Shown: positions 1-64,000 of the stretch, in pieces | Layout of the letters: each line of letters begins with the position of its first letter | How positions within the stretch are numbered: the first letter of the stretch is position 1 | Source: Betaproteobacteria bacterium | GTDB taxonomy: Bacteria; Pseudomonadota; Gammaproteobacteria; Burkholderiales; JAEUOS01 | Length of the DNA: 64,000 bases | Assembly: GCA_028292405.1 (NCBI GenBank) | Contig: JAQGMJ010000029.1 | Coordinates: 1 to 64,000 of the forward strand | Direction of reading: 5' to 3' | Position numbers and translations under genes: made by a program | Notes under the pieces: generated by a model | Databases searched by the model: none | The model's input: the letters and a program-made list of their open reading frames with translations, nothing else | Told to the model about the DNA's origin: nothing

Positions 1-455
1 GTGAAGCTGTTCGAGCCGCCGCCGTTGCCGCCGGCGGCGCTGTTGCTGAGCAGGCTGACGTTGTTGATCGTCAGCGCGGCGCCCGTTTGCACGAACACCG
101 CGCCGCCCGCGCCCATGCCGCCGCCGCCGCCGGCAAGCTCAACCCCGCCGGCCCCGCCCTGCGCCTTCAGGCCGCTCATCGTCAGGTCGTTGATGGTGGT
201 GCTGCCGGCGCCGATAAAAAAGCCGCGATAGGTGCCGGCGCCGTCGAGGGTGTGGCCGTTGCCGTTGATCACCACGGTGCTGCCGAGCACCGAATTGAAG
301 TTGGCCGCCAGCGTGATGTTGGCGGTGATGTTGATGGTGCCGTCGCCGGCGCTGTTGGCGACGCAGGCGATCAGCGTGGCGCTGTCGCCGGCATTGCAGG
401 CCCAGGCCCCCGGCGCCCAGGCCAGGGCGCAGGCCAGGGCGAGCGGCCGCACCAT
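1..455 (-). CDS. Autotransporter-like beta-helix secreted protein (N-terminal part)
   Basis: Minus-strand reading frame that starts at an ATG at 455 and runs off the left edge, giving about 151 N-terminal residues. It opens with a short signal peptide (MVRPLALACALAWAPGAWA, predicted cut before CNAGD). What follows is rich in Gly, Asn, Thr and Ala, with repeated beta-strand/turn patterns such as TINITANITL, NGNGHTLDGAG and GGGGGMGAGGAVF. That pattern is typical of the passenger of right-handed beta-helix autotransporters and polymorphic outer-membrane proteins. The C-terminal barrel or anchor is outside the window, so secretion by a type V route is inferred. No neighbour shares its direction upstream. 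Confidence 0.7.
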   Translation of the reverse strand, partial: MVRPLALACALAWAPGAWACNAGDSATLIACVANSAGDGTINITANITLAANFNSVLGSTVVINGNGHTLDGAGTYRGFFIGAGSTTINDLTMSGLKAQGGAGGVELAGGGGGMGAGGAVFVQTGAALTINNVSLLSNSAAGGNGGGSNSF

Positions 456-829
456 CAGATTTGAAACCCGGAGATGCGAAACCCGCCGATGCGAAACCCG
501 TGGATGTGAAACCGTCAGGCGCGAGGCCTTGGGCGGCGCGAGGTACTTGCCCTGCGCGCGCACGCGGCGCGCCCCGTGCGCAAATCCACCCACCGGAGAA
601 ACTTGTTGTTCTTGCACGGCAACTCCCCTGGCGTGCCTTCGAGGTGGCACGGCGGCGCCGCCGGGAGAGATTCCCGTTACGGACCATGTCGCATGCTAGC
701 GACATAACCCGACAATTGGTCCTATACGAAAGTATGTATCGGGGAAGGCACCCAAAGCCAGGCGGGCTGCGCCGCGGCCGGCGGCGCGGGTAAGGACCAG
801 GTACCCGGGCGCGCCGGGCGGCGGCCCGC
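456..829. other. Intergenic region with no recognised gene
   Basis: About 370 bp between the beta-helix gene start and the 3' end of the TMEM175-like gene. It holds the 15-bp repeat. Around 690-735 there is a less GC-rich stretch that could carry the promoter of the minus-strand beta-helix gene. No convincing protein-like frame was found. Confidence 0.4.
463..507. repeat. 15-bp tandem repeat, 3 copies
   Basis: Three imperfect units of GAAACCCGNNGATGC in a row, with a partial fourth unit after 507. They lie just upstream of the start codon of the beta-helix gene. This is one of several short tandem arrays in the window. Confidence 0.6.
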
Positions 830-1426
<597 letters not shown>

Positions 1427-1649
1427 GGTGCGGTCCGATTGTTGGCGTGGCTGGGCGGCGGTTTCAGCTTAACCCCCGAGCTTACCCCAAGGAGCCCTCC
1501 AGGCCGGGGGGCTCCCGCCTCCTCCAGAAGTGTAGGCGTTTTCCTACATATCACGGCAACGATTCCAGCAATACTGCGTAAGCTCGCGGAAATTGCGTCC
1601 GCCGCGTCCGGCAAGATTGCTTCACCCCTTCATTCACTCAAGATCCCTG

Positions 1650-2453
1650 ATGACAGTCCAGAAGCGCAACAATGTTCAAGTCGCGGGGAGCGGCGCGCGC
1701 ACCCTGATGTTCGCCCACGGGTTCGGCTGCGACCAGAACATGTGGCGCCTGATGGCGCCGGCCTACGAGGCGCGCTTCAAGACGATCAGGTTCGACCTGG
1801 TCGGCAGCGGCGGCTCCGACCTGAAGGCCTACGATCCGAAAAAGTACGACTCCCTGCATGGCTACGCCGACGACATCATCGAAATCATCGATGAGTTCGC
1901 CGACGGGCCGGTGATTTTCATCGGCCACTCGGTCAGCGCGACCATCGGCATGCTCGCGGCCATCAAGGCCCCCGAGCGGTTCGGGCCGCAAGTCATGGTG
2001 GGACCGTCTCCCTGTTACATCAACGATGGCGATTACATGGGCGGCTTTTCGCGGCCGGACATCGACGGCCTGCTGGAAACCATGGACCGCAACTATCTGG
2101 GCTGGTCCAGCAACATGGCCCCGGCGATCATGGGCGCGCCGGACCAGCCGGAACTCGGCGTCGAATTGACCAACAGCTTTTGCCGCACCGACCCCGACAT
2201 CGCGCGGCACTTCGCGCGGGTGACGTTTCTTTCGGATCATCGGGCCGATGTGCCGAAGATGCCGCACCCCGCGCTGATATTGCAGTGTTCCGATGATCTG
2301 ATCGCGCCGCAAACCGTGGGCCGGTTTCTGCATCAGCACATGCCCGAAAGCGTCCTGACGGTGATCGACAACGTCGGCCACTGCCCTCATCTCAGCGCTC
2401 CTTCCGCCAGCGCCCGCGCGATGGACGATTTTTTCGTCCAAATGGGCCTGTAG
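1650..2453 (+). CDS. RsbQ-like alpha/beta hydrolase
   Basis: 267 residues beginning MTVQKRNNVQVAG. It has the RsbQ/KAI2-type opening (FAHGFGCDQNMW), the nucleophile elbow GHSVSA near residue 96, an acid in CSDDLIAP and a catalytic His in NVGHCPH near the end. RsbQ in Bacillus is a small-molecule hydrolase that works with the PAS-containing phosphatase RsbP in energy-stress signalling. Here the stop codon TAG is followed immediately by the ATG of a PAS hybrid kinase, with no spacer. The hydrolase therefore probably makes or removes the ligand seen by that PAS domain; this role is inferred from pairing. An in-frame start exists upstream at 1593, but homology begins at 1650. Confidence 0.85.
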   Translation: MTVQKRNNVQVAGSGARTLMFAHGFGCDQNMWRLMAPAYEARFKTIRFDLVGSGGSDLKAYDPKKYDSLHGYADDIIEIIDEFADGPVIFIGHSVSATIGMLAAIKAPERFGPQVMVGPSPCYINDGDYMGGFSRPDIDGLLETMDRNYLGWSSNMAPAIMGAPDQPELGVELTNSFCRTDPDIARHFARVTFLSDHRADVPKMPHPALILQCSDDLIAPQTVGRFLHQHMPESVLTVIDNVGHCPHLSAPSASARAMDDFFVQMGL

Positions 2454-3962
2454 ATGCCGGATGATGCCGCGCCGATCGATCTCTTCGAACACGCCGCCTG
2501 CGGGCTCCTGCTGACGGACGTAAGCGGCAACATCCTTCGATGCAATGCCACCCTGAGGGCGTGGCTCGGCTATACAGGGGAGGACCTGGCGGCCAGGCGC
2601 TTCCCGGATCTCCTGACCATCGGTGCCCGTGTTTTCCACCAGACGCACCTGATTCCCCTGCTGAACATGCAGGAATCGGTCGCCGAAGTCGCTCTCGACG
2701 TCAGGCATCGCGATGGCCACACGCTGCCCATGCTGGTCAACATCGCGCGCCGCCGGCATGGGGGCGAAGTGTTGCAGGAGGTGGCGATGATGATCGTCGC
2801 CGACCGCCACAAATACGAACAGGAACTCCTCAAAACCCGCGCCGAGTTGCGCGACGCCAACGAGCGCCTGTCGGGCGCGGACCGGGCCAAGGACGAATTT
2901 CTGGCGACCCTGGCCCATGAGTTGCGCAACCCGCTGGCGCCGATGCACAACGTCCTGCAGATTTTGGCCGCGCTGAAGCTGCCCGAGCCCAGGGTCGAAT
3001 GGTGCCTGAATATCCTGGAGCGGCAGGTCGGGCAGATGACGCATCTGGTCGACGACCTGCTGGAGATCTCCCGCATCGCCGAAGGCAAGGTGGTGCTGCG
3101 GCGCGAGTCATGTGAACTTCGCGCGATAGTGCAGGCGGCGGTGGAAGCGGCCCGGCCGTTGATCGAAGCCGCCGGCCATTCTTTCAGCATGACCGTCACC
3201 GAGACGCCCGTCTGGCTCGACGCCGACCCGACGCGCCTGATCCAGGTGCTGCAAAATCTGCTTAACAATGCCGCCAAGTACACCCCCCAGGGCGGCAAGA
3301 TCGAACTGATCGCCGGATGGGAAGACAGCCTCGCGGTGATACGCATTCGCGACAACGGCATGGGCATCGCGCCCCACTACCTGACCCGCATCTTCGAGAA
3401 GTTCTCCCAGGTGGAGTCCGCGCGCGATCGCGCCCAGGGCGGCCTGGGCATCGGCCTGGCTCTGGTGCGCGGCCTGGTGGAACTCCATGGAGGCACCGTG
3501 CAGGCCTTGAGCGAGGGGCTCGGGCACGGCAGCGAATTCGTGGTGCGGCTCCCGGCCTTCCAGAAAATCCAGAAAGCCGCTCCACTAGCCGCCGCGGCCG
3601 GCCTGGAACGGCCGCGAAAAATACTCGTCGTCGACGACAATGTCGATATCGTCGAAAGCATTGCGATGCTGCTAGAAATGCGCGGCCACGATGTCCAGAC
3701 GGCATGCGACGGCGAGACCGCGATTGCGCAAGCGCGTGGGTTCGGGCCGGAGGTGGTGTTGCTGGATATCGGTTTGCCGGATATGGACGGCTATGCAGTG
3801 GCAAGGGCCATGCGCGGTGAACCGTGGGGCAAGACCTTGCTGCTGGTCGCGGTCACCGGATGGGGGCAGCGGCAAGACAAAGCGGCCGCCGCCGAGGCCG
3901 GCTTTGACCACCACCTGACCAAGCCCTTGAGCCTGGCCGACCTGACACGCATCCTCGGCTAA
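2454..3962 (+). CDS. PAS-domain hybrid histidine kinase with C-terminal receiver
   Basis: 502 residues. An N-terminal PAS domain (about 5-120, LFEHAACGLLLTDVSGNILRC) is followed by a short coiled coil and HisKA with the phospho-acceptor His in LAHELRNPLAP (about 153). HATPase_c motifs DNGMGIAP, FEKFSQ and GGLGIGLALV follow, then a receiver domain (about 385-500) with acidic pair DD and phospho-Asp in VVLLDIGLPDMDG. No membrane segment is visible, so it should be cytosolic. It abuts the RsbQ-like hydrolase gene, suggesting that the PAS domain senses a hydrolase product. No DNA-binding output is present, so the receiver probably relays to a phosphotransfer protein elsewhere. Confidence 0.9.
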   Translation: MPDDAAPIDLFEHAACGLLLTDVSGNILRCNATLRAWLGYTGEDLAARRFPDLLTIGARVFHQTHLIPLLNMQESVAEVALDVRHRDGHTLPMLVNIARRRHGGEVLQEVAMMIVADRHKYEQELLKTRAELRDANERLSGADRAKDEFLATLAHELRNPLAPMHNVLQILAALKLPEPRVEWCLNILERQVGQMTHLVDDLLEISRIAEGKVVLRRESCELRAIVQAAVEAARPLIEAAGHSFSMTVTETPVWLDADPTRLIQVLQNLLNNAAKYTPQGGKIELIAGWEDSLAVIRIRDNGMGIAPHYLTRIFEKFSQVESARDRAQGGLGIGLALVRGLVELHGGTVQALSEGLGHGSEFVVRLPAFQKIQKAAPLAAAAGLERPRKILVVDDNVDIVESIAMLLEMRGHDVQTACDGETAIAQARGFGPEVVLLDIGLPDMDGYAVARAMRGEPWGKTLLLVAVTGWGQRQDKAAAAEAGFDHHLTKPLSLADLTRILG

Positions 3963-4060
3963 AAGCCGCGGTCTGATCGCCGGCGCGCTTTCGCCGCCTC
4001 TGCGGAACGACAAGCAATCGACCTTGCTTGCGGTCGGCGCAACGCACTCCAAAGGGCGGC

Positions 4061-4642
4061 TCAGTCGGCGTGGAACTCCCACACGCCCTTCTTGAAATCG
4101 TAGAACCAGGCGTCGAAGAACAGCCCGGGCGCGCGGTAGCTGAGGATCGGGTCGCTGCCCGGCGAAGCGCCGTAGCGCAGACCCCACTCGTGGCTCAGCG
4201 CCGTCGCATCCAGGCCCACCTCCTGCAACTCGCGCGGCCAGGCGCCGGTGCGCACGCGGTGCGCCTGCACCTGCTTGACCACCGCGTCGCCCTGCTGGCG
4301 CGCCGCGTAATCGTTGTAATGCTGGGCGGCGACGATCACCAGCGCGCCCGCGGCCCACAGCGCCAGCCGCAGGCCGCGCCACTTGCGCTCGCGCGGGCGT
4401 ATCGCCATGCGCACCAGCGTGAACATCGCCCACAGCAATATGGGCACCGCGAGGAACCAGGCGAAAATGCCGTAGCGCGGGCTGGCGCCGATGCAGACGA
4501 AAAGCACGCACGCGACGAGAGGCCAGGCATTGTGTTTCAGCAGGTCGCCCCAGGTCAGGGAGGCGACGGCGACGGGCGACCAGCCCGGGGCCAGCGTGCC
4601 GGCACGCGGGACTTGGCTCATCGCATCACTGGGTTTTTCCAC
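4061..4642 (-). CDS. Hypothetical inner-membrane protein
   Basis: 193 residues from a GTG at 4642, preceded by GGAGAG at good spacing. Three hydrophobic stretches can be seen: WPLVACVLFVCI, YGIFAWFLAVPILLWAMF and LRLALWAAGALVIVAA. A soluble C-terminal part of about 75 residues ends in YDFKKGVWEFHAD. No family was recognised. It lies upstream-to-downstream with the zinc-ribbon membrane protein at 4715-5110 on the same strand, so the two may be co-transcribed. Confidence 0.6.
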   Translation of the reverse strand: MEKPSDAMSQVPRAGTLAPGWSPVAVASLTWGDLLKHNAWPLVACVLFVCIGASPRYGIFAWFLAVPILLWAMFTLVRMAIRPRERKWRGLRLALWAAGALVIVAAQHYNDYAARQQGDAVVKQVQAHRVRTGAWPRELQEVGLDATALSHEWGLRYGASPGSDPILSYRAPGLFFDAWFYDFKKGVWEFHAD

Positions 4643-4714
4643 GGCGCTCTCCGGTGCTGGTGATCGGGACAGTGACTGCCTGGCTTACGCCAGGTTCGCC
4701 CCCGCGCGACTGCT

Positions 4715-5110
4715 TCAATTGCCTTCGCGCAGCTTGACGCCGCACCTGCCGCAGGCCGGCCGCTTTTCCGCCTTGCCCAGCAGCGAGGCGCCGCAGCGCG
4801 GGCACACCACCTTGCGGTTGGCGACGGCCCAAAAGACGAAGCCGATGGCGAACAGGGTGGAGGGAATGCCGATGGTGCCGGAGTAGAAGGAGGCCACGGC
4901 GACGACCAGGATGGTCAGCGACGGCAATATCAGATAGCGCCAGGCCCATTCGCGGGTGCGCGCGAAGGCCGCCATTTCTTCCGGCGTGAGCGGCGCGGGC
5001 GGCGCCGCCGGGCCGGCTTCGGCGGCCTTGATCTGCTTGTCCTGCGCCTTTTCCATGGCGTCGAACAGCATGTTGTTGAGCTTCTCGCTCAGGTACTCAT
5101 AGGGGTTCAC
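4715..5110 (-). CDS. Zinc-ribbon membrane protein
   Basis: 131 residues starting at a GTG (MNPYEYLSEKLNNML). There is a charged N-terminal half, two hydrophobic segments (YLILPSLTILVVAVASFY and PSTLFAIGFVFWAVA) and a C-terminal double-CXXC ribbon (VVCPRCGASLL and PACGRCGVKL). The four cysteines probably bind one zinc. Function is unknown. It shares orientation with the membrane gene at 4061-4642. Confidence 0.65.
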   Translation of the reverse strand: MNPYEYLSEKLNNMLFDAMEKAQDKQIKAAEAGPAAPPAPLTPEEMAAFARTREWAWRYLILPSLTILVVAVASFYSGTIGIPSTLFAIGFVFWAVANRKVVCPRCGASLLGKAEKRPACGRCGVKLREGN

Positions 5111-5247
5111 GCGAGAGTCCGGGGGAAGGCGGGTAAGGCGCTATTTTCGCATTGTCGGGCAGTGCGTGCAGCAGCGTGCCGGGAAGAAAAAGCCGCTCCT
5201 CCGGCCTCATTCAGGGCGAAGGCGGCCATCGGTGCACGCCTGCGCCT

Positions 5248-6351
5248 TCACGCCGGCGTTTCCGCCTCTTCCTTCGGCAACAAGCTGGCCACGTACTTGG
5301 TCAGCGGCGGCCCGGCGATGATCACCACCACCAGGCGCGCCAGCTGCATCGACATGACGAAGGAGACGTTGACCTTGGCCGAGGCGGCGATGATGGCGAC
5401 CGCATCGACCCCGCCCGGGCTGGTGGCGAGGTAGGCGCTTAGCGGGTCGATGCCGGCGAACACGTGCAGCAGCCAGGCCAGGCCGCCGCAGATGAGGATC
5501 AGCACGAAGGTGGCCAGCGCGATCGGCGCCAGCGCGCGGGCGGCGTGCAGCAGAATCGCGCGGTTGAAGCGCAGGCCGATGCTCCAGCCGACCAGGGCGT
5601 AGCTGATGGCGAGGAACCAGGGCGGCAACTGCAGCGGCATGTCGAACACGCCGTGGGCGATGGCGCCGAAGGCCATCGGCACCAGCACGGAGCCGGCGGG
5701 AATGCGCAGCACCTTGGCTGTTACCGCGCCGGCCACGCCGAGCGCGATGGTTGCCAAAAACCACAGCGGGTCGGTGGGCGGGAACCAGATCACGGCGGGA
5801 ATCAGCGAGCCGCTGTGCGCCACCCAGAAGGTGGAGACCAGCGAGGCCACCACCACCACCATCACCACGCGCAAATACTGCATGAAGGCGACCAGGCGGA
5901 TGTCGGCGCCGTAGGCCTCGCTCATGATCACCATGGTGGTGGCCGCCCCCGGCGAGAGGCCCCAGATGGCGGTGCTGCCGGGGAGGATGCGCAGGCGCGC
6001 CAGCACCCACCCCACCGCGGTGGAGGCGCCGACCACGGCAAGGGCAGTGGCGCCGAGCACGGCCCATTCGGTTTTCACCGCGCCCAGCATGGCGGGCGAA
6101 AAACTGCGCGCGATCAACAGGCCGATCAGGCACTGGCCGAACATGAAGGCCTTGCCCGGGATCCAGAGGTTGGCGCCCATCGCGGCCACCACCACGGCGG
6201 CGGCCATCGGCCCCAGCAGCAGGGCGGCGGGCATGTGCGCCATTTCCAGCAGGCCGCCGAAGAACAAGGAAAGCAAAAGGAGCAGGCCGCAGCGCAATGC
6301 CAAGCCGCGCCCGGCGAGCAGGGGGCGGTGGGACGGCGGGGGGGATTGCAT
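5248..6351 (-). CDS. AbrB-family (ammonia monooxygenase-type) membrane transporter
   Basis: 367 residues from the ATG at 6351 (MQSPPPSHRPLLAGRG), with ten or so hydrophobic helices. The family signature is duplicated: LPGSTAIWGLSPGAATTMVIMSEAYGAD in the first half and LATSPGGVDAVAIIAASAKVN in the second (quoted here only as landmarks near residues 130 and 310). These are typical of AbrB/DUF958 permeases, annotated as putative ammonia monooxygenases but generally thought to be transporters. The frame is open further upstream to 6531, but that extension is Arg-rich and unlike the family. Substrate unknown. Confidence 0.85.
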   Translation of the reverse strand: MQSPPPSHRPLLAGRGLALRCGLLLLLSLFFGGLLEMAHMPAALLLGPMAAAVVVAAMGANLWIPGKAFMFGQCLIGLLIARSFSPAMLGAVKTEWAVLGATALAVVGASTAVGWVLARLRILPGSTAIWGLSPGAATTMVIMSEAYGADIRLVAFMQYLRVVMVVVVASLVSTFWVAHSGSLIPAVIWFPPTDPLWFLATIALGVAGAVTAKVLRIPAGSVLVPMAFGAIAHGVFDMPLQLPPWFLAISYALVGWSIGLRFNRAILLHAARALAPIALATFVLILICGGLAWLLHVFAGIDPLSAYLATSPGGVDAVAIIAASAKVNVSFVMSMQLARLVVVIIAGPPLTKYVASLLPKEEAETPA

Positions 6352-6641
6352 GTTCGAAGGTCTCGGCGGACCGGCGGCCCAGAGGCACCCGCCGCGGCTG
6401 GTCGCCGGCGGGCGCAAGCGCGCATTATAGCGAGTGGGCCCTCGCACCCTGCTTATGGGCACAACTGCCCGACCAAAACCTGTCGAGCGTGTCAGCCGAC
6501 GTCTCCGGACGCAAAGCCTGCAAAAACCCATAGCGGGCCGCGCAGCACGCGCGAGCGGCCGGGCACAGGCTTTGCGGTATGCTGGATAAACAGCAAAACC
6601 CGGGCGCTGGCTTTTTGCCGCGCCGGCCCCACGTCATTCCA

Positions 6642-7166
6642 ATGAGCCACGACGAACCCGCCGATCCCCCCTTGAAGCGCACCCGCGAGCGCGCCACCCT
6701 GCGCGCCATCGCCATTTTCGAAGGCGTCAAGGGCGTGGCCGCGCTGGCCGCCGCCTTCGGCCTGCTCAGCCTGGTGCACCACGACACCAAACGCATCGCC
6801 CTGGCGCTGATCGGCCATTACAACCTGAACCCGGACGGCCGCTACCCCGGCATGCTGCTGCATTACGCGGAGGTGCTGCAAAACGCCAACTTCCGCATGA
6901 TCTTTTTCTTGGCTGTCGTCTACGCCACGGTGCGCATCGCCGAAGGCTACGGCCTGTGGCGCGACCGCGCCTGGGCCGAGTGGCTGGCCGCGCTCTCCGG
7001 CGCGCTGTACATTCCTTTCGAGATCGAGCACCTGATGCACCGGACCAACGCCATCAACGCCGTGGTGCTGCTGGCCAACATCGCCACCGTGGCCTTCATG
7101 GTGTGGCGCCTGTGGAACCGCATGAAGGCCAAGCGCGCCGGCGCGCTGGCTTCCGCGCCGGGCTAG
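6642..7166 (+). CDS. DUF2127 family membrane protein
   Basis: 174 residues from ATG 6642 (MSHDEPADPP); an upstream in-frame ATG at 6579 adds 21 unlikely residues. It has a family-like opening (RAIAIFEGVKGVAALAAAFGLLSLVHHD), then helices in IFFLAVVYATVRIAEGYGLW and ALSGALYIPFEIEHL, with a conserved H-RTNAINAVVLLANIA segment. DUF2127 proteins are small bacterial membrane proteins of unknown role. It stands alone and is divergent from the AbrB-family gene. Confidence 0.8.
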   Translation: MSHDEPADPPLKRTRERATLRAIAIFEGVKGVAALAAAFGLLSLVHHDTKRIALALIGHYNLNPDGRYPGMLLHYAEVLQNANFRMIFFLAVVYATVRIAEGYGLWRDRAWAEWLAALSGALYIPFEIEHLMHRTNAINAVVLLANIATVAFMVWRLWNRMKAKRAGALASAPG

Positions 7167-7427
7167 GCTTGGGGGTAGGGCCGGGGCTGCGTCCCTGCCG
7201 CGCCGCTGTCGTCTGCCGCCGCGCCGGTTCCCTCGGGGAAACCGGGCAATGTTCTTCGTGCGCAGACTCCTTCGTCGCGCTGCGCAACATGTTTGCTGAC
7301 CTGGCGAGCCGGATGGCGATCAGCGGCGGCGCGCCGCTGTAGATACCACCGCGCCCGGCCCCGGCTGCCGGTACGGCGCCGGGCATGTGCAGTGCAGCAG
7401 CGCGGCAGCCCGCGATACAGGCGAACC

Positions 7428-7847
7428 CTACCTGGCCGGCACCGTCCGCGTGCTTTCGCGCAGGATGCCGCCGCCGCCCACGCTGCCCTCGGTGGAGCCG
7501 CCGCCGCTCATGCGCGACTCGCAGGCCTGGCGGTCGCCGCCCTTGAGCGCCTCGCAGCGCGCGCGGGCGTTCTGCCGGTAGTCCACCGGGTTGTTGAAGT
7601 CGCCTGCTTTCGCTTGCGCGTAGGCGCGGCCGGCTTCGGTGCGGCAGGTGCCGCGGTCTTCGGTGGCGCGGTTGCTGTCGCAGGCGGCGAGGTCGCGCTT
7701 GTATTGCGCCTGCGCTTGGGCCGCGGCGGATCTGTCGGCGGCATGCGCGGCGGCAGTGAAGGATAAGACACAGGCCAGCGCAAGCGCCAGGCGCGGAGCG
7801 GTGCGACGGACGGGGGCGCCGCGATGAAGAAGGGCAAAAGCAGACAT
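7428..7847 (-). CDS. Small secreted protein with conserved Cys pattern
   Basis: 139 residues starting at ATG 7847, preceded by AAGGAG. There is a signal peptide with predicted cleavage at AAAHA/ADRSA. The mature part is about 100 residues with four cysteines (LAACDSN, GTCRTEAGR, ARCEALKGGDR, QACESRMSGGGS), which could form two disulphides in the periplasm. Similar unannotated proteins are common in Burkholderiales. Function unknown. Confidence 0.65.
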   Translation of the reverse strand: MSAFALLHRGAPVRRTAPRLALALACVLSFTAAAHAADRSAAAQAQAQYKRDLAACDSNRATEDRGTCRTEAGRAYAQAKAGDFNNPVDYRQNARARCEALKGGDRQACESRMSGGGSTEGSVGGGGILRESTRTVPAR

Positions 7848-8109
7848 GTGGACTCCTTGGTGTGCTTCGCGCAATGTCACGAAAGGCGCTACCCAAGCGC
7901 GAACCGCTGGACGGACAATCGAGAAGGCGATGGCGAAGCTGTTGAGCGGCGGCTGCCGCTTGTTTTAATGATGGCCGGGCGACAGCATTGCCGTACGCCG
8001 CAGCCATGGCCGCCGCCGTTGTCCTGCCCGCAGTTGCAGGGTGACGAGAGTAGCCGCATGAATAGACAGCGGCGCGGCGCGCAGGTTGCATCAATGTCGC
8101 GCGGCGCCG

Positions 8110-8137
8110 AAAAAAAAAAGCCCCCGGGCGAGGGGGC
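8110..8137 (-). terminator. Intrinsic terminator
   Basis: Minus strand GCCCCC (8137-8132), loop TCGCCC, GGGGGC (8125-8120), then ten T residues (8119-8110). A textbook rho-independent terminator. Confidence 0.85.
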
Positions 8138-8215
8138 CCAGGGGCTAATCGGACTGTACACAAAGGAGGGGACTACAACAGTCCGAGGAGACAAACCGGT
8201 CGTTAGGATTTTTCA
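8110..8215 (-). ncRNA. Candidate small RNA with anti-Shine-Dalgarno loop
   Basis: On the minus strand an 8-bp stem CGGACTGT (8185-8178) / ACAGTCCG (8157-8150) encloses a 20-nt loop containing CCCCTCCTTTG. That sequence is complementary to AAAGGAGGGG-type ribosome binding sites. It is followed after 12 nt by a perfect intrinsic terminator with ten Us. The nearest upstream minus-strand gene ends 370 bp away, behind a repeat array, so read-through termination is less likely than an independent short transcript. The 5' end is a guess; no clear promoter was identified. The resemblance is to trans-acting sRNAs with CU-rich loops. Confidence 0.5.
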
Positions 8216-8456
8216 ATTCGGACCGCTGTGTCATCGCTGTTTTGTTTGGATGACTGATGACGCAGCGGGTATGCAGGCATCATAGGCGGCAGGTTGCACT
8301 GCCGCAATACCACCAAAGTACTAATGAAGAGCTAGATCGCCGTTGTAGTGCTTACGCGTGGGCGAAGCGTGGGTGCGAGGGTGCGGCGCGGCGGATTCGG
8401 CGCGCTGGTATCGCTATCACGCGTGAGGGCGCCGGTTCAGGTCGCGCACGGCGCGG

Positions 8457-8550
8457 TTTGCGTCGCGCTGCGGCACCGCCTTTTGCGTCGCGCTACGGCA
8501 CCGCCTTTTGCGTCGCGCTGCGGCACCGCCTTTTGCGTCGCGCTGCGGCG
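8457..8550. repeat. 25-bp tandem repeat, about 4 copies
   Basis: Units with core CGTCGCGCTGCGGCACCGCC begin at 8461, 8486, 8511 and 8536, an exact 25-bp period; the last copy is truncated. The array sits directly at the 3' end of the minus-strand gene whose stop codon is at 8559-8561. Confidence 0.85.
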
Positions 8551-8558
8551 ACGTGCCC

Positions 8559-9308
8559 CTAATCGTCGAGCTTGGGCGGCAGCAATATCCAGACAATCAG
8601 CCCGAGCACTAGCAGGCCCGCGCCGATCTTGCCGGCGATGCGCCAGCCGCGCCCGTGCGAGCGCACGATGGTCAGCTCCTGCACCCAGATCACCTCGCAG
8701 GCGCCCTCGCCCTCGTCGGTGCGCACGATGCTGGTCTTGCGCATGCCCCGGGCGGCGCCGTCCTTGAAGGTAGTGTAGTCGGCGAGGTAGCCGCGCACCC
8801 GCACTTCGTCGCCGATGCGCACGTCGCGCAGGCGCCGCGCCACGTCGGGGTCGTCGGTGAGCACGTGGTTGTTCGACATCGAGGCGCCGTCGAACGCATG
8901 CTCCGGCGGCAGCGCCGGCGTGCTCCACCAGCATTCCCATTGCGTGTGGGTGAAGCTGGCGCGGCGGTAGGCGTCGCGGCGCACGTTCTCGCCCCACACC
9001 ACGCAGAGGTCGGCGACGTTGATGTGGTCGCCCCACTCGCGGTGCGCGTAGTCCCACCAGGCCTTGGAATCGTGCAGGCTCACCACCAGGCCGGCGATCT
9101 CATAGGTGTAGCGCGGGTCGATGCGGTAGTCCATCCCCTCGACCTTGGTGTCGAAGGGCTTGTCGCGCGTCGGCCGCTGGTCCGGCTCTTCCAGCGTACC
9201 GGGGTTGAGCTTCTCCGGCGCCGGCAGGTGCTCGGCCATCAACCAGGCGACGACGATCACCAGCAGGCTGCCGATGATGACAAGCTTGACCAGGCGGTCG
9301 GAGGACAT
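8559..9308 (-). CDS. Hypothetical membrane-anchored protein
   Basis: 249 residues with an N-terminal helix (LVKLVIIGSLLVIVVAWLMA) and a C-terminal helix (IGAGLLVLGLIVWILLPP) flanking a soluble domain of about 185 residues. The middle contains a Trp-rich segment (WWDYAHREWGDH, QWECWWSTPALPP) and a beta-rich part with GDEVRVRGYLADY that resembles an OB-like fold. No named family was recognised. It starts 4 bp after the stop of the 72-aa gene upstream, so the two form an operon. Confidence 0.65.
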   Translation of the reverse strand: MSSDRLVKLVIIGSLLVIVVAWLMAEHLPAPEKLNPGTLEEPDQRPTRDKPFDTKVEGMDYRIDPRYTYEIAGLVVSLHDSKAWWDYAHREWGDHINVADLCVVWGENVRRDAYRRASFTHTQWECWWSTPALPPEHAFDGASMSNNHVLTDDPDVARRLRDVRIGDEVRVRGYLADYTTFKDGAARGMRKTSIVRTDEGEGACEVIWVQELTIVRSHGRGWRIAGKIGAGLLVLGLIVWILLPPKLDD

Positions 9309-9312
9309 GCGC

Positions 9313-9531
9313 CTAAGCCGGCCCGCGCGCGTGCCAGTGCCAGGCGACGGCGAAAAACAGCAACGCCGCGATGGCGTAGGACACCACCGCGCTCCAGTAC
9401 TTGCCCGGCTCTTCCTCGCGGTAGATCCAGCCGCGCGACTGCTTGGAAACGGTGCGCCCGCCGGCGAGCGAATAGGCGACGATGCATAGAAACACTACGC
9501 CTATGCCGACGGTCAATGCGCTGGTACCCAT
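9313..9531 (-). CDS. Small two-helix membrane protein
   Basis: 72 residues from ATG 9531, preceded by AGGGGGAAG. There are two hydrophobic helices (ALTVGIGVVFLCIVAYSLAGG and VSYAIAALLFFAVAW) joined by a charged loop QSRGWIYREEEPGKYW. It lies 4 bp upstream of the membrane-anchored gene at 8559-9308 and is probably co-expressed with it. Function unknown. Confidence 0.6.
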   Translation of the reverse strand: MGTSALTVGIGVVFLCIVAYSLAGGRTVSKQSRGWIYREEEPGKYWSAVVSYAIAALLFFAVAWHWHARGPA

Positions 9532-9864
9532 GGCTTCCCCCTGCGCATGCCGATGATGGATGTTTTCTCCTGGGCGTGGCGCTTGCGGAAGATTGTGCGG
9601 CAAGCGCAGGAGGAATGCAAACCGGGCGGCGCGGTCCGCCCGCGCGGCACATGGGGGACACCTTCCGCACGGCTTTGTCCGCGGTTGCAAACCGGCCTCG
9701 GGAATAGGCACGGATTTCCCGCCTGTTCCAGCGACGGGATTGCCGGGCGCGCCCATAGTATGGGCTGGTTCCAACGACTTCGTCCGCATCACCCAGATCA
9801 ACATCTTCGCGCACTTGCGCACTTCCGGCAGCGAAGCCGTCCGCCTACTCTTATTGGAGGCCCC
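9532..9864. promoter_or_regulatory. Divergent intergenic region with a 15-bp palindrome
   Basis: 333 bp between the minus-strand small membrane gene and the plus-strand cyclic-di-GMP operon. It contains the perfect odd palindrome GCCCATA-G-TATGGGC at 9751-9765, a possible operator. The operon promoter is expected here, but no clear -35/-10 pair was picked. Confidence 0.4.
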
Positions 9865-9939
9865 GTGAAGACAAGATACCTGCCTTTGCTTTGCGCCGGC
9901 GCGTTCCGCGCCCTTGCGGCGAGCGCCGATCATGCATGA
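9865..9939 (+). CDS. 24-aa signal-peptide-like leader ORF coupled to the EAL gene
   Basis: GTG at 9865 preceded by TTGGAGG at good spacing. It encodes MKTRYLPLLCAGAFRALAASADHA and stops at 9937-9939. The stop lies inside the first codons of the EAL gene, whose ATG is at 9932, so translation of the two is probably coupled. It looks like the stump of a secreted protein or a true leader peptide. The upstream ribosome site is better than any directly before 9932. Confidence 0.4.
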   Translation: MKTRYLPLLCAGAFRALAASADHA

Positions 9940-11632
9940 GGCCGCGCCGCCTGTTGCGCCATTGCCCGGCGCCGCCGCATGCGCCGACGACACGCCGGCC
10001 AGCCCGCCGCTGACGATTCCGGACGACGCCGACCCGACGCAAGACGAGTTGCGCCGCGCCATCGCGGAGGAGCAGTTCGTGCTGCACTATCAGCCCAAGG
10101 TATCGTGCAGCACCGGCAAGATCACGGGCATGGAAGCCCTGGTGCGCTGGGAGCATCCGCTGCGGGGCCTGGTGCCGCCCGACCGGTTCATTGCGCAAAT
10201 GGAGGAATCGGGCCTGATCATCGCCCTGGGCGCCTGGGTCCTGCGCAGCGCCTGCCGGCAAACCCGCGGCTGGCAGGCGGCGGGCCTCGGCGGGCTTCCG
10301 GTCGCCGTCAATCTTTCGGGCCGCCAGCTGCAGTCGGACAACATCTTCGAGACCGTCGCCGCAGCCCTGGGTGAAAGCGGACTGGAGCCGAAATTCCTCG
10401 AGCTGGAATTGACCGAGAGCTTCCTGGTCCACGACCCCGAGCAGGCGGTCGCGACGTTGACGCGGCTCAAGCAATTGGGCGTGAAGATTTCGGTCGACGA
10501 CTTCGGCACCGGCTACTCCAGCCTCTCCTATATCAAGCGCTTTCCGCTCGACGCCCTCAAGGTCGACCGCGCATTCGTGCGCGACATTACCGCCGATCCG
10601 AGCGATGCCTCAATCACGCGGGCGATCATCAACCTGGCCCACAACCTGAAATTGACGGTGGTCGCCGAAGGGGTGGAGACCGAGGCGCAGCTCGGGCTGC
10701 TGATTGCCAACGACTGCGACATGATCCAGGGCTATTACTTCAGCAGGCCGGTGGCCGCCCCCGCTTTCGAGGCGATGCTGCGCGAAGGAAAGAGCCTGGC
10801 CAGCGACTTCATTTCCAGCCAGCGCGCGGAGCGCACCCTGCTGCTGGTCGACGACGAGGAATACATCCTGAGCGCGCTCAAGCGCATCCTGCGGCGCAGC
10901 AACTACCGCGTGCTCACCGCCGACAGCGCGCTCCAGGGCTTGCGCCTGCTGGCGGAGAACCGGGTCGACGTGGTGGTCTCGGACCAGCGCATGCCGGGCA
11001 TGACCGGCGTGGAGTTCCTGCGCCGGGTCAAGGAAATCCACCCCGACAGCGTGCGCATGATGCTCTCCGGCTATACCGACCTGAAATCGGTGACGGACGC
11101 GATCAACGAAGGGGCGATATACAAGTTCCTGACCAAGCCGTGGGATGACGAACATCTGCTGGCCAATATCGAAGAGGCCTTCCGGCGCAAGGAAATCGTC
11201 AGCGAAAACCGGCGCCTGATGCGGGATCTGGCGCAAACCAACGCGCGGCTGGGCCAGGTGAATGACGAACTGCGCGGCCTGCTGGACGACGGCGCGCTGC
11301 AGGTCAAGCGCGACGAGGCCACCCTGCGGGTGGTGCAGGAAATGCTGCAGCACGTTCCGGTGCCGCTGATCGGCATCGACAGCGAAGGGATGATCGCGGC
11401 TTCCAATCTGGCGGCGGAATCCGCGTGCGGCGCGGCAGCGCCGATGATTGGCCGGTTCATCGGCGAATGCCTGCCGGCCGACCTGGTCGGATGGTTCCAC
11501 GGCGATCGCGCGCAAGCCTGCGACTGCGTGATAGCGGGCACGGCCTACCAGGTCAGCAGCCGGGCCATGGGCCGGCGCTCGGCTTCCGGCGGCGTGCTCC
11601 TGATGCTGGATCAGACGGGAGTGCCGGCATGA
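9932..11632 (+). CDS. EAL-domain cyclic-di-GMP phosphodiesterase with receiver and PAS-like domains
   Basis: 566 residues from ATG 9932. The EAL domain (about 30-280) has MEALVRW, NLSGRQL, the Glu in ELELTES, DDFGTGYSSL, and AEGVET with a downstream Gln, so the metal and catalytic residues look intact. A receiver (about 298-415) follows, with phospho-Asp in VVSDQRMPG and the RpfG-like KPWDD. The last 110 residues form a degenerate PAS-like domain (VPVPLIGIDSEGMIAASN). It should hydrolyse cyclic-di-GMP under control of phosphorylation, most likely by the PAS kinase encoded downstream in the same operon. Its stop overlaps the next ATG as ATGA. Confidence 0.9.
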   Translation: MHEAAPPVAPLPGAAACADDTPASPPLTIPDDADPTQDELRRAIAEEQFVLHYQPKVSCSTGKITGMEALVRWEHPLRGLVPPDRFIAQMEESGLIIALGAWVLRSACRQTRGWQAAGLGGLPVAVNLSGRQLQSDNIFETVAAALGESGLEPKFLELELTESFLVHDPEQAVATLTRLKQLGVKISVDDFGTGYSSLSYIKRFPLDALKVDRAFVRDITADPSDASITRAIINLAHNLKLTVVAEGVETEAQLGLLIANDCDMIQGYYFSRPVAAPAFEAMLREGKSLASDFISSQRAERTLLLVDDEEYILSALKRILRRSNYRVLTADSALQGLRLLAENRVDVVVSDQRMPGMTGVEFLRRVKEIHPDSVRMMLSGYTDLKSVTDAINEGAIYKFLTKPWDDEHLLANIEEAFRRKEIVSENRRLMRDLAQTNARLGQVNDELRGLLDDGALQVKRDEATLRVVQEMLQHVPVPLIGIDSEGMIAASNLAAESACGAAAPMIGRFIGECLPADLVGWFHGDRAQACDCVIAGTAYQVSSRAMGRRSASGGVLLMLDQTGVPA

Positions 11633-11826
11633 ATCCGCTCCCGGCCGAAGCGGCAGCCGCCGGCTTTTCAATCCCGCCCGGCGCGCCCGCCGGCGCACCG
11701 GACGAAGACGCGTGCCGCCTGGTGCTGCAACGATTGTCCTTCCTGTTCCGCCGCAATGCCGCCGACGTCACCAGCCAGGCGCTGTTCCGCGCGCTGTATG
11801 AATACCGCACGGGAACGCGCTCATGA
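11629..11826 (+). CDS. 65-aa protein of unknown function in a c-di-GMP operon
   Basis: Starts with ATGA overlap on the EAL gene and ends with ATGA overlap on the HDOD gene, so it is a genuine operon member rather than a gap. The first 28 residues are Ala/Pro/Gly-rich (MNPLPAEAAAAGFSIPPG). The rest looks helical with alternating basic and hydrophobic residues (CRLVLQRLSFLFRRNAADV, ALFRALYEYRTG). No family was recognised. A small adaptor between the phosphodiesterase and HDOD protein is a reasonable guess only. Confidence 0.6.
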   Translation: MNPLPAEAAAAGFSIPPGAPAGAPDEDACRLVLQRLSFLFRRNAADVTSQALFRALYEYRTGTRS

Positions 11827-12671
11827 CCGTTCTCGGCGTCGACCAGGTGATGCAATCGGTGCGCCAGCTGCCCTCGCTGTCGAGCGTGGTGATGCAGTTG
11901 CTCGAGCTGTTCAGCCATGACGACCCCGACATTGCCGCCGTCGGCCGGGCTTTCGACCGCGACCAGGCGCTTGCCGCGCGCGTGCTGCGCATCGCCAACT
12001 CGCCTTTTTACGGCATGCCCGGCCAGGTGGTGTCGGTGCACAACGCCATGGTCGTGCTGGGCCAGCGCAACCTGCACAACCTGACCCTGGCGGCGGCGGT
12101 CACCGGCAGCTTTCCGGTGTTCGAGTCGGGCTGGTTCGACCAGAAGATATTCTGGCAACACAGCCTGGTGGTCGGACAAAGCGCCGATGTGCTGGCCTCC
12201 TGCATCGGCCGGCACCAGGAGTCGGCCTTTACCGCGGGCCTGTTGCACGACATCGGCCGGCTGGTGCTGGTGACCTGCTTTCCCGAGCATTCGCGCAAGG
12301 TGGCGCTGCACCAGAAGACGCACGATTGCTCCTGCAGCCAAGCCGAACACGAAGTCCTCCGCCTCGACCATGCCCTGGTGGGGGCGGCCCTGGCGCAGCG
12401 CTGGAACTTCGCCGAGGTCATTCAGGAATCCATCGCCCTGCATCACGAACCGTCCGGCAATCCGCCCGGAGCCGCCGGACTGGCCGACCTGGTGCATCTG
12501 GCCGACGTGACCGCGCACGCCCTGGACCTCTGCGGCGACCCCGGCGAAATGGTGCCCCGGCTCGATGCCGAAGCCTGGGGACGCCTTGGCATGCCATGGC
12601 CAAACTACCGCCATGCACTGGCCGAGATCGAGCGCCGCAGTGCCGACGCGGGCTCGTTGCTCGCCGCCTGA
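11823..12671 (+). CDS. HDOD-domain protein
   Basis: 282 residues. The HDOD domain covers about 10-210: LPSLSSVVMQLLELF at the start, RVLRIANSPFYG, then VLGQRNLHNLTLAAAV, FWQHSLVVGQ and the HD-like LLHDIGRLVLV. A second His in LDHALVGAALAQRW and SIALHHEP follows. HDOD proteins are catalytically inactive HD relatives that act as scaffolds in signalling, often beside EAL, GGDEF or kinase genes, as here. It sits 25 bp upstream of the PAS kinase. Confidence 0.85.
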   Translation: MTVLGVDQVMQSVRQLPSLSSVVMQLLELFSHDDPDIAAVGRAFDRDQALAARVLRIANSPFYGMPGQVVSVHNAMVVLGQRNLHNLTLAAAVTGSFPVFESGWFDQKIFWQHSLVVGQSADVLASCIGRHQESAFTAGLLHDIGRLVLVTCFPEHSRKVALHQKTHDCSCSQAEHEVLRLDHALVGAALAQRWNFAEVIQESIALHHEPSGNPPGAAGLADLVHLADVTAHALDLCGDPGEMVPRLDAEAWGRLGMPWPNYRHALAEIERRSADAGSLLAA

Positions 12672-12696
12672 CCCTACTAGCCGAACCAGGATATTC

Positions 12697-14556
12697 ATGG
12701 CACATGATCTCTCATACCAGCCGCAAGCCGAAGCGCTTGATGAAAGCGACACCGGCTTTCGCACCCTCGCCGAAAGCACCCACCTGGGTATCGCCCTGCA
12801 TCGCGGCGGCAGGATCATCTACGCAAATCAAGCCGCCGGGGACATGACAGGTTTTTCGGTTGCCGAACTGTGCGCCATGGAGTTCTGGGAAATGGCGGTC
12901 CCGGCCGAACGCGAGGCAATTCGCGAGCGCGGCCGCCGCAGGAGCGAGCGCAAGAACAAAGCGGCGTCGACCCGCTTTCAGAGGCAGCTTAATACCAAGG
13001 ATGGCCGGGAGTGCTGGGTCGATGTGACTGCCTGCGTCATCGATTTTCAAAAACAAGAGACTGTGCTTGTCACCTATGTGGACATCACGGAACTGAAACG
13101 CGCCGAAAAGGCGCAGTACCAGTTTCGCGAAATCCAGACCCAGGTGATCGAGGGCAGCCCGGTGCCGACTTTCGTGATCAACGCCCAGCATGAAGTGACG
13201 CACTGGAATCACGCTTGCGAGGCGGTCACCGGAATACTAGCCGGCGAAATGGTGGGCCGCAGCGAGGCCTGGCGCGCCTTCCATTCCGAGGAGCGGCCTA
13301 TCATGGCCGACCTGGTGCTTTCCGGTGCTCCGGAGCAGGCCGTCGAGGCACACTACCGCGGCAAGTCACGCCGCTCGCCCGTGATCGAAGGCGCCTATGA
13401 GGCGGAGGATTTTTTTCCGCATTTCGGCGAGGCGGGGCGCTGGCTGGTATTCACCGCGGCGCTGCTGCGCGACCCGCACGGCAACATCACCGGCGCCATC
13501 GAAACCCTACAGGACGTCACGGAACGCAAGATGGCGGAGTCGGCCCTGCTCACCGCGCAGGTCGATCTGGAGCAATTGGTGGAAAAGCGCACCGCGCAGC
13601 TTGCCCGCGCCAACGAGCAACTCGAGGCCGACGTGGAGCGGCGCCAGCGGACCGAAAGCGAATTGCTCCGGCGCAACTCCGAACTCACCGAACTGAACCG
13701 GCGTCTTGGCGAAGCGCAGGCGCAGTTGCTGCAGTCCGAGAAGATGGCTTCGGTGGGCCAGCTCGCCGCCGGGGTGGCCCACGAGATCAACAACCCGATC
13801 GGCTATGTGCATTCCAACCTGGGCTCGCTGGAGAAATACCTGGCCGACCTGTTCAAGGTGCTGGCCGGCTATGAAGCCGCCGAGCCCGCCATCTCCGGCA
13901 GCCCGGTGCACGCCGCGGCCCTGAAGGAGCTCAAGGACGGGCTGGACCTGGAATTCCTCAAGGAAGACATTCCGGTCCTGATGCGGGAGTCCAAGGAGGG
14001 CATCTCGCGGGTGCGCAAGATCGTCCAGGACCTGAAGGATTTCTCGCGCGTCGACAGCCAGCAGCAGTGGGAATGGAGCAACCTGCACCGCGGCATCGAC
14101 AGCACCCTGAACATCGTTGCCAACGAGATCAAGTATTGCGCCGAAGTCGTCAAGGACTACGGGGACATACCGGATGTCGAATGCCTGCAGTCGCAGGTCA
14201 ACCAGGTATTCATGAACCTGCTGGTCAATGCCGCCCATGCCATCGAGGGCGCGCGCGGCACCATCACCATCAGCACCCGCATGGACGGCGATGACCTGGT
14301 GCGCATCGAGGTCACCGATACCGGAAAGGGCATTCCGCCGGAAAACCTGCAGCGGATATTCGACCCGTTTTTCACCACCAAGCCGATCGGCAAGGGCACC
14401 GGGCTGGGCCTGTCGCTTTCCTACGGCATCGTGCAAAAGCACGGCGGCCGGCTGCAAGTGCGCAGCGTCGTCGGCAAGGGCACCACGTTCAGCGTGAGCC
14501 TGCCGGTGCACAAGTCGGTATCGGCCGGCCCGGCCGAGAAGGAGATGCAAACATGA
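12697..14556 (+). CDS. PAS-PAS sensor histidine kinase
   Basis: 619 residues from ATG 12697 with AGGA upstream. Two PAS domains can be seen (about 20-135, ending [15 protein letters not shown], and about 140-285, ending [14 protein letters not shown]). A long coiled coil (about 285-345) is followed by HisKA with [15 protein letters not shown]-box [13 protein letters not shown] and G-boxes [11 protein letters not shown] and [16 protein letters not shown]. No membrane segment, so cytosolic. There is no receiver on the protein itself; the flanking EAL-REC and REC-HD-GYP proteins are the obvious phosphorylation targets. Its stop overlaps the next gene (ATGA). Confidence 0.9.
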
Positions 14557-15872
14557 ACCTGGTAGCCGCCCCGATTGCCGCCGCGCCCGTTCCCACCCTC
14601 CTGTGCGTGGACGATGAAGCCAACGTGATCAGTTCGCTCAAGCGGCTGTTCCGCCCCTGCGGCTATCGCGTGATCACCGCGCTCAGCGGCGCCGAAGGCC
14701 TGCAGGTGTGCGCGGGCGAAAGCGTCGACCTGGTGATTTCCGACATGCGCATGCCGGAAATGGATGGCGCGCGCTTTCTCGAAGAGGTGAGAAACACCTC
14801 GCCGGAGACGGTGCGCATCCTGCTGACGGGCTACTCGGATGTCGAATCGACCATCGCCGCGGTCAACAAGGGCGAAATCCACCGCTATATCGCCAAGCCC
14901 TGGGACGACAGCGAACTGCTGCTGACCGTGCGCCAGGCGCTGGAACGCCGCCGCCTGGAACATGAGAACCGCCGGCTCGAGGAGCTGACCCGGCGCCAGA
15001 ACGAAGAGCTGCGCCAGCTCAACGAAGGCCTGGAAGCACTGGTGGAACAGCGCACCGGCGAGTTGCGCACGTCGAACGGCGCGCTGGCCGACGCCAACGA
15101 GCGCCTGAAGGCCGGCTTCCTCACCTCGATCAAGGTGTTCTCCAACCTGATCGAATTGCGCGAAGGCCGCGAAGCGGGGCACTCGCGCCGCGTTGCCGAC
15201 CTGGCGCGCCGCCTCGCCAGGCGCCTGGGCATGAGCATGATCGATGCGCAAGACGTGATGGTCGCCGGCCTGTTGCACGACATAGGCAAGATCGGGCTGC
15301 CCGACACGCTGCTGCTGAAATCGGCCGCCGCCATGAACGCCGAGGAACTGGTGCAACTGCAAAAGCACGCAGCCAAGGGAGAGACGGCGCTCATGCCTTT
15401 GGCCCAGTTGCGCGGCGTGGCCAGGCTGGTGCGCTCCCATCACGAACGTTTCGACGGCCTGGGCTACCCGGACGGCCTGCTCGGCCAGGCCATTCCGCTG
15501 GGCGCGCGCGTCCTTGCGGTTGCCAATGATTTCGACGCACTGCAGATCGGCACCCTGAGCCCTAAGCGCATGACGGCCGGCGACGCGGCCGACTACATCA
15601 AACGCACCAGCGGCAAGCGCTATGACCCCGCGGTGGTCGCCGCCCTGCTGGAAGAGCAGGGCGCCACGACGCCGCCGCAGGCGCGCGAGTTGCGCCTGAC
15701 GCCGAGGGGCCTGCAACCCGGCATGATCCTGACGCGCGACCTGGTCAGCGAGGAGGGCGTGCTGCTGCTGGCGGCCGACTATGTCCTCGACGACACCCTG
15801 ATCAAGCAAATGGTCGATTTTGAAGGCGTTGACGGCAAGCCCCTGTGGCTGCATGTGCGCGAGGCCGCATAG
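14553..15872 (+). CDS. REC-HD-GYP cyclic-di-GMP phosphodiesterase (RpfG type)
   Basis: 439 residues. The receiver (about 10-125) has DDE, phospho-Asp in VISDMRMPEMDG, LLTGYSD and KPWDD. A coiled coil (about 130-185, LEALVEQRTGEL) leads to the HD-GYP domain with HSRRVADLARRLARRLG, HDIGKIGLPD and the full HHERFDGLGYPDGL. HD-GYP enzymes degrade cyclic-di-GMP to pGpG or GMP. The last 75 residues resemble the C-terminal extension of RpfG-like proteins. It is the last gene of the operon, giving it two independent cyclic-di-GMP hydrolases linked to one kinase. Confidence 0.92.
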   Translation: MNLVAAPIAAAPVPTLLCVDDEANVISSLKRLFRPCGYRVITALSGAEGLQVCAGESVDLVISDMRMPEMDGARFLEEVRNTSPETVRILLTGYSDVESTIAAVNKGEIHRYIAKPWDDSELLLTVRQALERRRLEHENRRLEELTRRQNEELRQLNEGLEALVEQRTGELRTSNGALADANERLKAGFLTSIKVFSNLIELREGREAGHSRRVADLARRLARRLGMSMIDAQDVMVAGLLHDIGKIGLPDTLLLKSAAAMNAEELVQLQKHAAKGETALMPLAQLRGVARLVRSHHERFDGLGYPDGLLGQAIPLGARVLAVANDFDALQIGTLSPKRMTAGDAADYIKRTSGKRYDPAVVAALLEEQGATTPPQARELRLTPRGLQPGMILTRDLVSEEGVLLLAADYVLDDTLIKQMVDFEGVDGKPLWLHVREAA

Positions 15873-15930
15873 CCGGACCCATCCTCGCGCCGTCCGCCCG
15901 GGTTCGCGCCCGGCGGCACTCGGTTCACCC

Positions 15931-16935
15931 TCAGTTCACTTTCACCTGCGCCTCCTTGATCACCTGCGACCAGCGCTGCAGGTCGGTCTTGACGAAGCTG
16001 GCGAACTCGGCGCGGGCGCTGCCCACCGGCTCGAAGCCGCTGGCCACCAGCGTCTTCTGGAAATCCGGGGCGGCGATGATTTTCGCGAAGGCCGCCTGCA
16101 GGCGGTCGAGCACCGCCTCTGGGGTGCCGCGCCGCGCGTGGATGCCGTTCCACGAAAGGAAGTCGGCGCGGCCGTAGCCGGCCTCTTCCATCGTTGGCAC
16201 CGCCGGCAGCAGGCTGCTGCGCTTGGCGCCTGTCACGGCGAGCGCGCGCAGGCGGCCGTCCTGCGCGTAGGGCGCGCCGGCCTGCATCACGGAGTAGAAG
16301 AAGTCCACCTGGCCGCCGATCAAATCGGTCAGCGCCGGGCCGATGCCTTTGTAGGGCACGTGGACGATGTCGATTTTCGCCGTCGCGCGCAGCAGCTCGC
16401 AGCCGAGGTGCGCGGTGGTGCCGGTGCCGGTGGAGGCGCAGTTGAGCTTGCCCGGCTGGGCGCGCGCCAGCTTCACCAGCTCGTCGAGCGATTGCGCGGG
16501 CAGGGTGGGGCGGGAGAGCAGCACGAAAGGGATCTCGACCAGCTGGGTCACCGGCTCGAGGTCGCGCTGCAGGCTGTAGGGCAGCTTGGGCTGCAGGCCG
16601 TCGAGGATGGTGTAGGAGCCGGTGGAAAACAGCAGGGTGTAGCCGTCCGGCTGCGCTTGCGCGGTGGTGGAGGCGGCGATGATGCCGCCGGCGCCGGGCA
16701 ACGGATCGACGAACATCTGCTGCCCGAGCAGCGCCGTCATGCGCTGCGCCAGCTGGCGCGCCAGCACGTCCGGCCCGGGGCCGACGATCAGGCGGATCGG
16801 CTTGACCGGCCAGGCGTCGGGCTGCGCGCTGAGCGGCGCCGACAGCACCAGCAAGCCGGCGGCGCAGGCGCCGGCCAGGCCAGATGCACGAGTGATGCGG
16901 CGGCGCAGCCGCGCGGCCCTGGGGATCCGTACCAT
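15931..16935 (-). CDS. Bug/TctC-family periplasmic substrate-binding protein
   Basis: 334 residues from ATG 16935 with AGGAGA upstream. Signal peptide with LAGACAAGLLVLSAPLSAQ. Typical Bug features: WPVKPIRLIVG, PGAGGIIAAST, QPDGYTLLF, VPYKGIGPALTDLIGGQVDFFYS, then EAGYGRADFLSWNGIHARRG landmarks near 240. These proteins bind carboxylates for tripartite tricarboxylate transporters. No tctA or tctB gene is adjacent. It follows two cupin genes and a ThDP enzyme on the same strand and may import or sense the substrate of that unit. Confidence 0.9.
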   Translation of the reverse strand: MVRIPRAARLRRRITRASGLAGACAAGLLVLSAPLSAQPDAWPVKPIRLIVGPGPDVLARQLAQRMTALLGQQMFVDPLPGAGGIIAASTTAQAQPDGYTLLFSTGSYTILDGLQPKLPYSLQRDLEPVTQLVEIPFVLLSRPTLPAQSLDELVKLARAQPGKLNCASTGTGTTAHLGCELLRATAKIDIVHVPYKGIGPALTDLIGGQVDFFYSVMQAGAPYAQDGRLRALAVTGAKRSSLLPAVPTMEEAGYGRADFLSWNGIHARRGTPEAVLDRLQAAFAKIIAAPDFQKTLVASGFEPVGSARAEFASFVKTDLQRWSQVIKEAQVKVN

Positions 16936-17029
16936 GTGCTGTCTCCTAATTTGTGTGCTGCCGGCCCTTGTCGCGGGCCTGGGTACTGCCGACCGCCTTG
17001 CCGCGGCCGCGCGCGCGCGGCCGCGGTTC

Positions 17030-17578
17030 TCAGCGGGCGTCGTGCGTGGAAAACACCACCGTGCAGGGCGCGCCGCTGCGGTTGCTCCAGGCGTGGTTGG
17101 TGCCGCGCTGCACTACCGTGTCGCCGGCGCTCAACTTCACCTCTTCGGCCTCCAGCACCAGCGTGATCTCGCCCTCGATCACCAGGGCGAACTCCAGGGT
17201 GCGGGTCTTTTGCATGTAGGGGTGCGGCGCGTCGCCGGCGCCGGTCCAGGCGGCGCGCGCGCCGAGGGAATCGAACCAGGCCTCGATGGCTTCGGCCTTC
17301 ACCTTGCGCGCGCCGCCGCCTTCGGGCGGAAAGGTGATGGCATGGCATGTCGAGCCGCCAGGCGGCGGCACCAGGGTATGCGGCAGCGTCGTCACGCTTT
17401 CGCGCACGCCGGCCGTGCGCACCGGCGTGCTGTCGGTGACCCACAGGCGCGAGAGGATGAGGCCGGGACGCGCGGGGTCGGTGCGCACATCCGGGCTTGG
17501 GCCGTCGGCAATCGCCTTCGACTTCTGGTTTTCGTCGATGACGACGACGCGGCGTACGGGCTGGTCGGAGAATTTCAT
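17030..17578 (-). CDS. Cupin-domain protein
   Basis: 182 residues from ATG 17578, overlapping the stop of the upstream cupin gene as ATGA. N-terminal part VRRVVVIDENQKSKAIADG, then a cupin_2 core near residues 115-175 with EFALVIEGEITLVLE, LSAGDTVVQRGTNHAWSN and CTVVF. The metal ligands of motif 1 are weakly conserved. Its sequence is clearly related to the neighbouring cupin (RRVV opening, W-DS/NES, GD-V-Q-G-HAWS), so the pair arose by duplication. Likely an isomerase, dioxygenase or binding protein in the same pathway as the ThDP enzyme. Confidence 0.8.
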   Translation of the reverse strand: MKFSDQPVRRVVVIDENQKSKAIADGPSPDVRTDPARPGLILSRLWVTDSTPVRTAGVRESVTTLPHTLVPPPGGSTCHAITFPPEGGGARKVKAEAIEAWFDSLGARAAWTGAGDAPHPYMQKTRTLEFALVIEGEITLVLEAEEVKLSAGDTVVQRGTNHAWSNRSGAPCTVVFSTHDAR

Positions 17579-18144
17579 TTTTGATCCTCCAGTTCGGCGG
17601 CCATCATCACGAAAGCCATCTGGCTGCCGAAGTTGCGGTCGGACCAGGCGTGCCAGCTGCCGACCTGGATCACCACGTCGCCGGGTGTCAGCACATGTTC
17701 GCTTTCGTCGGTGACCAGCACGCGCTCGCCGGAGAGCATCACGCCGTAGTCCAGCGTTTCCGACTTGTGGATACGGGTCTGGAACAGGCTCTGGCGGCCG
17801 CGCTCCCAGGTGCCGCCCTCGGTGCGGCGCGGCGCGTGCTCGGCGGTGATGTAGGTGTCCTTCGAGGCGTCGTAGTCCTTCGGCTTGCACTCGGATTGCA
17901 CCACGCGCAGGCGCCCGCCGGTCTCCGGCGGCTCGAAGTGAAAGGGCACGTCGCCGTCGTCGCGGTTGCCGTCGATCGGCGCGGGAGATTCGTTCCACAG
18001 CCAGATGTCGGTCATGCCGGTGCCCTTCTTGAAGGCGCTGGCCTTCACGCCGGGGGCGGCGCTGTCGTAGAGCACGCAGGACTTGCCCTGCGCGTTCAAG
18101 CCGGTGACGACGCGGCGGATGGGCTTGATGCCGTCTGTGCTCAT
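17575..18144 (-). CDS. Cupin-domain protein (paralogue of the adjacent cupin)
   Basis: 189 residues from ATG 18144 with GAGGAGAG upstream. Opens IKPIRRVVTGLNAQGKSCVL; the cupin core is near residues 125-180 (SETLDYGVMLSGERVLV, TPGDVVIQVGSWHAWSDRN). It lies 25 bp downstream of the ThDP enzyme and overlaps the next cupin by 4 bp. The four genes ThDP enzyme, cupin, cupin, TctC therefore look like one transcript. The substrate is unknown. Confidence 0.8.
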   Translation of the reverse strand: MSTDGIKPIRRVVTGLNAQGKSCVLYDSAAPGVKASAFKKGTGMTDIWLWNESPAPIDGNRDDGDVPFHFEPPETGGRLRVVQSECKPKDYDASKDTYITAEHAPRRTEGGTWERGRQSLFQTRIHKSETLDYGVMLSGERVLVTDESEHVLTPGDVVIQVGSWHAWSDRNFGSQMAFVMMAAELEDQK

Positions 18145-18169
18145 GGCTTCTCTCCTCTCATTTTCCGCA

Positions 18170-19882
18170 CTAGGCGCCGGTCTTTTGATACGAGTGGAAG
18201 TCGCGCCCGGTGGCCGTCCACGGGTGCGGGGCGATGGCGTACATGTCGGTGACGCAATCGACCACCACCGGCTTGTTCATCGCAATCGCCTTTTCGATCG
18301 TCGGCTTCAAATCCTCCGGCTTCTCGACGCGCATGCCGACGCAGCCGAAGGACTCCGCCACCTTGGCAAAGTTGACCTCCGGGAAGCGCCACATTTCTTC
18401 GGAACGCCCGCGCTGCTTGCCGCCGTAGGCAACGTCGTTCAGGCGGATTTCCTGGTTCAGCGCGCTGTTGTTGTTGACCACGATCACCGCGTTGATGTTG
18501 TGGCGCCGCGCCGTCTCAAGCTCGGCGATGTGATAGTAGAAGCCGCCGTCGCCGGTGAAGCAGACCACCGGCCGGTCCGGCAGCGCGCACTTGACGCCGA
18601 GCGCGGCGGGGAAGCCCCAGCCGAGCGAGCCGGCGGTGCGGTAATAGCGCTGGTCAGGGTGGGTGAGCTCGATCATGCGCGAGGTCCAGATACCGGCATG
18701 GCCGGTGTCGGAGACCACCACGCCGTTGGAGGGCAGCGCCTCCGAGATGGCGCGGCAGACGCGCTCCGGGCGCAGGGGCACGGCATTCGAATCGCGGTGC
18801 TCGGCGCGCTCGGCGCGCCACTCCGCCACCAGTTCCTGCGTGCGCTTGACCCAGGCGGCGGTGGCGCCCTTGCGCGGCTGCGCCACTTCGAGCATGCGCG
18901 CCAGCACCGCGCGGGCGTCGCCCAGCACGGAGACGGCATTCGGGTAATTGCGGCCGAGTTCCTCGGGCGCGATGTCGACCTGGATCACGCGGCTGCCGGG
19001 CGCCGGGAACATCCAGTTGTTAGTGACCTGGCCGCCGGTGTGACTGCCGATGAACATGACGAGGTCGGACTCGTGCAACGTACGGTTGGCGCAGTCGCGC
19101 GAGTAGGCGCCGGGCACGCCGACGTTGAGCGGATGGTCGTCCACCAGCGCGGCCTTGGAGTTGAGCGCGGTGGCAATCGGTATCTGCATGCGGGTGGCGA
19201 ACTCGGCCAGCACTTCCTGCGCGCCGGAGCGCATCACGCCGCCGCCGGCGACGATGACGGGACGCTCGGCAGCGGCGAGCATTTCCACCGCCTTGCGCAC
19301 CAGCGCCATCTCCGGCTCGGGACGAAACGCCGGCGCCTGCTTGTACATGTCCTCGATCAGCGGGTCGAGCTCGGCGGTGGCTTCCGTGATCTGCCCGAGG
19401 TGGCTCTGGATGCGCAGGTGTACCGGGCCGGGCGCGCCGGTGGTGGCGGCGCGAAAGGCCTGGCGGATCATGTCGGGCATGCGCGTGACCACGTCCACCT
19501 GCGCGTTCATCTTGGTGACGGGGTCGAACTGGGTGACGTCGTCCACCTCCTGGTAGGCGTGGCGGTTGCGCGACACCGGGGTCGGCCCGCCGGTGATGGC
19601 GATCATCGGCGAGCCGGCCAGGTACGCGTCGCGCAAACCGGCGGCGAGGTTGGAGGCGCCGATCATCTGCGCCATGCACACGCCGGGCTTGCCGCTGGCG
19701 CGGGCGTAGCCGTCGGCCATGTAGGCGGCGGCCTTTTCGCCGTGCACCATCACGCGGGCGATCGGCATGTCTTCCATTTCGGCAAAGGCCTTGAGCATGA
19801 AGGCCGGCACGAAAAAGATGTGGCTGACGTCGTAGCCACGCATCATCTCGGCGAACAGCCGAGCCCCGGTCATTTGCGCCAT
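18170..19882 (-). CDS. Thiamine-diphosphate-dependent enzyme (acetolactate-synthase-like)
   Basis: 570 residues from ATG 19882 with AGGAGA upstream. The PYR domain has the catalytic Glu in MVHGEKAAAYMADGYAR. The middle domain has RPVIVAGGGVMRSGA. The PP domain has the ThDP/Mg motif GDGGFYYHIAELETA and VVNNNSALNQE. Overall it resembles acetolactate synthase, benzoylformate decarboxylase and glyoxylate carboligase relatives rather than true IlvB, and no small-subunit gene is near. It is the first gene of a unit with two cupins and a TctC protein, divergent from a LysR regulator. It is probably a catabolic decarboxylase or carboligase of unknown substrate. Confidence 0.88.
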   Translation of the reverse strand: MAQMTGARLFAEMMRGYDVSHIFFVPAFMLKAFAEMEDMPIARVMVHGEKAAAYMADGYARASGKPGVCMAQMIGASNLAAGLRDAYLAGSPMIAITGGPTPVSRNRHAYQEVDDVTQFDPVTKMNAQVDVVTRMPDMIRQAFRAATTGAPGPVHLRIQSHLGQITEATAELDPLIEDMYKQAPAFRPEPEMALVRKAVEMLAAAERPVIVAGGGVMRSGAQEVLAEFATRMQIPIATALNSKAALVDDHPLNVGVPGAYSRDCANRTLHESDLVMFIGSHTGGQVTNNWMFPAPGSRVIQVDIAPEELGRNYPNAVSVLGDARAVLARMLEVAQPRKGATAAWVKRTQELVAEWRAERAEHRDSNAVPLRPERVCRAISEALPSNGVVVSDTGHAGIWTSRMIELTHPDQRYYRTAGSLGWGFPAALGVKCALPDRPVVCFTGDGGFYYHIAELETARRHNINAVIVVNNNSALNQEIRLNDVAYGGKQRGRSEEMWRFPEVNFAKVAESFGCVGMRVEKPEDLKPTIEKAIAMNKPVVVDCVTDMYAIAPHPWTATGRDFHSYQKTGA

Positions 19883-20051
19883 CTGTATGTCTCCTCTTAT
19901 CTGGTTCGCGCTGCGCGCCCTCTGGCGGCAGGCATTGCGGACTAGTGTGCGAGCCCGCGCCGGCCTATGCATCTTCTTTTTAATTGGATATGATTCGATA
20001 AAGATTCTTTATGGCCTTGCTTCGCATCGCCTGGGGCTTCGCGGGAGGCGA
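19883..20051. promoter_or_regulatory. Divergent promoter region between ThDP operon and LysR gene
   Basis: 169 bp between two divergent starts. It includes the AT-rich stretch at about 19975-20015 (TTTAATTGGATATGATTCG and neighbouring AAAGATTCTTTAT), which has T-rich/A-rich dyads fitting LysR-type binding. The exact box was not determined. Confidence 0.45.
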
Positions 20052-20972
20052 ATGAACGTCGAGCAACTACGCTATTTGTGCTGCATCGCCGCCGAGGGCT
20101 TCAGCGTCTCGGCGGCGGCGCGGCGCCTCGGCACTTCGCAGCCGGCGGTGAGCCAGAAGGTGCGCGCGCTGGAAAAGACGCTGGGGGTGGAACTGCTGGT
20201 GCGCCACGGCAACCGCCTGCTCGGCTTCACCGCCGCCGGCCAGTCGGTGCACGCGACGGCGCTGAACATGGTGCGCGACGCCGACAACCTGCTGCGCATC
20301 GCCGCCGAGTTCAAGCAGCGCGGCAGCGGCCGCCTGGTGGTGGCCGCCACCCACATCAACGCGCGCTACGTGCTCGGCCCGGTGATCAAGGAATTCCGCC
20401 GCAGCACGCCGGCGGTGGACTTCGAAGTGTGGCAGGGCACGCCGGCGCAGATTGCCGAGTGGGTGACTTCGGGCGCGGCCGACATGGGCATCGGCACCCA
20501 GCCCAAGCAGGTGCGCGAAAACCTGGTCTACCTGCGCTGCGCCGAGCTGCCGCGCATTCTCATAGCCCCGCCCGGCCACGCCATCCTGCGCGAAAAAAAG
20601 CTCACGCTGGCCGCCATCGCGCGCCACCCCTTCATCGCCATGGACCCGATCTTCGCCGGCGGCTCCACCGTGCGCAAGACCTTCGAAGACGCCGGCCTGG
20701 CGCCGAAAACCCTCCTCACCGCCATCGACCCCGACGTGATCAAGTGGTACGTCGAACTTGGCCTGGGCTTAGCCGTGATGCCCGCCGTCTCCTACGACCG
20801 CGCCCGCGACCAGGGCCTGCGCGCGCTCGACGCCAGCCACCTGTTCGAAGCCACCGTGACGCACATCGAACTGCTGCGCGGGCGCTACCTCACCAGCCAC
20901 ATGCTGCACATGATCACGCTGCTGGCCCCCAAGCTGAGCCGGGAGGATGTGCTGCGGGCGATGGTGGCGTAG
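20052..20972 (+). CDS. LysR-family transcriptional regulator (CysB/Cbl-like)
   Basis: 306 residues from ATG 20052 with GGGAGGCG upstream. The N-terminal winged helix (MNVEQLRYLCCIAAEG, ARRLGTSQPAVSQKVRALEKTLG, LVRHGNRL) is followed by a periplasmic-binding-like effector domain starting RLVVAATHINARYVLGPVI. The ATHINARY segment recalls CysB/Cbl regulators (ATHTQARY), which sense sulphur metabolites. It is divergent from the ThDP-cupin-cupin-TctC unit and most likely controls it. Confidence 0.9.
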   Translation: MNVEQLRYLCCIAAEGFSVSAAARRLGTSQPAVSQKVRALEKTLGVELLVRHGNRLLGFTAAGQSVHATALNMVRDADNLLRIAAEFKQRGSGRLVVAATHINARYVLGPVIKEFRRSTPAVDFEVWQGTPAQIAEWVTSGAADMGIGTQPKQVRENLVYLRCAELPRILIAPPGHAILREKKLTLAAIARHPFIAMDPIFAGGSTVRKTFEDAGLAPKTLLTAIDPDVIKWYVELGLGLAVMPAVSYDRARDQGLRALDASHLFEATVTHIELLRGRYLTSHMLHMITLLAPKLSREDVLRAMVA

Positions 20973-20993
20973 CGCCGGGTCGACAGGCGCCTT

Positions 20994-21314
20994 TCAAGCC
21001 GCCCATCCGGTCGCTACGCCGACCTTGCTTACCGCAACAAAACAGGTGAACGCGGAATTGGACACCTGAATATCATCATCAATATGTTGCCCAATAAAGG
21101 CCGCCGCCTGGTCTCTCGGCAACATGGCGCCGATTCCCGGATCAGAGTGGATCAAAACAATCACCTCTTGATCCGGGATATATCCCGACAGCAAACCGGA
21201 AATCGCTTTTATGTCCGCCGCCTTGCCGTCGTGCACATAAATCCAATCGTGGTCTTCCGGATTTTCCGGAAAAAATTCGATTGCATATTCATCGTATATT
21301 TTGGTCGGACTCAT
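20994..21314 (-). CDS. Hypothetical acidic protein in a lower-GC patch
   Basis: 106 residues from ATG 21314 (MSPTKIYDEYAIEFFPENPE). Acidic and aromatic in the first third (DHDWIYVHDGKAADIKA), hydrophobic strands VIVLIHSD and AFTCFVAVSKVGV later. Base composition is clearly lower in GC than the neighbours. No family was recognised. Size, charge and isolation would fit an orphan immunity-type protein, but no toxin gene is adjacent. Confidence 0.55.
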   Translation of the reverse strand: MSPTKIYDEYAIEFFPENPEDHDWIYVHDGKAADIKAISGLLSGYIPDQEVIVLIHSDPGIGAMLPRDQAAAFIGQHIDDDIQVSNSAFTCFVAVSKVGVATGWAA

Positions 21315-21346
21315 GATGGTTGTGGCAATTGGCGAGAGGAGCCCGC

Positions 21347-22324
21347 CTACTCCGCCTTGATATTGTTCTCGCGGATGATCTGCTTCCACTTCGCGCCGTC
21401 GCGCTCCGCCAGCGCGGCCATCTCGGCCGGGCTGGTGCTCTGCGGGTCCACGCCGGTCTCGGTCAGTCGCTTGCGCACCGCCGGATCGGCCAGCGTCTCG
21501 CGCACGGCCTTGTTGAGCTTTTCCATGATGGCCGCGGGCGTCTTGCCGGAGACATACATCGCGCTCCAGTTGTTCATCTCCACGCCCGCGATACCCTGCT
21601 CGGCAAACGTGCGCACGTTGGGAAACACCTCGACGCGCTTCGGCATCGCGACAGCCAGCGCCTTCAGGTGGCCCGACTGTACCTGGCCGACCAGGCCCGG
21701 CACGTCGCCGATGAACGCATCGACGTGGCCGCCCAGCAAATCGCTGATGGCCGGCGCCGCGCCCTTCTCGGGGATGTGAACAAACTTCACGCCGGTGGCC
21801 TTGGACAACAGCTCGATGCCCATGTGCGGCATGCTGCCGATACCCGACGAGGCGAAATTGACCTTCTGCACCTTGGCATTGGCGACGAAACTCTTCGCAT
21901 CGGTCGCGGGGTTTTTCGGATTCACCACCAGCATCTCCGGCGTGTTGATCACGAGTGAGACCGGCGCCAGGTCGTCCACCGAATAGGTGAGCTTGGGGTA
22001 CAGGTAGGGATTGATCACGATCGCGCCCGACGTGGTCAGCCACAGCGTCTTTCCGTCGGCCGGCTCATGCACCACGAAACCCGCCGCGATCGCGCCGTTG
22101 GCGCCGGGCCGGTTGTCCACCACCACGTTCTGCTCCAGCGCCTTGCCCAGGCGCTCGGCAATCACCCGCGCCACCAGGTCGGTAGGGCCGCCCGGCGGAA
22201 AGGCGGCGACCAGGCGCGTCACCGATTGCGCGTGGGCGGCGGCGGCGGACAGCAGCATTGCCGCTGCCAATGCGAGGGCGCTTATTGCGCGTGTGCTGCG
22301 AGGGAACTCAGTCAGCCATTTCAT
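21347..22324 (-). CDS. Bug/TctC-family periplasmic substrate-binding protein
   Basis: 325 residues from ATG 22324 with GGAGG upstream. Signal peptide ends AAAAHAQ. Family landmarks are RLVAAFPPGGPTDLVARV, NRPGANGAIAAGFV, HEPADGKTLWLTTSG, FASSGIGSMPHM and VHIPEKGAAPAISDLLGGH. It binds an unknown carboxylate. There are no transporter membrane genes nearby, so it is an orphan receptor. Confidence 0.9.
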   Translation of the reverse strand: MKWLTEFPRSTRAISALALAAAMLLSAAAAHAQSVTRLVAAFPPGGPTDLVARVIAERLGKALEQNVVVDNRPGANGAIAAGFVVHEPADGKTLWLTTSGAIVINPYLYPKLTYSVDDLAPVSLVINTPEMLVVNPKNPATDAKSFVANAKVQKVNFASSGIGSMPHMGIELLSKATGVKFVHIPEKGAAPAISDLLGGHVDAFIGDVPGLVGQVQSGHLKALAVAMPKRVEVFPNVRTFAEQGIAGVEMNNWSAMYVSGKTPAAIMEKLNKAVRETLADPAVRKRLTETGVDPQSTSPAEMAALAERDGAKWKQIIRENNIKAE

Positions 22325-22431
22325 CTTGCCTCCGTAAAATTTTTTGATGTTTGCGCCGGATAATGGCGCCGGCTCACGCACTTCAGGAGCCCATATCGAA
22401 AATTACATCGAGCCAGGCCCCTCCTGTTTCT

Positions 22432-22683
22432 TCAGCTAAAGCGGACCCCTAACAAGCCCAGACACACCAGTGCCGTTACAGGAATCGTCGGCACGTACAA
22501 CAGCGCGCCCACAGTCAGGAACGCCCGGCCCTCGCCGCCTCGATGGTTGCCCATCAGCAGAGGCCAGACCACCCAGCTGCATGCGGCGGCGACACCCCAA
22601 ATATTCGCGTCATTGCCGCCGTCCCACGCCTTGAACAGGGTCCAGATCGCCAGGACCGCCAGGGAGTGCACCATCGACATCAT
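22432..22683 (-). CDS. Small membrane protein, possibly the 3' half of a frameshifted gene
   Basis: 83 residues with two or three hydrophobic stretches (MVHSLAVLAIWTLFKAW, GVAAACSWVVWPLLMG, ALLYVPTIPVTALVCLGLLG). The same frame stays protein-like upstream of the ATG (RRQFPGTTKPYAFAG) until a TGA near 22740. It overlaps the zinc-ribbon frame at 22610-22990, which loses protein character at about that point. A single ancestral zinc-ribbon plus membrane protein broken by a frameshift fits well. Confidence 0.5.
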   Translation of the reverse strand: MMSMVHSLAVLAIWTLFKAWDGGNDANIWGVAAACSWVVWPLLMGNHRGGEGRAFLTVGALLYVPTIPVTALVCLGLLGVRFS

Positions 22684-22990
22684 GCCCGCAAATGCGTATG
22701 GTTTCGTTGTTCCCGGGAACTGGCGGCGCCATCACTGCTGCTTGATCTGGACTGTAAGTCGACGCCCGCGGCCTCGAAGAATCTTCCGCGCGCGTTGCCG
22801 CGCCGCCCGACACTGGCGCCTCCTTAGCGCTCACCCCATTGCGCGAAACCAGATTCGCGTAGGTCGTGCGAAAGGCGGCTATTTGCCGCACACGAGCGCC
22901 GGCGGGACAGCCACAGAGACCACAAGACTTCGCTCCCGGCTCATTGACATGATCACAGGCCAGGCAACGCCACCTATAAGCGGGCTTCAT
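22610..22990 (-). CDS. Zinc-ribbon protein, possibly the 5' half of a frameshifted gene
   Basis: 126 residues starting MKPAYRWRCLACDHVNEPG. The two CXXC pairs (CLACDHVNE and CGLCGCPAG) form a RanBP2/zinc-ribbon-like knuckle at the extreme N-terminus. From about residue 80 onward the sequence is low-complexity and unlike a folded protein, and the other frame becomes membrane-like instead. The real product is probably zinc-ribbon plus membrane helices, split by an indel around 22740-22800. Confidence 0.5.
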   Translation of the reverse strand: MKPAYRWRCLACDHVNEPGAKSCGLCGCPAGARVRQIAAFRTTYANLVSRNGVSAKEAPVSGGAATRAEDSSRPRASTYSPDQAAVMAPPVPGNNETIRICGHDVDGALPGGPGDLDPVQGVGRRQ

Positions 22991-23017
22991 TGCCGTCCGT
23001 CCTTCTCCATATTTATT

Positions 23018-23245
23018 ATGGCGCGGAAAAGAATAAAAGGGAGAGTATCGAATATCGGCCGGGCGGACAGCGAAAAAATACGTGCTTCACGGAGCCAGGC
23101 CGCGCGCTTCCAAGAGAACCTCAGGGAGATCATTGGTCTCGACTTCGCCGGCCCGGTGCGCGGCGATGCCGCGCTCGATCTCGTGGTCCGATGCATTGCA
23201 ACTTCGCGAAGTTCTTGCTCCGAATCAGCCACGAAGGCCCCTTGA
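23018..23245 (+). CDS. Hypothetical small basic protein
   Basis: 75 residues (MARKRIKGRVSNIGRADSEK...). Basic N-terminus, then a short helical stretch FQENLREIIGLDF and DAALDLVVRCIATS. No ribosome site and no family were recognised. It may be a gene fragment. Low confidence. Confidence 0.25.
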   Translation: MARKRIKGRVSNIGRADSEKIRASRSQAARFQENLREIIGLDFAGPVRGDAALDLVVRCIATSRSSCSESATKAP

Positions 23246-23282
23246 GTTGAATGCTTTATGTCGCGGCGTTGCAGTGCACCCG

Positions 23283-24302
23283 CTACACCGGCTTGATATC
23301 CAGTTCCTTCACCACCCCGCGCCAGTATTGATAATCGCGCGCCACCTGTGAATTCAGATCCGCCGCGCTTACCGTGGTGTTGGGCGTGACGCCGAAGTCG
23401 CGCAGCTTGGCCTGGTTGTCGGGCACGGTGATGATCTTCGTAAGTTCGCGGTTGAGAAACGCGATGATGTCTTCCGGCGTGCCCTTGGGGGCGAAGAGCG
23501 CGTGGTAGGAGCCGCTGACCATGCCTTCTGGGTCGAGGTCGGCCATGTATTCGTTGGCGGCGGCGACGTTGGGAATTTCCGGGTTGCGGGTGGAGCCGGT
23601 GATGCAGATGCCCTTGACGCGCCCGGCCTTCACCTTGGGCACGGCCGCCGCGCCGCCTTCGAGGTAAAGGCTGACGGTGCCGCCCATCAGGTCCATCTCC
23701 GGGTTCTGCTTGTAGGGGATGTGGTGCAGCTTGATGCCAAGCTTGTGCTGCCACGCTTCCATGGTCATGTGCGGCTGCGAGCCGATGCCGTTGGAGGCGA
23801 AGTTGATCTTGTCCGGGTTGGCGCGCGCGTACTCCACCAGTTCCTTCAGGTTGTTGAAGGGCGTGTTGGGCGCGGCGGTGAGCACGTGCGGCACGGTGGC
23901 GATTTGCGCGATGGCGCGAAAGTCGGCCATCGGGTTGTACTTCGGGTTGGGGTAGACGTTGGGCACCATCGCCATTACGCCCTTGACCGTGAAGAAGAGG
24001 TTGTAGCCGTCCGGCGGCATGGTGGCCGCATACTCGGCGCCGATCAGCCCGCCGGCGCCGGCCTTGTTCTCGATGAACACGGTTTGCCCCAGCGCCTTCG
24101 ACATGCGGTCGGCGATGAAGCGCGCGATCACGTCGGGCGAGACGCCGGGGGAGTGCGGCACGACCACGCGGATCGGCTTGTTCGGGTAGGCACTTTGCGC
24201 GCGCAGCGGGAGGGCGGCCATCGCGCCGATGGCGCCGGCGGCGCGCAGCAGGCGGCGGCGGGTTTGCATGTTCTGTTGCACGTTTTGTCTCCGGAGGTTC
24301 AT
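23283..24302 (-). CDS. Bug/TctC-family periplasmic substrate-binding protein
   Basis: 339 residues from ATG 24302 with AAGGAGTT upstream. The N-terminus has a twin-arginine-like motif (TRRRLLRAAGAIGAMAALPL), so Tat export is possible. Family landmarks are KPIRVVVPHSPGVSPDVIAR, NKAGAGGLIGAEYAA, PPDGYNLFFT, FASNGIGSQPHMTME and HHIPYKQNPEMDLMGG. Orphan receptor; ligand unknown. Confidence 0.9.
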   Translation of the reverse strand: MNLRRQNVQQNMQTRRRLLRAAGAIGAMAALPLRAQSAYPNKPIRVVVPHSPGVSPDVIARFIADRMSKALGQTVFIENKAGAGGLIGAEYAATMPPDGYNLFFTVKGVMAMVPNVYPNPKYNPMADFRAIAQIATVPHVLTAAPNTPFNNLKELVEYARANPDKINFASNGIGSQPHMTMEAWQHKLGIKLHHIPYKQNPEMDLMGGTVSLYLEGGAAAVPKVKAGRVKGICITGSTRNPEIPNVAAANEYMADLDPEGMVSGSYHALFAPKGTPEDIIAFLNRELTKIITVPDNQAKLRDFGVTPNTTVSAADLNSQVARDYQYWRGVVKELDIKPV

Positions 24303-24515
24303 CTGGAACTCCTTCTGGTTTTATGGGGCAAGGCGCTGCGAAACCCCGTTACGAAAACCCGTCAAGGTTCACAATGCGCGCCGCCTCTCCACCCACAATA
24401 ACGCATCCGCTTTGTCCGGACAAGCAACGCATGCGGCGCATAAGGCGGGAATGCCGCCGCCGCCCGCTATGATTTATGCTTCAGCCAAGCGCAACCAACC
24501 TTAGTCAGCAGCCCC

Positions 24516-25001
24516 ATGACCGCCACCCCGCCGACCGCCCCGCCCGCCTTCATCCTCGGCACCTGGTACCTCGACGAGGCCTATGCGATCGACGAGGCCG
24601 GCACCCGCCTGTTCGACCTCTACGGCGCCAAGCCGGACGGGCTGATCGTCTACGGCGGCGACGGCCGCATGGTCGCGCTGATCACCCACGAAGGCCGCGC
24701 GCGCATCGACGGCGACCGCCAGGCCGCGCCGGCGGACCAGCGCGCCACCGCCTACGAGTCCTCCATCGGCTATGCCGGCCCCTACACGGTGGACGGCGAG
24801 CGCGTGGTGCATCACGTCGACGTCTCCACCTACCCCAACTGGGTCGGCACGGACCTCAAGCGCTTCTACACCCGCGAGGGCCAGGGCGAGGACGAAAGCC
24901 TGACCCTGCGCACCCCGCCGCAAATGCAAAACGGCAAGGTCACGGTGATGAAACTGATCTGGCGCCGCAAGCGCACCCGCGCCGCCGGCGTGCCGAGCTA
25001 G
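24516..25001 (+). CDS. Lipocalin-like domain protein
   Basis: 161 residues. The N-terminal GTWYLDEAYAID matches the G-x-W opening of lipocalin-like (Lipocalin_5) domains. It is followed by DGLIVYGGDGRMVALI, AYESSIGYAGPYTVDGERVVHHVDVSTYP landmarks and a C-terminal basic tail WRRKRTRAAG. No signal peptide, so cytosolic. Such proteins are often encoded singly and are of unknown ligand. Confidence 0.8.
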   Translation: MTATPPTAPPAFILGTWYLDEAYAIDEAGTRLFDLYGAKPDGLIVYGGDGRMVALITHEGRARIDGDRQAAPADQRATAYESSIGYAGPYTVDGERVVHHVDVSTYPNWVGTDLKRFYTREGQGEDESLTLRTPPQMQNGKVTVMKLIWRRKRTRAAGVPS

Positions 25002-25312
25002 CAGGCGGTACGGGCGGTCGCGGCCGCCCTTGTAGCGCCGGCGTAAGACAGCGGAGCTACAATCAGCGGTTCATCGTTGGTGCAAGGCTGCCCGGCGCCC
25101 GGGGTTTTGTGCGGGAATTCGCGTGAGGCCGGACGCAAGCCCGCGTGCGGGGTTTCGTGCGGGGGTTTCGTGCGGGGGTTGCGCGCCGAACCGCGTGCCG
25201 GATTTCGCATGAAGCCGGGTGCAAACTCGCGCGCGGAATTTTGCATGGCATTGCGCACGGAATTTTTGCCCGCCGCCGCGCTCCAACCGTGAAGCAAACG
25301 GATAAAAAGACC
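25002..25312. other. Intergenic region with inverted and degenerate direct repeats
   Basis: Contains the inverted repeat TTGTAGC (25030-25036) / GCTACAA (25056-25062). It also contains a degenerate direct-repeat tract (25105-25280) with units of GTGCGGGGTTTC type, clearest at 25145-25182 (three copies of 12-13 bp). No convincing protein frame. Confidence 0.5.
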
Positions 25313-26311
25313 ATGACCGCCACCACCCAAATCCCAGCCACGCCCAGCGCCTTGCGCGTCCACCAGTTCGCCGGCCTGGCCCCCGGCCCGAAGCTCATCG
25401 TGCTCGGCGCCGTGCACGGCAACGAGGTCTGCGGCACCCGCGCCATCGAGCGCGTGCTCGCCGAGCTCGATGCCGGCACACTTGCCATCACCCGCGGCCA
25501 AGTCACCTTCGTCCCCGTCACCAACCCGCTCGCCTATCAAAAAGGCCAGCGCCAGGGCGACCGCAACCTCAACCGCAACCTCGGACCCACACCCGAGCCC
25601 AAGGACTTCGAAGACCGCATCGCCAATGCGCTGTGCCCCCTGCTCGCCGCGCACGACGTGCTGCTCGACCTGCATTCCTTCCACACCCCCGGCCAGCCCT
25701 TCGTCATGCTCGGGCCGCCGGACAACAACGGTGCCCTCGAACCTTTTACCCACGCCCGCGAAGAAGCGCGCCTCGCCGCGCACCTCGGGCCCCGGCGCAT
25801 CGTCGAAGGCTGGATGGACGCCTACGCCAGCGGCGTCGCCCGCCGCCGCGCCGACGCGCAAAAACCCGGCGGCCACGCCTACGCCCCCGCCCTGCTCGAC
25901 GCCCGCTACGGCGTCGGCACCTCCGAATACATGCGCGCCCACGGCGGCTACGGCGTCACCCTCGAATGCGGCCAGCACGCCGACCCGCAAGCCCCCGAAG
26001 TCGCCTACCGCGCGATCCGCCAGATCCTGGCGCTGCTCGAACTCGCCCCCATCACACTGGAGCCCGCCGGCACCACATTCGAAACCCTGCGCCTCTCCCA
26101 GGTCATCGACCGCGAATCCCCCGACGACCTCTTCGCCCGCCCCTGGGCCAGCTTCGACCCGGTAAAGCAGGGCGAACGCATCGGCACACGCCGCGACGGC
26201 ACGCCCATCACCGCGCCGGCCGACGGGCATATCGTCTTCCCCAACCCGAATGCACTGCCGGGGGCGGAGTGGTTTTATTTCGCGCAGAAGAGTGCGAGGC
26301 AGCCGGGGTGA
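25313..26311 (+). CDS. Succinylglutamate desuccinylase/aspartoacylase family protein
   Basis: 332 residues from ATG 25313 (an in-frame GTG at 25289 is an alternative). M14-type zinc-acylase motifs are visible: GAVHGNEVCG (zinc His and Glu), NRNLNRNLG, the third zinc ligand in LLDLHSFHT, and the catalytic Glu in TLECGQH. The C-terminal beta domain has GTRRDGTPITAPADGHIVFP. It should deacylate an N-acyl amino acid or similar amide; the exact substrate cannot be told. Its stop overlaps the next gene as GTGA. Confidence 0.85.
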   Translation: MTATTQIPATPSALRVHQFAGLAPGPKLIVLGAVHGNEVCGTRAIERVLAELDAGTLAITRGQVTFVPVTNPLAYQKGQRQGDRNLNRNLGPTPEPKDFEDRIANALCPLLAAHDVLLDLHSFHTPGQPFVMLGPPDNNGALEPFTHAREEARLAAHLGPRRIVEGWMDAYASGVARRRADAQKPGGHAYAPALLDARYGVGTSEYMRAHGGYGVTLECGQHADPQAPEVAYRAIRQILALLELAPITLEPAGTTFETLRLSQVIDRESPDDLFARPWASFDPVKQGERIGTRRDGTPITAPADGHIVFPNPNALPGAEWFYFAQKSARQPG

Positions 26312-26676
26312 AGTCGCTAAGTCGAGCAGAGGCGCGATCAATGGTGGAGGCTTCATTTGCGCGGTCGATAACGACGCCAAATACATCAAAGCTGCCTTGG
26401 GATGAATTCATCGAGCAAGAAAAGGCAGCTTTGCGTCAGTGCCTAGTAGAGCCCTTTGCGGTAATCGCAAAGCCCGGAGCCATGGCGATTGCAGAATTTG
26501 GGTTTGAGAACAAAACGTATGAAATGATTGCTATCGCAAACGCAGATGCCATCTGGCTGTTCTATGAACCAGCATCTGGGTTCTACTACAAGGGCTGGAA
26601 CGAAGAAGGCGATAGAGCAAGTCTGTATTTTTTGGGTTTTTGTTCAGACGATGCCTTGACCGAGTGGCGAGGATAG
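26308..26676 (+). CDS. Hypothetical protein, lower GC
   Basis: 122 residues from a GTG that overlaps the preceding stop by 4 bp (GTGA). Sequence is protein-like (RSMVEASFARSI, PWDEFIEQEKAALRQCL, AIWLFYEPASGFYYKGW) and acidic at the end. GC content is much lower than the upstream deacylase, suggesting separate origin despite the tight overlap. No family was recognised. Confidence 0.6.
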   Translation: MKSLSRAEARSMVEASFARSITTPNTSKLPWDEFIEQEKAALRQCLVEPFAVIAKPGAMAIAEFGFENKTYEMIAIANADAIWLFYEPASGFYYKGWNEEGDRASLYFLGFCSDDALTEWRG

Positions 26677-26773
26677 CGATTCATCCCCAAGCATTAAAAG
26701 GGCTCCGGCTCGACGGGACTTGTTGAGGCGTCCTGCCACCCCGTGCCATTCGAGCCAGCCCCTTCTCACCCCG

Positions 26774-27229
26774 TCACCTTCTGCACATTAGCGCCCCATC
26801 GATATTGTCCACGCCACGGCACGCAAACGCATGCGGCAGGGCCGACTCCACCATGTGGCCGCGGCGGGTGCGGCAGCTGGCGATCAGCGTGCTGCCGTCC
26901 ATGCGGATGTTGCCGCAGCTGTTCATGTAGCTGCCGCCGGGCAGGCGCGGGCGCGGCGGCTCGCGGTAGGCCACGCAGCGCAGCGAGCCGTCGATGTTTT
27001 CGACGCCGCTGGGGCAGCGGAAGGGGCGCGGCAGGTAGGCGCGGCGCCAGTGCCCGTTCATGTTCTGGCAGCGGGCTTCGAGCACGTCGCCGTTCATGTG
27101 CGCACCCTCGCAGGTGCGCAGGTAGCTGCCGCCCGGCACTTGCGCGTGGGCGCTGCCGGGAGCCAACAGGGCGAAGATGGATGCGAGGATAGCTAGAAAG
27201 CTTAAGGCTTGCGGGTAGCGCTCGAACAT
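26774..27229 (-). CDS. Secreted protein with two CVNH-like repeats
   Basis: 151 residues from ATG 27229 with GGGAGGAAA upstream. The signal peptide ends SAHAQ. The mature protein has two copies of a cyanovirin-N-homology pattern. The first is GGSYLRTCEGAHMNGDVLEA with NIDGSLRC; the second is GGSYMNSCGNIRMDGSTLIA with NIDGALMC. Each copy has paired cysteines. CVNH domains bind mannose-type glycans in fungi, ferns and cyanobacteria, and bacterial secreted versions exist. Glycan binding here is inferred. Confidence 0.75.
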   Translation of the reverse strand: MFERYPQALSFLAILASIFALLAPGSAHAQVPGGSYLRTCEGAHMNGDVLEARCQNMNGHWRRAYLPRPFRCPSGVENIDGSLRCVAYREPPRPRLPGGSYMNSCGNIRMDGSTLIASCRTRRGHMVESALPHAFACRGVDNIDGALMCRR

Positions 27230-27452
27230 GTTTCCTCCCAATTGGTTTCTTTTATTTGGCGCGCGGCGCAGGCACGCCGGGCGGCGGCGCTGACGAGTCC
27301 GGACAAATCCGCGCCGCAGGTACGAGACTAATCCACCTAGGGGACTGCTTGCAAGAGCGATTAACCCATCGCGGACAAAGAAGACCATGCCTCGATATAA
27401 TTTCCCCAGCCTGAATTTCCCGAGCCTGGGTAGAACACAATCCAATACAAGA

Positions 27453-27940
27453 ATGATGAAAATCAGCCGCGTGGTAATCGCCATTTCCGCTGGTGTTCTG
27501 GCGACAACGTTTGCCGTCGGATTTGTTCTCGGCAGCCGGGCTGGCGTACATGCGTTCTCGCTTGCCGACGCGCAATACCAGGCATCCATCTCTCCGGCCA
27601 GCTAAGATCGCTCAAGTCTGGCAATGCGGCACCCGTGATCGAAAGCATGGAGCTCGAGCTTGACGCGAAACTGGCGGATCACGGCAGAAGCATGGAAAGC
27701 CGCTTCACATGGCTTTTCCCTGAACTCGGCCCGGGTGACGATGCAGCGATCCGCCGGGCGGTGGCCTACCGGCAGAAAAATCCATATCGGGCACCTGACC
27801 TGTCGAGGCCGGAGTCCTGGAAGCCAGGCATGGATATGCATGACAAGTTTGTTCTCGACACCATCGAAGGCCAGAAGACGCAGCGCCTGTACCGGCAGAA
27901 AGTCTTGGATGCCTATGGCACCGGCTCGCGTGACAAGTAA
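27453..27940 (+). pseudogene. Frameshifted membrane-anchored protein gene
   Basis: Two frames together make one protein. The 5' part (27453-27605) encodes MMKISRVVIAISAG with a membrane helix, then FSLADAQYQASIS before a premature TAA. The 3' frame is open through the junction and continues QLRSLKSGNAAPVIESMELE to the stop at 27940 (also readable from a GTG at 27635 as 101 aa). Adding one base near 27590 (ATCTCTCC) restores an N-anchored protein of about 162 residues. It is either a real disruption or a sequencing error. Function unknown. Confidence 0.6.
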
Positions 27941-27983
27941 AATGGGTTGACCTGATATTCGCGCCACCTTTGGAACAACACCC

Positions 27984-28385
27984 ATGTCGATCCGCGTAGT
28001 ACGAGACCTGTCGGCGCCGATGCGCCACGAAATCCATATCGGCCGCAACAGCATCGCGGCCGACGCCACCCTGGAAGAAGGCGGCGAAGCCTCCGGCCCG
28101 AGCCCGCATGATCTTTACGATTCCGCCCTGGGCGCATGCACGGCGCTGACCGTGCTCTGGTACGCCAGGCACAAGGGCATACCGGTGGAGGGCATCGAGG
28201 TGTTCGTCGAGCGCGACAACAGCGGCGAGCGCGCGGGCACTTACCGCTTGAGCGCGGCGCTGTCGCTGACGGGGGCCTTGTCCGGCGAGCAGCGCGAGGA
28301 ACTGCTGCGGGTGGCGCAGAAATGCCCGATCCACAAGCTGATGACGCAGGTCACCACCGAGATTTCGACCACGCTTGCGCGCTGA
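27984..28385 (+). CDS. OsmC-family peroxiredoxin-like protein
   Basis: 133 residues, normal length for the family. The first redox cysteine is in DSALGACTALTVLWYAR and the second in VAQKCPIHKLM, the two-Cys arrangement of OsmC/Ohr enzymes that reduce organic hydroperoxides. The N-terminus IHIGRNSIAADATLEEGGEASGP (landmark only) matches the dimer beta-sheet. Cytosolic. Preceded by a possible TTGACC promoter element around 27948. Confidence 0.88.
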   Translation: MSIRVVRDLSAPMRHEIHIGRNSIAADATLEEGGEASGPSPHDLYDSALGACTALTVLWYARHKGIPVEGIEVFVERDNSGERAGTYRLSAALSLTGALSGEQREELLRVAQKCPIHKLMTQVTTEISTTLAR

Positions 28386-28426
28386 GGCTGCACAAGAAAT
28401 GGCCAGGCCTGGTGCGGCCCGGCCGA

Positions 28427-28441
28427 TATAATTTTCCGACA
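28427..28441 (+). promoter_or_regulatory. Possible -10 element
   Basis: A consensus TATAAT at 28427-28432 lies ten bases before the ATG at 28442, so any transcript would be almost leaderless. No good -35 was found. Confidence 0.3.
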
Positions 28442-28564
28442 ATGCTGGTGGGGCTCCCAGCGGTAGGCGTCTACCTGCGCAGCCACTCGGTGTTGCTGGG
28501 CATCCTCACCTTTGCCGGCGCCTGCGCGGTGGTGGTGTTCGCGCGGGTCAAGCTGCTGCGCTGA
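28442..28564 (+). CDS. Single-helix 40-aa membrane peptide
   Basis: MLVGLPAVGVYLRSHSVLLG... with one hydrophobic helix (SVLLGILTFAGACAVVVFA) and a basic C-terminus RVKLLR. No ribosome binding site; a TATAAT lies just upstream. Its composition is plausible for a small membrane protein, but proof is thin. Confidence 0.35.
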   Translation: MLVGLPAVGVYLRSHSVLLGILTFAGACAVVVFARVKLLR

Positions 28565-29009
28565 CCAGAGGCGCGTGCCAGGGGCCGGGCGCGGCCCCGG
28601 CGGCTTACTTCTTCAATACGTGCAGCGTGGGATTCCGCCGAAACCCTGGACTTTCGCGGCAAACGTGCGCTATCATCCAAAAAAGATATCATATCCCCCT
28701 TCAAATTTGTGCAATGACCGGGAATTGATCTGCGGCATGCGGAATTGAATCCGGATTTGAGTGGCGGGTTTGCGTAACGCGTTTGTATAACCCGGCCCGA
28801 ATTTTTTTGAGCGTGCGCGTAAGCGCACTCCTACAACCGCTTCACCGCGCCGCCGACTGACGAATCCGCCGCTGCAAGCGACCATGCCTGCGGTTCCCGC
28901 GCCTGCGGGATCGCCGGCATGGCCAACGCAGAAATTCGGTGCCAGAAACAATACTGGCAGCCGCCGCGCAATCTCCAAAGCCAGCTGTCCAGACTGTGAA
29001 GGAGTTGCC
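28565..29009. other. Intergenic region with a REP-like palindrome
   Basis: About 445 bp without a convincing gene. It holds a REP-like element at 28813-28835 and a less GC-rich promoter-like stretch around 28660-28800. Confidence 0.4.
28813..28835 (-). repeat. REP-like palindromic element
   Basis: Minus strand TGTAGGAG followed by the hairpin GTGCGC-TTAC-GCGCAC. The TAGGAG head plus short GC palindrome is the usual shape of REP elements in Pseudomonas, Xanthomonas and relatives. Only one copy in this window. Confidence 0.5.
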
Positions 29010-29594
29010 ATGAACGTTTCCGAATTGAGCGAGACCACCGCCCCGGCCGAACAACTGCTGTTCGTCCGCCTCTACGACCTGGTGGTCGGCACGCCGGTCA
29101 ATGCGACCACGTTCGAGCACGACGAGCTGTACGCGCTCAAGGTGATCGAGCATGCGATGCGCTCGCGCAACGAGGAATTGCGCAACCTGGCCGCGCACAT
29201 GCAGGCCTTGCGCGGCGCCGATGTCGAAGTGATCACCCTGCAGTCGCCCGAGCGCCTGGACCGCACCTGGCAGATGCCGGTGCTCTCCGACTCCGGCAGG
29301 CACACCGTTCATGACGGGCAGCCGGCCGCGTCGCCGGCGCAGTCGCATGAATTGCAGGCGGCCCTGGCGCGCCTGAGCGAGGCCGGCGTGGCCAGCCTGG
29401 CGACCCTGCAGCGCCTGTACCGCGCCGAATTCAATCGCCGGCTCGACCTGGAACAGATGGTCGGCAACTTCGTCTACGGCCGCGAGGTGCTGGGCGAGGC
29501 GCTTTCCTGCGGCACACCCGAGTTGCTGGCGGCGGTGACGCGCTTTCTCGAAGAGCTCGAGGGCGGCCCGCCCGGGGACATGTTCACGCTCTGA
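29010..29594 (+). CDS. Hypothetical cytosolic protein
   Basis: 194 residues from ATG 29010 with AAGGAG upstream. Mostly helical by appearance: LLFVRLYDLVVGTP, HDELYALKVIEHAMRSRNEEL, SHELQAALARLSEAGV, ATLQRLYRAEFNRRLDLEQMV. No membrane segment, no recognised family. Stands alone. Confidence 0.65.
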   Translation: MNVSELSETTAPAEQLLFVRLYDLVVGTPVNATTFEHDELYALKVIEHAMRSRNEELRNLAAHMQALRGADVEVITLQSPERLDRTWQMPVLSDSGRHTVHDGQPAASPAQSHELQAALARLSEAGVASLATLQRLYRAEFNRRLDLEQMVGNFVYGREVLGEALSCGTPELLAAVTRFLEELEGGPPGDMFTL

Positions 29595-29596
29595 GG

Positions 29597-29700
29597 TTCA
29601 CGCGCTGACGTTGACGCGCCGATGTGGACGGGTCGACGTTGACATGCCGGCGTTGGCGCGCAGATGTTTGACGCATAGACGCGCGGACGCCGACGCACTG
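29597..29700. repeat. Degenerate tandem repeat at a gene 3' end
   Basis: Imperfect direct repeats of GACGTTGAC and GCGCCGATG-like words (for example near 29608, 29633, 29652 and 29690), beginning right after the stop codon of the gene at 29010-29594. A decayed version of the arrays seen elsewhere in the window. Confidence 0.4.
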
Positions 29701-29763
29701 ACCGGCCCGGCCAATGCGCGCGGGCCGCGGCCAGGCGGCCCTTTCCCCAAAGCCGCCTTCGCT

Positions 29764-30759
29764 TCAGGACTCCGGCGTTATGCCCGCCTTCTTGATCACC
29801 TGCGCCCAGCGCACGGTTTCGCGGCCGACGAAGTCCTGCGCCTCGGCCGCGGTGGTGGCCCAGGCTTCGGTGGCCGTGTTGAGCAGTTGCGTCTTCACTT
29901 CGGGCATCTGCAGGATCTTCACCAGTTCGGTGTTGAGCCGGTCGACGATGGGCTTGGGCGTGCCGGCGGGCGCGAGGATGACGTACCAGCCGGTGACGTC
30001 GTAGCCGGGCACGCCGGCCTCGGCGATGGTCGGCATCTCGGGCGCGGCGGCCGAGCGCTTGGCGGAAGAGACGGCGAGGCCGCGGATCTTGCCGCCCTTG
30101 ACCTGCGGCAGCGTTTCCACTGCCGTGCCGAAGAGCACCGGCACCTGGCCGCCGATGGCGGCGGTGAGCGACGGGCCGCCGCCCTTGAAGGGCACGTGGA
30201 TCATGTCGGTGCCGGTCATGGTCTTGAACACTTCGCCGGCCAGGTGCGGAGTCGAACCCAGTCCGGCGGTGCCGTAGCCGAGCGTGCCCGGCTCCTTCTT
30301 CGCCAGCGCGATCAGTTCCTTGACGTTTTTCACCGGCAGCGAATTGGTCACCGCCAGGATGAACGGGAAGGAGACCGCCATGGAGATCGCCTGGAAGTCC
30401 TTGGTCGGGCTGTAGTTGACCTTGGTATGCAGCGCCGGGTTGAGGGCGTGCGAGGCGCTGCCGATGAGCAGCGTATAGCCGTCGGGCGGCGCGTGCGCGG
30501 TGAATTCGGTGCCGATCAGGGTGCCGGCGCCGGGTTTGTAGTCCGCTACGATGGGCTGGCCGAGCGCCGCCCCCAGGCGCGGGCCGATGATGCGCACCAC
30601 CGTGTCGGTGCCCCCGCCCGGGGCGAAGGGCACGACCATGTGGATGGGCTTGTCCGGGTATTGCTGCGCGCCGGCGGCGCCGCACAGGGCCAGCGCGGCG
30701 ATGGCGGCGGCGGGGCGGGCCGATGCGCGCAAGAGGGCGAAAGTGGAGGGGCGCTTCAT
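29764..30759 (-). CDS. Bug/TctC-family periplasmic substrate-binding protein
   Basis: 331 residues from ATG 30759. Signal peptide ends CGAAGAQQ. Landmarks are KPIHMVVPFAPGGGTDTVVR, YKPGAGTLIGTEFTA, PPDGYTLLIG, GYGTAGLGSTPHLAGE, VPFKGGGPSLTAAIGGQVP and PTIAEAGVPGYDVTGWY. Typical Bug receptor length and order. No partner permease genes nearby. Confidence 0.9.
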   Translation of the reverse strand: MKRPSTFALLRASARPAAAIAALALCGAAGAQQYPDKPIHMVVPFAPGGGTDTVVRIIGPRLGAALGQPIVADYKPGAGTLIGTEFTAHAPPDGYTLLIGSASHALNPALHTKVNYSPTKDFQAISMAVSFPFILAVTNSLPVKNVKELIALAKKEPGTLGYGTAGLGSTPHLAGEVFKTMTGTDMIHVPFKGGGPSLTAAIGGQVPVLFGTAVETLPQVKGGKIRGLAVSSAKRSAAAPEMPTIAEAGVPGYDVTGWYVILAPAGTPKPIVDRLNTELVKILQMPEVKTQLLNTATEAWATTAAEAQDFVGRETVRWAQVIKKAGITPES

Positions 30760-31014
30760 GGGAATCGAGGTCTCCTGTTGACTGCGGCCCATGATCGCCC
30801 CGCGGGCGCCGGCCGGCATTTTTTGCATGTTTTTGGTGAGCTTGTCGGCGCATGCCGACAGGCTAATAGGCCTTTACTGGTGCCATTGCCCGGCACATCG
30901 GAACATCATACCAACGACAGCAATGTGCATAGCTTTACCTATTGCTTATGGACCACCCATGGTCCGCGCCATTCCACTACCTAATCCAAGCCATTTCACT
31001 AAAAGCGAGATTAC

Positions 31015-32103
31015 GTGCCGGAAGCCAAATCCATTTTTGAAGCAAACATACTGGTCGTCGATGACGAGCCGGGCAACTGTGCCTTGCTGGAAACCGTGCT
31101 GGGCGGCGCCGGGTATTCGCGCGTCACCAGTTGCAGCGAATCGGCACAGGTGCAGGAGTTGCACCGCGAGCATCATTACGACCTGATCCTGCTCGACCTG
31201 GAAATGCCCGGCATGGGCGGTTTCGAGGTGATGGAGGGCATCCGCGAACTGGGAGAGGAAAGTTACCTGCCGGTGATCGTGATCACCGGCAGCAGCGACA
31301 GCAAGCTGGCCTCGCTGAAGGCCGGTGCGCGCGACTTCGTCAACAAGCCCTTCGACATCGAAGAGGTGCTGCTGCGCATCCATAACACCCTGGAGATGCG
31401 CATGGCTCACCAGCAGGCCCTGACCACCAGCCAGCGGATGGAAAACCTGGCCCTGCACGACTCGCTCACCGGTCTGGCGAACCGCCGCCTGCTGGAAGAC
31501 CGCGTGCGCATGGCGGTGCGCCAGGCCCACCGCGCCCGCCGCGAGGACGAAGGCAGCCAGGCGGCGGTGCTGTTTCTCGACCTCGACGGCTTCAAGAACG
31601 TGAACGACACCCTCGGCCACCATGCCGGCGACGCCCTGCTCAAGCAGGTGGCCGGGCGCCTGCAGGCGGCGGTGCGCGGCGACGACACGGTGGCGCGCCT
31701 GGGCGGCGACGAATTCGTCGTCACGCTGACCAAGGTGGCCGGAGTGGAAGACGCCAGCCGGGTGGCGCAAAAAATCATCGAGGCCATCGCCCGGCCCTAC
31801 GACCTTGACGGCCCTTCCGCGCAGGTGACCACCAGCGTGGGCATTGCCATCTACCCGGCGCACGGCAAGGATGCCGAGACCCTGATGAAAAGCGCCGACA
31901 CCGCGCTCTACCGCGCCAAGGACGCCGGCAAGAACGTCTACCGTGTCGCCGAAACCGGCGGCGGCGAACCGGAACCGCGCCAGCCCACCGAACGGCATAC
32001 CGATGCCGCCAACGAAAACGGCGAAGCCACGGGCGGCGCGACGAAACCCGCCGAGCCCGGCCACCACAAGCCCCGTGCGCGGGCCGCCAACGACGGGGTG
32101 TAG
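31015..32103 (+). CDS. REC-GGDEF diguanylate cyclase
   Basis: 362 residues from a GTG start. The receiver (about 10-125) has VVDDEPGN, phospho-Asp in LILLDLEMPGMGG and KPFD. The GGDEF domain (about 140-310) has HDSLTGLANRRLL, FLDLDGFKNVND, the intact active site LGGDEFVV and an inhibitory RxxD (RGDD) five residues before it. It should therefore be an active, feedback-inhibited cyclase. The last 45 residues are a disordered Glu/Ala/Pro-rich tail. It supplies the cyclic-di-GMP that the operon at 9.9-15.9 kb can degrade. Confidence 0.93.
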   Translation: MPEAKSIFEANILVVDDEPGNCALLETVLGGAGYSRVTSCSESAQVQELHREHHYDLILLDLEMPGMGGFEVMEGIRELGEESYLPVIVITGSSDSKLASLKAGARDFVNKPFDIEEVLLRIHNTLEMRMAHQQALTTSQRMENLALHDSLTGLANRRLLEDRVRMAVRQAHRARREDEGSQAAVLFLDLDGFKNVNDTLGHHAGDALLKQVAGRLQAAVRGDDTVARLGGDEFVVTLTKVAGVEDASRVAQKIIEAIARPYDLDGPSAQVTTSVGIAIYPAHGKDAETLMKSADTALYRAKDAGKNVYRVAETGGGEPEPRQPTERHTDAANENGEATGGATKPAEPGHHKPRARAANDGV

Positions 32104-32148
32104 AACAGCCGCCTGCCGGTACGGGCAGTTACGTCTTTACATCCTCGG

Positions 32149-32886
32149 CTAGATCATCCCGCCGTTGACCGAAATCACCTGGCCGGAAATGTAGGCCGCG
32201 TCCTCCGAAGCAAGAAATCCCGCCAGCGCCGCCACCTCTTCCGGCGTGCCGGCGCGTTTCATCGGCACCATGTTGGCGACCATCTCCTTGCTGAAGGCCC
32301 CTTCGCTCATCGGCGTGGCGATGACGCCGGGCGCGATCACGTTGACCGTGATGTTGCGGCTGGCCACTTCCATCGCCAGCGATTTGGTGGCGCCGTGCAG
32401 GCCCGCCTTGGCCGCCGCGTAATTGGCTTGGCCGCGGTTGCCGGTGATCGCCGCCACCGAGGAAAGATTGATGATGCGGCCCCAGCGGGTGCCTATCATC
32501 GGCATCAGCAGCGGCTGGGTGACGTTGAAAAACCCGTTCAGCGAAACGTCGATCACGCGCGACCATTGTTCGGGGCGCATACCCGGCATCACCGCGTCGT
32601 CGTGGATGCCGGCGTTGTTCACCAGCACCTGGATCGGCCCGCCGCCGAGCATCTGCTCGATGGCCGCGCCGGCCGCTGCCGCATCGGCGACGTCGAATGC
32701 GATGGCTTCGGCGACGCCGCCCTCTTCAAGTATTTCCTGTGCCACCGCCTGCGCCTGCGCCAGGCGGGTGTTCGCATGCACGTACACATAGCAGCCGGCG
32801 GCGGCCAAGCGCTTGCAGATGGCCGCGCCGATGGCGCCGCTGCCGCCGGTGACCAGCGCGCGTCTGATTTTCTTTTGTTCGCTCAT
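32149..32886 (-). CDS. 3-oxoacyl-ACP reductase of the polyene cluster (ApeQ-like)
   Basis: 245 residues, FabG-type short-chain dehydrogenase. The cofactor motif is VTGGSGAIGAAI; NNAG (VLVNNAGIHDD), catalytic Ser in INLSSVAA and YxxxK in ANYAAAKAGL are all present. Start ATG 32886 overlaps the upstream dehydratase stop (ATGA). Last gene of the ape-type cluster, reducing the beta-keto group during polyene extension. Confidence 0.9.
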   Translation of the reverse strand: MSEQKKIRRALVTGGSGAIGAAICKRLAAAGCYVYVHANTRLAQAQAVAQEILEEGGVAEAIAFDVADAAAAGAAIEQMLGGGPIQVLVNNAGIHDDAVMPGMRPEQWSRVIDVSLNGFFNVTQPLLMPMIGTRWGRIINLSSVAAITGNRGQANYAAAKAGLHGATKSLAMEVASRNITVNVIAPGVIATPMSEGAFSKEMVANMVPMKRAGTPEEVAALAGFLASEDAAYISGQVISVNGGMI

Positions 32887-33458
32887 GCGCCCCCCACGTC
32901 CAGCACCACGGTCGCGCGGCCGGTGAGTATGTCCTGGCCCTGCGCCGTCAGCTTGAATTGATAGATCACCGTCGTGCCCTCGCCCATCAGGCGCGCGGCT
33001 TCGATCTGCAGTTGGCCTTCGATGTCGTCCAGCCGCGCGCGGCTGACACGCACGTCGCGCAACGCCGCCAGGTAGCCGGCGCGCGGCCGCCTGCCTTCCA
33101 GTGCCGTCAGCCCGCCATGTACCGCCATCGCCTGCGCCGCGTACTCGATGCCGCACAAAGTCGGCAGCGTAGCACCGACGCGAAGAGGGTGGTCCGCCGC
33201 GCCGTGCGAGGCGCTGATGCATATGATGCGCTCGCCGTCCCACTCGCGCACGCCATCGAGCAGGCACATGGCCCCGCTGTGGGGAATCAGCGCGGCGATG
33301 TCCGCACGCAAGAGCTTAAGCTCTTGCGTCTTGGCGGTGAGCTTAAGCTCTTGCGCCTGGGCGGTGAGATTAAGCTCGTGCGCCTGGGCGGTGAGATTGG
33401 GCTCTTGCGCCTGGGCGGTGAGATTGGGCGCAGGCACCTGGGCGGCCAGCTTCAGCAC
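32883..33458 (-). CDS. 3-hydroxyacyl-ACP dehydratase (ApeP-like) with repeat-expanded N-terminus
   Basis: 191 residues. The hotdog domain starts near residue 52 with ADIAALIPHSGAMCLLD, followed by ISASHGAADHPLR and GIEYAAQAMAVHGG, matching ApeP/FabZ-like dehydratases. The first 50 residues are not family-like: they consist of five copies of a 9-residue unit (for example TAQAQELKL) encoded by a 27-bp tandem repeat. An alternative TTG start just after the repeats (about 33308) would give a normal-length protein. Overlaps the ketoreductase gene. Confidence 0.85.
   Translation of the reverse strand: MLKLAAQVPAPNLTAQAQEPNLTAQAHELNLTAQAQELKLTAKTQELKLLRADIAALIPHSGAMCLLDGVREWDGERIICISASHGAADHPLRVGATLPTLCGIEYAAQAMAVHGGLTALEGRRPRAGYLAALRDVRVSRARLDDIEGQLQIEAARLMGEGTTVIYQFKLTAQGQDILTGRATVVLDVGGA
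33312..33446. repeat. 27-bp tandem repeat, 5 copies, in frame in the dehydratase gene
   Basis: Units at 33312, 33339, 33366, 33393 and 33420 of GAGCTTAAGCTCTTGCGCCT-type sequence ending GGCGGT. Exactly 27 bp each, so the reading frame is kept. The first unit includes the 16-bp palindrome AAGAGCTTAAGCTCTT (33310-33325). Confidence 0.9.
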
Positions 33459-33516
33459 GGGCTACCGTTCAGCACGGGCTGACCTCAACACGGGCTGACC
33501 TCAACACGGGCTGACG
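33451..33516. repeat. 16-18-bp tandem repeat, 4 copies, at a gene junction
   Basis: Repeats of TCAACACGGGCTGACC (33485-33500 and 33501-33516) and two TTCAGCACGGGCT variants before them. They cover the stop codon of the synthase-like gene (33501-33503) and the space before the dehydratase start. Confidence 0.8.
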
Positions 33517-34328
33517 CTGGCGACCAGCTTCAGCGCGCCGGTGTATTCGAAGTCGAGCGTGGCCTTGCCGCTTTTTCCCGCGATGCCGCCGATCACCGCC
33601 GCCTTGGCAATCGCCGCCAGCAGTGGCAGGGCGCGCGCCGAAGGCACGCCCAGGCGCAGGGTCTCGAGCCGCGCATCGTCCATTGTGCTTTCGGCGCCGT
33701 CCTTGGGCGCCAGCGTGATGTCGATGGCGGCGAGGCTGCGCGACGAAGGCTTGGGCGTCAGCACCAGGCCGATGGCGACGCTGGCGGCGATATGCCGCGC
33801 GCCGTCGAGCGGCTGCGGGTAGGGCTGGTCGCAGGAGATCAGCGCCACCGCCGTGTCTTCAGTGGCGACTTGCGCCACCGCATCGATCAGGCCCACCGCG
33901 AAACTGGCGTCGTGGCCGCACAGGCTGGCGGAAGCCGCGCGCGCGCCCACGGCAATGCTCCAGTAGCCGGCCGGCGCGTTGTGCACCGAGTTGTGAAAGC
34001 GCGTCGGCGAGATCTCGCGCTCGGCGCTGGCGAGCGTCTCGCAGATCTTGTGCAGGTTTTCGCCGTCGCCGGAAGAGGAGGTGAACACGGTGGCGGTGTC
34101 GCCGGCGTTGCGCGCGGCATTGGCGAACGCTTCCTGCCCCACCGCCAGCGCCAGCTTCACCGGCAGGCCGGCGCGGCGCCGTTCGGCGGCGGGCAGCAAC
34201 TCGCTCGCCGGCACCACGGTGGGCGCGGGCGCATACGCCTCGCGACCCGCCAGTACCGGCGAGCCGGCGGCCCAGCCCTGCAGCCCCGGCGCCAGCAGGC
34301 CCACGCCTTCGACGTAGACGCGCGTCAT
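33501..34328 (-). CDS. Beta-ketoacyl synthase-like protein (chain-length-factor/ApeC-like)
   Basis: 275 residues from ATG 34328, preceded by GGAGG. It aligns with the thiolase fold of ketosynthases but is short. The VFTSSSGDGENLHKICETL, RFHNSVHNAPAGYWSIA and ASASLCGHDASFAVGLIDAV regions are recognisable, whereas the canonical Cys-His-His triad is not complete. Such short synthase-like proteins in ape clusters pair with the true ketosynthase (ApeO) as chain-length factors. The upstream frame is open through the 12-bp repeat, but the ribosome site supports 34328. Confidence 0.82.
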   Translation of the reverse strand: MTRVYVEGVGLLAPGLQGWAAGSPVLAGREAYAPAPTVVPASELLPAAERRRAGLPVKLALAVGQEAFANAARNAGDTATVFTSSSGDGENLHKICETLASAEREISPTRFHNSVHNAPAGYWSIAVGARAASASLCGHDASFAVGLIDAVAQVATEDTAVALISCDQPYPQPLDGARHIAASVAIGLVLTPKPSSRSLAAIDITLAPKDGAESTMDDARLETLRLGVPSARALPLLAAIAKAAVIGGIAGKSGKATLDFEYTGALKLVASVSPC

Positions 34329-34492
34329 GCCGCGCCTCCGGATGCCAGACGGGAGCCGCGCCGTCGCGCCCGTGATGTCGCCCGTGGTGCCGCCCGTGGT
34401 GCCGCCTGTGATGCCGCCCGTGGTGCCGCCTGTGATGCCGCCTGTGATGCCGCCCGTGGTGCCGCCCGTGATGCCCTCTGTGCGCGCATCAT
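34325..34492 (-). CDS. Repeat-encoded 55-aa mini-ORF coupled to both neighbours
   Basis: ATG at 34492 overlaps the stop of the ketosynthase gene (ATGA), and its TGA at 34327-34325 overlaps the ATG of the next gene (ATGA). It encodes MMRAQRASRAAPRAASQ... with alternating AAPR and AASQ units, ending LASGGAA, the same last residues as the ketosynthase (VVLGGAA). A 15-bp identical sequence (GGAGGCGCGGCATGA on the minus strand) occurs at both ends, 164 bp apart. This looks like a duplication with internal 12-bp repeat growth that preserved translational coupling. Confidence 0.45.
   Translation of the reverse strand: MMRAQRASRAAPRAASQAASQAAPRAASQAAPRAAPRATSRARRRGSRLASGGAA
34372..34479. repeat. 12-bp tandem repeat, 9 copies
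   Basis: Nine consecutive units of GTGGTGCCGCCC / GTGATGCCGCCT, perfectly phased every 12 bp, between the ketosynthase and the synthase-like gene. Confidence 0.92.
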
Positions 34493-35670
34493 GCCGCGCC
34501 TCCCAAGACCACGGCGCAATTGCTGCCGCCGAAACCAAACGAATTGGAGAGCACCGCGCCGACCCGGCCTTCGCGGTTTTGCAGCAGGTAATCGGTTTTC
34601 AGTTCGCCATCCACCTCGGTGGTGTTCAGGCCCGCCGGCATGAAGTTGTTGGCGATGGCCAGGAGGCCGATGATCGCCTCGGTGATGCCGGCGGCGCCGA
34701 GCAGGTGGCCGTGCGCGCCCTTGGTGGAGCTGGCCGGCGTCTTCTCGCCGAACAGGCGCACCACCGCCTTGTCTTCGCTGGCGTCGTTCGCCGGCGTGGC
34801 AGTGCCGTGCAGGTTGATGTAGCCGATGTCGGAAGGGGTGAGGCGCGCGGCGTCCAGCGCGCGGCGCATGGCGGTATGCGCGCCTTCGCCTTCCGGGTGC
34901 GGGCTGCTCATGTGGTACGCGTCGCTGCTCTCGCCGACGCCGAGCAGGCGCGGCGCATGCGGCGCGGCGTCCATCCGCTCCAGCAGCGCGAAGCCGGCGC
35001 CCTCGCCGATGGAAATGCCGTCGCGGCCCGCGCCGAAGGGGCGGCAGGGCTGCGGGGAGACCAGACCCAGCGAATTGAAACCATAGAGCGTGGTCAGGCA
35101 CAGGCTGTCCACCCCGCCTACCACCGCCGCGTCGATGAAGCCGGCGGCGAGCATGCGCTGCGCGTGACCGAACACTTTCGCGGTGGAGGAGCAGGCGGAG
35201 GAGACCACCATCGCCGGGCCGGCGAGGCCCAGCACGCGCTGGGTGAAGTCCGCCAGCGAATAGGTATTTTGCGTCTGCGAATAATTGAAGTCGGCCGGCA
35301 GCGCGCCGTCGGCCAGGCGGCGCCGGTAGGCTTCTTCGGTGGCGAGTATGCCGGAGGTGCTGGTGCCCATGAAGACGCCGATGCGCGTGGCGCCATATTT
35401 GTCGCGGGCGGCGGCCACGGCGGCGGCGAAGTCGTCCTGCGCCAGGGCCAGCTCGGCCAGGCGGTTGTTGCGGCAATCGTAGGCGCGCAGTTCTTCGCGC
35501 ACCGGCGCATCGAGCGCGCCGACAGTGCCGACCCAGGTGTCGAGCTCGACATCGGCAAAGGCGCAGCGCGAAAGGCCGGAGCGTTGATCACGCATCGCGG
35601 CCAAAGTGGCGGCGACGCCTGCGCCCAGGCAATTGGCCAGGGTATATCGGGAGATGGCTAGGGGCTGCAC
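34489..35670 (-). CDS. Beta-ketoacyl-ACP synthase of the polyene cluster (ApeO-like)
   Basis: 393 residues from a GTG at 35670. Complete KAS II-type triad: nucleophile in VVSSACSSTAKVF, His in INLHGTATPANDASE and His in GAHGHLLGAAGITEA; the terminal SFGFGGSNCAVVL is also typical. It carries out the chain-extending condensations of polyene synthesis together with the synthase-like partner downstream. Separated by about 120 bp from the upstream deacetylase gene, so a second promoter is possible there. Confidence 0.9.
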   Translation of the reverse strand: MQPLAISRYTLANCLGAGVAATLAAMRDQRSGLSRCAFADVELDTWVGTVGALDAPVREELRAYDCRNNRLAELALAQDDFAAAVAAARDKYGATRIGVFMGTSTSGILATEEAYRRRLADGALPADFNYSQTQNTYSLADFTQRVLGLAGPAMVVSSACSSTAKVFGHAQRMLAAGFIDAAVVGGVDSLCLTTLYGFNSLGLVSPQPCRPFGAGRDGISIGEGAGFALLERMDAAPHAPRLLGVGESSDAYHMSSPHPEGEGAHTAMRRALDAARLTPSDIGYINLHGTATPANDASEDKAVVRLFGEKTPASSTKGAHGHLLGAAGITEAIIGLLAIANNFMPAGLNTTEVDGELKTDYLLQNREGRVGAVLSNSFGFGGSNCAVVLGGAA

Positions 35671-35789
35671 GCGTCGGATTTACAAGTCGTTGGTGTTATT
35701 CATGCAAAATTGACCGCACCGGCGCGGTAAAACACCGCCGAGGCTCGGCACCCTTCGTTATAAAGCAACGAGGATGCCTGTTTTTCTTT

Positions 35790-36674
35790 TTACTTCGCCG
35801 GTTCCACAAAGGCCGTTGCCAGGGGCACGCACCTAAGGCCGTGCTCGCGCAGGCGCCCCAGCAGCGCCGGCAGCACCGCCAGCACCAGCGGCACGCCCTC
35901 GGCGGTGTGCGCCGGGCCGCCGTCGTGCAGCAGCAGCACGTCGCCCGCCGCCAGTTTGCGCGTAAGGCGCGCCAGCACGCGGCCGGCGTCGCGGTCGACC
36001 GCGTCGTAGCCGCGCCGGGTCCACGATATATAGCGCATGCCGCGATGTTGCAGGATCGGATCGAGGAAAGGATTGCGGATGCCGGCCGGGGCGCGGAAAA
36101 AGCGCGGTGACTGCTCGGTAACGGCGATGAGCGCCGCCTGCGCCGCGTCGACCTCGCGCGCCAGCTTGCCATAGCCGTAGAAGGAAAAGGCGACGCTGTG
36201 GCGATCGCTATGGTTTTCCACCTGGTGGCCGCGGCGCACGATCTCGCGCACCAGCTCCGGATGCTTCTGCACGTTGGCGCCGATGCAAAAAAAGGTGGCG
36301 CGCATGCCGGCGCCTTCCAGCAGGTCCATCACCTGCGGCGTCACCGCCGGATTGGGGCCGTCGTCGAAGGTGATGGCGACTTCGCCGCGCGCCGCAGCCG
36401 CCTGCGGCAGGCGCGTGAGATTGGCGCCGATCAGCCCGCCGCGGGTAAACGGCACCGCCAGGCACATCAGCCCGTGGTCCGCCACCAGCACGCCGATGAC
36501 CCACGGCCACCAGGCCGGCTCGAACGCCAAAGCCAGCAGCGCCAGCCCATGCAGCACGAAACTGAAGCGGATAAAGGGCGCGGGACGCCAGCGGCCCGGC
36601 GCCTGCGCGTCCGCTTGCTCGATTTCCGCCTGCAACGCCCTTGAAGCTTCGCTCAATCCAACCTCACTTTGCAT
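35790..36674 (-). CDS. Polysaccharide deacetylase (NodB) family membrane protein
   Basis: 294 residues from ATG 36674, overlapping the upstream hydrolase gene by 11 bp. Two N-terminal hydrophobic segments (FIRFSFVLHGLALLALAF and WPWVIGVLVADHGLM) precede the NodB domain with VAITFDDGPNPAVT, metal His in VENHSDRHS, RFFRAPAGIRNP and VLLLHDGG. The metal triad is intact. Genes of this family occur in betaproteobacterial ape clusters, presumably acting on a glycan or lipid carrier of the pigment; that role is inferred. Confidence 0.87.
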   Translation of the reverse strand: MQSEVGLSEASRALQAEIEQADAQAPGRWRPAPFIRFSFVLHGLALLALAFEPAWWPWVIGVLVADHGLMCLAVPFTRGGLIGANLTRLPQAAAARGEVAITFDDGPNPAVTPQVMDLLEGAGMRATFFCIGANVQKHPELVREIVRRGHQVENHSDRHSVAFSFYGYGKLAREVDAAQAALIAVTEQSPRFFRAPAGIRNPFLDPILQHRGMRYISWTRRGYDAVDRDAGRVLARLTRKLAAGDVLLLHDGGPAHTAEGVPLVLAVLPALLGRLREHGLRCVPLATAFVEPAK

Positions 36675-37329
36675 CCTGCCGCGGTGCTGACTGTAAATCC
36701 AGGCCTTCAAGCAGGCGCGGCCACAGCGCCTGCCAGGTCGGCCAGTCGTGCCCGCCGGCGCAGGTCATCACATACTCCTGCGGCAGCCGCGCCGCCAGCA
36801 GCGCGCTGGCCGGGGCGTAGCGGTCGTTTGTACCATAACCCAGGCGAATCGCCGGACCGCCGGCGGGCGTCCATTGTTTGAGCCACAGAAGCAGCGCGCG
36901 TTCCTCATCGTCCGGCTGTATTTTTTCCGGCGCCCAGGCGGCCAGGCCGCCGGCGCGAGTGACTTCGGCAATGGTGCCGCGCACCGCGAAAAAAGGGGCC
37001 AGCAGCAGCAGCCCCGCCACCGTGCCGGGGTACGCCTGCGCATACAGGCTGGCACCCATGCCGCCCAGCGAGATGCCGGTGAGCCAGAGCGGCAAGGAGC
37101 GGGCCGCAAGTTCCGGCGCGATCACCTCGGCGTGCAGGCGGGCGATCATGCGCTTTTCCAGGTACAGATCGGAATTGGCCTGCACCGCCAGCACGTCCAC
37201 CGGGATGCGCCGCTCGCGCAGGGTGGCGATGAAGCCGTGGCGCAGGAAATCGTCCGCATGGTCGCCGGCGCCGTGCAGCATCACCATCAGGGCGCGCGGG
37301 TCAGAGATACGATCGGTGATGACTTCCAC
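36664..37329 (-). CDS. Alpha/beta hydrolase (carboxylesterase/phospholipase type)
   Basis: 221 residues. ALMVMLHGAGDHADDF is the oxyanion-hole strand, ISLGGMGAS a G-x-S-x-G-like elbow (Gly-Ile-Ser-Leu-Gly), YGTNDRYAPA the acid and CAGGHDWPTW the His. No signal peptide. It starts 2 bp after the MMPL exporter gene and overlaps the deacetylase gene, so it is part of the polyene operon. It may release or trim the polyene ester. Confidence 0.8.
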   Translation of the reverse strand: MEVITDRISDPRALMVMLHGAGDHADDFLRHGFIATLRERRIPVDVLAVQANSDLYLEKRMIARLHAEVIAPELAARSLPLWLTGISLGGMGASLYAQAYPGTVAGLLLLAPFFAVRGTIAEVTRAGGLAAWAPEKIQPDDEERALLLWLKQWTPAGGPAIRLGYGTNDRYAPASALLAARLPQEYVMTCAGGHDWPTWQALWPRLLEGLDLQSAPRQDAK

Positions 37330-37331
37330 GC

Positions 37332-39773
37332 CTACCTCCGCGCCAGGATGGCCGAGAACACCAGGCTGAGCACCGCGCCGATGGCCACCGTGTTGCCGAT
37401 GGCGGCGAGCACCGGCACGCTGGAGGAGCCCAGCAGCCCGAAGGCAATCGCCATCGCCACGTTGGCGAACAAGAGCGAAATGATGGTGCGCTCGCGGCTG
37501 GTGGCGGCCGCCGAGACCTTCTCGAAGAACAGCGAGTAGTTCGAGCCCACCGCCACCACCAGCGAGAGGCCGACCAGGTGGAAGATGGTGAGCTGCGCGC
37601 CGGAGAGCGCGAGGATGCAGGTGGTCACCAGCACGGCGGCGGCCAGGGGCGCCAGCACGTCGAGCACGCGCCGCGCCGAGCGCATGCTGATGAACAGGAG
37701 GATCGTTATTGCCAGCGCGCCCAGCAGGGTATGGCTCTCGGCCTCGCGGCGATAGGAGGAGAACATCCGGTCGGCGTCGCGCTTGATGTCCAGCAGCACG
37801 GCCTGCTTGCCGTCCGCCTTGGCCTGGGCGGCCAGGGCCGCTTCAATCGCCTCCGGCTTTTGCACGCCGCGCAGCGGCAGCAGGGTGGCCCAGCCGTTGT
37901 TCTGATTGGCGGGGCCGGCGGCACGCTTGATCAGCAGGCCATCCACCTTCAGCGCCAGCGCGCCGCCCTGCATGCTCTCGCGCGTCAGCAGGGGCTGGGT
38001 GCGCGCCGCCTCCACGTCCTTGAGGAACGGATCGAAGGTGCCGGCCTTGAAGGGCGTGCCTTCCTGCCCCTGCTTAAGCGCGGCGGCGAGCGTGGCGGCG
38101 TCGGGCAATGCCGCCTGGCGGCGCTTTTGTACCGCCAGGCTGGGCAGCACTTGCGCGGGGGAGTCGTAGCCTTCGAGCGCGCCCGCCTCGACCAGGCGCG
38201 CCAGCGGCGCGGCGAGCGACTCGGCGGCTTCGAGCGCGCCCTGTGCATCAGGGCTGCTTGCGACAATCAGGTAGCGCACGTCCGGCGCGCCGATGTCGCG
38301 GCGCAATTGCTCGTCGAGCTGCTGCTCGCGCTTCGGGACAGGCGAGAGGCTGGAAAGCTCATCGCTCCAAGGCGGCCCGCCGAGATGGATCAGCCAGCCG
38401 AGCGCGGCGGCGGTGAGCACGTAGAACGGGATGCGCAGCAGCGTGAAGCGGTCCACCACGCGCAAGATCGACGGCGCCAGGTGCTCGACGCTGCGCGCGG
38501 CGAACTTTTCCGGCAACAGCGCCGGCAGCACGTAGCGGGTGACGGCGGCGGCTGCGATCAGGCCGATGATGGAAAAGAGACCCAGTTGCGCCAGCCCCGG
38601 GAAGCCGGAGAACAGCAGCGCGGAGAATCCACACACCGAGGTGAGCACGCCCAGGCGCAGGGTCGGCCACAGGCGCTTGAGCGTATCGCGCGCATTGCCG
38701 CCCGGCGGGATCTGGGTGAACAGGTAGATCGCGTAGTCCACCCCCTCGCCGATCAGGGTGACGCCGAAGCCCAGCGTGATGCCGTGCACCGCGCCGTGCA
38801 GCAGGCTCACCGCCGCGATGCCGGCGAGCGCGCCGCTGCCCACCGGCAAAAACGCCAGCACCAGCACGCGCGGCGAGCGGTATAGCGCCAGCATCAGCAG
38901 GGCGACGAGGATGGTGGCGATCATCGACAGGCGCCAGGCGTCGCCCTTGATGCTGGCGCGGGTGGTGGCGGCGAATACGCCGGGGCCGGTGAGCACCAGG
39001 CTTTGCGCCGCCGGCTGCGCGACCGGTTGCGCACCCGAAGGTGCGCCCGATTGGGTGCTCGATTGCGCACTCGATTGCGCGCCCGAAAAGGCCGCGCGAA
39101 TGTGCGCCTGCGCCACTTCCTGCGCGTCGATGTCGTAGCCCGCCGCCCTGGTCTGCGCCATCAGCAGGGCACGCCTGCCGTCGCGCGAAAACCACACGCC
39201 CTCGGCGCTGTTGGGCCGCGCGCCGCCTTCGAGCGCATCGATCATCCGCACCAGCTCGCCGGTGGGGTCGCTGGGCAATATCTGGCGGATCAGCGCGCCG
39301 GCGGGGGAACCCAGCAACTCGATGTCGTCGTCCAGCGCCTCGCGGATGCCGATGGAGGTGAAGTGGTTCGGCATTTCCGCGCCCGGGCTGAGCAGGTAGC
39401 GGTTTTTCCAGAAGAACTCGCGGTCCGGCGTCAAGCCGGCTTCCTCGCCGTTGTTGACGGCGGCGAACAACGGGTCGCTACGCAATGTGGCGGCCATCTT
39501 TTTGCTGGTGGCGGCAACCGCTGCCTGGTCGCTGCCCTCCACGCCGACCAGCAGCATGCGCGACACCACGCCGTCGCGCAATTGCTCCACCAGAATCTGC
39601 TGCGCCGGCGTCGGCGCGCTGGGCAGGAAGGCCGAGAGATCGGCGGAAAACGGCGTGCGCGAAATCACGAAGACGCAGGCCAGCAAACCCGCCAGCCACA
39701 CCGCCAGCGCCACGCGGGAGGAACGCGCGTCGCTGCGCGCCAGACCCGGCCCCTGCGCCGGCGCCTGGCTCAA
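37332..39773 (-). CDS. MMPL/RND-family exporter of the polyene cluster (ApeM-like)
   Basis: 813 residues with the two-fold RND pattern. There is an N-terminal helix (ALAVWLAGLLACVFVIS), a periplasmic loop of about 240 residues, helices with GFGVTLIGEGVDYAIYL, a second loop, and a final helix bundle with GLSLVVAVGSNYSLFFE. It should move the polyene lipid across the inner membrane. The first loop contains a low-complexity Ser/Ala/Gln run (about residues 228-257) encoded by 12-bp-like repeats at 39003-39095. Start ATG 39773 overlaps the LolA-like gene. Confidence 0.9.
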   Translation of the reverse strand: MSQAPAQGPGLARSDARSSRVALAVWLAGLLACVFVISRTPFSADLSAFLPSAPTPAQQILVEQLRDGVVSRMLLVGVEGSDQAAVAATSKKMAATLRSDPLFAAVNNGEEAGLTPDREFFWKNRYLLSPGAEMPNHFTSIGIREALDDDIELLGSPAGALIRQILPSDPTGELVRMIDALEGGARPNSAEGVWFSRDGRRALLMAQTRAAGYDIDAQEVAQAHIRAAFSGAQSSAQSSTQSGAPSGAQPVAQPAAQSLVLTGPGVFAATTRASIKGDAWRLSMIATILVALLMLALYRSPRVLVLAFLPVGSGALAGIAAVSLLHGAVHGITLGFGVTLIGEGVDYAIYLFTQIPPGGNARDTLKRLWPTLRLGVLTSVCGFSALLFSGFPGLAQLGLFSIIGLIAAAAVTRYVLPALLPEKFAARSVEHLAPSILRVVDRFTLLRIPFYVLTAAALGWLIHLGGPPWSDELSSLSPVPKREQQLDEQLRRDIGAPDVRYLIVASSPDAQGALEAAESLAAPLARLVEAGALEGYDSPAQVLPSLAVQKRRQAALPDAATLAAALKQGQEGTPFKAGTFDPFLKDVEAARTQPLLTRESMQGGALALKVDGLLIKRAAGPANQNNGWATLLPLRGVQKPEAIEAALAAQAKADGKQAVLLDIKRDADRMFSSYRREAESHTLLGALAITILLFISMRSARRVLDVLAPLAAAVLVTTCILALSGAQLTIFHLVGLSLVVAVGSNYSLFFEKVSAAATSRERTIISLLFANVAMAIAFGLLGSSSVPVLAAIGNTVAIGAVLSLVFSAILARR
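39003..39095. repeat. Degenerate 12-bp repeat inside the exporter gene
   Basis: Words such as GATTGCGCACTC and GCACCCGAAGGT recur with a roughly 12-bp period and encode SAQSSAQSSTQSGAPSGAQP in the first periplasmic loop. Confidence 0.6.
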
Positions 39774-40444
39774 GCCCCGGCCTCGGTGATGGTCATCACC
39801 GAGCGGTCACCCTGCTTTTCCGTGATCTCGATGGTCTTGATGCTGTGGGCGGCGCCGGTAAAGCGGATTTCCTTCACCACACCCTGCATGGTGGGCTCGC
39901 TCGGCACCAGCAACAGCTTCCACTCGGCGGCGCTGCCTTCGGCGCTGACCTTGTAATAGCGGTTCAGGGTGGTAAGGTCGCCGGCCAGCACCGAGCGGAT
40001 GCTTTCGGTAAAGGCGCGCACCAGCGGGTATTGCGAGAGCATCACCACGCGCGCCTGCTTTTTCGCGTTCACCAGCGTGAGCTTGTCGCCTTCGAGCAGC
40101 ATGCTTTCGGCCTTGGGCGTCTGGGTATTTTTTTCCAGCCGGTCCGGCGCGGTATAAGCCAGGCCGCCGGTGTATTCCAGCGGCGTGTTGACGATCGACA
40201 AATACTTGCGCTCGACAAAGCGCGCGCGCGAGCTTTTCACCTGCGCCATGCCCTGCATCACCTGTTGCAGCAGCGGGCCGGCGGCTTCGGCTTTGGCCGG
40301 CGCGTCCGCCGCATACGCGGGCGCAAATACGCAAGCCGCGCCCAGCAGGGCACTCAGCAAGGTGACCCGCAAGGTCGCCCGCGACGTAACCCGCAAGGCA
40401 TCCAGCGGCAAGGCCTTATTGTTCCGGCGCATCGTGCTGCTCAT
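39770..40444 (-). CDS. LolA-like outer-membrane lipoprotein carrier protein (ApeL-like)
   Basis: 224 residues from ATG 40444 (an ATG four codons later is also possible). Signal peptide ends APAYAADAP. The mature part has the LolA-like fold: MQGMAQVKSSRARFVERKYL, LEYTGGLAYTAPDRLEK, ALVNAKKQ-like strand and IRFTGAAHSIKTIEI. In ape clusters such a protein carries the polyene lipid across the periplasm after MMPL export. It overlaps the acyltransferase gene and the exporter gene. Confidence 0.87.
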   Translation of the reverse strand: MSSTMRRNNKALPLDALRVTSRATLRVTLLSALLGAACVFAPAYAADAPAKAEAAGPLLQQVMQGMAQVKSSRARFVERKYLSIVNTPLEYTGGLAYTAPDRLEKNTQTPKAESMLLEGDKLTLVNAKKQARVVMLSQYPLVRAFTESIRSVLAGDLTTLNRYYKVSAEGSAAEWKLLLVPSEPTMQGVVKEIRFTGAAHSIKTIEITEKQGDRSVMTITEAGA

Positions 40445-41411
40445 TGCCCTGCCCCCAGAAGTCGTAATAGTTGAACCAGTTGTACGGCGCCAGGCGGCAG
40501 TAATGCTCCAGCCGGTTCACGTAGGCCTGCAGCGAACGCTCGATGGCCCCGGCGCGCTCGGCGCGCGGCGCGTCGGCGGGGCTGGGCAGAAGCTCGAAAT
40601 GCAGGTCGTACTTGTTGCCGCCGCGGTAGAGACCCGCCATCAGCACCATCGGGCGCTTGAGCATCACCGCCATGCGGAAGGGGCCGACCGGGCAATGGGT
40701 GGTGCGGCCGAAAAAGGTGCAGGGCACCACGCCTTCGTTGGCGAAGTTGCGGTCGCCCAGCATGCCGACGAAGCGCCCCTGCGAAAGGGCCTCCTGCACG
40801 CGCAGCATGGAGTCGGTGTTGCCCAGACCAATGACGTCCATCGCCAGGTTGGGGTTGATGGCGTTCAGCACCGCGTTGACCTTGAGCGCGTTGCGCTCGT
40901 ACATCACCAGGCTGACGTTGAGATTCTTCGAGGTGCGCGCCAGGGTGCGCAGCACCTCGAAGCTGCCGAGGTGCGAGCCGAGCAGGAAGCAGCCGCTGCC
41001 GCTCTCCAGTATTTCGTCCATCAGCTCGCGGCCGTACACCGTGACCTCGAAGCGGTGGAACTGGTCGTTGAGCAAAAACACGCGGTCGAGGATGGTGCAG
41101 GCGAAGGTGTGGATGTGCCTGTAGTAGTCGCGCGTGGTCGGCGCGCGGCCCAGGGCGACGGTGAGGAATTCGCGCGAGGCGGCGCGCACCTTGGGGGCGA
41201 ACAGCATGAAGTAAAGGCTGATCGGCGGCAGCAGCCAGCGCGCCGGCGCGCGGCCGATGTTCAGCGCCACCCAGGCCATGAAGCCCAGGGCGACGGTGTT
41301 GCTGCGCTCCGGGCGCGAGGCCCACTCCGGCGTGGCGCTGCCGCGCGCGCCCGGCTTTGCGGCGCCCGCCGCCGGCTCGGCGCTCAGGCCGCTGTCGGGG
41401 ACTGAGGACAT
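40416..41411 (-). CDS. LpxL/HtrB-type acyltransferase of the polyene cluster
   Basis: 331 residues from ATG 41411. The acyltransferase motif HX4E is in LLGSHLGSFEVLR, followed by LNVSLVMYERNALK, MLGDRNFANEG and FFGRTTHCPVGPFRMA. It corresponds to the acyltransferase portion of ApeJ-type proteins and should attach the polyene to a lipid head group. The N-terminal 30 residues are Ala/Pro-rich and likely disordered. It overlaps the small hotdog gene upstream by 28 bp. Confidence 0.87.
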   Translation of the reverse strand: MSSVPDSGLSAEPAAGAAKPGARGSATPEWASRPERSNTVALGFMAWVALNIGRAPARWLLPPISLYFMLFAPKVRAASREFLTVALGRAPTTRDYYRHIHTFACTILDRVFLLNDQFHRFEVTVYGRELMDEILESGSGCFLLGSHLGSFEVLRTLARTSKNLNVSLVMYERNALKVNAVLNAINPNLAMDVIGLGNTDSMLRVQEALSQGRFVGMLGDRNFANEGVVPCTFFGRTTHCPVGPFRMAVMLKRPMVLMAGLYRGGNKYDLHFELLPSPADAPRAERAGAIERSLQAYVNRLEHYCRLAPYNWFNYYDFWGQGNEQHDAPEQ

Positions 41412-41695
41412 GTGACCTGCGCGGAAAGCACGGTGCTGCCGTTGACCGTGCATTCGAGTTTCAGGGAATCGGGGCTGCCCAGGGTGTATTCGATCTGCAC
41501 GCGCTCGCCGGGGCGCGCGGGGCTCAGGAACTTGGCGTTTTTCACGGTGCAGGCGCCCAGCGCCCAGCCGAACTCTCCGGCGACGGTGGCGAGCGCGTCG
41601 GCCAGCAGCCAGGCGCCGGGGATGATCGGGTTGCCGGGAAAATGGCCCCGGGTCGGCGGCAGGTCCGCCGGGTAGGTTTTTTCGAAGCCGGGCAT
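41384..41695 (-). CDS. Short hotdog-fold dehydratase (ApeI-like)
   Basis: 103 residues. The FabZ/FabA-like signature GHFPGNPIIPGAWLLADAL with catalytic His is followed by VKNAKFLSPARPGERVQIEY and a C-terminal strand with TVLSAQVTC. It is a second dehydratase of the cluster, beside the ApeP-like protein. The gap to the ligase gene upstream is 10 bp. Confidence 0.85.
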   Translation of the reverse strand: MPGFEKTYPADLPPTRGHFPGNPIIPGAWLLADALATVAGEFGWALGACTVKNAKFLSPARPGERVQIEYTLGSPDSLKLECTVNGSTVLSAQVTCPQSPTAA

Positions 41696-41705
41696 GCGTT
41701 TGTTC

Positions 41706-43115
41706 TTATGTCCTCGTGGGTGGTTTGGTCGCGCATTGGGCCAGGAGTTCCCGCAGGGCCGCCGCCGTCAGCTTGCCGGTGGAGTTGCGCGGCAGGGCCT
41801 CGACCATGTAGAGCGGGCGCGGCAGGAACACGGCATCGACGCGGCGTCGCAGGGCGGCGGTGATCTGCGCGGGCTTAAGGCCCGGCGCCACCACCAGGGC
41901 GGCCAGGCGCACCACCTCGGGGTTCTTTTCGGCCTCGCCCTTATTGGCGTGCTCGGGCAGCACGAAGACGCCGTCGCGCACGCCTTCGATGTTGCCGAGC
42001 TGGAAGTTGAGATGGGCAAGGGACGTGCGCTTGCCGGCGATGTTGATCATGTCGGCATTGCGCCCGCGCAGCTCGAAGTGGGTGTCGTCGGCCAGCTCGA
42101 TGACGTCGCCCAGCAGCACCTCGCCCTCGACGTGGCCGCCGCGCACCCAGGTGCCAAGCTGGTCCTGGTGCAGTTCCAGCCCCGGCAGCGCCTGCCAGCG
42201 CGGGCCGGCGCTGCTGCGCCGCGTCGCCACCTGGCCGGCCTCGGTGCAGCCGTAGATTTCGTATAGCGGCGCTTTCAGGCGCGCTTCCGCGCTGCGCGCC
42301 AGGTCGTCCGAAAGAGGCGCGGTGGCGCAGAGCAAAAAGTCCGGCAGGGCCTGGAAGGCGGCGGCGGAAGAAGCGGAGGCGGCCGCCTCCTCCACCAGTG
42401 CGCGCAGGTGCACGGGCGTGGTGATGAGGGCGCGCGGATGCGGCAGGCTCCCGAGCGCGGCGGCGACATCGGCCGCGTAAAACGGCCGCCCGGCGTGCAT
42501 CGCCAGGCCGCCCTGCATCGGCAGCAGCACGGTGGATTCGAAGCCGTACATGTGCTGCGGCGGCACCGTGCCGACCAGCGACCAGGCCGGCTCGCCCGGT
42601 GAAGCGCGCAAGCCCAGGCGCGCGGCTTCGGATTGCGCGCTCAAGGTGAGGCGGCCCCAGGTCTTGCGGTTCGGCAGGGGCGTGCCGGTGGAACCGGAGG
42701 TGAAGACGATGGCGGCGACCTGCTCTTCGGGGATCAGCGGCGCCTGCGGGTCGCCCGGCTCGCCGCCATCGGCGGCGCCGGCCTCTTGCGGAAACAGCAG
42801 GGTTTCGATTTCCAGCGCCGGGCCGCCCTCTTCGCGCAGGCAGTAGAGGCCGGGGTAGTCGAGCAATAGTTGCGCCACCATTTCCGGGGTGTGGTTCGGC
42901 GGCAGCAGGCTGACCTGGCCGCGCAGCAGGGCGGCGCCGAAACCCACCGCGAAACGGTAGCGGTCGGCGCAGAGGTTGAGCACCTGGCCGCGCGCCGGCA
43001 GCAGCGCGCCCAGGCGCGCCACGTCACGCAAGAAGCGTCGCGTGGGAATGGGTTCGCCCTCGCGCCAGGCGAACACCGCGTCCGGCGCGAATCCGGCGAT
43101 CAGGGGCAGCTTCAT
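41706..43115 (-). CDS. AMP-dependent acyl/aryl-ACP ligase (ApeH-like)
   Basis: 469 residues, ANL superfamily. The P-loop is AAIVFTSGSTGTPLPN, A5-like segment LYEIYGCTEAGQVATR, A7 DVIELADDTHFELRGRNADM and the C-terminal Lys in LPRNSTGKLTAAALREL. In ape clusters it activates the aryl starter (4-hydroxybenzoate-type) and loads it on ACP. Overlaps the COG4648 gene by 4 bp. Confidence 0.87.
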   Translation of the reverse strand: MKLPLIAGFAPDAVFAWREGEPIPTRRFLRDVARLGALLPARGQVLNLCADRYRFAVGFGAALLRGQVSLLPPNHTPEMVAQLLLDYPGLYCLREEGGPALEIETLLFPQEAGAADGGEPGDPQAPLIPEEQVAAIVFTSGSTGTPLPNRKTWGRLTLSAQSEAARLGLRASPGEPAWSLVGTVPPQHMYGFESTVLLPMQGGLAMHAGRPFYAADVAAALGSLPHPRALITTPVHLRALVEEAAASASSAAAFQALPDFLLCATAPLSDDLARSAEARLKAPLYEIYGCTEAGQVATRRSSAGPRWQALPGLELHQDQLGTWVRGGHVEGEVLLGDVIELADDTHFELRGRNADMINIAGKRTSLAHLNFQLGNIEGVRDGVFVLPEHANKGEAEKNPEVVRLAALVVAPGLKPAQITAALRRRVDAVFLPRPLYMVEALPRNSTGKLTAAALRELLAQCATKPPTRT

Positions 43116-43804
43116 TGCGCGGAGCGGTTCATGCCGGCGCCGGCGGCATCCGGGTTTTCGTGTCCGGCGGCCGGCGAAGCGTGCTCGGTGAAGGCGCGGA
43201 TCGCCTGGGCAATGCTGGCCTGCGGGTGGTCCGGAAAGCGCAGCACCCGCACCGCGTATTCGAGCACGAACATCAGGCCCAGCAGCGGGACGTTGAGCAC
43301 GGTGATGAACAGCGACCAGGCGTCGATGCCGACAAAGGCGTAAAGCAGCGCGGAGAGGCCCACCTGCCCCACGCAGAACAGGGCCCAGGCCCAGGTGACG
43401 TAGCGGGTGTGCTCGACGATTTCAGGCGGCAACTCGCCGTGCACGCGTTTCGCCAGGCCGGTGATCAGCGGCTCGTGGCCGGGCAGCAGGGTGTGGCCGA
43501 AAATCCAGGCCAGCGAGAGGTAGACCACGGCGTGCGGAATGCCGTAGGCGATGTCGCCGAAGCCGCGCACGTCGACCCAGAAGAGGGTGGCGGTGGCCAC
43601 GGCCAGCGCGATGACGGCCACCGTGCGGTGGCGCGGCCGGGTCGCGGCCCACCAGGCGAACAGCAGCAGGGGCAGGCTTTTCAGCACCACCTGCGCCCAT
43701 GGCGGAAAGCCGCCGTGGGCGGCGCGGTAGATCATGAACTGGTAGGCAGCGCCCCCCGCGATCACGCCTGCGGTCGCGGCCCAGCCCGCTGCCTTGCGGT
43801 TCAC
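43112..43804 (-). CDS. COG4648-family membrane protein of the polyene cluster (ApeG-like)
   Basis: 230 residues with about six helices (AAGWAATAGVIAGGAAYQFM, VVLKSLPLLLFAWWAA, TVAVIALAVATATLFWV, GIPHAVVYLSLAWIFGHTLL and two more). COG4648 proteins are conserved, uncharacterised members of ape clusters. Overlaps the ACP gene and the ligase gene by 4 bp each. Confidence 0.83.
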   Translation of the reverse strand: MNRKAAGWAATAGVIAGGAAYQFMIYRAAHGGFPPWAQVVLKSLPLLLFAWWAATRPRHRTVAVIALAVATATLFWVDVRGFGDIAYGIPHAVVYLSLAWIFGHTLLPGHEPLITGLAKRVHGELPPEIVEHTRYVTWAWALFCVGQVGLSALLYAFVGIDAWSLFITVLNVPLLGLMFVLEYAVRVLRFPDHPQASIAQAIRAFTEHASPAAGHENPDAAGAGMNRSAQ

Positions 43805-44067
43805 TTGGTGCGGTGCTCCTGCAGGTGCTCGTTGAGGCGCCGCAGGGAAGCGAAGATCTTGCGGTTGTTCTCGTCTTCCGAGCGCAGCTGCACGCCGTAG
43901 GTCTTGGAGATGGCCAGGGCCATTTCGAGAATGTCGATTGAGTCCAGCCCCAGGCCTTCGCCGTAGAGCGGCGCTTCGGGGTCGATCTCCTCCGGTTTGA
44001 CTTCGAGGTTGAGGGTCTCGACCACCAGGTGGGCGAGGGCCAGTTCCTGTTCGGTTAACGCGCTCAT
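43801..44067 (-). CDS. Acyl carrier protein of the polyene cluster
   Basis: 88 residues from ATG 44067 (MSALTEQELALAHLVVETLN). The 4'-phosphopantetheine Ser is in GLGLDSIDILEMALAI. Only one ACP is present here, whereas canonical ape clusters encode two (ApeE and ApeF). First gene of the cluster; its promoter should lie in the 314-bp gap upstream. Confidence 0.87.
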   Translation of the reverse strand: MSALTEQELALAHLVVETLNLEVKPEEIDPEAPLYGEGLGLDSIDILEMALAISKTYGVQLRSEDENNRKIFASLRRLNEHLQEHRTK

Positions 44068-44381
44068 CGGGCGGCCCCGGCGCGGGCGCAGATCGTGGTC
44101 CGCGGGCAAAAGTGGATCAAAAGGTCGGGAGTGGGAGAGTTATCCATGGATGGGAATATAGCCTAAAACTTGCCCGATCCCGCGCGGGCGCGGGCCGGCG
44201 CGCGGGCGGACTATACAGGGGTGAGGTCGGTCTGACGGATGAATAGCCCGATTTGACCACATCGGCCGGTTTAGCTCCTTGCGCAGCGCAGCATGTGCAT
44301 CCGCGCATCCATTCTTGCCGCTCCGGAGTAAACGGTGAATAATCAGCCGGCCCGCGTCGAAAAGCCGCATCGAAGAACTCC
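44068..44381. promoter_or_regulatory. Divergent intergenic region between the polyene and sox operons
   Basis: Contains AT-richer stretches suitable for divergent promoters, for example TATATT on the minus strand (44160-44155) for the ACP operon. A GC-rich hairpin (about 44180-44205) and a strong CCGGAG ribosome site before a GTG at 44335 are also present. The frame from that GTG does not match SoxX, so the ribosome site may serve a short leader. Confidence 0.4.
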
Positions 44382-44858
44382 TTGGCCCCACGCCCTTTCT
44401 CCCGACTTCATCGCACCGCGTGCGCGCGGCCCGCGTTCGCCCGCCTGCTCGCCACCCTCGCGCTTGCCGCGCTGCCGGCCCATGCCGACCTGCTGCCCGC
44501 GCAAATCAGCGCCGACAGCGTGCCGCGGCCGCTCACCGCCACCCCCGGCGACGCCGCCCATGGCCGCGCGCTGCTGCTGGCGCGGGAGAACGCCAATTGC
44601 ATTCTCTGCCATGCGATTCCCGAGGCGCGTTTTTCCGGCAACCTGGCGCCGCCGCTGGACGGCGTCGGCGCGCGCCTGTCGGCGGCCCAGCTGCGCCTGC
44701 GGGTGGCGGATAATAGGCAGGTGCATCCTTCGACCATCATGCCCTCGTACTTTCGCAGTGAAGGCCTCACCGGCGTCGCCGCGCAGTATCGCGGCAAGAC
44801 GGTGCTGACGGCACAGGAGGTGGAGGACGTGGTGGCTTACTTGCAGACGCTCAAATGA
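44382..44858 (+). CDS. soxX: SoxX-type c-type cytochrome
   Basis: 158 residues from a TTG (no ATG/GTG is available in this frame before an in-frame stop). Signal peptide ends LPAHADLL. Single heme site CILCH, distal Met in STIMPSYF, and GVAAQYRGKTVLTAQEVEDVVAYLQTL (landmark) at the C-terminus, as in SoxX. With SoxA it forms the heterodimer that attaches sulphur substrates to the SoxYZ carrier in the periplasm. Stop overlaps soxY (ATGA). Confidence 0.88.
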   Translation: MAPRPFSRLHRTACARPAFARLLATLALAALPAHADLLPAQISADSVPRPLTATPGDAAHGRALLLARENANCILCHAIPEARFSGNLAPPLDGVGARLSAAQLRLRVADNRQVHPSTIMPSYFRSEGLTGVAAQYRGKTVLTAQEVEDVVAYLQTLK

Positions 44859-45397
44859 AAATTTCCCGCTTGGTTCCCGACAATGCGCAACCCATGCAGC
44901 GCGAGGCGCGGCACGGGTTGCAGCACACGGCGCCGGCCTCGCCCGCGCGCCGCGTGCTGCTGGCCGGCGCCGGCGCGTTTGCCGCAACGCAGTCGCTGCC
45001 GGCACTCGCGCAGTTGCAGACCAACCTGAACGAGCTGCCGCCGCTGCCGGCGATGGAGGAGTTCATCGCCGGGCGGCGGGTGCAGTTCGCGCGCATGCTG
45101 ATGGAGATTCCGCGCGTGGCCGACAACGGCAACTCGGTGCCGATCAAGCTCGGCGTGCTGGGCGCGAGCAAACCGGGGGCGGTGCAGAGCATCCACCTGT
45201 TCTCGGAAAAGAACCCGGTGCCGCGCATGGCGGTGTTCCACTTTTCTCCGGCCGCCGCGCGCTTCGACATCGAGTCGCGCGTGCGCCTGGCCGGCACGCA
45301 GCGCATCGTGGCGATCGCCACGCTGGCCGACGGCACCCTGTGCGTGAAGGTGGCCGAGGTGCTGGTGGCGATTGCCGCCTGCCTGGACGGAAGCTGA
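44855..45397 (+). CDS. soxY: SoxY sulphur carrier subunit with non-canonical C-terminus
   Basis: 180 residues. Twin-Arg-poor signal with ARRVLLAGAGAFAATQSLPALAQ. The mature domain has the SoxY pattern NGNSVPIKLGV and HLFSEKNPVPRMAVFHFSPAA. Canonical SoxY proteins end in GGCGG with the substrate-carrying Cys. This one ends IAACLDGS, still with a Cys five residues from the end but no glycine arm. The frame and the following soxZ are intact, so this is not an obvious truncation. Confidence 0.85.
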   Translation: MKISRLVPDNAQPMQREARHGLQHTAPASPARRVLLAGAGAFAATQSLPALAQLQTNLNELPPLPAMEEFIAGRRVQFARMLMEIPRVADNGNSVPIKLGVLGASKPGAVQSIHLFSEKNPVPRMAVFHFSPAAARFDIESRVRLAGTQRIVAIATLADGTLCVKVAEVLVAIAACLDGS

Positions 45398-45407
45398 GGG
45401 TAAAGAC

Positions 45408-45731
45408 ATGGCCGACGCACGCATACAGATAGCGCCGCAGGTCAAGCGCGGCGACAGCTTCGAAGTGAAAATCGCCATCCGCCACGCGATGGAGACGGGC
45501 TACCGCGTCGATGATGTCGGCAAGCCGATCAAGCGCAACGTGATCCGCGCGCTGGTGTGCAAGTACAACGGCACTGAAGCGCTGCGGGTGGACATGAGCT
45601 CGGGCTTCGCCGCCAATCCGCTGCTGCAGTTCTGGCTGGTGGCGGGCAATTCCGGCGAGATCAGCTTCGAGTGGGACGACGACGCCGGCACCAGGTACGC
45701 GGAGCGCGCGGCGGTGACCGTCGCCGGCTAG
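45408..45731 (+). CDS. soxZ: SoxZ sulphur carrier subunit
   Basis: 107 residues from ATG 45408. The family opening is IQIAPQVKRGDSFEVKIAIRHAMETGYR (landmark); NPLLQFWLVAGNSGEISFEW later. It forms the SoxYZ heterodimer. It follows soxY by 10 bp and precedes soxA by 2 bp. Confidence 0.92.
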   Translation: MADARIQIAPQVKRGDSFEVKIAIRHAMETGYRVDDVGKPIKRNVIRALVCKYNGTEALRVDMSSGFAANPLLQFWLVAGNSGEISFEWDDDAGTRYAERAAVTVAG

Positions 45732-45733
45732 GC

Positions 45734-46561
45734 ATGGCGCGCGGGGCGGCGGTTTCGCTTGCGGTGGCCCGGATCGGCGCGGCTTTGCTGGCTGTTGCTT
45801 GTGCCGTACCTGCGACGCTGGCATATGCGCAGTCTTCCACCACGCGGGTGATTCCCCTCGATCAACTGAAGTCCGGCCTGGCCTACACCGGCGAAGACGT
45901 GCGCGCCCTGCAGGCGGACGACTTCGCCAATCCCGGCATGCTGTGGGTGGAGCGCGGCGAAAAGATATGGAATACGCCGGCGGGGGCCGACGGTAAATCC
46001 TGCGCCTCCTGCCACGGCGATGCGAAGAGCAGCATGAAGGGCGTCGCCGCGCGCTACCCGGCGATCGATGCGAAGAGCAAACAATTGCTGAACATCGAGG
46101 CGCGCATCAACGCCAGCCGCAGCGGCGACCAGAAGGCGCCAGCCTTCGCGCCGGAGTCGGAAGACATGCTGGCGATTACCGCCTACGTCAACATGCAGTC
46201 GCGCGGCGTGCCGGTGGGTGTTTCCATCGACGGCGCGGCGCGCGAGCACTTCGAGCGCGGCCGCGCCTTTTACTACACCCGGCGCGGGCAGATGAACATG
46301 AGCTGCGCCACCTGCCATGAGCAGAACTTCGGCAAGCGATTGTTCGCCGAGACCATCAGCCAGGGCCAGCCGAACGACTTCCCGATCTACCGCCTGGAGT
46401 GGCAGACCATGGGCTCGCTGCACCGCCGCCTGCGCGCCTGCCTGTACGGCGTGCGCGCCGAGTTGTTGCCTGTCGGCAGCCCGGAGCTGCTGGATGTGGA
46501 GCTGTTCCTTGCCTGGCGCGCGCAAGGGTTGAAGGGGGAGGCGCCGGCGGTACGAAGGTAG
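45734..46561 (+). CDS. soxA: SoxA-type diheme cytochrome c
   Basis: 275 residues from ATG 45734. Signal peptide ends TLAYAQSS. Two heme sites (CASCH and CATCH) mark it as the diheme form. The active-site Cys is in LRACLYGVRAE, where SoxA carries the cysteine-persulphide ligand. Last gene of the unit; soxB and soxCD are not in the window. An intrinsic terminator follows at 46698-46727. Confidence 0.92.
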   Translation: MARGAAVSLAVARIGAALLAVACAVPATLAYAQSSTTRVIPLDQLKSGLAYTGEDVRALQADDFANPGMLWVERGEKIWNTPAGADGKSCASCHGDAKSSMKGVAARYPAIDAKSKQLLNIEARINASRSGDQKAPAFAPESEDMLAITAYVNMQSRGVPVGVSIDGAAREHFERGRAFYYTRRGQMNMSCATCHEQNFGKRLFAETISQGQPNDFPIYRLEWQTMGSLHRRLRACLYGVRAELLPVGSPELLDVELFLAWRAQGLKGEAPAVRR

Positions 46562-46697
46562 TACGCCGCGCTGAAGTCGGCCGCACCCTTCATTTGCATA
46601 TCGACCCCCTTGAAGGAAAGGGTGAGTCATCAGCGCGCGCCGCGCTACGCGCCTGGTTCTCCCTGAAAGGCAGGAGGGCCGCGCACGCCACCTTGAA

Positions 46698-46727
46698 TAA
46701 AAAAAGACCGGCAGCGCCGGTCTTTTT
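46698..46727. terminator. Bidirectional intrinsic terminator
   Basis: Stem GACCGGC (46706-46712), loop AGC, GCCGGTC (46716-46722), flanked by A-run on the left and T-run on the right. It ends soxXYZA on the plus strand and the MXKDX-repeat gene on the minus strand. Confidence 0.88.
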
Positions 46728-46745
46728 CAATGACCTTAAGCCTGC

Positions 46746-46964
46746 TTACTTCGCGGGGGCCTTGTCGTCTTTCTTGGCGTCGCCCTTGGCGGACTTGTCG
46801 TCCTTCTTCATTTCCGACTTCTTTTCGTCCTTCTTCGCGGCGGGGGCCTTGTCGTCCTTCTTCATCGCGCCCTTGTCGTCCTTCTTCATTTCGTCGGCGG
46901 CGAAGACGGTGGTGGTGGTGGCGGCGAACAGGGCCAGGGTGATGGCTGCGAACAGTTTGCTCAT
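46746..46964 (-). CDS. Pentapeptide MXKDX repeat protein
   Basis: 72 residues from ATG 46964 with CTGGAGAAG upstream. Signal peptide ends TTTVFAAD. The mature part is made of Lys/Asp/Ala units of MKKDD(K) type, matching the MXKDX-repeat family of Burkholderiales. Highly charged, probably periplasmic and unstructured. Function unknown. Confidence 0.82.
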   Translation of the reverse strand: MSKLFAAITLALFAATTTTVFAADEMKKDDKGAMKKDDKAPAAKKDEKKSEMKKDDKSAKGDAKKDDKAPAK

Positions 46965-47458
46965 TTGCTTCTCCAGTTTTGGGTTTGGGTACACAGCCGG
47001 GATTTGCCGGCCATGGTGTAAAAACGCTGTGAAAGATGAATCGGTTGACCCGATTTCTGTAAATTGCGTACTTTTGTGGTTTTCCGTCTACGTAAAAACC
47101 CTTAGCAGGTCTGCGCAGCGGCCGGCTTGCGTAAAAAAGCGGCGGGACAAACGGCAAGTCAGAAGCTTGATTTTACACAGATTTCACCGGGTTTTCGAGA
47201 TCTTTTACATGATTTATAGGTTTGACCGTCGATATGCCATTGTTTTAGCAATGTCGCCGTCGCTTTTATTTTTGCGGCGCAGCAAACCGCTGCCGGCGCG
47301 TTGCACGTAGCGATTTTTCCCAGGCGGCAAAAGGCAAAGCCAAAGCCTTGCGCAGTGCACAAGGCCTGTGCCATGAACGGGGCGATGCGGGGGCTTGCCG
47401 CCGGCCATTCGCGGCAGCGGCGCGACATCCAGGCGAAGGCCCGGGAGACCGGGAGGGT
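46965..47458. other. AT-richer intergenic region with repeated GTAAAAA motif
   Basis: About 490 bp without a convincing gene. GTAAAAA or close forms occur at 47018, 47059, 47092 and 47131, and the inverse TTTTAC at 47171 and 47203. The segment is much less GC-rich than its surroundings. It could be a multi-site regulatory region for the MXKDX gene. Confidence 0.4.
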
Positions 47459-47746
47459 TCAAGCCGCCGTCGGCGCCACCTCGCGGCGGCCCAGCACGTA
47501 GGTGCTGCCGGCGGCGCCGTATTTCTCGAAATGCTCGCAGTGGGCGTCCATCGAGAAGGTGTCGCCGGGGTTGCAGACGTGGGGCACGCCCTGCTTCACT
47601 ACCGTCATCTGCCCTTCGAGCACCAGGATGCGCACGTCCCAGGGGTGGGTATGCGGCTTGGCCTCGAAGTCGGGCGGGGCGGTTTTTCCAATGATCTCGG
47701 CAAACCCTTCGCCGCGAATGGCGGATTCGAACTCGGCTCTTTGCAT
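47459..47746 (-). CDS. Small cupin protein
   Basis: 95 residues from ATG 47746 with AGGAGAG upstream. One cupin_2 barrel: PHTHPWDVRILVLEGQMTVV (His-rich motif 1), NPGDTFSMDAHCEH (motif 2). The His residues for metal binding are present. Unknown substrate; stands near two small membrane-protein genes on the same strand. Confidence 0.83.
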   Translation of the reverse strand: MQRAEFESAIRGEGFAEIIGKTAPPDFEAKPHTHPWDVRILVLEGQMTVVKQGVPHVCNPGDTFSMDAHCEHFEKYGAAGSTYVLGRREVAPTAA

Positions 47747-47817
47747 GGCGCTCTCCTGGCTGGTTGCGTTGCTTGTTACTTGGCTCGTTGACTTGCCTTG
47801 TCTCCTGCGCAACGAGT

Positions 47818-48261
47818 CTAGCGCTGAAACGTCCGCTGTGCTTCCAGTGCGGCGAGCGCGGCGGCGGGCAGCAGCACGATCACACGCCCGGCCTCGTCGC
47901 GCAATTCGAGGCGTGTGCGCTCGCCGTAAGTGCCACGCTCGATCCGCGCCAGGCGTACGCGCTCCCACGGCAGCAGGAAGGGCGCATGCGCCACGCCCAG
48001 CGGCAGCGCCGCGATGAAATACACGCCCTCGGGCAGGAAGCCGGCGCGCGCGGTGCCCTTGTAGGTGGCGAATACGTGACCGAAGGTGGCGCTGGCGGCG
48101 ACAAAGGTTTGCGCCGGCACGAGATCGGTACCGTAGCGCGCGGCGAACACGCGCCAGCCCATACGCCAGAGCATGTAGGTGTAGGCGAACCACAGGGCGG
48201 CGAGCAGCAGTGACAGCGCCAGCAGGCCGGACAGCAGCGCGCCCAGCATCGGGGTCAGCAT
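47818..48261 (-). CDS. Hypothetical membrane protein
   Basis: 147 residues. Two hydrophobic helices near the N-terminus (LGALLSGLLALSLLLAALWFAYTYML landmark), then a mostly soluble part with GFLPEGVYFIAALPLGVAHAPF and RTRLELRDEAGRVIVLLP. No family recognised. The 12-bp repeat lies just upstream of its start. Confidence 0.6.
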   Translation of the reverse strand: MLTPMLGALLSGLLALSLLLAALWFAYTYMLWRMGWRVFAARYGTDLVPAQTFVAASATFGHVFATYKGTARAGFLPEGVYFIAALPLGVAHAPFLLPWERVRLARIERGTYGERTRLELRDEAGRVIVLLPAAALAALEAQRTFQR

Positions 48262-48275
48262 CTACGCGCCGCCGC

Positions 48276-48311
48276 GCATTGCATCGCGCATTGCATCGCG
48301 CATTGCATCGC
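48276..48311. repeat. 12-bp tandem repeat, 3 copies
   Basis: Three perfect units of GCATTGCATCGC between the 3' end of the gene at 48360-48644 and the start of the gene at 47818-48261. Confidence 0.85.
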
Positions 48312-48359
48312 TCCCCTGCATCGCTCTCCACGCCATGCCGCCGCTCTGCAACCCGCGCC

Positions 48360-48644
48360 CTACTTCGCGCCCGGCTGCGACAGCTTGTAGTAGAACACCG
48401 CCGCCATCGCCCCTGCCGGGTGGGTGATCCACAGGCTCATGGCGTGCCAGCGGCTGTAGTTGAACACTTCTTCGGTCACCTCGGTGTAGTCGCCGTGGCT
48501 CATCAGGAAAAAATGACCGTCGAGGATGCGGCCGTTGAGGGCGTCGCCGCCGAGATGCAGGGCGATCAGCCAGAAGGCGGCGAAATTGAGCATCGACAAT
48601 ATGAAAATCACCACGTACATCTTGCGCCGGAAATCGAGGGTCAA
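48360..48644 (-). CDS. Small two-helix membrane protein
   Basis: 94 residues from a TTG at 48644 with GGAG upstream. Helices YVVIFILSMLNFAAFWLIALHL and a weaker one around ITHPAGAMAAVFYY, joined by a loop with GHFFLMSHGDYTEVTEEVF. Sequence is conserved-looking but no family name was recalled. Confidence 0.6.
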   Translation of the reverse strand: MTLDFRRKMYVVIFILSMLNFAAFWLIALHLGGDALNGRILDGHFFLMSHGDYTEVTEEVFNYSRWHAMSLWITHPAGAMAAVFYYKLSQPGAK

Positions 48645-48887
48645 GCCGCTGCTCCAGTTGATTGTGTGCCGTGGGGCACCGGTTCTTCACGCGGGTCATG
48701 GCGCGGGTCAATAGCATCAGCGTCATCGCGCGGGGTCATAGCGTCACCCTGCCCCATGTTACGCGATCAGAAAATTCCTACATGCGCTTCCGCCGCGGCC
48801 CGACAGCGCCTGTGCGCGCCGGCCGCGAGAATCCTTTCCAACCGGGGCCATCCACCGCGCCCCGTTTTCTTTTGCGCCGGAGCCGCC

Positions 48888-49112
48888 ATGGAAGCCACTC
48901 TCGAATTCGACCCCGCCATCCAGGCGCGCTGGCAGACGCTGCATGCCGATTACGTGGCGGCGCATCGCGATTACCTCGAACTCAAGCTGATGCGCGACGC
49001 CGCCGACGGCCAGATCACCGACCCCAACAGCCTGCTCAACGCGAAGACGCACCTGGAGCGGGCGCACATGGCCTTGCACGAGTTTTGCCAGACCTATGCC
49101 GAGTACTGTTGA
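48888..49112 (+). CDS. Hypothetical 74-aa helical protein
   Basis: MEATLEFDPAIQARWQTLHA... with alternating charged and hydrophobic residues suggesting a two-helix hairpin (DYVAAHRDYLELKLMRDAA, LERAHMALHEFCQTYAEY). Single Cys near the end and one C-terminal Cys. No family. The 11-bp repeat array begins at its stop codon. Confidence 0.55.
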   Translation: MEATLEFDPAIQARWQTLHADYVAAHRDYLELKLMRDAADGQITDPNSLLNAKTHLERAHMALHEFCQTYAEYC

Positions 49113-49283
49113 GACCCGGCTGGGACCCGGTTGGGACCCGGTTGAGACCCGGTTGAGACCCGGTTGAGACCCGGCTGAGACCCGGCTGAGACCCGGCTGA
49201 GACCTGGCTGAGACCTGGCTGACACCCGGCTGAGACCTGGCTGAGACCTGGCTGGGATCCGGTTGAGACCCGGTTGAGATCCC
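49111..49283. repeat. 11-bp tandem repeat, 15 copies
   Basis: Fifteen units of GAGACCCGGTT / GAGACCTGGCT, exactly 11 bp each from 49111 to 49275, with a partial sixteenth. It fills the space between two convergent genes. The 11-bp period is close to one helical turn and is not a multiple of three. Confidence 0.95.
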
Positions 49284-49305
49284 GCGAGGGACGCCGCCGC
49301 GCCCC

Positions 49306-50262
49306 TCAAGGCGGCACCAGCTCGTTCAGGTGCTCGCCGAGAAAGTCGATGAACACGCGCACCTTCGGGCTCAAGCCGCGCCGCGAGGGATAGACCGCGC
49401 TCAAGGGCGACTCCGGCCCCTGCCACTGCGGCAGCACCCGCACCAGCTGGCCCGAGCGCAAGGACTGCGCGACGAACAGGTCGGGCACGAAGACGATGCC
49501 TTCGCCGCCGATGGCCGCCTGGATCGCCGGCTCCGGGTCGTTGCAGACCATCAGCGGCTCGATCGCCGTGTCTTGCACCGGCGCCTTTTTCTGGCCGTGC
49601 CCGGTTTTTCCCGCTTGCGACTCCACCGCATCCTGACGTAACTCCAGGCGCCAGCCGAAGCGCGTGCCGCGTTCGTCCCTGGGCACCAGCGCCAGGGTGC
49701 GGTGCTTCGCCAGATCCTCCGGCGTGCGCGGCAGGCCCATCTCCTCGATATAGCCCGGGCTGGCGAGCATGCGCGAGCGCATCATCACCAGGGTGCGGCT
49801 GGCATAGCTGGAGTCGGTCAACGGGCCGGCGCGCAGCGCCAGGTCGAAATTGTTTTCCACCAGGTCGACCACGCTGTTCGACAGTAGCAGGGTCACCCGC
49901 ACTTCCGGATAGCGCCGAGCGAATTCCGGCAGCAGGCGCCCGAGGAACTGCGCGCCGACCGAGAACGCGGCGGTGATGCGCAGGTTACCGCGCGGCGTGG
50001 CCGAGAGTTGGCCGACGGCGCGCTCGGCTTCCTCGATCTCCGCCAGGATGCGCTCGCAATGCTCGTAGTAAGCCTGGCCGGCCTCGGTCAGATGCATCTT
50101 GCGCGTCGTGCGCTGCAGCAAACGCACCCCTAAACGTGTCTCCAGTTCGTCGATTTTGCGGCTGACTGTCGCCTTCGGGATGTCCAGGAGATTGGAGGCG
50201 GCAACGAAGCTGCCCCGCTCGACGATCGCCTTGAAGATATTGATTTCATTGAAATTATTCAT
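49306..50262 (-). CDS. LysR-family transcriptional regulator
   Basis: 318 residues from ATG 50262 (MNNFNEINIFKAIVERGS). Winged helix with LLDIPKATVSRKIDELETRLG and LLQRTTRKMHLTEAG; effector domain from NLRITAAFSVGAQFLGRLLP. Between about residues 213 and 236 there is an unusual Gly/Lys/Gln-rich insertion (ESQAGKTGHGQKKAPVQD). It is divergent from the secreted microprotein genes and probably controls them or itself. Confidence 0.9.
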   Translation of the reverse strand: MNNFNEINIFKAIVERGSFVAASNLLDIPKATVSRKIDELETRLGVRLLQRTTRKMHLTEAGQAYYEHCERILAEIEEAERAVGQLSATPRGNLRITAAFSVGAQFLGRLLPEFARRYPEVRVTLLLSNSVVDLVENNFDLALRAGPLTDSSYASRTLVMMRSRMLASPGYIEEMGLPRTPEDLAKHRTLALVPRDERGTRFGWRLELRQDAVESQAGKTGHGQKKAPVQDTAIEPLMVCNDPEPAIQAAIGGEGIVFVPDLFVAQSLRSGQLVRVLPQWQGPESPLSAVYPSRRGLSPKVRVFIDFLGEHLNELVPP

Positions 50263-50417
50263 ACCGCACATCATCCCATTTTTGAGACAGTCAAAACGCA
50301 AAAACCTACTTTATCCGAGATGTTGCAGCGCCTATAGTTCATCCCATCGACGCAACGCACCAAAACTGAATACGCCGATAAAACCAAAAACCGCTAGTAA
50401 TCGAAAGGACTGAAATC
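50263..50417. promoter_or_regulatory. Divergent promoter region for LysR and microprotein genes
   Basis: 155 bp, less GC-rich than average, with TGAGACAGTC-like and TATAGT elements around 50283-50340. The LysR binding site is expected here. No exact box was assigned. Confidence 0.4.
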
Positions 50418-50609
50418 ATGAAAAATATCAAGGCCATTACCGCAGCTGTCCTCCTGCTCACCGCCGCTGGCGCTTACGCCGGCACCGACGATGGCAACGT
50501 GCAGCAAACCAACCAGCAAACCACCAGCCAGGCCCCCGCCCCTGCGGCCGCCGGCGCTTCCTTCGGCACCCGCGTGATCGACTCCGGCATCGTTTCGCCG
50601 AATCCCTGA
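50418..50609 (+). CDS. Secreted microprotein, family member 1
   Basis: 63 residues. Signal peptide MKNIKAITAAVLLLTAAGAYA; predicted mature start GTDDGNV. The middle is Gln/Ala/Pro-rich (QQTNQQTTSQAPAPAAAG) and the tail is SGIVSPNP. It shares the first seven mature residues and the SPNP end with the two genes downstream, while the middle differs. No cysteine. Ribosome site GAAAGGA. Function unknown. Confidence 0.75.
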   Translation: MKNIKAITAAVLLLTAAGAYAGTDDGNVQQTNQQTTSQAPAPAAAGASFGTRVIDSGIVSPNP

Positions 50610-50672
50610 TCCGCCGCGCTTCTCGAAGTCCCGCATTGCTCAAATCCAACAGTTAATCAAAAGGAAATCATC

Positions 50673-50873
50673 ATGACCAACTTCAAACTCCTCACCGCCG
50701 CTGCTCTCGTGTTCGCCGCCGCAGGCGCCTATGCCGGTACCGATGACGGCAACGTCCAGGGTAACGTGGCCCCGCAAGTGGTTGTCAGCCAGCAAGCCCC
50801 GGCGCCGTCGGCCTCCGCCGCCGAAACCGAAGTGCGCACGCAAGACTCCAGCGTCGTCTCGCCGAACCCCTGA
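50673..50873 (+). CDS. Secreted microprotein, family member 2
   Basis: 66 residues. Signal peptide MTNFKLLTAAALVFAAAGAYA, mature GTDDGNVQGNVAPQVVVSQQ, tail SSVVSPNP. Same architecture as its neighbours: conserved ends, variable Gln/Val/Ala middle. Ribosome site AAAAGGAAA. Arranged in tandem 63 bp after member 1. Confidence 0.75.
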   Translation: MTNFKLLTAAALVFAAAGAYAGTDDGNVQGNVAPQVVVSQQAPAPSASAAETEVRTQDSSVVSPNP

Positions 50874-50931
50874 GCCGCCCGCCACACAGCGCCCAGTTCA
50901 ACCAATAACACTGATCAATAAAGGAACCATC

Positions 50932-51156
50932 ATGAAAAACGTCAAACTCCTCACCGCAGCAGCCCTGATGTTCGCAGCCGCCGGCGCCTATGCCGGCACC
51001 GATGACGGCAACGTACCGCAAAACACGCGCAGCAACCAGGTCGCCGCCAACCAGCAACCGAATCAACAGACCCGGCAGGCGCCGGCCCCCGTCGCCTCCG
51101 GCACCCAAGCCCAAGTCCGCAGCACCGACTCGAGCATCGTCTCGCCGAACCCGTAA
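50932..51156 (+). CDS. Secreted microprotein, family member 3
   Basis: 74 residues. Signal peptide MKNVKLLTAAALMFAAAGAYA, mature GTDDGNVPQNTRSNQVAANQ, tail SSIVSPNP. The middle is the longest of the three and rich in Asn and Gln. Ribosome site AAAGGAA. Tandem with members 1 and 2, on one likely transcript. Confidence 0.75.
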   Translation: MKNVKLLTAAALMFAAAGAYAGTDDGNVPQNTRSNQVAANQQPNQQTRQAPAPVASGTQAQVRSTDSSIVSPNP

Positions 51157-51370
51157 ACCCCGCAACAGCATGACGGATCACCCAGCCGCAGTGCCCGGCG
51201 CAAGAGCGACAACCGCTCGAAGCACCGGACACCTCGCGGCCCGCGGCGCCCTCAGCATGTAGGCACCACGGACCGCCCGGAGCACGACCGGGTCGACCCG
51301 CAAGGCAAGGACGGAAGGCCACAAGCCGCCCCACCCCATGCAATGCGCGTCTTCAGAAGGAAACAGCATC

Positions 51371-51553
51371 ATGAAACACATCATTGCAACACTGCTACTG
51401 GCCGGCGCCAGCTTTGGTGCCCTCGGTTTCAACCCGGATCCCACCTACGCCGCCACCACCCCCACCAGCGACCAATACACGCCGATCATCTGCGTGATGG
51501 GTAGCTCCCCGGATGGCTGCACCGACGGCGGTCCCGGCAAGCCGCGCCGCTAG
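51371..51553 (+). CDS. Small secreted protein with two cysteines
   Basis: 60 residues from ATG 51371 with AAGGAAACAG upstream. Signal peptide followed by DPTYAATTPTSDQYTPIICV and SSPDGCTDGGPGKPRR. The two cysteines could form a disulphide loop of about ten residues. Unrelated in sequence to the three preceding microproteins, but in the same direction and before the same terminator. Function unknown. Confidence 0.65.
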   Translation: MKHIIATLLLAGASFGALGFNPDPTYAATTPTSDQYTPIICVMGSSPDGCTDGGPGKPRR

Positions 51554-52179
51554 CGAGCCCGGCGCGCTACAACAGTTGTAGTGCGCCCGGCAGATTTCCC
51601 CTGCGGCCCGGCTTACGGGCTTTCACGGTGCCCACGGGCACCGTGCTTTTTGTTTGGACCGTGAGAAAACGCCCTGAAGTCCCCTTGGGGGACCTTAGAA
51701 ATTTTCGGGATTTGCGCGGACTGCATTTGCGCAACCTGAGAAAACCTGAGGTTTTTTCGTTTTTTCAGTTAGGCGCGAGAGTCCATCTACTACGACTGTA
51801 GTGAGCGAGCTGTGCGCCATCTTCCGAAAATGACAATGAATGATGGTTTTTTCGGAAAAATTTTTGCACCGCCTCAGGCGGGAATTTCTTCGCGTTGGAA
51901 GCTGCGTTGCAACGACACCTCGCCCGCAAACCAGCCTTGCGCCCGGCCGCCTCTTGCACATGTTAAAGAGCCACGCACATCCGCGATAACGCGGGCACTG
52001 GTACCTAACATACGCGAAACGCGCAACTAAGTGTGGTTGATTTTCGCCGCCGTTGTTGACGCTCGCCGGCAAGCGGGGGTATTCTTTGCCGCGTGGGGGC
52101 ATCGCAGATTCCCCGCTGTCGGCAAGGCGCTTGGGCGTCCAAATTCTGCTTCTACCCGTCTTCAACGGAGTCAGAAGCC
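51554..52179. other. Intergenic region rich in inverted repeats
   Basis: About 625 bp without a convincing gene. It contains the palindrome CTACAAC-A-GTTGTAG within 51561-51587, the terminator at 51624-51655 and an AAAACC-TGA-GGTTTT hairpin near 51740-51755. An inverted repeat TTCCGAAAA (51822-51830) / TTTTCGGAA (51849-51857) also lies here. Part of this could be the remnant of a small non-coding element. Confidence 0.45.
51624..51655 (+). terminator. Intrinsic terminator
   Basis: Perfect inverted repeat CACGGTGCCC (51624-51633) / GGGCACCGTG (51636-51645), then CTTTTTGTTT. It ends the microprotein gene group. Confidence 0.85.
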
Positions 52180-53310
52180 ATGGACGCACCCAACACCCCT
52201 CCTTCCTTGCAATCCCGCGGCGCGCGGGTGGCGATACTTTATCCCGGCGACCGCGAGGCGCGCGGCAATCACACGCCGGAGAACAGCCGCTTTGCCGACG
52301 TGTTCCAGGCGCTGGCCGCGCGCGGCGTGTGCGCCGAGCCGGCCGTGTATCACGACGACTTTTCCGCCGAGGTCCGCGAGCAGTTGATGCAGGTGGACGG
52401 GGTGCTGGTGTGGGTGAACCCGATCGAAGGCGAGCGCGACCGCACGGTGCTCGACGCCATGCTGCGCGAGGTGGCGGCGGCGGGCGTGTTTGTCAGCGCG
52501 CATCCCGACACCATCCTCAAGCTGGGCACCAAGGAAGTGCTGTTCCAGACCCGCGAGATCGGCTGGGGCTGCGACACGCATCTGTACCGCAGCATGGACG
52601 AGTTGCGCGGCGCGCTGCCGGCGCGGCTGGCTGCTGGCGAGGCGCGCGTGCTCAAGCAGTATCGCGGCAACGGCGGCAACGGCGTATGGAAGGTCGAGCC
52701 GGTGGAAAACCCGGGCGCGACCGGCGCAACCCTCGTGCGCGTGCGACACGCCAAGCGCGGCAGCTTGGATGAAACCATTGCGCTCGACGAATTCCTGCGG
52801 CGCTGCGAAGTGTATTTTTCCGGCGCCGGGCGCATCATCGACCAGGCCTACCAGGCGCGCCTGCCCGAGGGTATGGTGCGCTGTTACCTGGTGCACGGCC
52901 AGGTCGCCGGCTTCGGGCACCAGGCCGTCAACGCGCTCTGCCCGGCCCCGCCCGGCGCGCCGCCGGAGGCCGTGCCGAAAAACAGCCCGCGCCTGTACCA
53001 CCCCCCTTCGCTGCCGGCCTTTCAATCACTCAAGCACCGGCTGGAGCAGGAATGGGTGCCGGCGCTGCAGCGGCTGCTGGATATCGACACCAGGCAGCTG
53101 CCGGTGATCTGGGATTGCGATTTCCTGCTCGGGCCACGGGACCAGGCGGGGGAGGACAGCTATGTGCTTTGCGAGATCAACACCAGCAGCGTGTCGCCGT
53201 TTCCGGACTCGGCGCTGCCGCTGATCGCGGAGGCTGCTTTCGCGAACACCCGAGACGGGAAAGGCCGAACCTTGTCTGCCGAATATTCTCCGCCCTACAT
53301 GATGCCTTGA
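52180..53310 (+). CDS. ATP-grasp-like protein (Cj0069-type)
   Basis: 376 residues from ATG 52180 (MDAPNTPPSLQSRGARVAIL). N-terminal Rossmann-like part with VAILYPGDREARGNHTPENSR (landmark), VLVWVNPIEGERDRTVLD; then the ATP-grasp central part with LGTKEVLFQTREIGWG and the Gly-rich VLKQYRGNGGNGVWKVE. C-terminal acidic ligands are in VIWDCDFLLGP and VLCEINTSSVSPFPDSAL. It resembles ATP-grasp ligases and the Cj0069 family. Substrate unknown. Confidence 0.78.
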   Translation: MDAPNTPPSLQSRGARVAILYPGDREARGNHTPENSRFADVFQALAARGVCAEPAVYHDDFSAEVREQLMQVDGVLVWVNPIEGERDRTVLDAMLREVAAAGVFVSAHPDTILKLGTKEVLFQTREIGWGCDTHLYRSMDELRGALPARLAAGEARVLKQYRGNGGNGVWKVEPVENPGATGATLVRVRHAKRGSLDETIALDEFLRRCEVYFSGAGRIIDQAYQARLPEGMVRCYLVHGQVAGFGHQAVNALCPAPPGAPPEAVPKNSPRLYHPPSLPAFQSLKHRLEQEWVPALQRLLDIDTRQLPVIWDCDFLLGPRDQAGEDSYVLCEINTSSVSPFPDSALPLIAEAAFANTRDGKGRTLSAEYSPPYMMP

Positions 53311-53324
53311 TCCCATCCGATATG

Positions 53325-53358
53325 TAGGCAGCGGCTTCCCAAAGGCGGCCGCTGCCTA
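53325..53358. terminator. Strong hairpin without U-tract
   Basis: Inverted repeat TAGGCAGCGGC (53325-53335) / GCCGCTGCCTA (53348-53358), 12-nt loop, 14 bp after the ATP-grasp gene. No T-run follows, so its role as terminator or mRNA-end stabiliser is uncertain. Confidence 0.4.
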
Positions 53359-53441
53359 GCCGGGTCCATCGCAGACACCCGGTACACAAAGACAATTCCG
53401 TCGCAAGGCCTGCTCCCATTCCTTTACCGGAAGGAGTACGT

Positions 53442-54218
53442 ATGTGCGCTGTAAACATCAACAAAACCCGCCCGGTGATTTTCGCCGCCCTGCTCTTCGC
53501 TGCCGTCGCGGCGGCAAGCGATAGCCCGCTCCTCTTCGCCACGGCCCACGCCGCCGACAAGGAGTCCGCGTTCGGCATGGCTTCCGGCGGACAGCCGGGG
53601 CATTTGCCGCCGGGCTGGACTGTCGGCAAGCTGCCGGTGCTGCACTATCGCGAAGACGCAGCGCGCAAGCGCGTCTGGATACTCGCGGCCGATGGCGTGC
53701 ACGCCTATGCGCTTGGCACGCGCAAGGAGATCGGCCACGCGGTGCTGAAGGACTGGATCTGGGCCGGTGACCCCTACGGCTGCGCGCCGGACCTGGTGCT
53801 GGGGCCGGACGGCGAAGCGCTGGTGTCGAGCGACGTTTCGCCGACGCTGTGGCGCGTCGACCCCGTCACCTTCGCGGTGACGCGCAACAACCTCGCGCTG
53901 GATCACGACAACGACAAGGACGTGGGATTTTCCGGCCTGGCCTATTCACCGGCGCAGGGCGCGTTTTTCGCCATCAGCCACTTTCACGGCTCGCTGTGGC
54001 GCATCAGCCCCCTGCTGAAGTCGGCGCAAAAAATCGCGCTGACCCGGCCGGTGCCCGGCGCCTGCGGACGCAGCGCGGTGTCGCCGGCGATGAGCTGGAG
54101 CAGGCAGCAGCCCGCCAGCCTGTGCGTCAACACCGAGCGCGGCGCCAGGCAGATCAGGCTGGCGCCTGACTTGCGGTCTGGTGAAGTGGTGGCGGGATCG
54201 TGCATGATTGAGGATTGA
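53442..54218 (+). CDS. Secreted protein, beta-propeller-like
   Basis: 258 residues with CCGGAAGGAG upstream. Signal peptide ends ATAHAADKE. Repeating beta-strand pattern: KLPVLHYREDAARKRVWILA, PDLVLGPDGEALVSSDVSPTLWRVDP, VGFSGLAYSPAQGAFFAISHFHGSLWRI (landmarks). Such spacing suggests a small beta-propeller, with four cysteines in the last third. No named family. Periplasmic or exported. Confidence 0.65.
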   Translation: MCAVNINKTRPVIFAALLFAAVAAASDSPLLFATAHAADKESAFGMASGGQPGHLPPGWTVGKLPVLHYREDAARKRVWILAADGVHAYALGTRKEIGHAVLKDWIWAGDPYGCAPDLVLGPDGEALVSSDVSPTLWRVDPVTFAVTRNNLALDHDNDKDVGFSGLAYSPAQGAFFAISHFHGSLWRISPLLKSAQKIALTRPVPGACGRSAVSPAMSWSRQQPASLCVNTERGARQIRLAPDLRSGEVVAGSCMIED

Positions 54219-54447
54219 TGCAAACACCGCTGGCAACTCCCCACCTGAAGGGACCGGGGTCGAATTGTCTTCCCGGCCCTTTATTTCGGAAGGGGCCGCG
54301 GCTCCCTGCGCGCCGCGTCCGCGCGGCGCAACAGGATGTCCGTCAGCTTGCCCTTTTCCCCATCCGGCAAAGGGCAGCGCGCTAAAGGGCATGAAGGAGA
54401 TGGACTCGCCGAACTGGCAGGCCTGCGCCGGGTACACTGCTTGGTCA

Positions 54448-54684
54448 CTAACGCATGCGCTCGATGAAGCCATCTACGCGAACGCGGTTTTCTACCTCTC
54501 GCCTACGCAATATCGCCAAAGCAAGCACCTCATCCGGCGATGGCATCGCCCCGGCACCGCGCATTGCGTCCGACATCTGGCCGTTCAACAATGTACTGGC
54601 CACGCCAACCTTGGCAAATGAAATCTCCCAACTATCCAAAATAACTTTCCATACGACGACGTCGCCATCGGTGATTGGCTGCAC
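54448..54684 (-). CDS. Hypothetical small protein
   Basis: 78 residues from a GTG (MQPITDGDVVVWKVILDSWE). The composition is protein-like (SFAKVGVASTLLNGQMSD, SPDEVLALAILRRREVENRV) and lower in GC than the neighbours. The plus-strand frame over the same bases is Ser/Thr-rich and less convincing. No ribosome site was recognised. Confidence 0.35.
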   Translation of the reverse strand: MQPITDGDVVVWKVILDSWEISFAKVGVASTLLNGQMSDAMRGAGAMPSPDEVLALAILRRREVENRVRVDGFIERMR

Positions 54685-54741
54685 GGTAGGTCCCTGATGA
54701 GGTGGTCGGCTTGGAACTTGGCCTTAATTTCCGTTTAGTGA

Positions 54742-54888
54742 AAGTTTGCACAGACGGCCATTGAGTTTATCTCTAAACTTGGGCATGCTCCTAGCAAATG
54801 CGTGTTTCGACTGTATGGATATGACTGGGGCTTCTTTTCAGAAGAAGCCCCATTCGTTATTGCGGCCGGCCGATGTAAAAGGCGGTGA
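54742..54888 (+). pseudogene. Gene remnant without start codon
   Basis: A 48-codon open stretch reads TAIEFISKLGHAPSKCVFRL then YGYDWGFFSEEAPFVIAAG and ends at TGA. It is aromatic-rich and protein-like but has no start codon. The perfect hairpin GGGGCTTCTT / AAGAAGCCCC (54827-54851) lies inside it. It is probably the 3' end of a deleted gene. Confidence 0.35.
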
Positions 54889-54941
54889 GCGGCCTTTATT
54901 CAAATGCATGATATGCCCGTATCAGTGCTCAAGAGGCGACC

Positions 54942-55286
54942 ATGGGCGGTCAGCCTGCGCCGCCGCTCGTTGATCTCATGCCAAATCGCCCTCGATATCC
55001 GGCATGTTTTCGTTTCAAGAGCGAAGTCCTCCGAACCGGAGTAAGCCGTGTTGTTAAAGGCCAATGGGTATGCCATCAAATCAGCAAGCAAATCATGCGG
55101 GTGGTTGAAAACCCGGGAGCGGGAGCCGGGGCCTTTGTTTGGTGCGAATGGCTGGACGATAGCTACCACGTGACCGCAGCAAATGAGGCTCAACTCGACG
55201 TTGTGCCGCAAAACGACTGGCCGGGCCCGGGCTTAATCGCTGCGCTTGACAAGAACACGCCGCCACCCGGAGGAAGCATTGCATGA
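54942..55286 (+). CDS. DUF2158-like small protein, copy 1
   Basis: Up to 114 residues from ATG 54942; the first 30 are doubtful. The core VVKGQWVCHQISKQIMRVVENP followed by GAFVWCEWLDDSYHV is the family pattern (K-G-x-W-V, V-x-x-x-x-G, V-W-C-x-W-D, x-Y-H). It is shared with the genes at 55361-55603 and 59775-60038. Small cytosolic protein of unknown function; lower GC than average. Confidence 0.5.
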   Translation: MGGQPAPPLVDLMPNRPRYPACFRFKSEVLRTGVSRVVKGQWVCHQISKQIMRVVENPGAGAGAFVWCEWLDDSYHVTAANEAQLDVVPQNDWPGPGLIAALDKNTPPPGGSIA

Positions 55287-55360
55287 AACGGGTGTTCCAA
55301 AATGGCGCAACATTCAACAACTCGCCCGATCCAATGCCAATGCCAATGGTTGAACGCTAA

Positions 55361-55603
55361 ATGGATACTTTCAATCCTGGTGACTGGGTTCTATACATTC
55401 CCACCGGCGAACTTGTGCGTGTGGAAAAAGTGGATGCGGAGGCGGAGGATTTTGTCTGGTGCGTCTGGATAGACGATGAGGGCTACCACCGCAGACGAAT
55501 CTCGAAAAAGGAACTTCGCGCATGCTCGGTGAAGTACAGCCCACCGAGTACAACGAGCCAGTTGCTTGACACGTTCGTAGCCTCCGACCACCGGAACAAA
55601 TAG
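55361..55603 (+). CDS. DUF2158-like small protein, copy 2
   Basis: 80 residues from ATG 55361: MDTFNPGDWVLYIPTGELVR, then VEKVDAEAEDFVWCVWIDDE and YHRRRISKKELRAC. Matches the other two copies in the window at F-x-x-G-D-W-V, F-V-W-C-x-W and Y-H. An SH3-like barrel of DUF2158/YodC type is likely. Function unknown. Confidence 0.65.
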   Translation: MDTFNPGDWVLYIPTGELVRVEKVDAEAEDFVWCVWIDDEGYHRRRISKKELRACSVKYSPPSTTSQLLDTFVASDHRNK

Positions 55604-55630
55604 CCGGATCAGAAGATAAAACAGGTGGCA

Positions 55631-55654
55631 CGCGCAGGCGCCGGCGCCTGCGCG
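55631..55654. other. 24-bp perfect palindrome
   Basis: CGCGCAGGCGCC joined directly to its reverse complement GGCGCCTGCGCG. There is no loop, so on RNA it would make a GC-rich hairpin. It lies 28 bp after the DUF2158-like gene. It could be a transcription end signal or a protein-binding or recombination site. Confidence 0.7.
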
Positions 55655-55828
55655 AACCTTCGCTCCAGTGCGACATGTCATTACGCGGATGGCGTGCATG
55701 GACGGCGGATATCCGGAAGCGTAATGGCGGCCTGTGTCGGCGGCCATTCCCTTATTTTCTCCCAATCCGCGATTGCGCGTACCATGGCTTATCTCTCGGT
55801 CATCCGGCCGGTTTCCAAAGGAAACACC

Positions 55829-56044
55829 ATGACCCCCGACGCTGGCCTGAACGATGTAGAAGAAGTGACCCTGAAGGCATTGGCCGTCTTCAAGGGCAAT
55901 GACACGCCGCTGGACCGCAAGAACGTGGGCTACGGCTTTCTGGTCGATACGCTGGTGAACAAGGGCTTCGTCAAGCTCAACGGCACGCTGTGCACGCTGA
56001 CGCTCGACGGCCGCACGGAGTGGCTGCGGCTGAAGGCGATCTAG
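55829..56044 (+). CDS. Hypothetical 71-aa protein
   Basis: From ATG 55829 with AAAGGAAA upstream: MTPDAGLNDVEEVTLKALAV then KGNDTPLDRKNVGYGFLVDT and GFVKLNGTLCTLTLDGRTEW. The helix-helix-beta-wing order resembles a small winged-helix domain; DNA binding is only a guess. Stands alone. Confidence 0.6.
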   Translation: MTPDAGLNDVEEVTLKALAVFKGNDTPLDRKNVGYGFLVDTLVNKGFVKLNGTLCTLTLDGRTEWLRLKAI

Positions 56045-56229
56045 CGCCACCTCGGTCGCGCCGCTCAGTCGCGCCTTTTTCTTACCTCGGAGCCGATGCC
56101 GTCAAGGGCTTCGGATAGCGACGGGGCCGGGCATTTCGGATGTCATAAGGGAAACACTGTCAGCGCATCGCCGATGATTATCAGCAATGCGCCTACATGT
56201 CATATGGCTTGCAGGCTCCACAGTGAGCA

Positions 56230-56454
56230 ATGAAAAAGCTCACTGCACCCACCAAGGCGCAAGAAGAGGCATTGCTGACGCTCTTTATCGATGCCGAGGC
56301 AAACGTAAATGCTTGCCTGCAGGATTTCTTGAACGACCGGGAAGCGGCCGGCGTCCGGATGGCCGAGGCCCGGCGCCTGAGCGCCGCCGCTTGTGACAAG
56401 TGGACCGCGTGCCGCGCTGCGCGAAGCCGGACTTCGTCGAGGTACCTTTTTTAG
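56230..56454 (+). CDS. Hypothetical 74-aa protein
   Basis: MKKLTAPTKAQEEALLTLFI then DAEANVNACLQDFLNDREAA, helical. The last 20 residues are Arg/Ser-rich and may come from a shifted frame. Lower GC near the start. No family recognised. Confidence 0.45.
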   Translation: MKKLTAPTKAQEEALLTLFIDAEANVNACLQDFLNDREAAGVRMAEARRLSAAACDKWTACRAARSRTSSRYLF

Positions 56455-56752
56455 GCGCTGCGCGAGCTGGCGCCCGCCATTGCATTGCGCCGATGGCACG
56501 TTTGCACAATCGGCCCGTGCGCGGCTTTTCGGCAGTAATCCCTGTCATCTGCACGCTTTAGCGAGTACAGTGGGCCGCAGTTCGTTCCGAACCTGCCGGC
56601 CGGGATGCGTGAGTACGCGTCCGACCTCCTCCTTCGCTCCCCGCGACCTCCATTAGCATTTTCCCGCCTGCGCGGGCACCGGCCTTTTGACGGGCGTTGC
56701 CATGGCATGGGCGGCGCCGTTCTATTGCCCGATGCGGGGATGACGCGAGCTG
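56455..56752. other. Intergenic region with no recognised feature
   Basis: About 300 bp before the heme oxygenase gene. Several short frames exist, but none has a protein-like sequence or ribosome site. A GCCTGCGCGGGC dyad lies near 56667-56680. Confidence 0.35.
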
Positions 56753-57433
56753 TTGTCGCAAGTGCTGGTATTTGATGGGCCAGGCGTGGATACATTGAGA
56801 GAATTTCCCTCCGGTAACGGCGGCGAGGGCGGTGGCGGTTTCGGCCCGCTGCCATCGGCGGCGCGCGAGGACGACGCGCTGGCTTCGGTGCGGGAGGCCA
56901 CGGCGCATTTGCATGCGGACATCGATGCGCGCCTGCCGATCGGCGGCGGCCAGGCGAAGCTGGCGGATTACCGCGCGCATTTGCGCATGCTGCATTGCTG
57001 GCTGGGGATGCTGGCGCCCTTGCGCGCGCAGGCGCAGTCGCCCTGCCTGCGCCGCTGGTTAGAGGACATCACGGCCAAGCGCGAGCTGATCAATAGCGAT
57101 CTGGCGGAGATGTTCGGCGCGGATGAACCTGCCGATGACGGCGCCGCCGCGCTGCCGGACGAAGCGCGGGCGCAGGCCTTTTTGTGGGGCGCGGCCTACG
57201 TGGTGGAGGGCTCGCAGCTGGGCGGGCGGATGCTTTACCAGCGCCTGAAGCTGCGGCTTTCGCCGCATCCGCTGCGCTACCTGCGCGGGCGCGGTGAGGA
57301 GACTTCGGCGACGTGGCGGCGCTTTATCGCCGACTTCGGCCGCCAGGTGCGCGGCGAAAACGCGCGCGCCGAGGCGATCGCCGGGGCCACCCATGCGTTT
57401 GCCCTGCTGCATCCGCTGATCGCCCGGCTGTGA
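56753..57433 (+). CDS. Biliverdin-producing heme oxygenase (BphO type)
   Basis: Up to 226 residues; the start is uncertain (TTG 56753, or GTG 56786). The family region begins ASVREATAHLHADIDARLPI with the proximal heme His, then LHCWLGMLAPL and FLWGAAYVVEGSQLGGRMLY (G-rich distal helix). It cleaves heme to biliverdin, the chromophore of the bacteriophytochrome encoded immediately downstream, with which it overlaps by 4 bp (GTGA). This linkage is common in bphO-bphP pairs. Confidence 0.88.
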   Translation: MSQVLVFDGPGVDTLREFPSGNGGEGGGGFGPLPSAAREDDALASVREATAHLHADIDARLPIGGGQAKLADYRAHLRMLHCWLGMLAPLRAQAQSPCLRRWLEDITAKRELINSDLAEMFGADEPADDGAAALPDEARAQAFLWGAAYVVEGSQLGGRMLYQRLKLRLSPHPLRYLRGRGEETSATWRRFIADFGRQVRGENARAEAIAGATHAFALLHPLIARL

Positions 57434-59739
57434 CGGCGCCGGAGGCGTCACGGGAGATGCCGGCGAGCGGGTTCGAAGTCACGCTGGCCAATTGCGACAG
57501 CGAGCCGATCCATATCCCCGGGACCATCCAGGGCCACGGCGCGCTGCTGGCCTTCGACATGGAGGGGCGGCTTTCCTACCGCAGCGACAATGTCTCGGCG
57601 CTGCTGTTCGGCGCGAAAAGCCTGGAGATCGTGACGGCGGCCGACCTCGACGGCAACGCCGCCTTTCACAAGGCCTTTTTCGTGGTGTCGGCCGACGCGC
57701 GGGCGGCGCTGGCGGCGGGCGACACCAGGGCCGAGGTGGCGCCGCTGGGTGCGGAGGTGCAGATGCGCGGCAACACCTTCGACATGGTGGTGCATGCGTA
57801 CGGCGGCCAGGTGATCGCGGAATTCGAGCCGCGCACCACCACCAGCGACAATCTTTCGGCCTTCGCGCTGATGGCCCATCGCGCGGTGGCGAGCCTGAAG
57901 CGGCGCCGCGAGGTAGGCCCCTTGCTGGCCGATGCGGTGGAGGTGATCCGCACGCTGACCGGGTTCAACCGCGTGATGGCCTACCGCTTTCATGCCGACG
58001 ACAGCGGCGAGGTGGTGGCGGAGGCGCGCAGCGCGGAACTCGATCCCTACCTGGGCATGCGCTACCCGGCGTCGGACATTCCGGCGCAGGCGAGGCGCCT
58101 TTACGTGATCAACACGCTGCGGGTGATCAGCAGCGTGGCGGGAGCGCAGGTGCCGGTGCGCCGCGTGGCCGGCGCCGGAGCCGCCGCGCCGCCGCTGGAC
58201 ATGAGCCATTGCGGGCTGCGCAGCGTCTCGCCGATCCACCTGGAGTACCTGGGCAACATGGGGGTGGCGGCTTCGATGAGCATTTCCATCGTGGTGGGCG
58301 GGCGCCTGTGGGGACTGATCGCCTGCCATCACATGCGGCCGCTGCGGGTGCCTTATTCGGTGCGGATGGCGTGCGACGTGCTGGCGCAGGTGATCGGCAT
58401 CGGCGTGCAAAGCCACGTAACGCGCGAGGCGGCGGTACGCCATGCGGCCGCCTCGCCGCTGCACATCGACCTGATCGACGTGGTGCTGCGCGAGGAGAAT
58501 ATTCTCGGCGGCCTGGCGCGGCGCGCGCCGGACTTGGCGAAGGCGGTGGCGGCCGATGCGGTGCTGATCGCGCTGGGCGACCAGTTGAGCCTGCACCGCG
58601 CCGCGCCGGCGGCGGCGGGCGCGGGGCCGGCGACGCCGGAGGAGGCGAGCGCCGGGGCAGGGATGGCTGCCCTCGTGTATTGGCTCAACGGCCAGCCCGG
58701 CGACCTGCTGGCGCTGGACCGGCCCGGGGAGATGCCGGCGCAGGCGCGCGAGGCGATGGCGCCGTATCACGGGCTGATGGCCTGCCGGATCGACAGCGCG
58801 CGTCGCGGCTGGATCGTCTGGCTGCGCTTGGAGCAGGTGGAGACGCTGCGCTGGGGCGGGCGCCCGGAGAAGGAAGTGGTGAGCGGCCCGCGCGGCCCGC
58901 GCCTGACGCCGCGCGGCTCGTTCGACGAGTGGCGCGAGACGGTGAGGGGCATTACCGCGCCGTGGAGCGCAATCGACCGCGAGATCGGCAAGCGCTTTCT
59001 CGATGAGCTCGGCCGCGCCACCTTTGCCCGCGCCATCGAGATGGACCGGGCGCGCATGCAATTGCTGGCGGTGCTGAGCCACGATTTGCGCGACCCGCTG
59101 AACGCCATCAGCCTGCAGGCGCAGGTACTGAAGGACGGCCTGGCCGAGCCCGGCTACAGCGTGAAGGCGGGGCAGCGCATCGCGGTGTCGACCGGGCGGA
59201 TGGAGCGCCTGATCACCCAGGTGCTCGACATGAGCCGGATCCAGGGCGGCCTCGGCCTGAACATGCAGGCCAGCGAAGTCGACCTGTCGGCGCTGTTGCG
59301 CGAGCTGATCGACGCCTCCGGCGCGGCGTATGCCGAAACGCCGATCGAGACGGAGATTGCCGAACACCTGCAGGCGACGGTGGACCCGGACCGCTTCGCG
59401 CAACTGGCGGCCAACCTGATCGGCAACGCGCGCGACCACGGCAAGCTGGGCACGCCGGTGAAGGTGCGGCTGGCGCGGCCGCGCGCGCACCAGGCCCCGG
59501 GCGCGGCGCGCCTGGAGGTGCGCAACGTGGCGCCGCCGATTCCGCCGGACATCGTGGCGACACTGTACAACCCGCTGAAGCGCCGCGCGGTGGCCAACCC
59601 GCGCAACCGCACCGGGCTGGGGCTGGGGCTGTACATCGTGCGCGAGATTGTCGACGGCCATGGCGGCAGCATCGACTACAGCCACGAAGACGGCGAGGTG
59701 GTGTTCGCGGTGACCTTGCCCGAGCCGGGAGAAGCCTGA
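57430..59739 (+). CDS. bphP: Bacteriophytochrome histidine kinase
   Basis: 769 residues from a GTG overlapping the heme oxygenase stop. PAS: biliverdin-binding Cys in LANCDSEPIHIPGTIQ, but IQGHG instead of the usual IQPHG. GAF: MAYRFHADDSGEVVAEA, YPASDIPAQARRLY and SVSPIHLEYLGNMGV, with Gly in place of the usual Arg after YL, and WGLIACHHM. A PHY domain follows, then HisKA with VLSHDLRDPLNAI. The HATPase has N-box LAANLIGNARDHG and G2 TGLGLGLYIVREIV, but a deviating G1 (VRNVAPPIPPD). Red/far-red sensor kinase; no receiver gene adjoins. Confidence 0.92.
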   Translation: MTAPEASREMPASGFEVTLANCDSEPIHIPGTIQGHGALLAFDMEGRLSYRSDNVSALLFGAKSLEIVTAADLDGNAAFHKAFFVVSADARAALAAGDTRAEVAPLGAEVQMRGNTFDMVVHAYGGQVIAEFEPRTTTSDNLSAFALMAHRAVASLKRRREVGPLLADAVEVIRTLTGFNRVMAYRFHADDSGEVVAEARSAELDPYLGMRYPASDIPAQARRLYVINTLRVISSVAGAQVPVRRVAGAGAAAPPLDMSHCGLRSVSPIHLEYLGNMGVAASMSISIVVGGRLWGLIACHHMRPLRVPYSVRMACDVLAQVIGIGVQSHVTREAAVRHAAASPLHIDLIDVVLREENILGGLARRAPDLAKAVAADAVLIALGDQLSLHRAAPAAAGAGPATPEEASAGAGMAALVYWLNGQPGDLLALDRPGEMPAQAREAMAPYHGLMACRIDSARRGWIVWLRLEQVETLRWGGRPEKEVVSGPRGPRLTPRGSFDEWRETVRGITAPWSAIDREIGKRFLDELGRATFARAIEMDRARMQLLAVLSHDLRDPLNAISLQAQVLKDGLAEPGYSVKAGQRIAVSTGRMERLITQVLDMSRIQGGLGLNMQASEVDLSALLRELIDASGAAYAETPIETEIAEHLQATVDPDRFAQLAANLIGNARDHGKLGTPVKVRLARPRAHQAPGAARLEVRNVAPPIPPDIVATLYNPLKRRAVANPRNRTGLGLGLYIVREIVDGHGGSIDYSHEDGEVVFAVTLPEPGEA

Positions 59740-59774
59740 GATGCGGGCATCGCACTGCGCGAAAGGCGCGCCGC

Positions 59775-60038
59775 TTGCTGCCCGCTGAGCACCGCGTCGA
59801 TGCGCGGTCTTCGGCTTCGCGCAATGCCGATCCGTTCAGGAAGGGCGATTGGGTGTTGCACATCGCGCGCCAACTGAAACTGCGGGTGCAGCGCGACCAG
59901 TTGCCCGAAGGCGGGGAACGCCACTGGGTCTGGTGCGAATGGGAAGACCCCGGCTATCACCTGGCGATGCACGACGCCTCCGAACTGGAGTCGCTGCCGC
60001 GCGAACAATGGCTGGAGACTCTGGCGGACGCGGGCTGA
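59775..60038 (+). CDS. DUF2158-like small protein, copy 3
   Basis: 87 residues from a TTG (no better start in frame). The core PFRKGDWVLHIARQLKLRVQ then HWVWCEWEDPGYHLAMHD matches the copies at 54942 and 55361. It is in the same direction as the bacteriophytochrome gene, 35 bp after it, and may share its transcript. GC content here is normal, unlike copies 1 and 2. Confidence 0.6.
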   Translation: MLPAEHRVDARSSASRNADPFRKGDWVLHIARQLKLRVQRDQLPEGGERHWVWCEWEDPGYHLAMHDASELESLPREQWLETLADAG

Positions 60039-60167
60039 GTCTTTGCGGGGGAGACGCGAAGGAGCCCGGCGGGGACCGAACCGTAACCAGGGTGCGCCGG
60101 GCCTGCGGGCCGCCGTGGGAGGCGAATCGTTCACTTTTGTATTGAACGCCTGGCCCCGCCTGTTCGA

Positions 60168-60644
60168 TCACGCCTTTGCGGCGCCGGCGCTCCCGGCCCG
60201 ATAGGGTTCCTCCAGGGCGATGGCGCCGTTCTCCAGCAGGGACTTGAGGTTGGAGATGATTTTCGGCCAGCCGCCGGAGACAGCTTCAATCAGCTTCGAG
60301 GCGTCGCGCTCGATGGTGTGGGTAATCGACAGCTTGACGGCCGCGCCGTCGGGCTCCAGTTCCATGGTGCACAGCGATGGGCCTTCGGCCTTGAGCTCGG
60401 GCTTGCTCTGATGCTGCCAGCGGATCACCAGGCGCTTCGGCGGATCGGCTTCCACAATCTCGCCGGCGTCGTATACCTGGCCGTCGCCGGCCACCAGGCG
60501 CCACGAGGCGCCGGTGGTCCACTTGCTGTCGCAGTGCATGCCGAACCAGTACTGCTTGTTGAACTCGGGGTCGGTCAGCGCCGCCCATAGCGCCTCCGGC
60601 GTGGTGCGGATGTAGCTCACGTAAACAAAGGTCGATTTAGCCAT
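60168..60644 (-). CDS. AHSA1/SRPBCC-domain protein
   Basis: 158 residues: FVYVSYIRTTPEALWAALTD opening, YWFGMHCDSKWTTGASWRLV, LVIRWQHQSKPELKAEGPSL, and C-terminal helix SGGWPKIISNLKSLLENG. A ligand-binding helix-grip fold. Genes of this type often pair with an ArsR regulator, as here; its start overlaps the regulator's stop by 8 bp. Ligand unknown. Confidence 0.88.
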   Translation of the reverse strand: MAKSTFVYVSYIRTTPEALWAALTDPEFNKQYWFGMHCDSKWTTGASWRLVAGDGQVYDAGEIVEADPPKRLVIRWQHQSKPELKAEGPSLCTMELEPDGAAVKLSITHTIERDASKLIEAVSGGWPKIISNLKSLLENGAIALEEPYRAGSAGAAKA

Positions 60645-60969
60645 TGGCTTTCTCCAGTCGTCGTTTCAGGGCATCCAGCGCCTTCAGGCGCGGCTTCTCA
60701 AACTTGGCGATCCAGCGTTCGTAGATCTCCTGCAGCGGCACCGGGTTGAGGAAGTGCAGTTTCTCGCGGCCCTGGCGCACGGCGGCCACCAGGTTCGCGG
60801 CCTCCAGCAGGGCCAGGTGCTGCGTCACGCCCTGGCGCGTCATCTCCAGGTGCTCGCACAGATCACCCAGGGTGCGGCCGTCGTGCGCGTGCAGCAGGTC
60901 GAGCAGCTTGCGCCGGCTCGGATCGGCCAGGGCCTTGAACAGCAGGTCGGTGTCGCGGCGCTCGGCCAT
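60637..60969 (-). CDS. ArsR-family regulator paired with AHSA1 gene
   Basis: 110 residues from ATG 60969. Winged helix: DLLFKALADPSRRKLLDLLH, DGRTLGDLCEHLEMTRQGVT, QHLALLEAANLVAAVRQGRE. No metal-binding cysteines, so it belongs to the small-molecule or redox type rather than the metal sensors. The inverted repeat TTGC-N12-GCAA just upstream is a likely autoregulatory site. Confidence 0.88.
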   Translation of the reverse strand: MAERRDTDLLFKALADPSRRKLLDLLHAHDGRTLGDLCEHLEMTRQGVTQHLALLEAANLVAAVRQGREKLHFLNPVPLQEIYERWIAKFEKPRLKALDALKRRLEKANG

Positions 60970-60995
60970 GGTTTCTGCAATACGCAAGTGTTTTC

Positions 60996-61014
60996 TTGCA
61001 TGAATAATACGCAA
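60996..61014. promoter_or_regulatory. Inverted repeat upstream of the AHSA1-linked ArsR gene
   Basis: TTGC (60996-60999) and GCAA (61011-61014) flank an AT-rich core with AATAAT. It lies 27 bp before the regulator start, a typical ArsR operator place. Confidence 0.45.
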
Positions 61015-61043
61015 CAAATTACTTGCCTGTCAAGCCTTGAGGC

Positions 61044-61078
61044 TTGACGCTCGGTTTCATTTCCACTATTGTGGAAAT
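61044..61078 (+). promoter_or_regulatory. arsR promoter with overlapping operator, leaderless start
   Basis: TTGACG (61044-61049), 17-bp spacer, TATTGT (61067-61072). The -10 lies inside the perfect 20-bp palindrome ATTTCCAC-TATT-GTGGAAAT (61059-61078), which ends at the base before the arsR ATG (61079). Transcription would therefore start at or next to the start codon. A further hairpin TCAAGCC-TTGA-GGCTTGA lies at 61030-61047. Confidence 0.7.
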
Positions 61079-61465
61079 ATGGAATCAAAAACCGCCGTCG
61101 CCTCGCTGGGCGCCCTGGCCCAGGAAACCCGCCTGGCGATTTTTCGCCTGCTGGTCGAAGCCGGTCCTGCCGGCATCGCGGCGGGAGAAATCGGCGCCGA
61201 ACTGGGCATCGCGCCCGCCACGCTTTCCTTTCATTTGAAGGAGCTGCATCACGTTGGCCTGGGCAGTGCGCGGCAGGAAGGCCGCTACATTTTTTATTCC
61301 GCCAACTTCGGGCAGATGAACGCGCTGGTGGGGTTTCTGACGGAAAACTGCTGCGCGCGCGACGGCGCCGATTGCGGGCCGGGCACTTCATGCGCGCCGG
61401 AAAGGCCGGCCGTGAAGGCAAAGCCCGGACGCCAAGCCGTAAAACGCCGCGCCGCGCGGCCCTGA
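61079..61465 (+). CDS. arsR: ArsR-family arsenic-responsive regulator
   Basis: 128 residues from ATG 61079. Winged helix: LGALAQETRLAIFRLLVEAG, ELGIAPATLSFHLKELHHVG, RYIFYSANFGQM. The C-terminus has the cysteine cluster ENCCARDGADCGPGTSC, a plausible As(III) site of the kind where cysteines lie at the end of the protein. Followed by aqpS and arsC in one operon. Binding to the palindrome over its own promoter would give autorepression. Confidence 0.87.
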   Translation: MESKTAVASLGALAQETRLAIFRLLVEAGPAGIAAGEIGAELGIAPATLSFHLKELHHVGLGSARQEGRYIFYSANFGQMNALVGFLTENCCARDGADCGPGTSCAPERPAVKAKPGRQAVKRRAARP

Positions 61466-62142
61466 TGGTCCACGCCGCCCCTTTATGGCGCCGCGTGCTT
61501 GGCGAAGCGGCGGGCACCGCATTGCTGCTTGCGGTGGTGATCGGTTCGGGCATCATGGCCGAGCGCCTGGCGGGCGGCAACGTGGCGCTGGCGCTGCTGG
61601 CCAATACGCTGGCCACCGTGGGCGGGCTGTATGCGCTGATCGAGGTATTCGGCCCGGTGAGCGGCGCGCATTTCAACCCGGCTGTCAGCCTGGTGATGTG
61701 CGCCGGCGGCCGCTTGCGCTGGGGCAGCCTCGCGCCCTACGCGCTGGCGCAGTTTGCCGGCGCGGCGGCCGGCGCCTGGCTGGCCCACGGCATGTTCGAC
61801 CTGCCGCTCTGGCAACTTTCGGCCACGCTGCGCGCCGGCCACGGCCAGTGGCTGGCCGAAGCGGTCGCGACGGGCGGCCTGGTGCTGGTGATCCTGCGCG
61901 CGCCGGCCGGCCGCGCCGCGGCGATGGTGGCCGCCTATATCGGCGCGGCTTACTGGTTTACCGCGTCGACTTCTTTCGCGAACCCGGCCGCGGCCTTCGG
62001 GCGGATGTTCAGCGACAGTTTCGCCGGCATCGCGCCGGCCAGCGTGCCGGGCTTTATCGCCGCCGAGCTGGCGGGCGCGGGCGCGGGTCTTTTGCTGCAT
62101 CGCGCGCTGGGCGGCGGCGCGGCGGCACCGGCGGATGCATGA
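61465..62142 (+). CDS. aqpS: Aquaglyceroporin, probable arsenite channel (AqpS type)
   Basis: 225 residues from ATG 61465, sharing one base with the arsR stop (TGATG). Six helices and both pore motifs: NPA in SGAHFNPAVSLVM and NPA in STSFANPAAAFGRM. In Sinorhizobium and others an aqpS gene inside ars operons replaces arsB: arsenate is reduced by ArsC and arsenite leaves through the channel. The same order arsR-aqpS-arsC is seen here. Confidence 0.85.
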   Translation: MVHAAPLWRRVLGEAAGTALLLAVVIGSGIMAERLAGGNVALALLANTLATVGGLYALIEVFGPVSGAHFNPAVSLVMCAGGRLRWGSLAPYALAQFAGAAAGAWLAHGMFDLPLWQLSATLRAGHGQWLAEAVATGGLVLVILRAPAGRAAAMVAAYIGAAYWFTASTSFANPAAAFGRMFSDSFAGIAPASVPGFIAAELAGAGAGLLLHRALGGGAAAPADA

Positions 62143-62177
62143 CGTCCCTCACACTCTGAAAAACCCAAGGAACGCCG

Positions 62178-62537
62178 ATGGCGAAAATCACGATTTATCA
62201 TAACCCGGGCTGCGGCACTTCGCGCAACGTGCTGGGCCTGATCCGCGAGAGCGGCGAGGAACCGGAGGTGATCGAGTATCTGAAGACGCCGCCGAGCCGC
62301 GAGCGCCTGAAGGAGCTGATCGGCCAGATGGGGATCACGGTGCGCGAGCTATTGCGCCGCAAGGGCACGCCTTACGATGAGCTGCGGCTGGATGATCTTG
62401 CGCTGTCGGACGAGGCGCTGCTGGACGCGATGACGGCGCACCCCATCCTGATCAACCGCCCGATCGTGGTGACGCCCGCGGCGACGCGCTTGTGCCGGCC
62501 TTCGGAGACGGTGCTGGAGATTTTGCCGCCGTCGTAA
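62178..62537 (+). CDS. arsC: Arsenate reductase (ArsC, glutaredoxin-coupled type)
   Basis: 119 residues with AAGGAACGCC upstream. Catalytic Cys in YHNPGCGTSRNVLGL, Arg residues in ELLRRKGTPY, LINRPIVVTP and RLCRPSETVL as in plasmid R773-type ArsC. It reduces arsenate to arsenite with glutaredoxin. Last gene of the ars operon. Confidence 0.92.
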   Translation: MAKITIYHNPGCGTSRNVLGLIRESGEEPEVIEYLKTPPSRERLKELIGQMGITVRELLRRKGTPYDELRLDDLALSDEALLDAMTAHPILINRPIVVTPAATRLCRPSETVLEILPPS

Positions 62538-62621
62538 CGGGCAGGGACAGCGGCCGGCGGGCGCGACCCGGAAGGGACGCGTGCGGATTTTTCCGGAAGC
62601 CCGGCCTGCCCGCGATTGTTT

Positions 62622-62791
62622 CAGGCCGCGCGCCTTTACCGGCGCCCGCCTCAGGCCGCGCGCCTTTACCGGCGCCCGCCTCAGGCCGCGCGCCTTTACC
62701 GGCGCCCGCCTCAGGCCGCGCGCCTTACCGGCGCCCGCCTCAGGCCGCGCGCCTTACCGGCGCCCGCCTCAGGCCGCGCGCCTTACCGGCG
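62622..62791. repeat. 30/29-bp tandem repeat, 6 copies
   Basis: Units starting CAGGCCGCGCGCCTTTACCG at 62622, 62652, 62682, 62712, 62741 and 62770. The first three are 30 bp (CCTTTACC); the last three lack one T and are 29 bp apart. The array lies between the convergent arsC and DUF4124 genes. Confidence 0.95.
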
Positions 62792-62805
62792 CGCGGTGTT
62801 GCGCA

Positions 62806-63426
62806 TCAGTGCGAAGCCGGCAGCGCAACCATCGGGGCGGCGGCGGGGTACGGCGGCTTGGGGTGCGGGTGGGTGCCGGGATTGTGATCGTGGTCATGAC
62901 CGTGACCTTGCCCCTGACCCTGTCCTTGCCCCTGACCCTGTCCCTGTCCTTGCCCCTGGCCACGGCGCGGGCCCGCGACCACGGCGACGCCGTAGCCGTC
63001 GCCCAGGTACTCATTGCCGTAGACGCAGTCGAGGCGGCGCGCCAGCGTGCACTGGTTGTAGGCTGCCTGCAGGCGCGTTTCTTCGTTCTTGGCGGCCTGC
63101 TCGTCGTCGGCCGCGGCCTGGCGCGCGAGCTGCTGGCGCATGGCGTTGTTGTCGCGGCGCTCGCGGTCGCGGCTGATGTCGTTGGCCAGTTCGCGCTGCC
63201 GGCGCTCGCGCCAGTAGAGGGCCTCGTCGACCGGCAGGTTGGTGGCGACAACGTTGGTGGCCGGCGAAGCATTGACCTCGGCGACCTTGCCGGCGGCGGC
63301 GGCCGGCGGCGGGGCGGTGGTGTAGTTGATGACGCCATTGGCGTCGGTCCACTTGAAGACAGTCTCCGCGCCGGCCAGCGAGGGCAGCGCGAGAACGGCA
63401 ACGAGCAAGGCGAGCATGGGTTTCAC
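62806..63426 (-). CDS. DUF4124-domain secreted protein with Gly-Gln/His-Asp tail
   Basis: 206 residues. Signal peptide ends PSLAGAETV. DUF4124 core VFKWTDANGVINYTTAPPPA. A charged helical region (YWRERRQRELANDISRDRER) follows, then two cysteines. A low-complexity tail has about ten GQ repeats followed by GHGHDHDH and a Pro/His-rich end. The tail is encoded by a 6/12-bp repeat and might bind metal through the His/Asp part; this is speculative. Periplasmic. Confidence 0.75.
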   Translation of the reverse strand: MKPMLALLVAVLALPSLAGAETVFKWTDANGVINYTTAPPPAAAAGKVAEVNASPATNVVATNLPVDEALYWRERRQRELANDISRDRERRDNNAMRQQLARQAAADDEQAAKNEETRLQAAYNQCTLARRLDCVYGNEYLGDGYGVAVVAGPRRGQGQGQGQGQGQGQGQGQGHGHDHDHNPGTHPHPKPPYPAAAPMVALPASH

Positions 63427-63769
63427 GGTTTTCTCCTGCGAGAGGTCGGCCGCTTGAGCGGCAGTTGTAGCTATTTTAGGTATCTTGCACGAATTTCACA
63501 TTTTCCGTACCAACAGATCGCCAACATTTGGTCCCCTTTACATAACTTTACCATCGCCCGCCGCCGTCGAAAGCTGGGCCGGATGACGGATGCGGGACGC
63601 CTGGCCCGGCTTTTGAAATGCGGCCTGCCGGCGATTGCCCCCATTCGGGAACCGCCGTTGACATCCCCCATTGCGGACCATACCCTGCCTTGAGCATCCG
63701 CGGCGGTGCGCAGCGGCGAGCCGCCGCGCATGACGGACCGCATGAATAAGACCAGGAGAGAGACAAGTC
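63427..63769. other. Intergenic region with a promoter-like element
   Basis: About 340 bp between divergent genes. It is AT-richer near 63470-63560, suiting the DUF4124 promoter. TTGACA (63658-63663), 17-bp spacer and TACCCT (63681-63686) point toward the esterase gene. No other gene seen. Confidence 0.45.
63658..63686 (+). promoter_or_regulatory. Possible sigma-70 promoter of the esterase gene
   Basis: Consensus -35 TTGACA and a -10 TACCCT with 17-bp spacing, 84 bp before the start codon. Confidence 0.45.
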
Positions 63770-64000
63770 ATGACGGACAATTCCGCGCGCATCGACCCCG
63801 CCCGGCGCCACCTGCTGAAAAGCGCCTCGCTGCTGGCCGGTGCGGGCATCGCCTCGGCCCTGTTGCCGCGCGCGGCCTGGGCGGCCGAGCCGGTGGTGGA
63901 AACCGGCAACGGCAGGATCCGCGGCGCCACCGACGACGGCGTGCATGTGTTCAAGGGCGTGCGCTACGGCGGCGACACCGGCGGAGCGAACCGTTTCATG
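63770..64000 (+). CDS. Type-B carboxylesterase, Tat-exported (N-terminal part)
   Basis: 77 residues up to the window edge, from ATG 63770 with CAGGAGAGAG upstream. The Tat-like signal is ARRHLLKSASLLAGAGIASA and ends AAWAAEP. The mature start VVETGNGRIRGATDDGVHVF then KGVRYGGDTGG is the classic opening of carboxylesterase/para-nitrobenzyl esterase proteins. The catalytic part is outside the window. Confidence 0.8.
   Translation, partial: MTDNSARIDPARRHLLKSASLLAGAGIASALLPRAAWAAEPVVETGNGRIRGATDDGVHVFKGVRYGGDTGGANRFM

Follow-up and report, generated by a model that had tools for sequence, protein, structure and literature searches.

The window, by which we mean the whole 64,000-nucleotide stretch of betaproteobacterial DNA that was analyzed, contains a hairpin followed by a terminator in a region devoid of genes, and the question that it raises is whether these elements belong to a small regulatory RNA and, if so, by which of its parts such an RNA would recognize its targets. 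A first-pass annotation made from the sequence alone had proposed a trans-acting sRNA acting on ribosome-binding sites. Our analysis indicates that the locus is probably the gene for an Hfq-type base-pairing sRNA, a strongly diverged paralogue of the RF02278 or double-hairpin family that would block the ribosome-binding sites of mRNAs; the proposed mode of action is thereby strengthened through homology to an experimentally studied family, which also means that an RNA of this kind is already known.

The hairpin, its terminator and the family to which they point

On sequence reading, the candidate is oriented on the minus strand in the 8110-8215 region (Table 1). The stem of hairpin 1 is perfect, as first described, albeit composed of 9 Watson-Crick pairs (U8186-U8178 with A8157-A8149) rather than 8; the loop, 8177-8158, does span the 20 nt originally reported and contains the CU-rich CCCCUCCUUUG at 8171-8161; and the terminator was likewise correctly recognized, with a hairpin at 8146-8119 and ten Ts at 8119-8110. 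The minus-strand order is 5'-...CCUAACGACCGGUUUGUCUCC UCGGACUGU UGUAGUCCCCUCCUUUGUGU ACAGUCCGA UU AGCCCC..., followed by the terminator and the ten Us ending at 8110. The closest plausible ORFs, 7428-7880 and 8559-9308, leave a gap of about 680 bp around the locus, in keeping with the 600 bp free of genes noted before. The interval 8110-8215 suits the short form of the RNA, but the conserved UGUCUCC at 8193-8187, the likely promoter and a 5' hairpin (8307-8223) had been overlooked. The predicted folding energy of the 98-nt RNA is -39.1 kcal/mol (z -4.77), better than that of all 200 dinucleotide shuffles; hairpin 1 by itself has a fold z of -3.86, and CCCCUCCUUUG in the loop of the short form has a mean unpaired probability of 0.90.

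Table 1. Coordinates of the features of the sRNA locus in the window
Feature	Position	Strand	Basis or remark
Predicted sigma-70 promoter, TTGCGG (8307-8302) N17 TATGAT (8284-8279)	8279..8307	-	By eye; start near A8272
Degenerate PhaR-like site TGCACTGCCGCA, differing from TGCRNYGCASMA by 1 mismatch and with a break in one of two essential triplets	8295..8306	+	Motif scan
5' hairpin predicted for the long transcript, with 12 pairs and a 20-nt loop	8223..8268	-	z -5.13; P 0.98 if start is 8272
Strand ACAGCGGUCCGA, able to take the place of the 3' arm in hairpin 1 by pairing with the 5' arm	8218..8229	-	Predicted duplex, -20.2 kcal/mol
Site 1, UGUCUCC, the family's conserved 5' anti-RBS pairing site	8187..8193	-	Identical in 31/31 rows of alignment A1
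Hairpin 1, 9 bp and 20-nt loop	8149..8186	-	Fold predictions, P 0.97 in the short form
CCCCUCCUUUG in the loop, counterpart of family Site 2 (canonical CUCCUCCUUUG)	8161..8171	-	Family comparison
Intrinsic terminator with ten Us	8110..8146	-	Terminator scan

The best match to the locus is RF02278, the Betaproteobacteria toxic small RNA that comprises S17 of Bordetella and bdhR1 of Burkholderia; the match runs over the full length of the model (1-64) and scores 38.6 bits, with an E value of 7.1e-7 on 131 bases, 3.6e-6 on 661 bases and 7.1e-6 over all 5.5 Mb of the genome. The toxic RNAs are said to owe their name to the Kimelman paper. Rfam lists no entry for the locus at the gathering level and, because the score falls below the gathering score of 50, the window copy is, judging by its sequence, a divergent RF02278 homologue and not a formal member. 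Among the family features present are a 5' UGUCUCC that is single-stranded and leads into a stem from U8, an unpaired CU-rich loop complementary to ribosome-binding sites (75% CU, with CCUCC) and a terminator hairpin immediately after hairpin 1, and the conserved pairing site UGUCUCCUC stands directly 5' of the stem in exact register. The next match after RF02278 is ncS54 (RF02871), which is alike in layout and scores a weak, sub-threshold 25.3 bits, and a match to RF00519 (MmgR) at 14.9 bits, against a gathering score of 41, was discarded as noise.

In its own genome, the family model retrieves a canonical copy (L002, UGUCUCCUCCACCCUCCUCCUUUGGUGGAUUAAGCCC; 76.9 bits), a second divergent copy (42.1 bits) and the window copy; the other matches have E values of 0.005 or worse, and at this loose cut-off 11/14 control genomes also match, as compared to none at E 0.001. 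The window copy retains UGUCUCCUC, the outer stem pairs U-A and C-G, the loop core CUCCUUUG and the AUUAGCC linker; its inner stem is swapped on both arms, from the canonical UCCACC/GGUGGA to UCGGACUGU/ACAGUCCGA, so that the stem is both new and longer. In the second divergent copy (L003, G000:C88:66339-66394), UGUCUCCUC is kept ahead of a hairpin with a 4-nt UUCG loop and without Site 2, and there is no PhaR-like site. The S17 group is delimited by 100% identity over S17S positions 2-28, which are reported to be totally conserved; the canonical copy resembles this group, whereas the window copy differs in stem and loop, its hairpin 1 departing from that of canonical copies.

With RF02278 and the double-hairpin RNAs ncS03, ncS05, ncS27 and ncS62 of Burkholderia cenocepacia (bdhR1), the window RNA shares the 5' UGUCUCCUC, a hairpin 1 from U8, the CU-rich loop, the short AUU linker, the terminator and the presence of several copies per genome; it differs from them in a hairpin 1 of 9 bp with a 20-nt loop (6 bp and about 10 nt in the family), in the sequence of the stem and in the degenerate operator of its promoter. 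With S17 of Bordetella pertussis it has in common Site 1, a promoter of the type TTGC..-N17-TA...T and a longer primary form, predicted here at 163 nt and shown for S17 at 190.

Across the family, 57/61 unique members have a stem starting at U8, as read by a stem-requiring script whose table of pair types is therefore biased towards pairing; the remaining 4/61 sequences, among them L045, which begins CGUCUCC, were left out. The loops of these 57 members hold CCUCC in 33 cases, CUCC without CCUCC in 7 and neither in 17, so that the conserved CCUCC loop envisaged at the outset is found in a little over half of the hairpins and is altered elsewhere. In the MAFFT alignment A1 of 31 distinct hairpins, from which the doubtful rows L044, L106 (probably a chance match of the pattern) and L126 had been removed, UGUCUCCUC is invariant, an invariance partly built in because the searches and scripts required most of the motif. 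Compensatory changes of the stem, the other mark of conservation envisaged, are scarce: a strict count on A1 gives weak covariation, two-sided changes being limited to one pair, in 2 cells; paired cells make up 98.2%, 7/500 shuffles reach the covariation score, and the enlarged stem arm of the window copy is misplaced by MAFFT and there counted as unpaired. Site 1 together with the exact window stem is present in 1/399 genomes of the order, its own, and what the family keeps is a stem at the same position with a changed sequence. On these comparisons, a hairpin at a given place and the pairing tail are the constants of the family and the hairpin sequence is its variable; the loop, at first taken for the pairing element, varies, and the conserved and experimentally important site is the 5' tail UGUCUCC. 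The window RNA, a divergent paralogue with an enlarged loop in a known sRNA family, is in itself an ordinary find, and one that illustrates the free change of hairpin 1 alongside a fixed 5' pairing tail.

Promoter, folding and predicted targets

The promoter predicted upstream is credible because many family members share this promoter type. A TTGC -35 element is paired with a -10 element in 38/57 family members (TTGA in 4, TTGG in 3 and TTGT in 5 under the same rule), looser promoter-like sites precede 36/56 members against 13.4 expected, and the S17 promoter, in the available text of its report, reads TTGCAT N17 TACTAT. A scan whose criterion was fixed after the promoter had been noticed returned 4 such sites on both strands of the 64 kb, and a stricter standard promoter scan returned none at 8307-8279.

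Transcription from 8307-8279 would probably produce an RNA of about 163 nt (8272-8110) in which a 5' hairpin and a linker precede Site 1 (UGUCUCC), followed by hairpin 1 and the terminator. For the 163-nt RNA starting at 8272, hairpin 1 is predicted with P 0.97 and an open loop with 0.90; starts at 8268-8275 leave the competing strand tied up in the 5' hairpin, so that hairpin 1 forms (P 0.95-0.97), RNAs beginning at 8264 or 8250 favor the alternative pairing (P 0.97-0.98), and with 5' ends further upstream, at 8290 and 8320, hairpin 1 is predicted to misfold. The duplex between 8218-8229 and 8175-8186 is equalled by 1/2000 upstream shuffles and has no equal among the 62 members tested (among which L011, L012, L016 and L113 had an inner motif repeat as their anchor). 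The upstream strand 8229-8218 may, according to these models, add a second, structural switch, which we offer as a side remark because it is seen in the window copy only.

A cut in the linker immediately ahead of UGUCUCC, as in S17, would turn the primary transcript into a short, stable RNA of some 84 nt, whose free 5' tail UGUCUCCUC, aided by the CU-rich loop, would pair with GGAGACA/GAGGAGACA ribosome-binding sites and block initiation on many mRNAs, probably those for transport and catabolism. As to Hfq dependence and RNase E processing, the sequence offers no more than compatible features, namely the ten-U tail and the GGUUUGUCUCC junction. The genome itself contains 257 GGAGACA-N1-8-ATG sites, as compared to 7 for the reversed pattern, and 11 loop-fitting AAAGGAGG-N2-9-ATG sites, as compared to 7 reversed, the Shine-Dalgarno content being unmatched in this control; with 257 versus 11 start sites, it is the tail and not the loop that has a large target pool. 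By analogy with S17, the window RNA should therefore block ribosome-binding sites mainly via its 5' tail, and the loop may add strength, as the second site modestly does in S17.

The available text of the reports on these relatives describes S17 as Hfq-dependent, with a 190-nt form that originates at a sigma-A promoter and is shortened by RNase E to 67 nt; there, Site 1 of S17 represses BP2158, as demonstrated through compensatory changes in E. coli, S17S has matches near the gene start in 70/91 candidate targets (92 in the abstract), 55-80% of the pairings predicted for the B. cenocepacia double-hairpin RNAs cover the start region, and overexpression of ncS27 slows growth, its silencing having the opposite effect (PMC11722255, PMC5688073, PMC4603805, PMC7011215). 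In the same available text, RF02278 family RNAs are reported to inhibit the growth of E. coli when cloned, and S17S itself left exponential growth unimpaired.

A PhaR-like motif in the family promoters

The promoter shared by many family members reads TTGCRNYGCACAA-N10-TATAAT, the first half of which matches the published PhaR site, and the start of its spacer is fixed, even though spacers are normally unconserved (informative columns G 0.85, C 0.82, A 0.79, A 0.85). Exact TGCRNYGCASMA occurs at most 200 nt upstream of 35/56 members against 0.2 expected from shuffles, and in 0/56 of the downstream control; the background amounts to 10 such sites in 149,170 flanking bases. A second set, consisting of 60 members fetched afterwards of which 5 were dropped because Site 1 was not at the expected place, gives 18/55 for the exact site against 0.35 expected, with 2 in the downstream control, and 32/55 against 4.5 expected when at most one mismatch is allowed. 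The composite of TTGCN3GCA and a -10 element is found in 29/57 and 13/55 members against 0.17 and 0.12 expected, and none of these motif counts represents independent events because the members are related sequences. By family label, the exact site is present in 10/12 labels of the first set and 10/21 of the second, 14 labels together; in the members examined it is absent from f43 (0/8 over both sets), f50 (0/5), f48 (0/3), f33 (0/2), f14 (0/2), several one-member labels and f21 (0/4, with one mismatch in 3 of these). The RF02278 members whose upstream regions were surveyed include L002, L011-L039, L106-L135 and L136-L195.

According to the literature, PhaR of Bradyrhizobium diazoefficiens binds TGCRNYGCASMA (PMC6201568), PhaR/PhbF of the Betaproteobacterium Herbaspirillum seropedicae binds TG[N]TGC[N]3GCAA, with a footprint (PMC3206438), in Sinorhizobium meliloti the sRNA MmgR is under repression by PhaR/AniA, one of whose listed sites, in the row just before phaP2, contains TTGCAACGCACAA (PMC12542648), and PHB releases PhaR in Ralstonia/Cupriavidus and Herbaspirillum (PMC9049629, PMC11332829, PMC4873508). 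The same TTGCAACGCACAA also precedes the canonical sRNA of the present genome. MmgR, with its sRNA promoter repressed by PhaR/AniA, is a parallel to the family-wide motif, from which it differs in that it belongs to the Alphaproteobacteria, acts on phasin expression and has no known homology to the window RNA. In the literature searched, which lay mostly outside subscription journals, we recognized no paper linking PhaR to sRNAs of the S17 or bdhR1 type. In the B. cenocepacia paper, three of four double-hairpin RNAs are said to have an upstream motif in common, and part of the promoter motif may hence be in print already, without a named regulator; within the portions available, the authors working on S17 postulate an unknown repressor of its promoter, and the Burkholderia authors call the regulation of the accumulation of these sRNAs unknown.

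We regard it as an evenly balanced proposition that much of the double-hairpin family forms a PhaR regulon, with PhaR on the -35 element and released by nascent PHB, from which the window copy escaped upon losing its operator. The PHB-sensing repressor would sit on the -35 element of TTGCRNYGCACAA-N10-TATAAT; stored carbon would pull PhaR off, the sRNA would be switched on and the translation of functions in carbon uptake and catabolism would be shut down. If true, a global sRNA brake on carbon uptake would be tied to the carbon store, in parallel to the PhaR-MmgR pair in Sinorhizobium; the motif proposes a regulator for S17 and bdhR1 and makes their control testable.

As for the window copy, its promoter has TTGCGGCAGTGCAACC, with a palindrome core GGCAGTGCA in which one of the two conserved triplets is broken and shifted by 3 nt. 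Neither TGCRNYGCASMA nor TGCN3GCA is found in this promoter, and the canonical sibling has an exact site, TGCAACGCACAA. The best 12-mer has one mismatch and lies on the other strand, and about 8% of shuffled 200-nt upstream regions also hold a site with at most one mismatch; the upstream region of L189 carries an identical 12-mer, in the same orientation too. From its sequence, the site is probably degenerate and the copy either uncoupled from PhaR or weakly bound.

Distribution, competing readings and neighboring features

The genus of the window is represented by this genome alone and its taxonomic family by five genomes; a DNA search recovers the window copy in 1/5 of these, and no orthologue in the 4 others. 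RF02278 is detected at E <= 1e-4 in at least 214/399 genomes of the order and above threshold in at least 144/399, both counts being lower bounds because the filters applied were stricter. The four family relatives have canonical RF02278 copies in 3/4 and divergent ones in 4/4 at E <= 0.05; on sequence, L042, L043, L044, L045 and L046 were judged genuine divergent paralogues, and L047, L048 and L049, once their sequences were read, chance matches. Comparable divergent paralogues are found again in the remaining genomes of this family and elsewhere. A pattern scan of the genome collection for an enlarged hairpin with Site 2 found no relative with the stem-loop layout of the window; its 19 matches, none titled Betaproteobacteria and one titled 'Proteobacteria bacterium', were treated as chance because about 10 are expected by chance (an estimate). 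Neither the locus nor the canonical 33-mer had a match in the plasmids searched, and nine proteins from 4715-14556 revealed no orthologous context at the divergent paralogues of the relatives, save for one kinase-domain match. Further paralogues, with an enlarged hairpin 1 starting UUGUCUCCUCGGGUC, lie at G052:C1:1798091-1798167 and G293:C40:170905-170981, and two genomes with family label f7 (G010 and G058) have nine and eight RF02278 matches per genome, Burkholderia reportedly having three to five.

A copy with no orthologue in relatives, with the PhaR-like operator inside its promoter broken and with a score 38 bits under that of the canonical copy could be a decaying paralogue, unexpressed or non-functional, whose work is done by the canonical copy; random decay, however, would be expected to hit the stem first, and here Site 1 is exact, the 9-bp stem, the loop Site 2 and the ten-T terminator are intact and the fold stands out from its shuffles, all of which renders this reading unlikely. 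Less probable still, by about half, is that the hairpins are the 3'-UTR terminator of the 8559-9308 mRNA, any sRNA being released from that mRNA: the gene shares the strand and ends about 350 nt upstream, with no terminator-like site detected between gene and hairpins on the minus strand by the terminator scan, yet the locus has a family-type promoter-like site of its own at 8307-8279 and is homologous, over the full length, to sRNAs that are transcribed independently, and it is with the 5' ends at 8290 and 8320 that hairpin 1 is predicted to misfold. A chance hairpin plus terminator is very improbable: a perfect 9-bp stem on its own is indeed unremarkable here, the GC-rich window having 44 of them with loops of at most 20 against 12-24 in five shuffles (a comparison biased towards pairing because segment ends are set by the stem), but the locus rises above chance by virtue of its RF02278 match, significant at the scale of the genome, and UGUCUCCUC stands in exact register.

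Around the locus, which we continue to read as the gene of a base-pairing sRNA, tandem 25-bp repeats (GCGTCGCGCTGCGGCACCGCCTTTT) occupy 8452-8549, between the sRNA and the 8559 gene. The minus-strand protein encoded at 8559-9308 has no Pfam match; it is found in 27/399 genomes of the order, its own included, with 41-49% identity in eight genomes and weaker similarity in 18 more, and in 0/4 of the family relatives; a search for related loci found nothing. Two proteins with Pfam assignments, EAL-receiver and HDOD/HD, are encoded on the plus strand within 9914-14556, followed at 12565-14556 by a putative PAS-sensor histidine kinase recognized by eye. Further away, at 52094-52149 on the plus strand, the window contains a chrB-b RNA motif (RF03086) that, at 42.3 bits, lies above its gathering score.

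Follow-up and report, generated by a model that had tools for sequence, protein, structure and literature searches.

The window, the whole 64,000-nucleotide stretch of DNA analysed here, carries three short genes in tandem on the forward strand: p1 (50418-50609), p2 (50673-50873) and p3 (50932-51156). They encode putative secreted proteins of 63, 66 and 74 residues, with predicted mature chains of 42, 45 and 53 residues, that of p1 running from GTDDGNV to VSPNP. A Sec-type signal peptide ending in AGAYA, GTDDGNV as mature start, APAP as core and DS(G/S)(I/V)VSPNP as tail are common to all three; AGAYAGTDDGNV is invariant across the copies, VSPNP forms the C-terminal end in each of the three, and p1 has 57% identity to p2 and 65% to p3. 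The cleavage site, between AYA and G, was assigned by judgement according to the -3,-1 rule. Each gene is preceded by a ribosome-binding site of the AAAGGA/AAAGGAA type, GC3 is 0.78-0.81, and the products contain neither Cys nor His; the mature chains are hydrophilic, neutral to acidic and rich in Gln, Asn, Pro and Ala.

Divergently from p1-p3, on the reverse strand, lies a gene for a LysR-type transcriptional regulator of 318 residues (49306-50262). Downstream, 215 bp past the end of p3, starts a further small reading frame on the forward strand, p4 (51371-51553), with a signal-peptide-like start and two Cys; it has no sequence in common with p1-p3 and no homologs in 59 other genomes. No terminator-like site was found on the forward strand in the gap that separates p3 from p4, and p4 is followed by a strong intrinsic terminator (9-bp stem and T tract; 51624-51655, forward strand); p4 may therefore share the transcript of p1-p3. 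The initial annotation had described the three tandem frames with near-identical signal peptides, GTDDGNV starts and (I/V)VSPNP tails, together with a fourth secreted peptide and a strong terminator, all of which were found; the single transcript that it had proposed for p1-p3, divergent from LysR, is likely.

The recognised neighbours of p1-p3 comprise lysR, p4 and the gene for a Cj0069-family protein (52180-53310; NF033816, 357.9 bits against a cut-off of 150), which also carries a DUF6815 domain; no immunity, processing, dedicated export or metal transport gene was recognised beside the three genes. A tandem array of an 11-bp unit (TGAGACCCGGC, 15.8 copies; 49110-49284) sits at the end of a reading frame closing at 49112, before the lysR 3' end. 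On the reverse strand, 46749-46994 encodes a secreted Lys/Asp-repeat protein of 82 residues, which is MXKDX-like (17.8 bits against a curated cut-off of 41).

Family membership and distribution

The family was defined by a short reading frame with a signal peptide ending in GAYA and a mature start of the form [GA][TS]DDG[NT]. Five members were found, all within one 5.5-Mb genome: p1-p3, a 48-residue paralog on contig C50 with the exact GAYAGTDDGNV sequence (L019:7547-7693) and a 111-residue paralog on contig C22 with GAYAASDDGTS (L018:5692-6027). The C22 protein recovers p3 when used as a query (E=4.8e-4), and its gene is the first one divergent from a second LysR, 69% identical to that of the window; as the signal peptide makes up part of the matches, its assignment to the family leans on genomic position as well. 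Weak profile matches within the same genome, on C8, C49 and at C22:125574, were dropped for lack of a matching signal peptide at the start.

No homologs of the family were found in 119 other genomes (relatives, four of them from the same taxonomic family), and scans of genome contigs, plasmids and viral contigs revealed no relatives. When 398 further genomes from the order were scanned, the DNA pattern for AYA-x-x-DDG yielded few, scattered matches at the level of controls, none of them in small secreted reading frames. The family is thus called lineage-restricted at the sampling level of the genomes compared here. A 16S fragment of the genome matches replicons of Cupriavidus, Caballeronia and Paraburkholderia at ~90% identity, which makes the bacterium Burkholderiales-like. 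Comparison of p1-p4 with Pfam, NCBIfam, PHROGs and PADLOC, in which a score above the cut-off or an E-value below 0.001 was counted as a match, assigned them to no family (best E=0.009-0.1, far below the cut-offs). A PDB sequence search for the small proteins returned noise only, and a literature search on the family found nothing. The earlier failure to assign p1-p3 to a known family therefore stands, and the search beyond the genome suggested with it turned up no known, single-copy, conserved family.

Constraint along the small proteins

Judged from their sequences, p1-p3 are real protein-coding genes under constraint and not chance reading frames, because non-synonymous differences between the copies lie far below synonymous ones in the signal peptide and mature head (pN 0.06-0.15 against pS 0.40-0.57; Fisher P 0.0002-0.0012). 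Purifying selection on this part, as read from these ratios, is clear, in line with the selection on processing or export that the initial annotation had suggested; GTDDGNV alone shows no non-synonymous change at all at a pS of 0.4-0.8. The pS of the LysR pair of the window and C22 (0.54) is similar to that of the p1-p3 copies, and on this measure the duplications that gave rise to p1-p3 are not recent.

The middle behaves differently. In its alignable part pN exceeds pS, albeit not significantly (P = 0.10-0.54), the comparison comprising 5-8 synonymous sites, indels and an uncertain alignment. Diversifying selection on the centre, the second half of the earlier suggestion, is thus unsupported, and relaxed constraint on a low-complexity linker or spacer is sufficient to account for it. 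The description as fixed ends around a variable centre holds as far as the ends are concerned, but conservation extends beyond them, p1, p2 and p3 having APAP and R..DS in common as well.

This distribution of constraint could mean that essentially only export matters, p1-p3 being regulated orphan genes whose products are filler or by-product proteins without any specific contact. Constraint is indeed strongest in the signal peptide and the first seven mature residues, and the C50 and C22 paralogs retain little beyond signal peptide and head. However, the fixed GTDDGNV, APAP, R..DS and VSPNP exceed what signal peptidase needs, and the copies are old, with a pS similar to that of the LysR pair, yet p1-p3 are all intact; this alternative is considered unlikely. 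Three paralogs with constant ends and a variable centre, in a lineage-restricted family, would also fit a role as pheromone-like signals or bacteriocin-like antagonists that are exported and owe their specificity to the variable middle. Such a role is improbable given the lack of a demonstrable non-synonymous excess, the hydrophilic mature chains devoid of Cys and the Sec-type signal peptide in place of a double-glycine leader; among the neighbours of p1-p3, no gene for immunity, processing or dedicated export was recognised. An assignment as bacteriocin or class II microcin was dropped because the signal peptide is of the Sec type and no adjacent immunity or export gene was recognised.

The AlphaFold model of p1 shows coil after a short helix in the signal peptide (pLDDT 54.6). 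It is suggestive of disorder in the mature chains of p1-p3, although with three sequences a low pLDDT also fits a shortage of data. The model gives no structural support to ligand binding by the GTDDGNV head, with a metal ion or some other small molecule as the periplasmic partner, a role that would make p1-p3 small binding or buffering proteins. Adjacent aspartates in the invariant head, and SDDG in the C22 paralog, speak for such binding; with neither His nor Cys in p1-p3, no known metal motif and no metal transport gene recognised by the locus, it is very improbable.

The LysR regulator and its putative boxes

The regulator of the window, which the initial annotation had named as a divergent LysR, combines an N-terminal HTH_1 domain (2.7e-19, 69.3 bits against a Pfam cut-off of 26.6) with a C-terminal LysR_substrate domain (2.7e-40, 138.4 bits against 28), the domain architecture of the LysR type. 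Its scores with the nearest NCBIfam models stay below their cut-offs (YafC, 231.9/470; PRK14997, 204.5/380; AaeR, 153/425). Within the genome, the C22 LysR is by far its nearest relative, with 53 identities over the first 65 residues; the closest homologs outside are found at loci L050 and L051 (52-53% identity). Among other homologs (40-53% identity), the divergent gene encodes a GST, flavodoxin-fold, LigB-like or DoxX protein, or a gene for a NodT-type efflux outer-membrane subunit lies nearby. Because homologs of the regulator face other genes elsewhere, the small proteins look younger than LysR and its box pair, and the gene opposite lysR seems, from these comparisons, to have been swapped in this lineage. 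A possible parallel was considered in genome G004 and set aside: 162 nt from a 42%-identical LysR, almost the same distance as here, lies a divergent, low-complexity secreted reading frame of 62 residues (L007:2530-2718), which is unrelated, has no boxes and is a singleton in 250 genomes.

Two putative LysR boxes were located between lysR and p1, both on the forward strand: box 1, TCATCCC (50271-50277), 8 nt upstream of the lysR start codon, and, 40 bp away, box 2, TTTATCC (50310-50316). Box 2 includes the hexamer TTTATC, the candidate -35 element of p1; with TATAGT as -10 element (50333-50338, forward strand) after a 17-nt spacer, the putative promoter of p1-p3 is TTTATC-17-TATAGT (50310-50338), and L050, L051 and L056 show the same arrangement. 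The C22 intergenic region, where TTATCCC takes the place of box 1, carries the pair [TC]ATCC–40 bp–TATCC as well, with the boxes T[CT]ATCCC and TTTATCC in register; in an alignment of the two regions 29 of 72 positions are identical (P 0.004), including two identical runs of at least 5 (P 0.001). As the box pattern was chosen after the first two loci had been viewed, and the -10 pattern after reading of the same upstream regions, recurrence in other genomes and the scan of the whole genome are the more independent evidence: the box pair at 40-41 bp occurs at 6 of 29 LysR loci, L050 and L051 among them, against 0.07 expected in shuffles; box 2 serves as -35 for a TA[ACT]AGT -10 element at 17-18 nt in 4 of the 6 (0.03 expected in shuffles), the window included; and within the 5.5-Mb genome the strict pattern ATCCC-N32-35-TTTATCC is confined to two sites, one in each lysR/small-protein intergenic region.

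At L056 (TTATCCCG...CGGGATAA) and at the C22 locus L018 (TTATCC-N8-GGATAA), box 1 is a full dyad upstream of LysR, suggesting, on sequence symmetry, a complete LysR operator palindrome. The C22 intergenic region also contains a short tandem repeat, ATTTCAAC, in about five copies (L018, ~5120-5165).

Control of p1-p3 by LysR is well supported by these sequences, and more firmly than by proximity, because the module is co-duplicated, operator-like boxes are common to both copies and their pattern is unique to these two loci in the genome. The arrangement fits an activator-dependent LysR promoter; LysR binding and the direction of control are inferred. Two observations count against this explanation: the C22 intergenic region has no TA[ACT]AGT -10 element at the fixed spacing, and the 400 bp upstream of the C50 paralog contain neither a LysR gene nor the boxes.

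Proposed function and comparison with known systems

The best explanation, put forward tentatively and with slightly more doubt than belief, is a lineage-specific, LysR-controlled operon of exported disordered proteins that are envelope-protective or scaffold-like and induced by a small toxic molecule. It would operate in the following manner: LysR, divergent from a short operon with three or perhaps four genes for short exported proteins, would bind the pair of ATCC boxes in the intergenic region, of which the distal one provides the p1 promoter with its -35 hexamer. An inducer-dependent change in this binding would switch the operon. After Sec export, the signal peptide would be cut between AYA and G, releasing unstructured chains of 42-53 residues into the periplasm or to the outside, where head and tail may provide the functional contacts and the middle a spacer; that these chains protect the envelope is speculative. 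The neighbours of the LysR homologs, GST, flavodoxin-fold, LigB-like, DoxX and NodT-type genes, hint at a small-molecule stress inducer, and a small toxic or aromatic molecule is at most a reasonable guess, the clue coming from homologs of 40-53% identity with different neighbours. It is conceivable, if doubtful, that a LysR switch whose counterparts in relatives face genes for detoxification or efflux was rewired, in one lineage, to a newly arisen, duplicated family of disordered exported proteins that use their fixed head and tail to bind a conserved target in the envelope or outside the cell. The locus is a compact case of a regulator and operator-like boxes that look older than the gene they face, itself part of a lineage-restricted exported family; with a binding site, a promoter and just two target loci predicted in the genome, it lends itself to testing how orphan secreted proteins come under regulation.

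Among known small exported proteins, the pentapeptide MXKDX repeat proteins (TIGR02953) resemble p1-p3 in being low-complexity proteins without an assigned role, but they consist of Lys/Asp repeats and have no sequence in common with them. The acid shock protein Asr, like further small, disordered stress proteins of the periplasm, is Sec-exported, short, unstructured and inducible, as p1-p3 would be; Asr is basic and rich in Lys and Gln, whereas p1-p3 are neutral to acidic. The regulatory half of the locus corresponds to LysR-type divergent units (YafC/PRK14997/AaeR-like subgroup), in which lysR is likewise divergent from its presumed target and a box pair lies upstream, the distal box overlapping the -35 element of the target; the homologs face enzyme or efflux genes, whereas here the regulator faces genes for tiny exported orphan proteins.
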